Virus record (IMG/VR): IMGVR_UViG_3300022074_000369
Span: 1 to 24,217 of that record
Length of the DNA: 24,217 bases
Source: a virus
Reading direction: 5' to 3' (one strand)
Shown one piece after another: positions 1 to 24,217 of the stretch. The notes under the pieces were generated by a model. That model worked only from the letters and a program-made list of their open reading frames with translations. It had not been told where the DNA came from and made no database searches. The translations under genes and the position numbers were made by a program. Within the stretch, counting starts at the first letter, position 1. Every line of letters starts with the position of its first letter.

Positions 1-262
1 GCTCATTTTCATTTAATGACTCTTCAGTGTATAACCTATCGAAAGTAAAGGACACTGGTTTAATGTCCTCTACTTCTTTTTTAGGTTGTATGTAGTCAAT
101 ATATTTAAAATTCTTTTTCTGAATGTTAAAAGCTTGCACTAAACTAATATAAGTTATTTTATATTTTTTAGCAATTTCAGGCATTGTCATTCCGTTCATT
201 AACATATTTTGTATATCTAACGAACTTAAACCCAATGCTTTCAAGACTCTTGACTCTTTCAC
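1..262 (-). CDS. Partial helix-turn-helix protein (C-terminus outside window)
   Basis: This reading frame is open from a GTG at 262 to the window edge, giving 87 visible residues. An in-frame TGA at 281-283 lies just upstream, and the first in-frame ATG comes only about 20 codons later, so GTG is the likeliest start. Residues 15-45 include the stretch NGMTMPEIAKKYKITYISL, which reads as a compact helix-turn-helix (a helix with PEIAKKY, a turn, then a recognition helix). This suggests a DNA-binding protein. It sits five bases after the SSB-like gene, as the last visible member of the recombination operon. It could be a replication initiator, a regulator or a terminase-like protein. The family cannot be decided from this fragment. 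Confidence 0.6.
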   Translation of the reverse strand, partial: MKESRVLKALGLSSLDIQNMLMNGMTMPEIAKKYKITYISLVQAFNIQKKNFKYIDYIQPKKEVEDIKPVSFTFDRLYTEESLNENE

Positions 263-267
263 GATAC

Positions 268-594
268 TTAAAAGGGTAAGTCATCAGAACTATTAGAAAC
301 CTCTGCAACTGGCTTAGACTCTTTTTGTTCTTCTGGGTTGTACGTGTTAACACTTAAAGACACATCTTTTCCGTATTGGTCAGGCTGGTCCTTTAGGTTT
401 ACATTTAATTTAAGATACTTGTTTCCTTTATAATCGAAAACATGTTCTTTAACTTTGTCTATATGAACAGTAACAGTCATCCAGTTATCATTCATTTTTT
501 TACCGCCTCCGCAGTAGATTGTTGGTTTTTTTTCCATTGTTATTTGTTTTACTTGTTTTAAATCTGACATAAAGTGCCATTCTTTTTTAATCAT
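268..594 (-). CDS. Single-stranded DNA-binding-like protein with SSB-type C-terminal tail
   Basis: The protein has 108 residues. A core of alternating beta-type segments spans about residues 25-85, followed by a Ser/Glu-rich linker and the last five residues DDLPF. An acidic tip ending in PF is the hallmark of the SSB C-terminal tail that recruits replication and repair partners. The core contains IYCGGGKK and YGKDVSLSVNTY, compatible with a small OB-fold, though no classical SSB signature is obvious. The ATG at 594 overlaps the stop of the upstream gene as TAATG. A second ATG at codon 9 (570) is an alternative start. It follows an exonuclease and an annealing-protein candidate, so it probably protects ssDNA during phage recombination or replication. 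Confidence 0.65.
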   Translation of the reverse strand: MIKKEWHFMSDLKQVKQITMEKKPTIYCGGGKKMNDNWMTVTVHIDKVKEHVFDYKGNKYLKLNVNLKDQPDQYGKDVSLSVNTYNPEEQKESKPVAEVSNSSDDLPF

Positions 595-749
595 TAAAAT
601 TTATAAGTTATGCCTACAGCTACAAAAAAACCTCCTGTAGCTATTGCGAATGTGTTAGGGTTAAAATCTAGCTTTTGTTTGTGCCAAACCATGCTAGTAG
701 TTCCAGCAGTCATCAAACTTAATCCTCCAATTATAGCAAATTTTTTCAT
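594..749 (-). CDS. Small two-segment membrane protein, function unknown
   Basis: The product has 51 residues. It begins MKKFAIIGGLSLMTAG, a hydrophobic segment after a short basic start, and has a second hydrophobic stretch near residues 34-48 (FAIATGGFFVAVGITY). The two are separated by a polar loop containing WHKQK. It therefore looks like a two-pass or hairpin membrane miniprotein, though the first segment could also pass as a signal sequence. The gene begins three bases after the exonuclease stop, and its TAA overlaps the ATG of the SSB-like gene (TAATG), so it is clearly part of the operon. I do not recognise a family. Confidence 0.6.
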   Translation of the reverse strand: MKKFAIIGGLSLMTAGTTSMVWHKQKLDFNPNTFAIATGGFFVAVGITYKF

Positions 750-752
750 AAT

Positions 753-1412
753 TTAAAAGTTTAAGTCTAACCAAAGACTTTTTAAGTATGATCTACACTC
801 TTGAACTCTGTCGTAAATCTTTCTAATATCCTCTTCGTTTCTATAAATCTCAAACACTTTAATTCTATATCTAGAGTCTATATTAGAATATTTATATTTG
901 CTAGCAAACTCTACTAAGTCAGTGCTTTCGTCTCCAAAGTATTCTTTTTGAATTAACTCCTCAGGCGTGTCCATTAGTGTATAGATTAATTTATACCTAT
1001 CAATATCAGTTAAAGCCATGTAGCCTTGAGCTTGCCAGTAATAGTCTTTATTAGGTACACCACTATAGTATAAAGGAAAGCTAAAACAATCCCAACTATT
1101 TTTCACATCTATTATATGGTCATCTAAAATAGCGTCTGGAGTACCTGTTAAAAAGCCATTTTCAAAAGACTCTTTATTCTTTACTAAACTAGTATAGTCT
1201 AATTCTTTAGCTATAAAGTTTAAAGAGTCTACTTCTACAGCGTTTCCCTTGTCTATATACTTACTAAACACCTCTTTTTTACGGTTATAGATTTGCTCTT
1301 TACTCCATTCCTCTAAAAAACTTTTAGTAGTCTTAGATAGTGTTTCTGTTTTACTTCTAGCATTGGTCATTATCTTACCAATAGCAGAACATCTTATTTT
1401 AAATTCTTTCAT
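753..1412 (-). CDS. YqaJ-like phage exonuclease (PD-(D/E)XK nuclease)
   Basis: This 219-residue protein has the motif layout of YqaJ/lambda-Exo-type recombination nucleases. It starts with RCSAIGKIMT near residues 7-16, has an acidic residue in KGNAVE (E60), then GTPD (D93), IIDVK (D102 and K104), and a downstream WQAQGYM segment (126-132). The D93...D102-x-K104 arrangement fits a PD-(D/E)XK catalytic centre. In known phages such a 5'-3' exonuclease resects double-stranded ends and works with a single-strand annealing protein. The gene directly upstream in the transcript (1414-1761) is a candidate partner, ending one base before this ATG. Length is near the lambda Exo size. Confidence 0.8.
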   Translation of the reverse strand: MKEFKIRCSAIGKIMTNARSKTETLSKTTKSFLEEWSKEQIYNRKKEVFSKYIDKGNAVEVDSLNFIAKELDYTSLVKNKESFENGFLTGTPDAILDDHIIDVKNSWDCFSFPLYYSGVPNKDYYWQAQGYMALTDIDRYKLIYTLMDTPEELIQKEYFGDESTDLVEFASKYKYSNIDSRYRIKVFEIYRNEEDIRKIYDRVQECRSYLKSLWLDLNF

Positions 1413-1413
1413 G

Positions 1414-1761
1414 TTATTGGTTTTTGATTGCGTTAGCTACTTCGTCTGCACTAGCTACATTAGAATCTACACCGATTCCAAAGTTAGCCAAACATCTACC
1501 CCAGCTTGAAGTCTCGCAGTTTTCTATAAATGAAGTCTTATTTATAAAAGTAGAGTTCTGCTTTTCGTGTGCATGTCCAGAAGCTACTTCTATTCCAGCA
1601 TCATTTTTAATAGTTGTTTTTATTATTACTCCATTATCATTAATGTGAGTTATTTCTGAGGTCATTGAATATCCTGTAAATTTTTCTCTAAAATATTTAA
1701 TTCTCTCGTTTACTGTGACGTAGGCTTTACCCTTTATGTCAACTGTTTTCAATTGGTTCAT
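1414..1761 (-). CDS. Putative phage single-strand annealing / ssDNA-binding protein
   Basis: The protein has 115 residues. The N-terminal half has GKAYVTVNERIKYFREKF and GYSMTSEI, and the C-terminal half has ASGHAHE, then ENCETSSWGRCLANFGIG (80-97), then SADEVANAI. The segment with an invariant-looking ETS..GR.LA..GIG resembles a small phage family found next to recombination exonucleases. Its gene neighbour is such an exonuclease, one base downstream, which supports a role as the annealing partner (Rad52/ERF-like in function). The fold assignment is inference; an unrelated ssDNA-binding role is possible. The ATG at 1761 overlaps the preceding gene by 23 bases. Confidence 0.6.
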   Translation of the reverse strand: MNQLKTVDIKGKAYVTVNERIKYFREKFTGYSMTSEITHINDNGVIIKTTIKNDAGIEVASGHAHEKQNSTFINKTSFIENCETSSWGRCLANFGIGVDSNVASADEVANAIKNQ

Positions 1762-2065
1762 TGTTGTAGTTTTTAATTTTGGTTAATATAATTATTAATT
1801 GTTTCATCCTCTTTGGATTGTAGTTGATAGCTAATTCTTTTAGCTCAATAGATATTTTAACAACGTCAGTTATTAAATTGCTAAATCTATTTTGATGGAT
1901 TTCTAGGTCATTGTCACTAAGTTTAGTTCTTTTTAGAATACCTTTGTTCCATTGGACCTGACTAATTATAGCTAGCAGTCTGTCACTTAGAAAGTTGTGT
2001 CTTTCGTTAGCTTGCCAGTAGTCCCATTCTTGTTTCTGTCTGTAGTAAAACTCGTATTTATCCAT
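1739..2065 (-). CDS. Hypothetical helical protein in recombination operon
   Basis: The 108-residue product is charged and predicted by eye to be almost wholly alpha-helical. It has an aromatic, basic N-terminus (YEFYYRQKQEWDYWQ) and amphipathic helices in the second half ending in a Lys/Asn-rich tail. No catalytic motif, metal cluster or membrane segment is visible. It overlaps both neighbours: its start lies inside the last codons of the ribbon-helix-helix gene (8 bases), and its end overlaps the annealing-protein gene by 23 bases. That indicates co-translation with the recombination set. I do not recognise the family. Confidence 0.6.
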   Translation of the reverse strand: MDKYEFYYRQKQEWDYWQANERHNFLSDRLLAIISQVQWNKGILKRTKLSDNDLEIHQNRFSNLITDVVKISIELKELAINYNPKRMKQLIIILTKIKNYNNEPIENS

Positions 2066-2213
2066 CGTTATAATCCTCCATAAGTTTTAGTATTACCTCA
2101 GAGTAGGACTTATGTCCGTTCTCTTTACATTTAGTTTGGAACTTAATTAATGTTTCTAGCTTTTCAGCTGGAACATAAAAAGTCCTAGTAGTATAGTTAA
2201 TTGTTCTTGACAT
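2058..2213 (-). CDS. Small ribbon-helix-helix type candidate regulator
   Basis: The gene encodes 51 residues. The layout matches a MetJ/Arc ribbon-helix-helix unit: a short beta strand (RTFYVPAE, about 10-17), helix A (KLETLIKFQTKCKENG, 18-33), then SYSEVILKLMEDY (37-48) as helix B. Such proteins bind operator DNA as dimers. It is the first gene after the 2214-2302 intergenic region and its promoter-like sequence, so autoregulation of the recombination operon is plausible. The start is the only ATG in a suitable place, preceded by an A-rich leader without a Shine-Dalgarno. The call rests on pattern, not on an alignment. Confidence 0.6.
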   Translation of the reverse strand: MSRTINYTTRTFYVPAEKLETLIKFQTKCKENGHKSYSEVILKLMEDYNDG

Positions 2214-2237
2214 TTTTTATTTTTTATAATTAAGTTG

Positions 2238-2270
2238 TAAATATATATATAATTATATTACAAAACAAAA
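2238..2270 (-). promoter_or_regulatory. Candidate Bacteroidota-type promoter for the recombination operon
   Basis: On the minus strand TTTTG (2265-2261, with a second copy at 2270-2266) is followed by TATATTTA at 2245-2238. The spacer from the first-read TTTTG copy (2270-2266) is 20 nt. This resembles the Bacteroidota sigma pattern, a -33 TTTG and a -7 TAnnTTTG, with the final G replaced by A. It lies about 25 bases before the ATG at 2213. AT-rich DNA gives chance matches, so confidence is modest. Confidence 0.4.
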
Positions 2271-2288
2271 TAAATAATTAGTAGTTTA

Positions 2289-2306
2289 TTAACAAACGAT
2301 TGTTAA
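2289..2306 (-). other. Stem-loop spanning the phosphoesterase stop codon
   Basis: A perfect 7-bp inverted repeat (TTAACAA / TTGTTAA) with a 4-base loop spans the stop codon of the phosphoesterase gene. It is not followed by a T tract on the minus strand, so it is at best a weak terminator. It may instead protect the 3' end of the late transcript. Confidence 0.35.
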
Positions 2307-3355
2307 AAGAGATGTGTTATTCTAGCAATTTGTCCAAATTCACTAAATAGAAAAGACTCTATAGCTTTATTATTTGAACTTTGATAGCCTGATGTATGAT
2401 GCCAAGTGTCAGCTTCACTAGGAGACATAAGAGACTCCACCCAGAGGCCTGGATATTGCTTACTAACTTTGTGATGTATGTGCTGAGTAAACATATACCT
2501 ATATTTAGTGCTAGACCAGTCTGGACATTCGTCAGCTACTATCATTGGCAACGTGTCAGCCTTAATTTTATGGCCATGACAGGAAGATATTAAGCTCTTT
2601 TTATACTTGTAATATTTACGCATTTGCAAACTAACATCAAAAGTCACATCTTTATTATGTCTAAACCATGCAGCTAACAACTCAGCAACCATCCAGCCGA
2701 CTGTATTGTCATGATTGCCAGGTGTAAACATTACGTGGACAGTAGAGACTTGCAATAACATTTCTATTATCTCAACCATCAACCTTTTAGCTATTAGAAA
2801 ATGGTCACTTAGTAAGCCGTCACTATCTTGTCTAGTGCCACCAGTTGTAGTCATATTAAAATTGTCTACATGCAATAAGTCTCCTGAGAGAAGTAAAATA
2901 GTCTTATCTATGTTAAACCCTTGAGATTTTGCTAAACACCCTCTAACACCTTCTAAAGCCCTACTAACTGCTATTTGGTTATTATATTCCTCACCACTTA
3001 CAAAAGACCTACAGAGCTTTCCTATGTGCAAATCACTAGGACACATAAACAATAAATGTCCGTCTGTGTATTTCTTGTAATTTAGTTTAGGGTATTTAGG
3101 GGAATATTGTTTAGCCTCTTCTATGACTTCTTTAGCTAGTTTCTTAAAGTCTTTTTCTGTTGCTTTAGGTTGTTTAAAATATAGACTAGCGTTATCGTTT
3201 TTAATCCATCCACTATGTAAAGTCTGAGGATCTAAACCCTCTTTCTCACATTCGTCAATAGCTCGTCTGTAGTTGTTTATTATTTCTGCTTCGTCTTTGT
3301 TAAGTCTATAGCGTGGATTCCCGCCATCTTTCCACCTTTTGTTATGTGATTTCAA
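2303..3355 (-). CDS. Calcineurin-like metallophosphoesterase
   Basis: The 350-residue protein has the ordered metal-ligand motifs of the calcineurin-like superfamily: D108-L-H110, G158-D159, G213-N-H-D216, H260-G-H262, and T290-Q-H-I-H294 (a variant of the usual GHxH). All expected ligands are present, so it should be an active two-metal phosphodiesterase or phosphatase. The first 100 residues are a basic, helical extension. Phages use members of this superfamily in DNA processing (SbcD/Mre11-like) and in other phosphoester hydrolysis; the substrate cannot be read from sequence. The only upstream start is TTG at 3355, because an in-frame TAA lies at 3362-3364 and the first Met is residue 104. 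It sits between the lysis genes and the recombination operon. Confidence 0.8.
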   Translation of the reverse strand: MKSHNKRWKDGGNPRYRLNKDEAEIINNYRRAIDECEKEGLDPQTLHSGWIKNDNASLYFKQPKATEKDFKKLAKEVIEEAKQYSPKYPKLNYKKYTDGHLLFMCPSDLHIGKLCRSFVSGEEYNNQIAVSRALEGVRGCLAKSQGFNIDKTILLLSGDLLHVDNFNMTTTGGTRQDSDGLLSDHFLIAKRLMVEIIEMLLQVSTVHVMFTPGNHDNTVGWMVAELLAAWFRHNKDVTFDVSLQMRKYYKYKKSLISSCHGHKIKADTLPMIVADECPDWSSTKYRYMFTQHIHHKVSKQYPGLWVESLMSPSEADTWHHTSGYQSSNNKAIESFLFSEFGQIARITHLF

Positions 3356-3401
3356 TTTGGATTAGTATTGGTTTTTGTAAATATAATAAAAAAATTATAC
3401 T

Positions 3402-3842
3402 TTACTTTTTTGAACTTGTTCCGTAGTAAAATGCAAATATGTTTCCAATTACAACACCCTCAACCATTCCCATTAAATGTACAAACAATTCATTGTGCAA
3501 AACATTTGGAATATATACAACAGAATAAACTATAAAAACAAAACATAACAAACCAACAACACCAGTTAAATTCATCATCCAGTCATTACCGCCAGCCTTT
3601 GCTATTTCTACTTCTCTTTTTCTAGCTGAGTCTCTGTCTGCTACTTCTAGTTTATATAGTTCTATAACTCTATTATGTAATTCTGCTTTTTCTTCTGGTG
3701 TTAAGTCAGGATCTTTAGAAATAATGTTTTTTAATATTCCCATAGTACCACTAGAAGGCAAAACATCCCCAATTAAATCTAAGATTTTAGGTGCTTTCTC
3801 TTTTAACAATAATCCTATTTTAGTGTCTTTTAGTTTCTTCAC
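3402..3842 (-). CDS. Putative holin (3TM/GTA-type-like)
   Basis: The 146-residue protein has a soluble, charged N-terminal region (1-88) with a helical segment around DLTPEEKAELHNRVIELYKLE. Two hydrophobic segments follow, about 91-112 (LTGVVGLLCFVFIVYSVVYI) and 120-140, and it ends in a short basic tail. This arrangement, in a gene directly after an amidase, fits a phage holin family with C-terminal membrane segments. A holin would permeabilise the inner membrane and time endolysin release. The start is GTG at 3842, forming TAGTG with the endolysin stop; the next in-frame ATG is codon 34, so GTG is preferred. The name rests on topology and neighbourhood. Confidence 0.65.
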   Translation of the reverse strand: MKKLKDTKIGLLLKEKAPKILDLIGDVLPSSGTMGILKNIISKDPDLTPEEKAELHNRVIELYKLEVADRDSARKREVEIAKAGGNDWMMNLTGVVGLLCFVFIVYSVVYIPNVLHNELFVHLMGMVEGVVIGNIFAFYYGTSSKK

Positions 3843-4255
3843 TATAAATCTTTATACTCATTAGTGGCGTCAAAAGATGGACAGGCTTTGTTAGCAAACT
3901 CATTATGTGAGTAAATACTAGACTCTGGAAACATTGCTTTTAATGTTTTAAGCACGTTTAACAGACTTTCTTTTTGTTTTGGTGTTCTAGTATCTTTAGG
4001 CGTTTTACCGTCTGCCTCAACACCTCCGCAATAACATAGACCAATAGAAGTTTTATTTTCTCCTTTTGTATGGGCGCCAGACCTGTCTATGTCTCTACCT
4101 TTTTTAATAGTTCCATCTAACTCTACATAAAAATGATAGCCAATATCTGACCAACCACGCCCCTCAACATGCCACTTCTTAATAGTTTCAACTGGTATGT
4201 CTTGACCTTCTCTTGTAGCAGAACAATGAACTATAATTTTATCAATTTTCCTCAT
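3842..4255 (-). CDS. N-acetylmuramoyl-L-alanine amidase endolysin (T7 lysozyme-like)
   Basis: The 137-residue protein is a complete amidase_2-type zinc amidase. The zinc ligands are H10 (in IIVHCSAT), H117 (in YSHNEF) and C125 (in KACPSF), with the same H-to-C spacing of eight residues as T7 lysozyme. K123 and Y40 sit where T7 has its catalytic Lys and Tyr. It cleaves the amide bond between MurNAc and L-Ala in peptidoglycan, releasing progeny. There is no signal peptide, so it needs the holin encoded next to it. The length is close to T7 lysozyme, with no cell-wall-binding domain. Its first 14 bases overlap the upstream coiled-coil gene. Confidence 0.9.
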   Translation of the reverse strand: MRKIDKIIVHCSATREGQDIPVETIKKWHVEGRGWSDIGYHFYVELDGTIKKGRDIDRSGAHTKGENKTSIGLCYCGGVEADGKTPKDTRTPKQKESLLNVLKTLKAMFPESSIYSHNEFANKACPSFDATNEYKDL

Positions 4256-4538
4256 CTCTTTTTATTTTTCTATTGACTTTTTTTTTTGCGTTTAGTATTA
4301 AACGCTCCTCAACTCTAGCAAGTTTTTCTCTTAGTTGTGTATTTTCTTGGATTAACACATCAATTCTAGACTCTAAAGACTCTATTTTGTCTTTTAGTTG
4401 CATTATGACCTGAGCTTGTAGAGAATCCTGACGCTGTTCTCTTTTAGCTCCGATGTCTATTTTCTGCTTTATTATGTTCCAAATTTCTTTAATTCCTAAA
4501 GCTGAAATTAAAGCTATTAATAAACTGTGGTCATCCAT
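4242..4538 (-). CDS. Coiled-coil protein of the lysis cassette, possible membrane anchor
   Basis: From the ATG at 4538 the product has 98 residues; an ATG eight codons earlier (4562) is possible but overlaps the preceding gene. The N-terminus (LLIALISALGIKEIWNII) is hydrophobic enough to be a membrane anchor or amphipathic helix. Residues of about 40-82 form a heptad-rich coiled coil (LKDKIESLESRIDVLIQENTQL), followed by a strongly basic tail. A short hydrophobic N-terminus with a coiled coil next to an amidase and holin suggests a lysis accessory protein, for example spanin-like or a holin partner. That role is inference. It overlaps the endolysin gene by 14 bases. Confidence 0.6.
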   Translation of the reverse strand: MDDHSLLIALISALGIKEIWNIIKQKIDIGAKREQRQDSLQAQVIMQLKDKIESLESRIDVLIQENTQLREKLARVEERLILNAKKKVNRKIKRDEEN

Positions 4539-4545
4539 CTTTAAA

Positions 4546-4677
4546 CTATTTACCTTGTCCATTATACTTCTTTATATACAATTTAGAACCTTTAGTGTTA
4601 GACGTTTTAGTCTTAGCGTGTATTCCTTTACGCTTTTTCTTAGGTTTGTATTTCTTTAATATTGTAGCCTTTCTCAT
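4546..4677 (-). CDS. Very basic 43-residue phage protein
   Basis: This small gene encodes 43 residues, more than a third of them Lys or Arg, with segments KKYKPKKKRKGIHAKTKTS and YIKKYNGQGK. There are no acidic residues. The ATG at 4677 overlaps the stop of the 83-residue gene upstream as ATGA, and the stop lies eight bases before the next preferred ATG. Small lysine-rich proteins with an RKG(I/V)HAKTKTS-type core are familiar to me from other phages, where the function is unknown. The composition suggests nucleic-acid or anionic-surface binding. The coupling to neighbours supports it as a real gene. Confidence 0.6.
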   Translation of the reverse strand: MRKATILKKYKPKKKRKGIHAKTKTSNTKGSKLYIKKYNGQGK

Positions 4678-4925
4678 TCTTCTGGCATTGGCTCACTCCA
4701 AGCAGAGGTTGCTAATAACTCAAGTGCTTCCGTTTGGTTCATAACACTTCCTACTGGGGTAATTGAACCATCACTTACAAAACTTGGTGTAACACTATAA
4801 GATAGTAAACCTTGAGTGTTTGCTAAGTTTCTTCTCATACTTTGTGCAGAAGATTGATTAACCTGAGAAAAAAGCACGCTATCGGTGTTGCTTAAATCTA
4901 TTACTATATAACTTCTATTATTCAT
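4674..4925 (-). CDS. Conserved-looking small protein following the tail adhesin genes
   Basis: The 83-residue product begins MNNRSYIVIDLSNTDSVLFSQV and ends TEALELLATSAWSEPMPEE. It is acidic at the C-terminus and has no membrane segment. Similar small proteins with a beta-strand N-terminus and a LLAT..W..P end occur beside tail-fibre-like genes in Bacteroidota phages, so a minor tail component or fibre assembly factor is possible. This is recall of a pattern, not a search result. Its start is 25 bases after the triple-LamG gene stop, and its stop forms ATGA with the basic protein gene. Confidence 0.55.
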   Translation of the reverse strand: MNNRSYIVIDLSNTDSVLFSQVNQSSAQSMRRNLANTQGLLSYSVTPSFVSDGSITPVGSVMNQTEALELLATSAWSEPMPEE

Positions 4926-4950
4926 TTTTATTTATTTTAAAATTTTAACT

Positions 4951-7131
4951 TCACGCTGGAGTGTCCTCTGTTCTGTCTAAAACGTCCATATTAATTGAAA
5001 GAGAATTACTACTACTATAAGGTGCATCGCCCACTATATTATCTGACATTGCAACAGAAACCGCATTGGCATAACTACCAACACCATCTACTATAGCATC
5101 TTCTCCCATATTTGCAGAAGTTCCATCATTGCTTCCTTTTTCATCTAATACAGTCCAGTTAGTATTAAAAGAACTATTACTTCCTAACTGCCACCAGCTT
5201 ACTAAGTTTGAATATGCACTATGGTTGTTTAGGTTAGATGGTACACCTTCGTTATAAATTTCTGATACTTGTGTAGAGGTTAAAGCTGTATTCCAGATTG
5301 AAACATTTGAAATAGAACCATTGAAAGAATAAGTTGCTCCATCCCAAGTTCCTATATATAATTTTTTACCAGCAAAATCTAACTGGTCTGGCGTTGGTGA
5401 TGTACCAGATGGTGTTATCGTTAGTAGCTGACCATCAAAATACATTTTTATATCAGTTACACTACCATTTGGTGTCATAATTACTGCTAAATGATGCCAA
5501 TTTGTGTCGTATGTATAACCATTAGTAGCGTTATAGTCTAATTGAATTGATGGATACGTAGTAGCATTTATTCCAAATCTTATAAAATTAGTATATGTTA
5601 ACACAGTAAACTCACCCCAACCACTTGTAGTAAAATTAATTAAACCACCTAATGTGTTTGAGCTTCTTTTAAACCATAAAGAAGCAGTTAAAGAGCCAGC
5701 GTAGTTATCTCCTATTGAATCACCTAATCCAGTTCCACAATCTATATAATCATTACTACCATCAAAATCTAAAGCATAAGGAGAGTAACCACTTGTAAAA
5801 CTTAAATCACTTTGTACTAAATTGGCTTGTGTCATTCCTGAGCTTGTGCCATCGTTAGAACCAGCGTGGTCTTCAATCGTCCAATTTCCTGTTGAAGAAT
5901 CATAAGTATCAGAAGCATCTAATTTCCACCAACCTGAAGGTGTATTAGTATAAGAATTTGCTGGAGTTCCATTATTATAAATATTATCTTTTTCAGAACT
6001 TTGGTCGCTATTCCATATAACCAAATTAGAAACAAGTCCTGAATAATCGTTACCTGTAGAACCACCCCAACTACCAATGTAAAGACTTGTAGTTGCACTA
6101 TCTATTGATGCTGTAGCTGTTAAAGTGTTTACAAAAACGCTATCTTCATAAACTGTCCAAGTTTTTGCTGTATCATTAAAAATCATTATAGAATTATGCC
6201 AATTGCCATCAAAAACAACATTCCCTTCTTCTATTCTTTTTCTTTCTGAACCAGCGTAAATTTCATATCTTAATTTATTGTTTAAAACATATACATTTAA
6301 AACACTACTTCCACCAACTCTATATAATAAATAATCATAATTAACGACAGAATTGCTATTGTACCAAATTGAAATAGACAAGTCGCTGCCAGAAAAATTA
6401 AATAAATTATCTATAGTTATATTGTCTCCATTGCCTGGAAAATCAAAAACATAATCTTTCAGAGAACTATTAGGCACTAAATAATTAGAACCATTAAAAG
6501 CATCTTGGTCACCTAAAGGATAGTATGCAACAGGCTTTGGAGATAAACTCATTGGATTACCTATACCAGTAGAGCTTGAACCATAAAGAGTTGTTACTTG
6601 GCTTGAAGAAAGAGCGTAGTCAAAAATACTAAATGAGTCCATAGAATCTGTAGTTTGTAACGACCACATCAAATAATCTACTTTTGAATCAAAAGTTCCT
6701 AAACTTGATGTTCCATTTAGAGAATCAACTAAATTTCCATTTGCGTATAATTTAACATCTTGAGTTGTTGATGTAACTTCTTGTCTTGTTATTACCCAAT
6801 GCACCCAATCAGTTAAAGCAAGAGCGTTTTGAGTAGCTGTGCTATTAAATGTTATATATCCATCTCCATATCTAACATATATAGCACTTGAACCAGCCAT
6901 GTACATTCCATAATAAAGACTACCAGTACTAATTCTATAAGGTTGAGTGGCTACTGTATTATTTGTTCTTTTTAACCAAAAAGAAAATGAACTTGTTACA
7001 CCTACATTAGCTGGTGTTGATATATTTATTCTTGAGTTTGTACCAGGAGACTTCATAGAATAGTTACTCTGCTTGTCTTTATTCTCATTGTTAGGCAAAC
7101 GCCATTGGTCATTTATAAATTCTGTACTCAT
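4951..7131 (-). CDS. Triple-LamG tail adhesin / receptor-binding candidate
   Basis: The 726-residue protein contains three LamG/concanavalin-like jelly-roll domains, about residues 22-186, 228-390 and 452-632. Each shows the usual features: a strand pair with FW or WF, a WHH/WVHWV strand, a D/N-G-x-L turn, YIG.W.G and a final (I/V)xNxA.S..Q helix start. The linkers hold YYPLGDQDAF and WWKLDASDTY. The segment SNDGTS occurs twice (425-430 and 667-672). LamG domains bind carbohydrates or proteins, so host surface recognition is likely. The C-terminal 60 residues end NMDVLDRTEDTPA, reminiscent of other Bacteroidota phage virion proteins. It starts one base after the 657-residue adhesin gene. No signal peptide is present, as expected for a virion protein. 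Confidence 0.75.
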   Translation of the reverse strand: MSTEFINDQWRLPNNENKDKQSNYSMKSPGTNSRINISTPANVGVTSSFSFWLKRTNNTVATQPYRISTGSLYYGMYMAGSSAIYVRYGDGYITFNSTATQNALALTDWVHWVITRQEVTSTTQDVKLYANGNLVDSLNGTSSLGTFDSKVDYLMWSLQTTDSMDSFSIFDYALSSSQVTTLYGSSSTGIGNPMSLSPKPVAYYPLGDQDAFNGSNYLVPNSSLKDYVFDFPGNGDNITIDNLFNFSGSDLSISIWYNSNSVVNYDYLLYRVGGSSVLNVYVLNNKLRYEIYAGSERKRIEEGNVVFDGNWHNSIMIFNDTAKTWTVYEDSVFVNTLTATASIDSATTSLYIGSWGGSTGNDYSGLVSNLVIWNSDQSSEKDNIYNNGTPANSYTNTPSGWWKLDASDTYDSSTGNWTIEDHAGSNDGTSSGMTQANLVQSDLSFTSGYSPYALDFDGSNDYIDCGTGLGDSIGDNYAGSLTASLWFKRSSNTLGGLINFTTSGWGEFTVLTYTNFIRFGINATTYPSIQLDYNATNGYTYDTNWHHLAVIMTPNGSVTDIKMYFDGQLLTITPSGTSPTPDQLDFAGKKLYIGTWDGATYSFNGSISNVSIWNTALTSTQVSEIYNEGVPSNLNNHSAYSNLVSWWQLGSNSSFNTNWTVLDEKGSNDGTSANMGEDAIVDGVGSYANAVSVAMSDNIVGDAPYSSSNSLSINMDVLDRTEDTPA

Positions 7132-7132
7132 A

Positions 7133-9106
7133 TTAATCTCCCATTCTATTCCAGTAAACCAAGTTGCTACCTGATACTGTGGTTAAGTCTTTAGTTAAAT
7201 TAGTTGATGTTCCGTTGTAAATACTTTGTATTTGTGTAGATGTTAGAGCTGTGTTCCAGATTGCAAGCTCGTCAAGGTTTCCAGAATATTCTTTATTTGC
7301 TGAACCAGTTCTTGCACCAATTAAAGAAGTTGCTCCTGTTGATGTGATTGTGTTAAAACTTGCACTTATTGTTGGACTTTGTTTAACTCCTTGGTAGTAG
7401 ATTTTTATTCTATCATCATTAACTGCTTGTCCACCATCAAAAACCATTACAATGTGAGTCCAAACACCATTAGATGGCGATGCAAGAAATGCGTTTTTTG
7501 AACCACCTTGAGAGCTATTATTTACGTGAAAATAAACATCTGTTCCATATCTGTAAATTTCAACCCTATCTGTCCAAGATGTTGTTTGGTTTCTATTTGT
7601 AAATATAGTTTGTTCGGTTGTGCCGCTTGCAAATTCAGCCCAAAAAGAAATAGTAAATTGTGCCACATTATTTAAAGCTGATAAAACACCAATATTAATA
7701 TGTTGAGTTCCATCAAATGACATACTGTAATTATTAGCAATTCCAGCAGCAGTTACAGCTAAATCAAATGTTGATGAATTAGGACATCCAGCTCCACTTG
7801 TTTCATAGAATATTTTATAAGATTGTATAGTAGAAGCAGCTAAATCTATTTCACCAGTAGAAGAGTTAATACTTAATCCACTTGGATAAGCACTATAAAC
7901 ACCACCTGAAGTTGTAGGAGTAGTTGTTAAACTTGCTGTTCCTGTTTGTGGTAAACTGCTTGCAGAATATCCAAATGTAGCACCATCTAAAGCATTTATT
8001 GTTACTGTATTATTTACTGTATTTGGACAACTTCCATTTGTAGTATATACAACAGTATATGTTCCAGCTGTAGAACTATTGACATTTATAACACCTGTAG
8101 AACTATCTATACTTAGGTTTCCAGTAGATTCGCTAAATGTTCCACTTTGACCAGTAATCGCTGGAGCTGGTGTCGTTAGTGAATAAGTATTGTGATATAT
8201 TACTACTCCAGCGTTTGGCATATAATAAGTTCCTCCTGTTAAAGAATGAGCATGAGAACCCCCATCACTACTTGCTGCATTTGCATCTGCTTGGTTAGCA
8301 TATAAAGGATAATAACCATCTATAGCTAAAGCACCAGTTGGCATTTGACAATAAGCACTTGCTGAATAAGTTACTGTAGCAGTATCTAAAGGTAATTCTG
8401 TTACTGTTACTTGAGCAGATGTGTTAGAACATCCGTTAGAGTCTGTAACTGTTACCGTATAACTACCAGCAGTTGCACTAATAGTTTGAGTAGTTGCACC
8501 TGTTGACCATAGATAAGAAACAAAACTTCCAGCGTCTAAAGTTGTGTTAGACCCAATACAATAAGTTAATGTTCCTGTAATAGCTACAGTTGGTAAAGGA
8601 TGAACTGTTACATCTACAGAGTCTGTAGCAGAACATGCACCGTTAAATCCAGTCACTGTGTAAGTAGTGTTTGTTGTAGGGTCAACAGTTATGCTAGCAG
8701 TAGTTTCACCAGTTGACCAAGAATAAGTAGTAGCACCTGAAGCAGTTAACACAGTACTGTTTCCAGTACATATAGCAACGTCAGCACCAGCAGAAACAAC
8801 AGGAATAGTGTCTATAGAAATAGAAGTTGTAGCAGTGTCAGAACTTGGAGCAGTATAAGTCACAACATAAGTTCCAGGAGTAGAAGCAGATAAGTCTACT
8901 TGTCCAGTAGAAGTAGAAATAAATACTAGTCCAGTAGTACTAGAGAAAGTTCCTCCAGTGTCTCCAGTTATTCCAGGAATAGGGTCTGTTCCATCTTCAC
9001 AAAATCTAGCAGCACTATATTGAATAGCTAATCTGTCCCCTCCAGTAGCACCAGACGGCATGTAAAATAAACCTTTTTTTCTATTTGGATTGTAAAATAT
9101 AGCCAT
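7133..9106 (-). CDS. Virion adhesin with PKD-like (SprB-type) repeats and C-terminal LamG
   Basis: The 657-residue protein is a mosaic. Three similar beta modules (about 35-98, 310-370, 376-450) each carry G..S..STG.i.l..S..G.Y.v.Y. Between the first two sit two PKD/Ig-like repeats (101-168 and 170-236) with SWSTGETTAS or LWSTGATTQT and TVTDSNGC, the pattern of flavobacterial gliding and surface adhesins. A segment at 250-308 holds GGSHAHSLTGGTYYMPN. The C-terminus (455-640) is a LamG domain with WTHIVMVFDG, and ends LVYWNRMGD. It probably forms part of a tail fibre or virion surface that contacts host glycans. It lies between tail-completion and triple-LamG genes with one- to two-base gaps. 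Confidence 0.75.
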   Translation of the reverse strand: MAIFYNPNRKKGLFYMPSGATGGDRLAIQYSAARFCEDGTDPIPGITGDTGGTFSSTTGLVFISTSTGQVDLSASTPGTYVVTYTAPSSDTATTSISIDTIPVVSAGADVAICTGNSTVLTASGATTYSWSTGETTASITVDPTTNTTYTVTGFNGACSATDSVDVTVHPLPTVAITGTLTYCIGSNTTLDAGSFVSYLWSTGATTQTISATAGSYTVTVTDSNGCSNTSAQVTVTELPLDTATVTYSASAYCQMPTGALAIDGYYPLYANQADANAASSDGGSHAHSLTGGTYYMPNAGVVIYHNTYSLTTPAPAITGQSGTFSESTGNLSIDSSTGVINVNSSTAGTYTVVYTTNGSCPNTVNNTVTINALDGATFGYSASSLPQTGTASLTTTPTTSGGVYSAYPSGLSINSSTGEIDLAASTIQSYKIFYETSGAGCPNSSTFDLAVTAAGIANNYSMSFDGTQHINIGVLSALNNVAQFTISFWAEFASGTTEQTIFTNRNQTTSWTDRVEIYRYGTDVYFHVNNSSQGGSKNAFLASPSNGVWTHIVMVFDGGQAVNDDRIKIYYQGVKQSPTISASFNTITSTGATSLIGARTGSANKEYSGNLDELAIWNTALTSTQIQSIYNGTSTNLTKDLTTVSGSNLVYWNRMGD

Positions 9107-9108
9107 CT

Positions 9109-9576
9109 TTATTCTATTGGTAAATCACAATTATTATAACTAAACGGAAGTCTAAATCCTATATTCATTCCCCAGCCTGTCAATTCGTCTGAAAATCTCT
9201 CTGTAAAACTAGTCAAAGTTCCTGACCTAACTAAGTTAACTTTTAACCAATCTACATTGTTACTAGTAGCAGTCTTTTGTTCAAAGTAAGAAACGCAATC
9301 TAGTAGCACTTGACACATATCAGACTTTACATCATTCTCATTAGACTCGTCTTTGCTTACTAGGTCCATAGCCATAACATTAAAATTCCAAGTAAAAGTC
9401 CCATCACCTAAATTAGCTGGCTGGTCAGCTACCCAAAATAGTGGATAGTTAAAGTCTGTTAGCTGGTTATGTTCTACTATTTCCCATAAGTCACCATTGC
9501 CAAAGTTCTCTATTTGCTTATGGTTAGTAGCAAAAGTTTCAAACTCTTTTAATATTTGATTATAGGTTAATATCAT
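9109..9576 (-). CDS. Putative tail-completion / neck protein
   Basis: The 155-residue protein starts MILTYNQILKEFETFATNHKQI and contains YPLFWVADQPANL, a central acidic helix and FSDELTGWGMNIGFRLPF near the C-terminus. The alternating strands and its place directly after a head-tail connector gene fit a tail-completion or tail-terminator protein of siphophages, which would cap the tail tube at the neck. The assignment rests mostly on gene order and on resemblance to proteins in this position in Bacteroidota phages. Its ATG overlaps the connector stop as ATGA, implying coupled expression. A second neck component is an alternative reading. Confidence 0.55.
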   Translation of the reverse strand: MILTYNQILKEFETFATNHKQIENFGNGDLWEIVEHNQLTDFNYPLFWVADQPANLGDGTFTWNFNVMAMDLVSKDESNENDVKSDMCQVLLDCVSYFEQKTATSNNVDWLKVNLVRSGTLTSFTERFSDELTGWGMNIGFRLPFSYNNCDLPIE

Positions 9577-10121
9577 TTTTCACTATTTCTATATTCGTCC
9601 CTCCAGCAATCACTTCTACTGCTACCACCTAAATAAAAACTAGTTTGGTAAGCTGTTTTTCTAGGGTGTAAATCGTCACTGTTTTCCTTATACTTAGGGA
9701 ATAAATTGTCGTTGTCACATAAGTAATTTATTAACCTAGCTTCTCTTTCTTCTGCTTTGTTCTTCCATTCGTCTCTCAAATATTGTAAGTCTTGGTAGCT
9801 AATAGGATTGCTATTCTCACTGTTCTTAGTTGCCACAGATTTGTTTCTATATTTAAATAGCATTGATGTACTGCACTCATACATAGTCCATTGTGCCATA
9901 GCTGGAGCTATATAGGTGTCTAGTAAATTAACTTCGTCACTGTTTAAAGTTCCAGCAGTTATTTTAGTTTTTAAATCTTCATAGAATGGAGTCCCTAATA
10001 TTGGATGGATTCTTAACTCCTGACAGTCTTTAATACTTGGTAATATTAATTTTACAGATACATTCTCGTCAATAAGAGTAGTGTTCTTTACATATTGTTC
10101 TGATATAAATAAAACTGCCAT
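9573..10121 (-). CDS. Putative head-tail connector protein
   Basis: This 182-residue, largely helical protein begins MAVLFISEQYVKNTTLIDENV and has IHPILGTPFYEDLK (about 37-50), then ITAGTLNSDEVNLLDTYIAPAMAQWTMY. The pattern of helices, with a G..(F/Y)Y..L turn and a LL..YI.PA..... helix, is that of gp6/gp15-type head-tail adaptors that dock under the portal ring. Its place soon after the portal gene and before the tail-completion gene fits. The ATG at 10121 overlaps the small upstream gene as TAATG. The C-terminal Asp/Tyr-rich tail (residues 140-182) is less typical. Confidence 0.65.
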   Translation of the reverse strand: MAVLFISEQYVKNTTLIDENVSVKLILPSIKDCQELRIHPILGTPFYEDLKTKITAGTLNSDEVNLLDTYIAPAMAQWTMYECSTSMLFKYRNKSVATKNSENSNPISYQDLQYLRDEWKNKAEEREARLINYLCDNDNLFPKYKENSDDLHPRKTAYQTSFYLGGSSRSDCWRDEYRNSEK

Positions 10122-10279
10122 TATATATCGTGTTTAATTTTAATTTCGTTTCTTACATTTTTAGCCCTACTGCTATAAGGTTGTAACACTAAAGCCTCCA
10201 AGTCATCTTGTATCATTTGAGCCTCAGCCTCAGCAGCTAACTTTCTTTGTTTTAATATTTGATAACTACTTAATTTCAT
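10121..10279 (-). CDS. Small helical protein between portal and connector
   Basis: A 52-residue product, MKLSSYQILKQRKLAAEAEA followed by a Gln/Asp-rich helix and a basic tail ending KIKHDI. It looks like a single long charged helix. The start overlaps the portal stop as ATGA and its TAA overlaps the connector ATG as TAATG, so the frame is linked at both ends and is very likely translated. No family recognised. It could be a minor head-neck or assembly factor, or mainly a translational coupler between portal and connector. Confidence 0.6.
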   Translation of the reverse strand: MKLSSYQILKQRKLAAEAEAQMIQDDLEALVLQPYSSRAKNVRNEIKIKHDI

Positions 10280-12261
10280 TTCTTTTTACGTACTATTTGC
10301 ATTTCCCAGATATGTCTACAGAATGGAGTTGTTTGTCCTGTGTTTGGATTATTATACCAGCCACCTCTTTTAGTAAATATGTCTATTCCAGACTGACCAA
10401 AGTCATTAGTTAATAATTCTAATTGTTGTAGAGTATATCTTTTCACTCTAGACAAAGCCATCATTCTTATGCAGAAAGGTCTACTCTGTGTCTGTACTGC
10501 TGGAGCGTCAGGTCTTTCAGCATACTTATAAACTATAAATGTTTCGTCCTCTGGTCTTTGAATACTTTGTTTAGCATCCTCAGTAGGTTTAAAATCATTG
10601 TCTAAAGCACCAGCATTCTGTAGCTCTGATATTAAATCATTGACCTCAGATTGTTGTAATTGTAAAGCCTCAGCTATTTCAGTGACAGGCATATTAGGAT
10701 TGTCAATAAGAAGGTCTAAGATACTTTTTTCAACTCCAGTCAATACTCTGTCAATAGCAAATTTATAATCCTTTAAAAGCTGTGTTTCAAATTGTCTAGC
10801 ATCTTCTAAACTTGTAATAGGTTTAACAAAAGATTGGACCGTCTCAATCTCTTCTATGTCTATTCCAGTTGCTTCTAATTGGTTAAATAGTATTTCATCC
10901 TCTACGTCTTTAAACTCTTTTTTAAGACTTTCTGTAGTTCTAGATACACTACCAGTCAAACCAATAAGCTGTCTAATTTCTTCAATAGACATATTATCTA
11001 GAACTTTAGTTGCTACAAGTGGACTTAGTATTCCAATAGCTTCAGCTACTTTGTTAGTCTCCACTTCGCTTTGTGGTAATCCTATTTTTTCTCTCAATTC
11101 ATTTTGTGTCATAGCACCTAGAACAGCAGTCTCACTAAAGTATCTTTGTACTGGTTCTATTTTCTGTATTCTTAAAGGTTGTCCATTAACACCATTATAG
11201 TTAAGAATAGAATTAATTAATTCGTTAAATACTTTTTGTTCTGGATCTATTTGTAAGTTTTGATATAATTGAGAAGCTACAGCTATTTCATCTGCATTGT
11301 TTCCTAATCCTGAATTTTCCTTAATACCAAAAAGCTGAGGACTTGTTATTCCATGAGCTGTGAATATTTCTTCTCTTATTTGGTTGTTTAGATTTATAAA
11401 CCTTTCGTCTTGTCCATTAACTGGAATTGGCATTATCTCAGGATGGTCCGAAGCCTGATCTGTAAAAGATAACAAAGGCTTTCCAGCATTGTCAGCACCA
11501 GTAGCATAACCCTTAAATCTTCTTTCGATTTCAGCCATCTCCTCGTCATTTGGTTGACCATTTTTAAAAGAGATTATATACCCAGCAGAAAGATTGTTTT
11601 TAATATTACTTAATGTAAAATTAGCTATCTCAGCATCTGACTCTAAATAAGGTATAGCAGAAACATAGTCAGGAAGTGGATAAGCTCCTAAGTCTGGTCT
11701 ATATTCTTTGTAATAGATAACATAGTCAACGTCAGGTCTAGCATCTTCATTATAAGGGAATTGCTGTAGTACCTTAAAGTCATCGTTATTTTTTGGGTTT
11801 CTTGCGGACCAATCGTCTGTATAATAATACAAGTCATTGTCAACACCTGCTCTAACATCTGCGAAATCTATGTGGTTAATTGCTGCTATTTTATTGTTTT
11901 TAGACATTCTAACCTGTAGACAAAAACCACCATAAACCTTTTTATCTTTAGCTAGTTTTCCTATTAAATCGTCTAAATTTTCATCTTCGTTAGGGTGTCT
12001 TATAAATCCATCTACATAAGCTTTCTCAGTAAATGTTAATTTTTCATCTACGACAAAACCTTGACCAACAATAAACTTAACTTTAGAATTTATAATTTGA
12101 TTATGTTTACTAGACTCATTATATAGTTTAGTTAAGTAGTCTGGATAAGTGTTTTTGTAAGGTCTGTCTGTTCCGTATTCGTACCAGTCACCTTTCTTAG
12201 ACTCTTTAAACTCAGGTAATTCATACCCTCCAAAATTTAATGGGATTAGTTTTACGCTCAT
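10276..12261 (-). CDS. Portal protein with C-terminal winged-helix-like and MuF-like extensions
   Basis: The 661-residue protein matches the siphophage portal pattern: an N-terminal segment with YLTKLYNESSKHNQIINSKV, KDKKVYGGFCLQVRM (106-119), INHIDFADVRAG, a stem/wing region with FTLSNIKNNLSAGYII, and IREEIFTAHGITSPQLFGI followed by SGLGNNADE (295-325). The portal forms the dodecameric channel at one capsid vertex. It is longer than the usual 450-550 residues. Residues 512-565 read as a winged-helix unit (ILDLLIDNPNMPVTEIAEAL), and 593-660 hold SRPFCIRMMALSR and TKRGGWYNNP..TTPFCRHIW, which resembles the end of MuF-like minor head proteins. No separate MuF gene was seen. Confidence 0.85.
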   Translation of the reverse strand: MSVKLIPLNFGGYELPEFKESKKGDWYEYGTDRPYKNTYPDYLTKLYNESSKHNQIINSKVKFIVGQGFVVDEKLTFTEKAYVDGFIRHPNEDENLDDLIGKLAKDKKVYGGFCLQVRMSKNNKIAAINHIDFADVRAGVDNDLYYYTDDWSARNPKNNDDFKVLQQFPYNEDARPDVDYVIYYKEYRPDLGAYPLPDYVSAIPYLESDAEIANFTLSNIKNNLSAGYIISFKNGQPNDEEMAEIERRFKGYATGADNAGKPLLSFTDQASDHPEIMPIPVNGQDERFINLNNQIREEIFTAHGITSPQLFGIKENSGLGNNADEIAVASQLYQNLQIDPEQKVFNELINSILNYNGVNGQPLRIQKIEPVQRYFSETAVLGAMTQNELREKIGLPQSEVETNKVAEAIGILSPLVATKVLDNMSIEEIRQLIGLTGSVSRTTESLKKEFKDVEDEILFNQLEATGIDIEEIETVQSFVKPITSLEDARQFETQLLKDYKFAIDRVLTGVEKSILDLLIDNPNMPVTEIAEALQLQQSEVNDLISELQNAGALDNDFKPTEDAKQSIQRPEDETFIVYKYAERPDAPAVQTQSRPFCIRMMALSRVKRYTLQQLELLTNDFGQSGIDIFTKRGGWYNNPNTGQTTPFCRHIWEMQIVRKKK

Positions 12262-12659
12262 TGTCCTGGATTATATACTACATTTGTAGTTGGTGAAACT
12301 GAATGCTGAGTAAATGACGGTTGATAAGTTGAGTCTATTAATTTCATTTTTCCCTCTTCTACTTTGTTTAGTCCTGTTGGGTCTAGGTTTGATGTGCTGT
12401 TTTGTTCATAAACTTTGTATTTATAAAAGCCTGGTGACCCTAAGTCTAGACTTCCACTAGTTGGGTTATTAGTACCCTCTACAAAGTTAAATTCGTTATA
12501 TCTACTTTTATTAGTGCTTATGTCTGTTATAATAGTATAATATTTAGTCTTAGTCTGGTCACTCTTAAACTCAAATAAATAATCTGGGTTTGTCAGTTGA
12601 CTAAGTTCAAATAAGGTTGCTACAAAATTAGTTGTAGTGTTCTTATTTATCACTATCAT
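12258..12659 (-). CDS. Beta-rich small structural-like protein before the portal
   Basis: From the ATG at 12659 the protein has 133 residues, beginning MIVINKNTTTNFVATLFEL, with YLFEFKSDQTK, ISTNKSRYNEFNFVE and GFYKYKVYEQ. This is a beta-sandwich-like layout common among small virion proteins of Bacteroidota phages. A longer frame starting at 12695 adds 12 basic residues (MIGFLKQRKRRK), but that overlaps the upstream small gene by 53 bases, and the extension does not look conserved in type. The function is unknown; a decoration or tail-fibre role is possible. Its stop overlaps the portal start as ATGA. Confidence 0.6.
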   Translation of the reverse strand: MIVINKNTTTNFVATLFELSQLTNPDYLFEFKSDQTKTKYYTIITDISTNKSRYNEFNFVEGTNNPTSGSLDLGSPGFYKYKVYEQNSTSNLDPTGLNKVEEGKMKLIDSTYQPSFTQHSVSPTTNVVYNPGQ

Positions 12660-12792
12660 TTTTCTTCTTTTTCTTTGTTTCAAAAACCCAATCAATGTCT
12701 AATTTCTTTAAAGTTGGGATATTCTCTTCACATACTAAAACACTAAAATGTTTTAAGTGAACTGTTTTTCCTACGTATTCTTTTTTTAACAT
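12643..12792 (-). CDS. Small 49-residue protein after the tail-tube terminator
   Basis: The frame opens with MLKKEYVGKTVHLKHFSVLV and ends with a Lys-rich tail followed by NDSDK. Its ATG lies 15 bases after the T tract of the 12807-12839 terminator, and its last codons overlap the next gene by 17 bases, which supports translation. The internal VCEENIPTLKKLDIDWVFE resembles small phage head proteins that end with a mixed-charge tail, but no family is recognised. Translation requires terminator read-through or an unseen promoter. Confidence 0.55.
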   Translation of the reverse strand: MLKKEYVGKTVHLKHFSVLVCEENIPTLKKLDIDWVFETKKKKKNDSDK

Positions 12793-12806
12793 AATTCAAA
12801 TTTACT

Positions 12807-12839
12807 AAAAAAAGGGGACAGTTTAACCCACCCCCCTTT
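12807..12839 (-). terminator. Intrinsic terminator after the probable tail-tube gene
   Basis: On the minus strand AAAGGGG and CCCCTTT form a perfect 7-bp stem around a 15-base loop, followed at once by a run of seven T (12813-12807) whose first three T close the stem. It lies about 20 bases after the 12857 stop. Read on the plus strand there is no following T tract beyond three bases, so the direction is leftward. It probably ends, or attenuates, the tail-tube transcript. Confidence 0.75.
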
Positions 12840-12856
12840 CATACAACAAAGAACAA

Positions 12857-13375
12857 TTAAGCACTAATTGTCAAACCAGCCACTACAGATGACTGTACCC
12901 CATAACATGGGAACTGACTCTTGTCAGTTAATTCTATTTGGTATTGGTTAGGGTCTCCATAAGCCTGTCCAGTTTGTCCAATTAAAGACGAACCTTCGCA
13001 GAAATTATCATTTCCTAAAGCCCAATAAACACCGTTGTTATCTTTTACAATGACGAACAATCTAGCTAGCATAAGCATTTTAATTTCGTTAGATTTAGCA
13101 GCACTCATTTTATTAATAGTGAAAGCTACAACATTGTCATAAAAAGAAGTCCCTCCAGCTTGGTCTACAGTTGCTGTAGATGTCAAACTCCCTGACTCTT
13201 TCTTTAACTCATATCTATAGAAGTTAGTTGCTCCTGATTGCGTAATAGCAGAAATATCTCCGTTAGCTACAGTAGTTGCAGTAATATTGTCTCTTTCTGA
13301 GATTAATACTTCTACAATTCCGCCTAAGCTATCTGAGCAATCTCTAGCTTGTCCGTTACTTAATACACATGACAT
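12857..13375 (-). CDS. Probable major tail tube protein
   Basis: The 172-residue protein starts MSCVLSNGQARDCSDSLGGIVEVLI, contains FYRYELKKESGSLTSTATVDQAGGTSFYDNVVAF, and then SNEIKMLMLARLFVIVKDNNGVYWALG with GQAYGDPNQYQIELT towards the C-terminus. This series of beta segments with a V(K)DNNG.YW.LG strand is what I recall from tail-tube-type structural proteins of Bacteroidota siphophages. Its location in its own unit right after the capsid gene, between two intrinsic terminators, fits a protein needed in large amounts. A capsid decoration role is the main alternative. Four Cys residues are present, which is many for such a protein. Confidence 0.6.
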   Translation of the reverse strand: MSCVLSNGQARDCSDSLGGIVEVLISERDNITATTVANGDISAITQSGATNFYRYELKKESGSLTSTATVDQAGGTSFYDNVVAFTINKMSAAKSNEIKMLMLARLFVIVKDNNGVYWALGNDNFCEGSSLIGQTGQAYGDPNQYQIELTDKSQFPCYGVQSSVVAGLTISA

Positions 13376-13395
13376 AATTAATTGATTTTCAGTTA

Positions 13396-13413
13396 GTTAG
13401 CGTTTCAGCTAAC
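13396..13413 (-). other. Leader stem-loop before the tail-tube gene
   Basis: GTTAGC and GCTAAC form a perfect 6-bp stem with a 6-base loop, 20-odd bases before the tail-tube ATG and just after the capsid terminator. No T tract follows on the minus strand. It may stabilise the 5' end of the transcript or block a processing site. It could also be a binding site. Confidence 0.45.
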
Positions 13414-13420
13414 AGTTATT

Positions 13421-13444
13421 AAAAAAGGGGGAATTTAATCCCCC
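13421..13444 (-). terminator. Intrinsic terminator after the major capsid gene
   Basis: The minus strand reads GGGGGA, a 6-base loop ATTTAA or TTAAAT depending on register, then TCCCCC and six T (13426-13421). The GC-only core in a strongly AT-rich genome makes it stand out. It begins seven bases after the capsid stop, so it should end or attenuate transcripts reading leftward through the capsid gene. Confidence 0.85.
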
Positions 13445-13451
13445 ATTAAAT

Positions 13452-14396
13452 TTATACTAATAAGAATTCTACCACTTGGTCAGGAAATGCAACATTTACA
13501 CCTCTTCTAAAAGCCATAGTCACTTTATAAATTCTATCATTGTCATCATACCAACTTCTAACATCGTTAGACTCTTCACCTGGTAAGTCAACACCAACAT
13601 AAATGTTAGATGCTCTCATAAGGTAACAGTTACCAAATGTTAAACCTGAAAGACCAGGAGTAGCACAAACAGTAACATTAGGGAAACCGATTAACGGAAG
13701 CTCAGAAGTAAACCCACCATCTACAACATAATGGAAATAGTTTCCATCAGCTATAGCTTTTTGGTACTTTAAGAAAGTATCCATTCCTACAAACAATTTT
13801 AAATCGTCTGCGTCCATGATATCTTCTGGCATTAATTCAGCCATTCCAGTTAAAGCTCCAATAACATTACTAGCTAATATACCAGTTCCAGTAGTAATAC
13901 CAGTAGGGTTACCATTAACAGCAGTTGCAGCAGCAATAATTTTATTTAATCCATCATACTTTGATAGGTTAGCAGTTCCAGAAGTTGTGTCACCTTGCCA
14001 GTCAGCTACTTCAATAGCTTTCTGTAGTTTAGCAACTTTCTCAGCAAAGTATAACTCTTCAAAAGGAATCTCCTCTTTTTCACCAGTTAAACCAGCTTTT
14101 AACATAACTGCTGTATATTTAGCAGCTAGGTCAGTCATACATAAATCTTCATGAATTGCAACAGCACCAGGAGTAATAGTTCTTTGTGACAAAGTAGTTG
14201 AACCACTTGCACTTCTAGAACATCCGTCAGCTTGAAAAACAACATCACTAGATAGTATGTTAATTGTAGTAGGACCTTTTACGCCATCCTGAATGTTGGC
14301 ATATTCTGAAAGTCTACCACCAGCCACAGACTTAATGATTAAGTCCATTGCATTTTGTTCGGTATATGCGGCCAAAGCCGAAACATCAAAACTCAT
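13452..14396 (-). CDS. Major capsid protein
   Basis: The 314-residue protein starts MSFDVSALAAYTEQNAMDLI and has KGPTTINILSSDVVFQ, CSRSASGSTTLSQRTITPGAVAIHEDLC (about 58-85), KLQKAIEVADWQGDT, EDIMDADDLKLFVGMDTFLKY and FPNVTVCATPGLSG, ending YKVTMAFRRGVNVAFPDQVVEF. This sequence of elements and its setting, after protease and scaffold genes and before a strong terminator, fit an HK97-fold capsid protein of Bacteroidota siphophages. There is no long N-terminal delta domain, consistent with the separate scaffold. The leader is A/T-rich with no Shine-Dalgarno. Confidence 0.85.
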   Translation of the reverse strand: MSFDVSALAAYTEQNAMDLIIKSVAGGRLSEYANIQDGVKGPTTINILSSDVVFQADGCSRSASGSTTLSQRTITPGAVAIHEDLCMTDLAAKYTAVMLKAGLTGEKEEIPFEELYFAEKVAKLQKAIEVADWQGDTTSGTANLSKYDGLNKIIAAATAVNGNPTGITTGTGILASNVIGALTGMAELMPEDIMDADDLKLFVGMDTFLKYQKAIADGNYFHYVVDGGFTSELPLIGFPNVTVCATPGLSGLTFGNCYLMRASNIYVGVDLPGEESNDVRSWYDDNDRIYKVTMAFRRGVNVAFPDQVVEFLLV

Positions 14397-14401
14397 AATT
14401 T

Positions 14402-15073
14402 TTATTTTATTATATTTTTACTTTTTAAGACACTTATTATGTCTTTTTTACTTTCTTTTTTTAAAGCCTTAAAACTAGATGGTCTTTTAACCACTTCGCT
14501 TTTTGTTGGCTCTTCTAACATTTTCTCTGTTAAGTTTAGCAACATAGAAAAAGACTCTTTAAGATTATTTATTTCTTCTTTTAGTTCGTTGTTTTCTTCT
14601 GAAATAGTAGCTTCCATTCCGAAAACTTTTTCAGTCACAACAGACTCTATAATCTTTTTTGCTTCTCTTTCTTGAGCTTCACTTAAAGGACTAGACATTT
14701 CTTCCTCTTCTACAGATTCTGCTTCTACTTCTGGCTCAGCCTCTTCTTCAGCTTCCTCAACTTCGACAATCACACCACCCTCAGTAGCAATTACTCTACC
14801 GTCAGATAATTCATGTCTACCGTCTGGAGCTGGTAAAAGTTCACCATCCATGTCAACAACTACAGCAGCACCTACAACCACTTCAGGCTCAACTTGAGCA
14901 ACAGTACCGTCAGCCAGTACAACATCCTCAAATTTTTCCTTTACAGTTTCAGTAGTTTCTTCCACGTTGTTTTCAGTAGTTTCAGCAAATTCTTTAGAAT
15001 CGTTTTCAATGTCAACACCTTCTGTTTTAAAAATGCTTTTAATTTCATTGAATAACTCTTTTAATTCACTCAT
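14402..15073 (-). CDS. Putative capsid scaffold protein
   Basis: The 223-residue protein is strongly acidic in residues 20-130, with runs of Glu such as EEAEEEAEPEVEAESVEEEE. A beta-like segment LADGTVAQVEPEVVVGA...LLPAPDGRHELSDGRVIATEGG spans about 53-100, where the LADG/LSDGR units look like two related turns. The C-terminal half is helical coiled coil (SEENNELKEEINNLKESFSML) with a basic end that could bind the capsid. Acidic, helical and placed between protease and capsid genes, it fits an assembly scaffold that is removed during maturation. It starts 54 bases after the protease stop, behind a promoter-like motif. Confidence 0.75.
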   Translation of the reverse strand: MSELKELFNEIKSIFKTEGVDIENDSKEFAETTENNVEETTETVKEKFEDVVLADGTVAQVEPEVVVGAAVVVDMDGELLPAPDGRHELSDGRVIATEGGVIVEVEEAEEEAEPEVEAESVEEEEMSSPLSEAQEREAKKIIESVVTEKVFGMEATISEENNELKEEINNLKESFSMLLNLTEKMLEEPTKSEVVKRPSSFKALKKESKKDIISVLKSKNIIK

Positions 15074-15096
15074 AATATATATTATTTATACTATTA

Positions 15097-15127
15097 TATA
15101 TATAACAAATTATTTATAGTTTAACAA
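15097..15127 (-). promoter_or_regulatory. Promoter-like motif before the scaffold-capsid unit
   Basis: The minus strand reads TTGTTA, 11 bases, then ATTTGTTATATATA (ends at 15097). A nearly identical motif with a 10-base gap lies before the chaperone gene at 23893-23922. TTG could serve as a -33 element with TATATATA as the -7 element, 20 nt apart, which fits the Bacteroidota promoter pattern loosely. It starts right at the protease stop and lies 23 bases before the scaffold ATG. Confidence 0.45.
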
Positions 15128-16033
15128 TTACAAATGTTTTTCTTTGTATTTCTTAACTACAGAAATAATTTTACCAATTAAACTAGTAGGATATTTAGTT
15201 GCCTTAGCCTCTCCAAATATTCCCTCTACTGAGAATCCTTTAAAAGTTCCGTCTTTAACCATTTGCCAAACCTCATCATTCTCTACTCTCATACTTCCCC
15301 ACCAACTGCCATCCGGTGCATTCTCAAATCCGTCAGGAGCTTTTATTCCTCTTTTACTATCTATTATTAAAGATTCAATTACATAGACTCCATTATCTTT
15401 ATAGTCAATGTCATGCATTAAATTAATGTTAGAATTATAATTATTCTTAAAGAATTTATTGACTATCTTTTCAATAGTTGGTTTTCTAAAGACTACATAG
15501 TATTTCTCATTCTGGTCGTTTAGTCTAATAATAGGTAAATCTGCTTTCATGAAATAACCGCTTACTATTCTTTTATCTTCGTCTTGAATCTTAAAAGCTG
15601 TTTTATATTTGTCTTTGGTTTTCATTTTATTGATTGCCCAATTAACGCCAGAAGTTCCTCCCCATGCATCCCACATTAAACCACCACAGCCCTCACTATA
15701 AGGCACGTCTTTATGTTGTTGGTGTCTATTGAAACTAGCCATTCTACCAATAGTTTCCCAACTGATATTCTCTTTATTAGCTAATTGTCTAGCTCTAGTC
15801 CAACCTACTTGAGTGCCACAATCTGACCCGTTTTCTTCTTTATATTCTATAGCCTTCTTTGCGTTGTTAGACGCTGAATCTGGATAGTCATTAAACGTAT
15901 CTTCAAACTCATGCTTTTGAAATGATTGCCAATTACTGAGTATGGCTGGGCTGTCAACGAGTGCAATATAATCCACTCCAGACTCATCCTCTTCGTCAAT
16001 TATTAATTCTAGTAAATCTGTTTTATCTTCCAT
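15128..16033 (-). CDS. XkdF-like prohead protease with inserted phage domain
   Basis: The 301-residue protein has an N-terminal EEDESGVDYIALVDSPA, then an inserted domain (49-138) with YPDSASNNAKKAIEYKEENG, GWTRARQLANKENIS and a Trp/Gly-rich WDAWGGTSGVNWAINKM. Its second half matches XkdF/S78-like prohead proteases: KRIVSGYFMKADLPIIR, NLMHDID (H207), YVIESLIID (S221) and FKGFSVEG (264-270). H207 and S221 are the probable catalytic pair. It would cleave the scaffold and capsid during maturation. The inserted domain recurs in many phage proteins, with unknown function. It lies upstream of the scaffold and capsid genes, ten bases after the tape measure gene. Confidence 0.75.
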   Translation of the reverse strand: MEDKTDLLELIIDEEDESGVDYIALVDSPAILSNWQSFQKHEFEDTFNDYPDSASNNAKKAIEYKEENGSDCGTQVGWTRARQLANKENISWETIGRMASFNRHQQHKDVPYSEGCGGLMWDAWGGTSGVNWAINKMKTKDKYKTAFKIQDEDKRIVSGYFMKADLPIIRLNDQNEKYYVVFRKPTIEKIVNKFFKNNYNSNINLMHDIDYKDNGVYVIESLIIDSKRGIKAPDGFENAPDGSWWGSMRVENDEVWQMVKDGTFKGFSVEGIFGEAKATKYPTSLIGKIISVVKKYKEKHL

Positions 16034-16043
16034 TGTTTTTTAT

Positions 16044-18086
16044 TTAAAATGTTGCCTGTCCTTGTATTACAGCGACAGAGTTTTGTGTTGATGTTATATC
16101 TGTTTCAGTTACAAATACTTGAGTTTGTTGTTGAGGGACTAGTGTGCTAGTGTTAGCTGGTTGTAGAGTTGGGGGTGTTCCTCCACCGCCTCCGCCTCCT
16201 CCACCAAAAGAGGGAGTTTGAACTCCACCACCTCCAGGACTACTAGTCTGAAATTGTTGTTTAGATATTGCAGCCACGTTAGCCAATCCATTAACTATAG
16301 CAATTCCAGCAGCAATAAACGGTTGAGCTGGAAATAAGACTGTGGCTGGGTTTAATGCAGCAGCAGAAAAAATAGCGTTTGCACCTTGGTAAGTTGACAT
16401 AATAGCCTGTGCTATTTGTAGTTTCTTATTTATCTCAAATGCACGTCTTTGACTCTTTTCATTGTCTTTAGCAAAAGCAGAAGTTAAGTTTATTAAAGCA
16501 CCTACTCCGTCAATAGCTAAACCTATTTTAGCATCTTCTACAGCTTGCTGTCTTTCTAAATCTTCTTTAGCAAACTTCTTTTTAATTTCATTTATTTCGT
16601 GTTCTCTAGCTTCTTCTAAGACTGTAATATCTTCACCATATAATTTAGCCTGTTCTATTAGATTAAAATATTTATCTGCTACAGCGTTTTCCTCTTGTTG
16701 TTGTTGAGTTAATAAACTTTCAAAATATAGATTTTCTAAATCTTCTTTAGTTTGTAAAAAGTTTATATAGTCCTCAACAGCTTTATTGTCTCTAGCCGCT
16801 TGGTCTGCTATTTCTTTAGCGTTTTTCTTATCTCTTTTAGCCTTAGCATCTGCATTAACTTTGTCAATTTTATCCTGTTTAGTTTTAGCTGCTTTAGCAT
16901 CCATGTCAATGACTCTCAACTGAAAACCAGCCAAAGCATTTTCTTGTAACATTAACTGTTCCTCTAATTTCTTTAAGTCTTCTTTTCCTTGAGCCTCTGT
17001 TTCTGATGGGTCAAAAACTAAAGTGCTAGCTTTCTCAATTAATTTATTAGCTTTTTCAGTTAAACCAAAAGTCATATCAATAGGCTCTAGTCCAAATATT
17101 TTTTTCCCAACTGTGCTTTGTGTAATACCGTTAATTAATTTTGCTATTCCCTCACCTAAAAAGTCAATAGTTTTTAATAACAATAATGGACCAGCAGACA
17201 ATAGTTTTAAAGTGAACTGTAGTATTCTCTGATTTCTTTTACTTCCCTCTTCCTTTTCTTTATTAACTACCTTTTGAGCAGCTAATTCATTTTTAATTGA
17301 TTGAACAACTTTTTTCTGTCCGTCAATTTTCATCATTAAAATTTCACGCTCTGTCTTACCTTGTAGTTTTAAGATGTTTTCTTGGTTGTTTAAAGTCTCT
17401 AGGTTTTTTTTGTTTAGTTCTGTTGTTGCTTTTGTGCTGGCTTGTAAGTCTTTACTAGCGTCATTAACTCCGTTTATAGCATTTTTAATTTTATCAAAGT
17501 TTGCTATTAACTCACCAACCAACACAACTAAAGCACCAATTCCAGTTGCTATAATTGCACCTCTTAAAAACTTAAATGATTTAGATGTAGTGTCTACAGA
17601 CTTACTAAATAAGCCCATAACAGTTGAGGCTACTATAGTTGTAGCATTGTTTAACTTTTGAAACGCTGTAGAGTTTTTAATAATATTATTAAATAACTTC
17701 ATAGCAGATTGAGTTCCCTCAATAGCACCTTTAAAAGCCATAGAGATTCCAATAGCTTTTTCTATGTTTCTAACAGTGTCCTCTATAGCACCACCTCCAC
17801 CACCTAGTAGAATAAAAGCAGCAGAAACGTCACCAACAGCACCAGCAACAGAACCAAGTTCAGAAGCTACCTGTTCATTATCTAAAGCCTCCATAGATAA
17901 CTCAGTGTTTTTAATTTGTTTATTAACACCGACTAACTCTTGTTTTAAATCCTTAAAAGCCTTAGTCCCTAAAGGAACTTTTCTTAACTCCTCGTTTAAT
18001 CTTTCCGCTTCCTCCTCTAATTGTCCTAGTGAGGTTGTTGCTCCCTTTGCATTTATATCTATTTCTAAAGCTACTTTTTCTGCCAT
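16044..18086 (-). CDS. Tape measure protein
   Basis: The 680-residue protein begins VALEIDINAKGATTSLGQLEEEAERLNEEL, a typical tape-measure start with coiled coil. It has a hydrophobic stretch (about 170-195, FLRGAIIATGIGALVVLVGELI), long Lys/Glu/Ala helices between about 380 and 510, a second hydrophobic region near 590-610, and a Gly-rich stretch (GGGGGGGGG near 632-640). It ends in TSTQNSVAVIQGQATF. It sets tail length and probably helps DNA pass into the cell. Usual scaling of about 0.15 nm per residue predicts a tail near 100 nm. The preceding gene stops one base before its ATG. It is followed by the protease rather than by more tail genes. Confidence 0.85.
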   Translation of the reverse strand: MAEKVALEIDINAKGATTSLGQLEEEAERLNEELRKVPLGTKAFKDLKQELVGVNKQIKNTELSMEALDNEQVASELGSVAGAVGDVSAAFILLGGGGGAIEDTVRNIEKAIGISMAFKGAIEGTQSAMKLFNNIIKNSTAFQKLNNATTIVASTVMGLFSKSVDTTSKSFKFLRGAIIATGIGALVVLVGELIANFDKIKNAINGVNDASKDLQASTKATTELNKKNLETLNNQENILKLQGKTEREILMMKIDGQKKVVQSIKNELAAQKVVNKEKEEGSKRNQRILQFTLKLLSAGPLLLLKTIDFLGEGIAKLINGITQSTVGKKIFGLEPIDMTFGLTEKANKLIEKASTLVFDPSETEAQGKEDLKKLEEQLMLQENALAGFQLRVIDMDAKAAKTKQDKIDKVNADAKAKRDKKNAKEIADQAARDNKAVEDYINFLQTKEDLENLYFESLLTQQQQEENAVADKYFNLIEQAKLYGEDITVLEEAREHEINEIKKKFAKEDLERQQAVEDAKIGLAIDGVGALINLTSAFAKDNEKSQRRAFEINKKLQIAQAIMSTYQGANAIFSAAALNPATVLFPAQPFIAAGIAIVNGLANVAAISKQQFQTSSPGGGGVQTPSFGGGGGGGGGTPPTLQPANTSTLVPQQQTQVFVTETDITSTQNSVAVIQGQATF

Positions 18087-18087
18087 T

Positions 18088-21072
18088 TTATATTATGTTA
18101 AATTGGTTACCATCCCACATCATTGTAACACTGTCTCCATTACTTGTTAAAGTGTGAGTAGTGTTTCCGTCTATAGTTGCATTAATTTGACTTGCATCTA
18201 TAACAACTTGATTTTGTGAATGTAATTTCTTAAATGTCCATATCTTACCAACATGAGGTAAACTATTAAAAGTTTCATAAGTTGCCTCAAATACAGCGTC
18301 TACAGTTCCCCCTTGAGTATCTACTAAATAAGTTCTTACATTTTCACTAGGTGTAAAATCTGCACTTACAGTTTCAAAACTTCCGTCTCCTTGTATTTCG
18401 TCATTAATATACAGGACATTAGACTGTGTTACGGTTTGATTATTAGAGTTTATTAACTGCACATTTTTAACCCCTGATTGAACTTTGTTTCCATCTCCTT
18501 GTATAACTACATTATTAACACCTGAATAAATAGTATTATTTGAGCCTCTAACAGTAGCACCTTGAACAGTTCCACTTATATAGTTATTAGTCCCTATTGC
18601 ATTAACAGACTGGTTTCCTGTGCTATTTCCATTGGTTGCTGTTCCATTACCATTTCCAAAAGTTGGAACTTTCTCACCATCTAGTTTTAAATTGACTCCT
18701 CCATGACTAGCGACTGTGGACCTACTAAAGACAGTAGCTTCTTTTATTTTAAGAAATTCACATTTAGTAAGTGGATTAGATGGGTTGTAATTCTCTACTT
18801 TATTTAGTCTAAAATATTGACCCTCAAAATAATATTGTTTTTTAAAACTTAAATTAGCTATATCACTAGGAGTTAGGTAAAAATAAGCATTAACTATTTT
18901 AGAGTTTGAGTCTGTAATTTCTTCAATAAACTTTTTATAGTATTTATTATATAAGTTAGTATTGTTAAAAGTTATAACATTATTAAAAGCATTTGCCCAA
19001 TATACCTCATTAGTTAAATTAAATCCTAAATCCTCAGCAGGATTATAAGGATCGTCATACATTCCAGCATAAGGATAAACACTTTTAAAAGTACTACCAC
19101 TAGAGTCATTGTGTAACCACTGCTGGTCAGTATTTTTTAATCCTCCCCATTGTAGAATCCTTATATTAGACTCAGTTCTTTGAATGCCATCTTTGTCATC
19201 ATACTTAATAATGGTTGGTATTACTCTATCATACCACAATTGACCAACGCTTGGAGTAGGTGAAAAGATAAGTTCTGTCTTATGTTCTGTCTTAATAAAA
19301 TCGTTATTAATAGTAAAGTCAGCTTGTCCATAAACCTCATCCCAAGTATTATAATATAAATTATTATAGTAGTCATTGTCTTGTTTATAGCTATATAAAT
19401 ACTCTTTATAGTTTAAAGCACCCATTGGCTTAGACTCTACAGCCTGACTCTTGTCTAGCTTAGCACTCCAGTCAGTTACTTCATTATTGTAGAAATCGTC
19501 TCTAGGTTCAATTAATAAATTCTTTTCGTCTGCTGGGTCTGGTTGAATATATAAATTAAACATTTTAATAAGTGACTTAATAAAGTCTCTTTGTTTAATC
19601 TTTGCTGGAATAGCTGAGGACATGTCTATAGTGTCACCTTCTGCATATCCATTATTCACTACCTCGTTATTAAAATAACTATCTAAGACTTTTAATGTAA
19701 ATGAATTAGCGACTGCTGGATAAGTATTATTAGCAGAATCAATCCAAAAAGCATTTGGACTATTAGAACTAACATAAGTATTGTCTTGACATCTACATTC
19801 ATATACAACCTCTAGTTTTACTTTTTCACCACTATTAAGAAAAACATTGTTTGCACTTACATAAAATTTATTACAAATAGCACTATCATTAAACCCCTCT
19901 ACTCTAACATAAGCCGGATTAATTAAAGACGCTAAGAAATAGTTTTCAGATGGAACAGTAGGACTAGCTAATGTTGTAATTGTTGAAGCTGGAGCAACTC
20001 CAGTACTACCACCATAAACACCGAAATTCTGCTCATCCAGTGTAGATATAAAAACACCTGACGAATTATATTTATTTAATCTAACAAATCCAAAAATAGA
20101 AGATATTGGAGTGTAAGTAGAGCCTGCTGTAGGTGAGCCTGTTGGTGCTATAAATAATCCTTGCACCTTAATCATTGCATTTATATCATAATTAGCGTTA
20201 GAGCTTGCTGTAAATATTCCTGTGCTATTATTATATACATTGCCAGCGTCATAGCTTTCAGTCTGATTTATTAATATATCACTTTGAAAAACATTATTAT
20301 TATCGTATTGGCCTGAGAAAGTACTAGACGAAGTATTGCCAGTTGCTGTAAACTTAGGATTGTAGGCACTAAATATTTTATTTAAAATAGTTGCTTCTGT
20401 CAACTTAAATTCCTTACTAGAAAAAGGAACTATTAGACTATTAAAATAATCACTAGTTAAAAATGTTGATGTGTAGGAATAACCAATAGAACTAAATATT
20501 TCGTCTAAATACTTTTTAACTTTTACTGCTGGATTAAAATCCTCAACGGACCAAATCTCGCTAACTGCTAAACCACCATAATTAATATCATAGTTAATCA
20601 TTGGATAACAATAGTCAGTAGTTAAAGGAAAATTCCAAGTTGCTACCTGGTTAGCTTTTGTGTAAGTATGATTCAAACTACTTAAGTCTAAGTCTGTTAG
20701 TTCTTGGTCTTGTAATTCAGTAAAGAAATTTCCTATTCTACCAATTATAACACAACTATAAGTTATTAATCCATCCTTATTATTAACAGATTTTATTTGT
20801 AAATATCCATCTAATTGAACCTCACCGTTAACTAAATAAGTAACATCTGTCCTTAGATTAGGATTAAATGTTTGTAGATCTATATTGACGTCAAAAATAT
20901 GTTCAAAGATTTTATTAATCTTTTTACTAGATGGCAAAGTTATAGTCTTAGAAAAGTCTGCTTTTCTTTGGTCAGGTTTAGCAATGTCAGCAATATTAAA
21001 AGTTAAGTTAGGATTTAACGAATCTAACAACTCTACATTTTCACCATTTATATATAGTTCCTCTTTTACCAT
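18088..21072 (-). CDS. Large tail protein, baseplate or receptor-binding candidate
   Basis: The 994-residue protein has an N-terminal domain with ELYINGENVELLDS, then DQRKADFSKTITLPSSKKINKIFEHIF (33-59), the pattern shared by baseplate-hub-like tail proteins of many Bacteroidota phages. The middle is beta-rich. Residues 806-825 form an Asn/Gly/Thr linker and 827-887 hold repeats like GTNNYISGTVQ, GSNNTIYSGVNN, GDGNKVQSGVKN. These resemble the beta-roll repeats of trimeric adhesins. The last 100 residues end in VTMMWDGNQFNII, a compact beta domain like those seen at the tip of tail fibres. It precedes the tape measure gene, and its ATG overlaps the small Cys protein gene as TAATG. Confidence 0.7.
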   Translation of the reverse strand: MVKEELYINGENVELLDSLNPNLTFNIADIAKPDQRKADFSKTITLPSSKKINKIFEHIFDVNIDLQTFNPNLRTDVTYLVNGEVQLDGYLQIKSVNNKDGLITYSCVIIGRIGNFFTELQDQELTDLDLSSLNHTYTKANQVATWNFPLTTDYCYPMINYDINYGGLAVSEIWSVEDFNPAVKVKKYLDEIFSSIGYSYTSTFLTSDYFNSLIVPFSSKEFKLTEATILNKIFSAYNPKFTATGNTSSSTFSGQYDNNNVFQSDILINQTESYDAGNVYNNSTGIFTASSNANYDINAMIKVQGLFIAPTGSPTAGSTYTPISSIFGFVRLNKYNSSGVFISTLDEQNFGVYGGSTGVAPASTITTLASPTVPSENYFLASLINPAYVRVEGFNDSAICNKFYVSANNVFLNSGEKVKLEVVYECRCQDNTYVSSNSPNAFWIDSANNTYPAVANSFTLKVLDSYFNNEVVNNGYAEGDTIDMSSAIPAKIKQRDFIKSLIKMFNLYIQPDPADEKNLLIEPRDDFYNNEVTDWSAKLDKSQAVESKPMGALNYKEYLYSYKQDNDYYNNLYYNTWDEVYGQADFTINNDFIKTEHKTELIFSPTPSVGQLWYDRVIPTIIKYDDKDGIQRTESNIRILQWGGLKNTDQQWLHNDSSGSTFKSVYPYAGMYDDPYNPAEDLGFNLTNEVYWANAFNNVITFNNTNLYNKYYKKFIEEITDSNSKIVNAYFYLTPSDIANLSFKKQYYFEGQYFRLNKVENYNPSNPLTKCEFLKIKEATVFSRSTVASHGGVNLKLDGEKVPTFGNGNGTATNGNSTGNQSVNAIGTNNYISGTVQGATVRGSNNTIYSGVNNVVIQGDGNKVQSGVKNVQLINSNNQTVTQSNVLYINDEIQGDGSFETVSADFTPSENVRTYLVDTQGGTVDAVFEATYETFNSLPHVGKIWTFKKLHSQNQVVIDASQINATIDGNTTHTLTSNGDSVTMMWDGNQFNII

Positions 21073-21185
21073 TATCCGCTACAGCTTTCACAGTTTTCGT
21101 CATCAATATTGCATGTCCTTTCTGGAACTGCTTTATTCTCTAACTCCCTTAACATCTTTTCAAATTCTGTTAATTTTTCTTCCAT
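21072..21185 (-). CDS. 37-residue Cys-containing protein coupled between tail genes
   Basis: The product has 37 residues. A charged helix (MEEKLTEFEKMLRELENK) is followed by PERTCNIDDENCESCSG, with three Cys as C-x6-C-x2-C. Its start overlaps the stop of the distal tail gene, and its stop overlaps the start of the 994-residue gene, both as TAATG. That double coupling argues strongly for translation. A metal site or disulphide is possible. No family is recognised. Confidence 0.55.
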   Translation of the reverse strand: MEEKLTEFEKMLRELENKAVPERTCNIDDENCESCSG

Positions 21186-22516
21186 TAAAATCTCTGTCTA
21201 AAATTGTTAATACCAAACTCTAAATTTACTTCTAAATTAAATACTTTGTCTACACTAGAAACCTTTTCTTCCCAATTACCTTCAATATTTTTAACTGGGA
21301 TTCGTCTAATCTCTGTACTTCCTGACGGTGCTGTGTAGCTATCCATTAAATAAATCTCAGGACTTTCTATAAGTTCTAACAACCAATTATAAGTATTATA
21401 GTCAATCCAGTCAGAAGTTAGTTTCATTTTAGGCATTGACTTAGTATAGTATTGGACTTTTTCTCTACTAGATATAGAGTAGTCTATAGCACCTGTCAAA
21501 CTTAAATCATTTGGAGTAGTTTTAAAAAACTTCCTTTCTATCTCTTCTGTATGTCTTGATACTTTAGTAAAGTTAAAATAATCAAAACCACCCAAACTAT
21601 TTAAGAACTCTAGTCTCCTAGTTTCAAATCTGCATTCTGTATCTATGTTAAAATAAAACTTTTCAGAAGCTATAGCTCCACCCCCTTTTAAAGCAATATA
21701 GTAAGAAGTTGCATTGGTGTTAATTATTGGTTGACTTCCTGTTGATATGTAAGAACTATTAATTTTATTTATTGAAGCTGGTCCAATAGGTATTCTTAAA
21801 TAACTAAATGTTGTTAATGTTGGAACTGTTAAAACTGTAGTAGATATTGATATATTACTAGAGTTATATTCTTGTATTATAATTTCATCTATTGGGTCAT
21901 TAGCATGGTCATATAAAACATATATATAACCCTCATCAGTATAATTTAATTTTTGATTATAACTACTATTTGAAATTAATCCATTAGGTGAGTTAGTCAA
22001 AAACTTTCTAGTAGACGAATTGTCTGTATATTTTTCATAGTAGTTATTGTATTGCCAATCATAGAAATTTACAACGTCTCTTCTATATCTTGGTAAACTA
22101 CCGTTAAAAGTTAGTAGGTCATAAGAAGTGCCAGTAGTAGTGTCTGGGAATGTTACAGTTTGTGGAATGTCATAAGTTGCAGATCCTGTGTTATAATGTA
22201 CCCAACCAAATTCCAAAGTAAAATCTTTATATGAATTACTATTATTTTCTACAGTAGCAATATTAGTTCCATTTAACAAACCTAAATCACTAGATATATA
22301 ACTCTCCATAATACCAGACATATCAAATCTCCCAAAACCTTCTGTAGTTGGAGGAACTTTTAATCTACCTACTGTAGTAGCACCATCCTTAACATCAATC
22401 AAATAAGCAAATCCAGGATAGTTTCTAGTAGCATTTACTGTTTCATATAATACAACCTCTACAGGATTGTAGACTGTTCTAAATTGTTGTGGTAGGTATT
22501 TAATTTCTAAACTCAT
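21185..22516 (-). CDS. Distal tail / baseplate protein
   Basis: The 443-residue protein begins MSLEIKYLPQQFRTVYNPVEV and is beta-rich throughout, with KVPPTTEGFGRFDMSGIMESY (53-73), RYRRDVVNFYDWQYNNYYEKYTD and a conserved-looking ETRRLEFLNSLGGFDYFNFT around 298-317. The last segment ends VFNLEVNLEFGINNFRQRF. The LEFLN..GGFDYF strand pair is typical of tail proteins in Bacteroidota siphophages, where this gene lies beside the baseplate-hub gene. A distal tail or tail-tip role fits. It overlaps the upstream gene as ATGA and couples downstream by TAATG. Confidence 0.65.
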   Translation of the reverse strand: MSLEIKYLPQQFRTVYNPVEVVLYETVNATRNYPGFAYLIDVKDGATTVGRLKVPPTTEGFGRFDMSGIMESYISSDLGLLNGTNIATVENNSNSYKDFTLEFGWVHYNTGSATYDIPQTVTFPDTTTGTSYDLLTFNGSLPRYRRDVVNFYDWQYNNYYEKYTDNSSTRKFLTNSPNGLISNSSYNQKLNYTDEGYIYVLYDHANDPIDEIIIQEYNSSNISISTTVLTVPTLTTFSYLRIPIGPASINKINSSYISTGSQPIINTNATSYYIALKGGGAIASEKFYFNIDTECRFETRRLEFLNSLGGFDYFNFTKVSRHTEEIERKFFKTTPNDLSLTGAIDYSISSREKVQYYTKSMPKMKLTSDWIDYNTYNWLLELIESPEIYLMDSYTAPSGSTEIRRIPVKNIEGNWEEKVSSVDKVFNLEVNLEFGINNFRQRF

Positions 22517-23091
22517 TTTTTTAATATTTCTTTTAATCCTTTTGCTACTCTTTCTCCTGACACTATTCTAATTTCTGTTTTAAACTTATCAAAAGCCTGA
22601 CCGTAGAAAGTCTCTTGCATACAGTTGTCAAAAAAGTATCTAGGTCTAATTCCAGTTCTAGCAATAGAGTTTCTTACTGCATATTCGTTAAGCCCTTTGC
22701 TTTTAGACCAGGCTTTAACATGACTAACCTTTGGACCTTTCTTAAACTGATAAGGACTATTAGGTGCTTTTATATCCCATGGTTGACCTTTTCTATCTCC
22801 ACTCTTTCTAATCCCTCCAATACCTTTAACACCCTGATTAAGATAATCGTAATAGTCAGCTAGATATAATGTAGCAACCATTCTAAATCCAAACATTTTA
22901 ACAGGCATTCTTATAGACTTCTGTAAACTACCTTTATAGACTAACCCCTCTTTTTGAACAGATTGCTGTAAACAATAAACCATGTCAGCAGCAATGTTAT
23001 TAAACACTTGACTCAATGTAGTAGGATTGTCTATTTTAACTTCCTCTAACTGGTCAGCATCAAAACCAAATATGTCTAATTGGTCTGTCAT
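22513..23091 (-). CDS. Tail-module protein, possibly gp10-like or tail assembly
   Basis: This 192-residue, basic protein has MTDQLDIFGFDADQLEEVKI, AADMVYCLQQSVQKEGLVYKGSLQKSI (34-60), LYLADYYDYLNQGVKGIGG and PYQFKKGPKVSHVKAWSKSKGL, and ends in GLKEILKK. The central Y..YLNQGV.G..G...K segment is typical of small tail or neck proteins in HK97-like systems, where it is usually called HK97 gp10-like. The tail setting between the chaperone and distal tail genes supports a tail role. Its ATG overlaps the frameshifted chaperone stop (TAATG), and its stop overlaps the next start (ATGA). Confidence 0.55.
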   Translation of the reverse strand: MTDQLDIFGFDADQLEEVKIDNPTTLSQVFNNIAADMVYCLQQSVQKEGLVYKGSLQKSIRMPVKMFGFRMVATLYLADYYDYLNQGVKGIGGIRKSGDRKGQPWDIKAPNSPYQFKKGPKVSHVKAWSKSKGLNEYAVRNSIARTGIRPRYFFDNCMQETFYGQAFDKFKTEIRIVSGERVAKGLKEILKK

Positions 23092-23369
23092 TATCTATGT
23101 TTGTACTTTTGCCTCATTTCTCTTTGGACCTGTTGTTCCATCTTTTGTTTATCACTATAATAAGCTACTATGTTTAGAGCTTTAGTTATATCCCAGTTTA
23201 GTATCTCATCCCATTTATCTATCCTACTATTAGTCAAATTGTCTAAGGTGTGCCACCATCCCCAGCGTTGACCAAATCCAGTTCCTCCCTTGCTTCCTTC
23301 GTCATCTTCTCGGCTTCCTGCATCAAACAAGTTTTTATAGCTTTTGTTAAGTCCTCCGAGTGAGTGTAA
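23091..23369 (-). CDS. T extension of tail assembly chaperone, made by -1 frameshift
   Basis: This frame continues from the G gene after a -1 slip at the T9 run and adds 92 residues, giving a GT fusion of about 265. It has GGTGFGQRWGWWHTLDNLTN, then KWDEILNWDITKALNIVAYYSDKQ, the aromatic pattern usual for T parts of phage chaperones. There is no ATG before the last quarter of the frame; the only earlier start is TTG at 23330 with no ribosome-binding sequence. Free initiation is therefore unlikely. An in-frame stop lies upstream of the slip site in this frame, so only ribosomes from G can enter it. Lambda G/GT is the precedent: GT binds the tape measure and the tube subunits. Confidence 0.7.
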   Translation of the reverse strand, partial: LHSLGGLNKSYKNLFDAGSREDDEGSKGGTGFGQRWGWWHTLDNLTNSRIDKWDEILNWDITKALNIVAYYSDKQKMEQQVQREMRQKYKHR

Positions 23370-23887
23370 AAAAAAACACCTATTGGGTAAGCTATTGTCA
23401 TTGGCATATTATTTAGAAAGTTATCTGCTGTCTTTCTAAGGACCTCACTATCCACGTCAATATGTTTCCAACCAAATACAGTCTTTTTAACTGGTCTACA
23501 AATAGTAGTTAGTATATGATGTAAGTTATTAAATATTGCTTCCTCATCATCTTTAGCATTTTGCAGAATCTCCATGCTGTTAATATACTCACCAAATAAT
23601 AACTTCTTAGCATCTACTTTAAACTCATACCACTGACCACCAATCTTAAATCTTTTGTCTTTTAGTTGTTTAGGGAGTTCTGTCTCTAAGAAACTCATTT
23701 TCTTTTTAATAGACTTAAACTGCTTTAAAGTAATATTCTTTATTACATCTCTTTTCTGTCCTGTTAAGACTGCTAGAATGTTGACTACTCTTTCTATGGG
23801 GTTTAGTTTAGAGTTTAGTACTGGTCTTAGGTTGATGTAATTTCCTATTGTAACATCTTCCCACTTTGTTGGGATTGTAATTTCCAT
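23243..23887 (-). CDS. Tail assembly chaperone G-like protein
   Basis: The 214-residue protein starts MEITIPTKWEDVTIGNYINL and has VVNILAVLTGQKRDVIKNIT, FKIGGQWYEFKVDAKKLLFGEYI and NNLHHILTTICRPVKK. It is helical and has the size and position expected of a G-type tail chaperone. Such proteins coat the tape measure during tail assembly and are not part of the virion. The last 127 bases overlap another frame that is translated only after a frameshift (next entries). The ATG at 23887 follows a promoter-like motif with only five bases between. It is the first gene after the right-end noncoding stretch. Confidence 0.7.
   Translation of the reverse strand: MEITIPTKWEDVTIGNYINLRPVLNSKLNPIERVVNILAVLTGQKRDVIKNITLKQFKSIKKKMSFLETELPKQLKDKRFKIGGQWYEFKVDAKKLLFGEYINSMEILQNAKDDEEAIFNNLHHILTTICRPVKKTVFGWKHIDVDSEVLRKTADNFLNNMPMTIAYPIGVFFYTHSEDLTKAIKTCLMQEAEKMTKEAREELDLVNAGDGGTP
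23369..23375 (-). promoter_or_regulatory. Programmed -1 frameshift slippery heptamer (T TTT TTT)
   Basis: Within a run of nine T (23376-23368) the zero frame reads GTT TTT TTT TAC. The heptamer T TTT TTT therefore sits in the right register for simultaneous P- and A-site slippage into the -1 frame. The next -1 codons are TTA CAC TCA. A five-base inverted pair CTCGG/CCGAG begins about eight bases downstream (23360-23356 with 23313-23309), a weak candidate stimulator. Confidence 0.7.
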
Positions 23888-23892
23888 AATTC

Positions 23893-23922
23893 TATATATA
23901 ACAAATTTTTAAATAATAACAA
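23893..23922 (-). promoter_or_regulatory. Promoter-like motif before the tail chaperone gene
   Basis: The minus strand reads TTGTTA, 10 bases, then ATTTGTTATATATA, the same 14-base block as before the scaffold gene. TTG and TATATATA are 19 nt apart, close to the usual Bacteroidota -33/-7 spacing. Only five bases separate the block from the ATG, so the message would have a very short leader if this is the promoter. Confidence 0.45.
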
Positions 23923-24125
23923 AACACTAAAATAAATATTTTAATTAAAAAACTAAACAACTAAACACCAACTAAAATACTAACTCACAATAGCTGAGAA
24001 CACTATTTAAATTAACTCTAAGAGACTTTAATAGTTTTTATATATGTTTATATACATTGACTAATTATAATGTCTTAAAACTAATATATTCAATTAGCTA
24101 GTTTATGAAATAGTATAAATCAATA

Positions 24126-24143
24126 ATAAGATAAATATCTTAT
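24126..24143. repeat. 18-base palindrome
   Basis: ATAAGATAAATATCTTAT has two 8-base arms that are exact reverse complements around a central AA. It could bind a dimeric regulator or form a stem. It overlaps the first unit of the neighbouring pentamer repeat. Confidence 0.6.
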
Positions 24144-24153
24144 CTTATCTTAT
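24136..24153. repeat. Tandem pentamer (TATCT)x3 plus TAT
   Basis: Three exact TATCT units are followed by TAT, so the right arm of the palindrome is repeated in tandem. Such short AT-rich repeats often occur near origins or promoters. It may also be a simple slippage product. Confidence 0.55.
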
Positions 24154-24158
24154 AGAAC

Positions 24159-24201
24159 CCCATTTGCTCAGCATTTGCTTAGCATTTGCTCAGCATTTGC
24201 T
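24159..24201. repeat. Iteron-like 11-base direct repeats, each a near-perfect dyad
   Basis: AGCATTTGCT occurs exactly at 24170-24179, 24181-24190 and 24192-24201, with one base between copies, and a partial copy (CATTTGCT) precedes them at 24161-24168. The period is 11 bases, about one helical turn. Each unit is itself an inverted repeat (AGCA, two bases, TGCT). This pattern fits a binding site array for an initiator, a terminase small subunit or a regulator. Confidence 0.75.
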
Positions 24202-24217
24202 AATTTTCTTCCTGTAA

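Follow-up and report, generated by a model that had tools for sequence, protein, structure and literature searches.

A run of nine Ts lies where two overlapping reading frames meet in what is probably the G/GT tail-assembly chaperone gene of a Bacteroidota siphophage, and comparison with relatives makes it likely that the run is a site of programmed transcriptional slippage at which U9 becomes U10. A fusion made at the T run is well supported by sequence evidence; the finding is real and widespread, and the architecture is of a known kind. On balance it also seems probable that in a large family of phage tail chaperones, thought likely to come from Bacteroidota phages, the G:GT ratio is set by polymerase slippage at T9 or T10, which would take the place of a lambda-like ribosomal frameshift.

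In the proposed mechanism, most mRNAs would carry the nine templated Us and yield G (214 aa), while slippage of RNA polymerase on T9 would produce others that have ten Us (or seven). Ordinary translation of the slipped mRNAs would then enter the -1 frame and give rise to GT (265 aa with ten Us), a protein that is presumably produced. Both polymerase and ribosome may act on the same run.

Arrangement of the two reading frames

The window analysed here is a 24,217-base IMG/VR virus record, and all genes discussed lie on its minus strand. According to the list of open reading frames and their translations, the short product G (214 aa) is encoded at 23243–23887, from ATG to TAG. The T9 run occupies 23368–23376, where it is read GTT TTT TTT TAC in the context ...GGT GTT TTT TTT TAC ACT..., and is kept in relatives. 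The T part, delimited by translation and by a -1-frame motif found across 52 clusters of relatives, extends over 23091–23369 in the -1 frame (92 residues and a TAA stop), and the predicted GT fusion combines residues 1–173 of G with this part to give 265 aa, with the predicted junction peptide ...YPIGVFFLHSLGGLNK in the window. A -1-frame TAA at 23409–23411, some 36 nt ahead of the heptamer contained in the run, sets the upstream limit for a shift; downstream of the run, the -1 frame stays open as far as a TAA at 23091–23093, and this stop overlaps the start codon of the next gene in the sequence TAATG. This next gene (192 aa, 22513–23091, from the open reading frame list) has homologues downstream of G/GT in many relatives. 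The C-terminal tail of G and the start of T share the two-frame overlap 23246–23367, as delineated by substitution counts.

No ATG occurs in the -1 frame of the window between the T9 run and the Trp-rich tail of T, which reads RWGWW...KWDEILNW; in near relatives, inspection of the sequences reveals that a zero-frame GDGG tail is encoded by the same bases as the -1-frame WGWW. The initial annotation of this DNA had described the open -1 frame, the stop just upstream of the run, the missing ATG and the Trp-rich, T-like end, and each of these features holds. Upstream of G, in an AT-rich stretch that is free of long ORFs, the window also contains 3.7 tandem copies of an 11-base unit (CATTTGCTCAG; 24161–24201).

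Relatives and their conservation

Relatives were collected by scans of viral contigs (viral_contigs) and from one isolate genome; the queries were the G and T peptides and not the T run, so that conservation of the run is not built into the sample. A G ORF is present in 496 sequences, many contigs having been fetched repeatedly; 275 of these are unique and 262 complete, and the complete genes fall into 52 clusters when the identity threshold is 60%, 21 when it is 50% and 12 when it is 40%. Cluster representatives are about 16–27% identical to the G of the window. A further viral scan added one new contig (L505), likewise T9, and two scans of bacterial genome contigs found no relatives. The only isolated relatives found in the phage collection are the Nonlabens phages P12024S and P12024L, both T9, and it is from these isolates that we infer a Bacteroidota host. 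The G homologue of P12024S is about 23% identical to that of the window; ORFs 38 and 39 of this phage correspond to G and T and are deposited as two hypothetical proteins.

Two records stand apart. L335 (G004; 43 kb) contains two G homologues, at 9228–9857 and 39656–40297, suggesting that the contig is chimeric or that two phages have been joined. Flavobacterium phage 6H (L499) encodes a G homologue, AGN89393, that is very distantly related (E about 1e-4), is without T9 and has a -1-frame stop just past its T6; a shift in this phage, if any, must use another site. An unannotated open -1 frame of roughly 105 aa directly follows AGN89393 (10048–10351, minus strand).

The T run is conserved beyond what chance would give. 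In 37 near relatives its nine sites show no changes, compared with 3.05 per third-codon site upstream; the probability that its three wobble sites remain unchanged is about 1e-4 (Poisson), and of 501 windows of 9 nt taken upstream, a single one is equally free of change. Across the wider sample the run is T9 or T10 in 51 of the 52 clusters and in 260 of the 262 unique genes (T9 in 221, T10 in 39, T8 in two), and T lies in the -1 frame relative to G in 260 of the 262 unique complete genes, so that the run and the downstream frame, which the initial annotation had proposed to compare in related phages, are both kept.

Substitution patterns in the 37 near relatives change frame along the gene. 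Upstream of the run, zero-frame third positions carry 3.05 substitutions per site versus 0.35 at second positions; in the overlap, substitutions fall on the wobble positions of both frames; and downstream, the -1-frame wobble position has 3.32 substitutions versus 0.42 and 0.65 at the other two. Within 23246–23367 the counts thereby move away from position 3 of the zero frame and towards the wobble position of the -1 frame. A -1-frame motif, [LF]-x-F-R-x-x-[LIV]-x3-[YF]-x2-L-[FY], is common to the 52 clusters and begins at the first post-run codon. Ahead of the Trp motif, the -1 frame contains no ATG in 51 of 52 clusters and none of ATG, GTG and TTG in 33 of 52. It is the combination of -1-frame conservation, the lack of ATG and the frame change of substitution periodicity at the run that argues for a fusion made there, in agreement with the recoded fusion put forward in the initial annotation.

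Polymerase or ribosome

The initial annotation ascribed the fusion to -1 ribosomal frameshifting. In such an event, of the kind seen in lambda G/GT or P2 E+E', two tRNA-Phe would slip back by one base on T_TTT_TTT (23369–23375) and the ribosome would continue into T. The direction and architecture are right for this, the heptamer is in register in all T9 and T10 genes, and ribosomal shifting is firmly established in other tail chaperones (PMC5009743, PMC3711429). We nevertheless regard it as an unlikely, if serious, explanation here. The in-register heptamer is indeed present, but it is no evidence for the ribosome since, by simple arithmetic, every T9 contains one in-register T_TTT_TTT regardless of phase. 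Seven Ts would be enough for a ribosome, yet nearly all lineages have at least nine in every register with the flanking Ts trading off, no other type of heptamer substitutes in 51 of 52 clusters, and phage P2, a ribosomal case, has merely six Ts. In E. coli, U_UUU_UUU is a weak shift site (PMC5009743).

Polymerase slippage accounts better for these features. In many bacteria, selection against A/T runs becomes evident at a length of nine, and the sign of purposeful slippage is a 9A or 9T run whose length is conserved in homologues; mxiE provides an experimental case in which a longer product arises via a nucleotide inserted at a U run (PMC1088944). The phage family shares two features with programmed slippage genes such as mxiE, dnaX and those of IS elements: all but one of its 52 clusters have an A/T run of nine or more, and the run length is independent of codon register. 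The transcriptional reading is favoured because the run is at least nine long in all three registers, with upstream and downstream Ts trading off, because this length matches the threshold for slippage by RNA polymerase, and because no downstream structure is shared; the same points speak against the ribosomal slip of the initial annotation. In the literature searched, in which subscription journals are thinly covered, no account of transcriptional slippage in tail chaperones was found.

The trade-off emerges when one counts the Ts that precede the in-register heptamer (u) and those that follow it (d). The first T of a run may fall on codon position 1, 2 or 3, and the genes are distributed over the (u,d) combinations (1,1) with 210, (2,1) with 18, (1,2) with 12, (0,3) with nine, (2,0) with seven and (0,2) with four. 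Genes with u=0, in which the upstream codon encodes Ser or Asp, always have a d of 2 or more (the next codon being TTG or TTT), and in u=1 clusters the next codon always starts with T (Tyr, Trp, Ser, Phe or Leu). In the clade with u=2 and d=0, by contrast, the next codon specifies Ile, Val or Arg; the T-starting codon is therefore dispensable when the run is already nine. Given a d of at least 1, d is 2 or more in 5/5 u=0 clusters versus 4/40 u=1 clusters (Fisher P=1e-4, phylogeny ignored). The tree contains about four separate u=0 lineages and 12 state changes, and P is about 1e-3 to 1e-4 when 3–4 independent lineages are counted. Permutation at the level of clusters, again ignoring phylogeny, gave a mean of 8.1 short cases, and none of 200,000 shuffles was as low as the single one observed. 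Most genes have Leu or Phe as the first residue of T, so that d must be at least 1 in them, and part of the T excess could hence be protein-driven.

Base composition and the remaining coding DNA bear on the same question. Members with more than 42% GC use TTC for 66% of their Phe codons elsewhere, yet 34 of 35 have T9. In 160 kb of other coding DNA, no A/T runs of nine or more were observed versus 11 expected from synonymous shuffling, the expected long runs being mostly A and those of T9 numbering merely 0.4. This absence is what one would predict if runs of this length slip in these hosts; avoidance of poly-A has other possible reasons.

Stimulatory elements of the kind that would assist a ribosome do not recur. 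An RNA structure shared between lineages was not found downstream or upstream of the run in 15 lineages, in which most z-scores are near 0 and the only outliers are L129 (z -3.0) downstream, L185 in a longer window and L187 upstream; nor is there, by eye, a shared SD-like motif in the 25 nt upstream. The two T8 genes call for separate consideration. One, L036, is seen in just one contig from a near relative and is possibly an error. The second, L277 (IMGVR_UViG_3300005346_000102), has 69% GC and reads TTT TTT TTG; its heptamer, T_TTT_TTG, is that of P2 E+E', which speaks for the ribosomal reading, and going by this sequence L277 may represent a ribosomal-shift lineage inside the family.

Separate starts and changes in the DNA

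A separate T protein made from its own start, by re-initiation or from a TTG, with the run incidental, is very improbable. P12024S has an ATG for the T ORF at the G stop, with the T ORF annotated separately, and a TTG at 23330 in the window could open a 79-aa ORF. Against this stand the lack of start codons in most clusters and the conservation of the -1 frame from the first post-run codon (LSFRxRL...Y..LF), before any start; moreover, no more than 15 of 29 near relatives have TTG at this codon, the run is invariant in the 37 near relatives compared, and P12024S has its T9 run nonetheless. Conservation of the -1 frame without starts and the poor conservation of the TTG led us to reject an own start for T. 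Relatives with an ATG for T and without the T run, which the initial annotation had named as counterexamples, did not turn up. DNA-level phase variation, with replication changing the run length and genomes switching between G and GT forms, is the least credible explanation and was likewise rejected: homopolymers are mutable and the near-relative contig L036 is T8, but the G and T frames differ wherever both are found (261 of 262 unique genes), a fused ORF is absent among the 262, and each infection would need both products.

Identity of the gene and its genomic context

Architecture and context make a tail-chaperone role likely. On its strand, G/GT is the first gene of a block that comprises tail and head genes, and the fourth gene after it (16044–18086, minus strand) encodes a tape-measure-like protein of 680 aa with matches to PHROG 24676 (1e-12) and PHROG 1506 (7e-10). 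In the window and in 4/4 further records where it was found, the tape measure lies 5–7 kb downstream of G/GT on the same strand and is not adjacent to it. The G of the window matches phrog_32199, to which no function is assigned there, over most of the protein (residues 1–181, E=1.7e-5).

Database searches add little to this picture. The PHROGs and PDB sequence searches returned no named tail-chaperone match, and the Pfam search placed no family member above the cut-off; the commonest Pfam match, Phage_TAC_7 (PF10109), concerns 3/51 members, all weak and below the gathering cut-off (best E-values 0.03 and 0.05; 13.4 bits for L119 versus a cut-off of 25). An AlphaFold2 model of G (pLDDT 83.9) found no match among PDB folds, and in BFVD it matched uncharacterised phage proteins, named tail chaperones reaching merely E=0.025 and 0.29; the model of the T part is poor (pLDDT 62). 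The tail chaperone named in the initial annotation is thus plausible by context, without confirmation from Pfam, PHROGs or PDB, and we infer a tail-assembly role. Further along the window, two long repetitive proteins (7133–9106 and 4951–7131) resemble by eye Bacteroidota surface or adhesion domains (Ig/PKD-like, LamG-like) and are possible receptor-binding parts.

Comparison with known systems

As in lambda gpG/gpGT, a short protein and a -1-frame C-terminal fusion would derive from one gene, the pair precedes the tape-measure gene within the late region, and T is without an independent start. Lambda, however, shifts on the ribosome, whereas the genes described here have a T9/T10 run of conserved length; three genes separate G/GT from the tape measure here, and searches by sequence and by fold matched no chaperone of solved structure. 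P2 gpE/gpE+E' (Phage_TAC_7) shares the T-rich site, the -1 direction and the longer tail product, and E+E' is annotated as a -1 translational frameshift; the P2 site, GGT TTT TTG, has six Ts in contrast with T9/T10, and the Pfam matches of the family described here are all weak (E of at least 0.03).

The closest parallels to the proposed polymerase slippage come from bacterial genes (PMC1088944). In Shigella mxiE, an inserted nucleotide joins two overlapping ORFs to give a longer product, as proposed here; mxiE is a bacterial regulator for which this has been shown by experiment, whereas the phage case concerns a structural gene and is deduced from comparison. Thermus thermophilus dnaX likewise has a run of nine and two products made by polymerase slippage, but the run is A9 and slippage yields the shorter product. 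The dnaX gene is recoded by the ribosome in E. coli and by the polymerase in Thermus (PMC1088944).

For tail chaperones, the recoding of G/GT counts as textbook ribosomal frameshifting that is kept across tailed phages. The conserved run length described here suggests a variant in which RNA polymerase shifts the frame. If this is true, it is the product pair that would be conserved and not the machine that makes it, in parallel to dnaX. In phrog_32199 and in ORFs 38/39 of P12024S, G homologues are labelled hypothetical and the fusion was missed in the deposited record; a simple annotation rule, a conserved T9 or T10 before an open -1 frame, would then recover the missed fusion in hundreds of phages.
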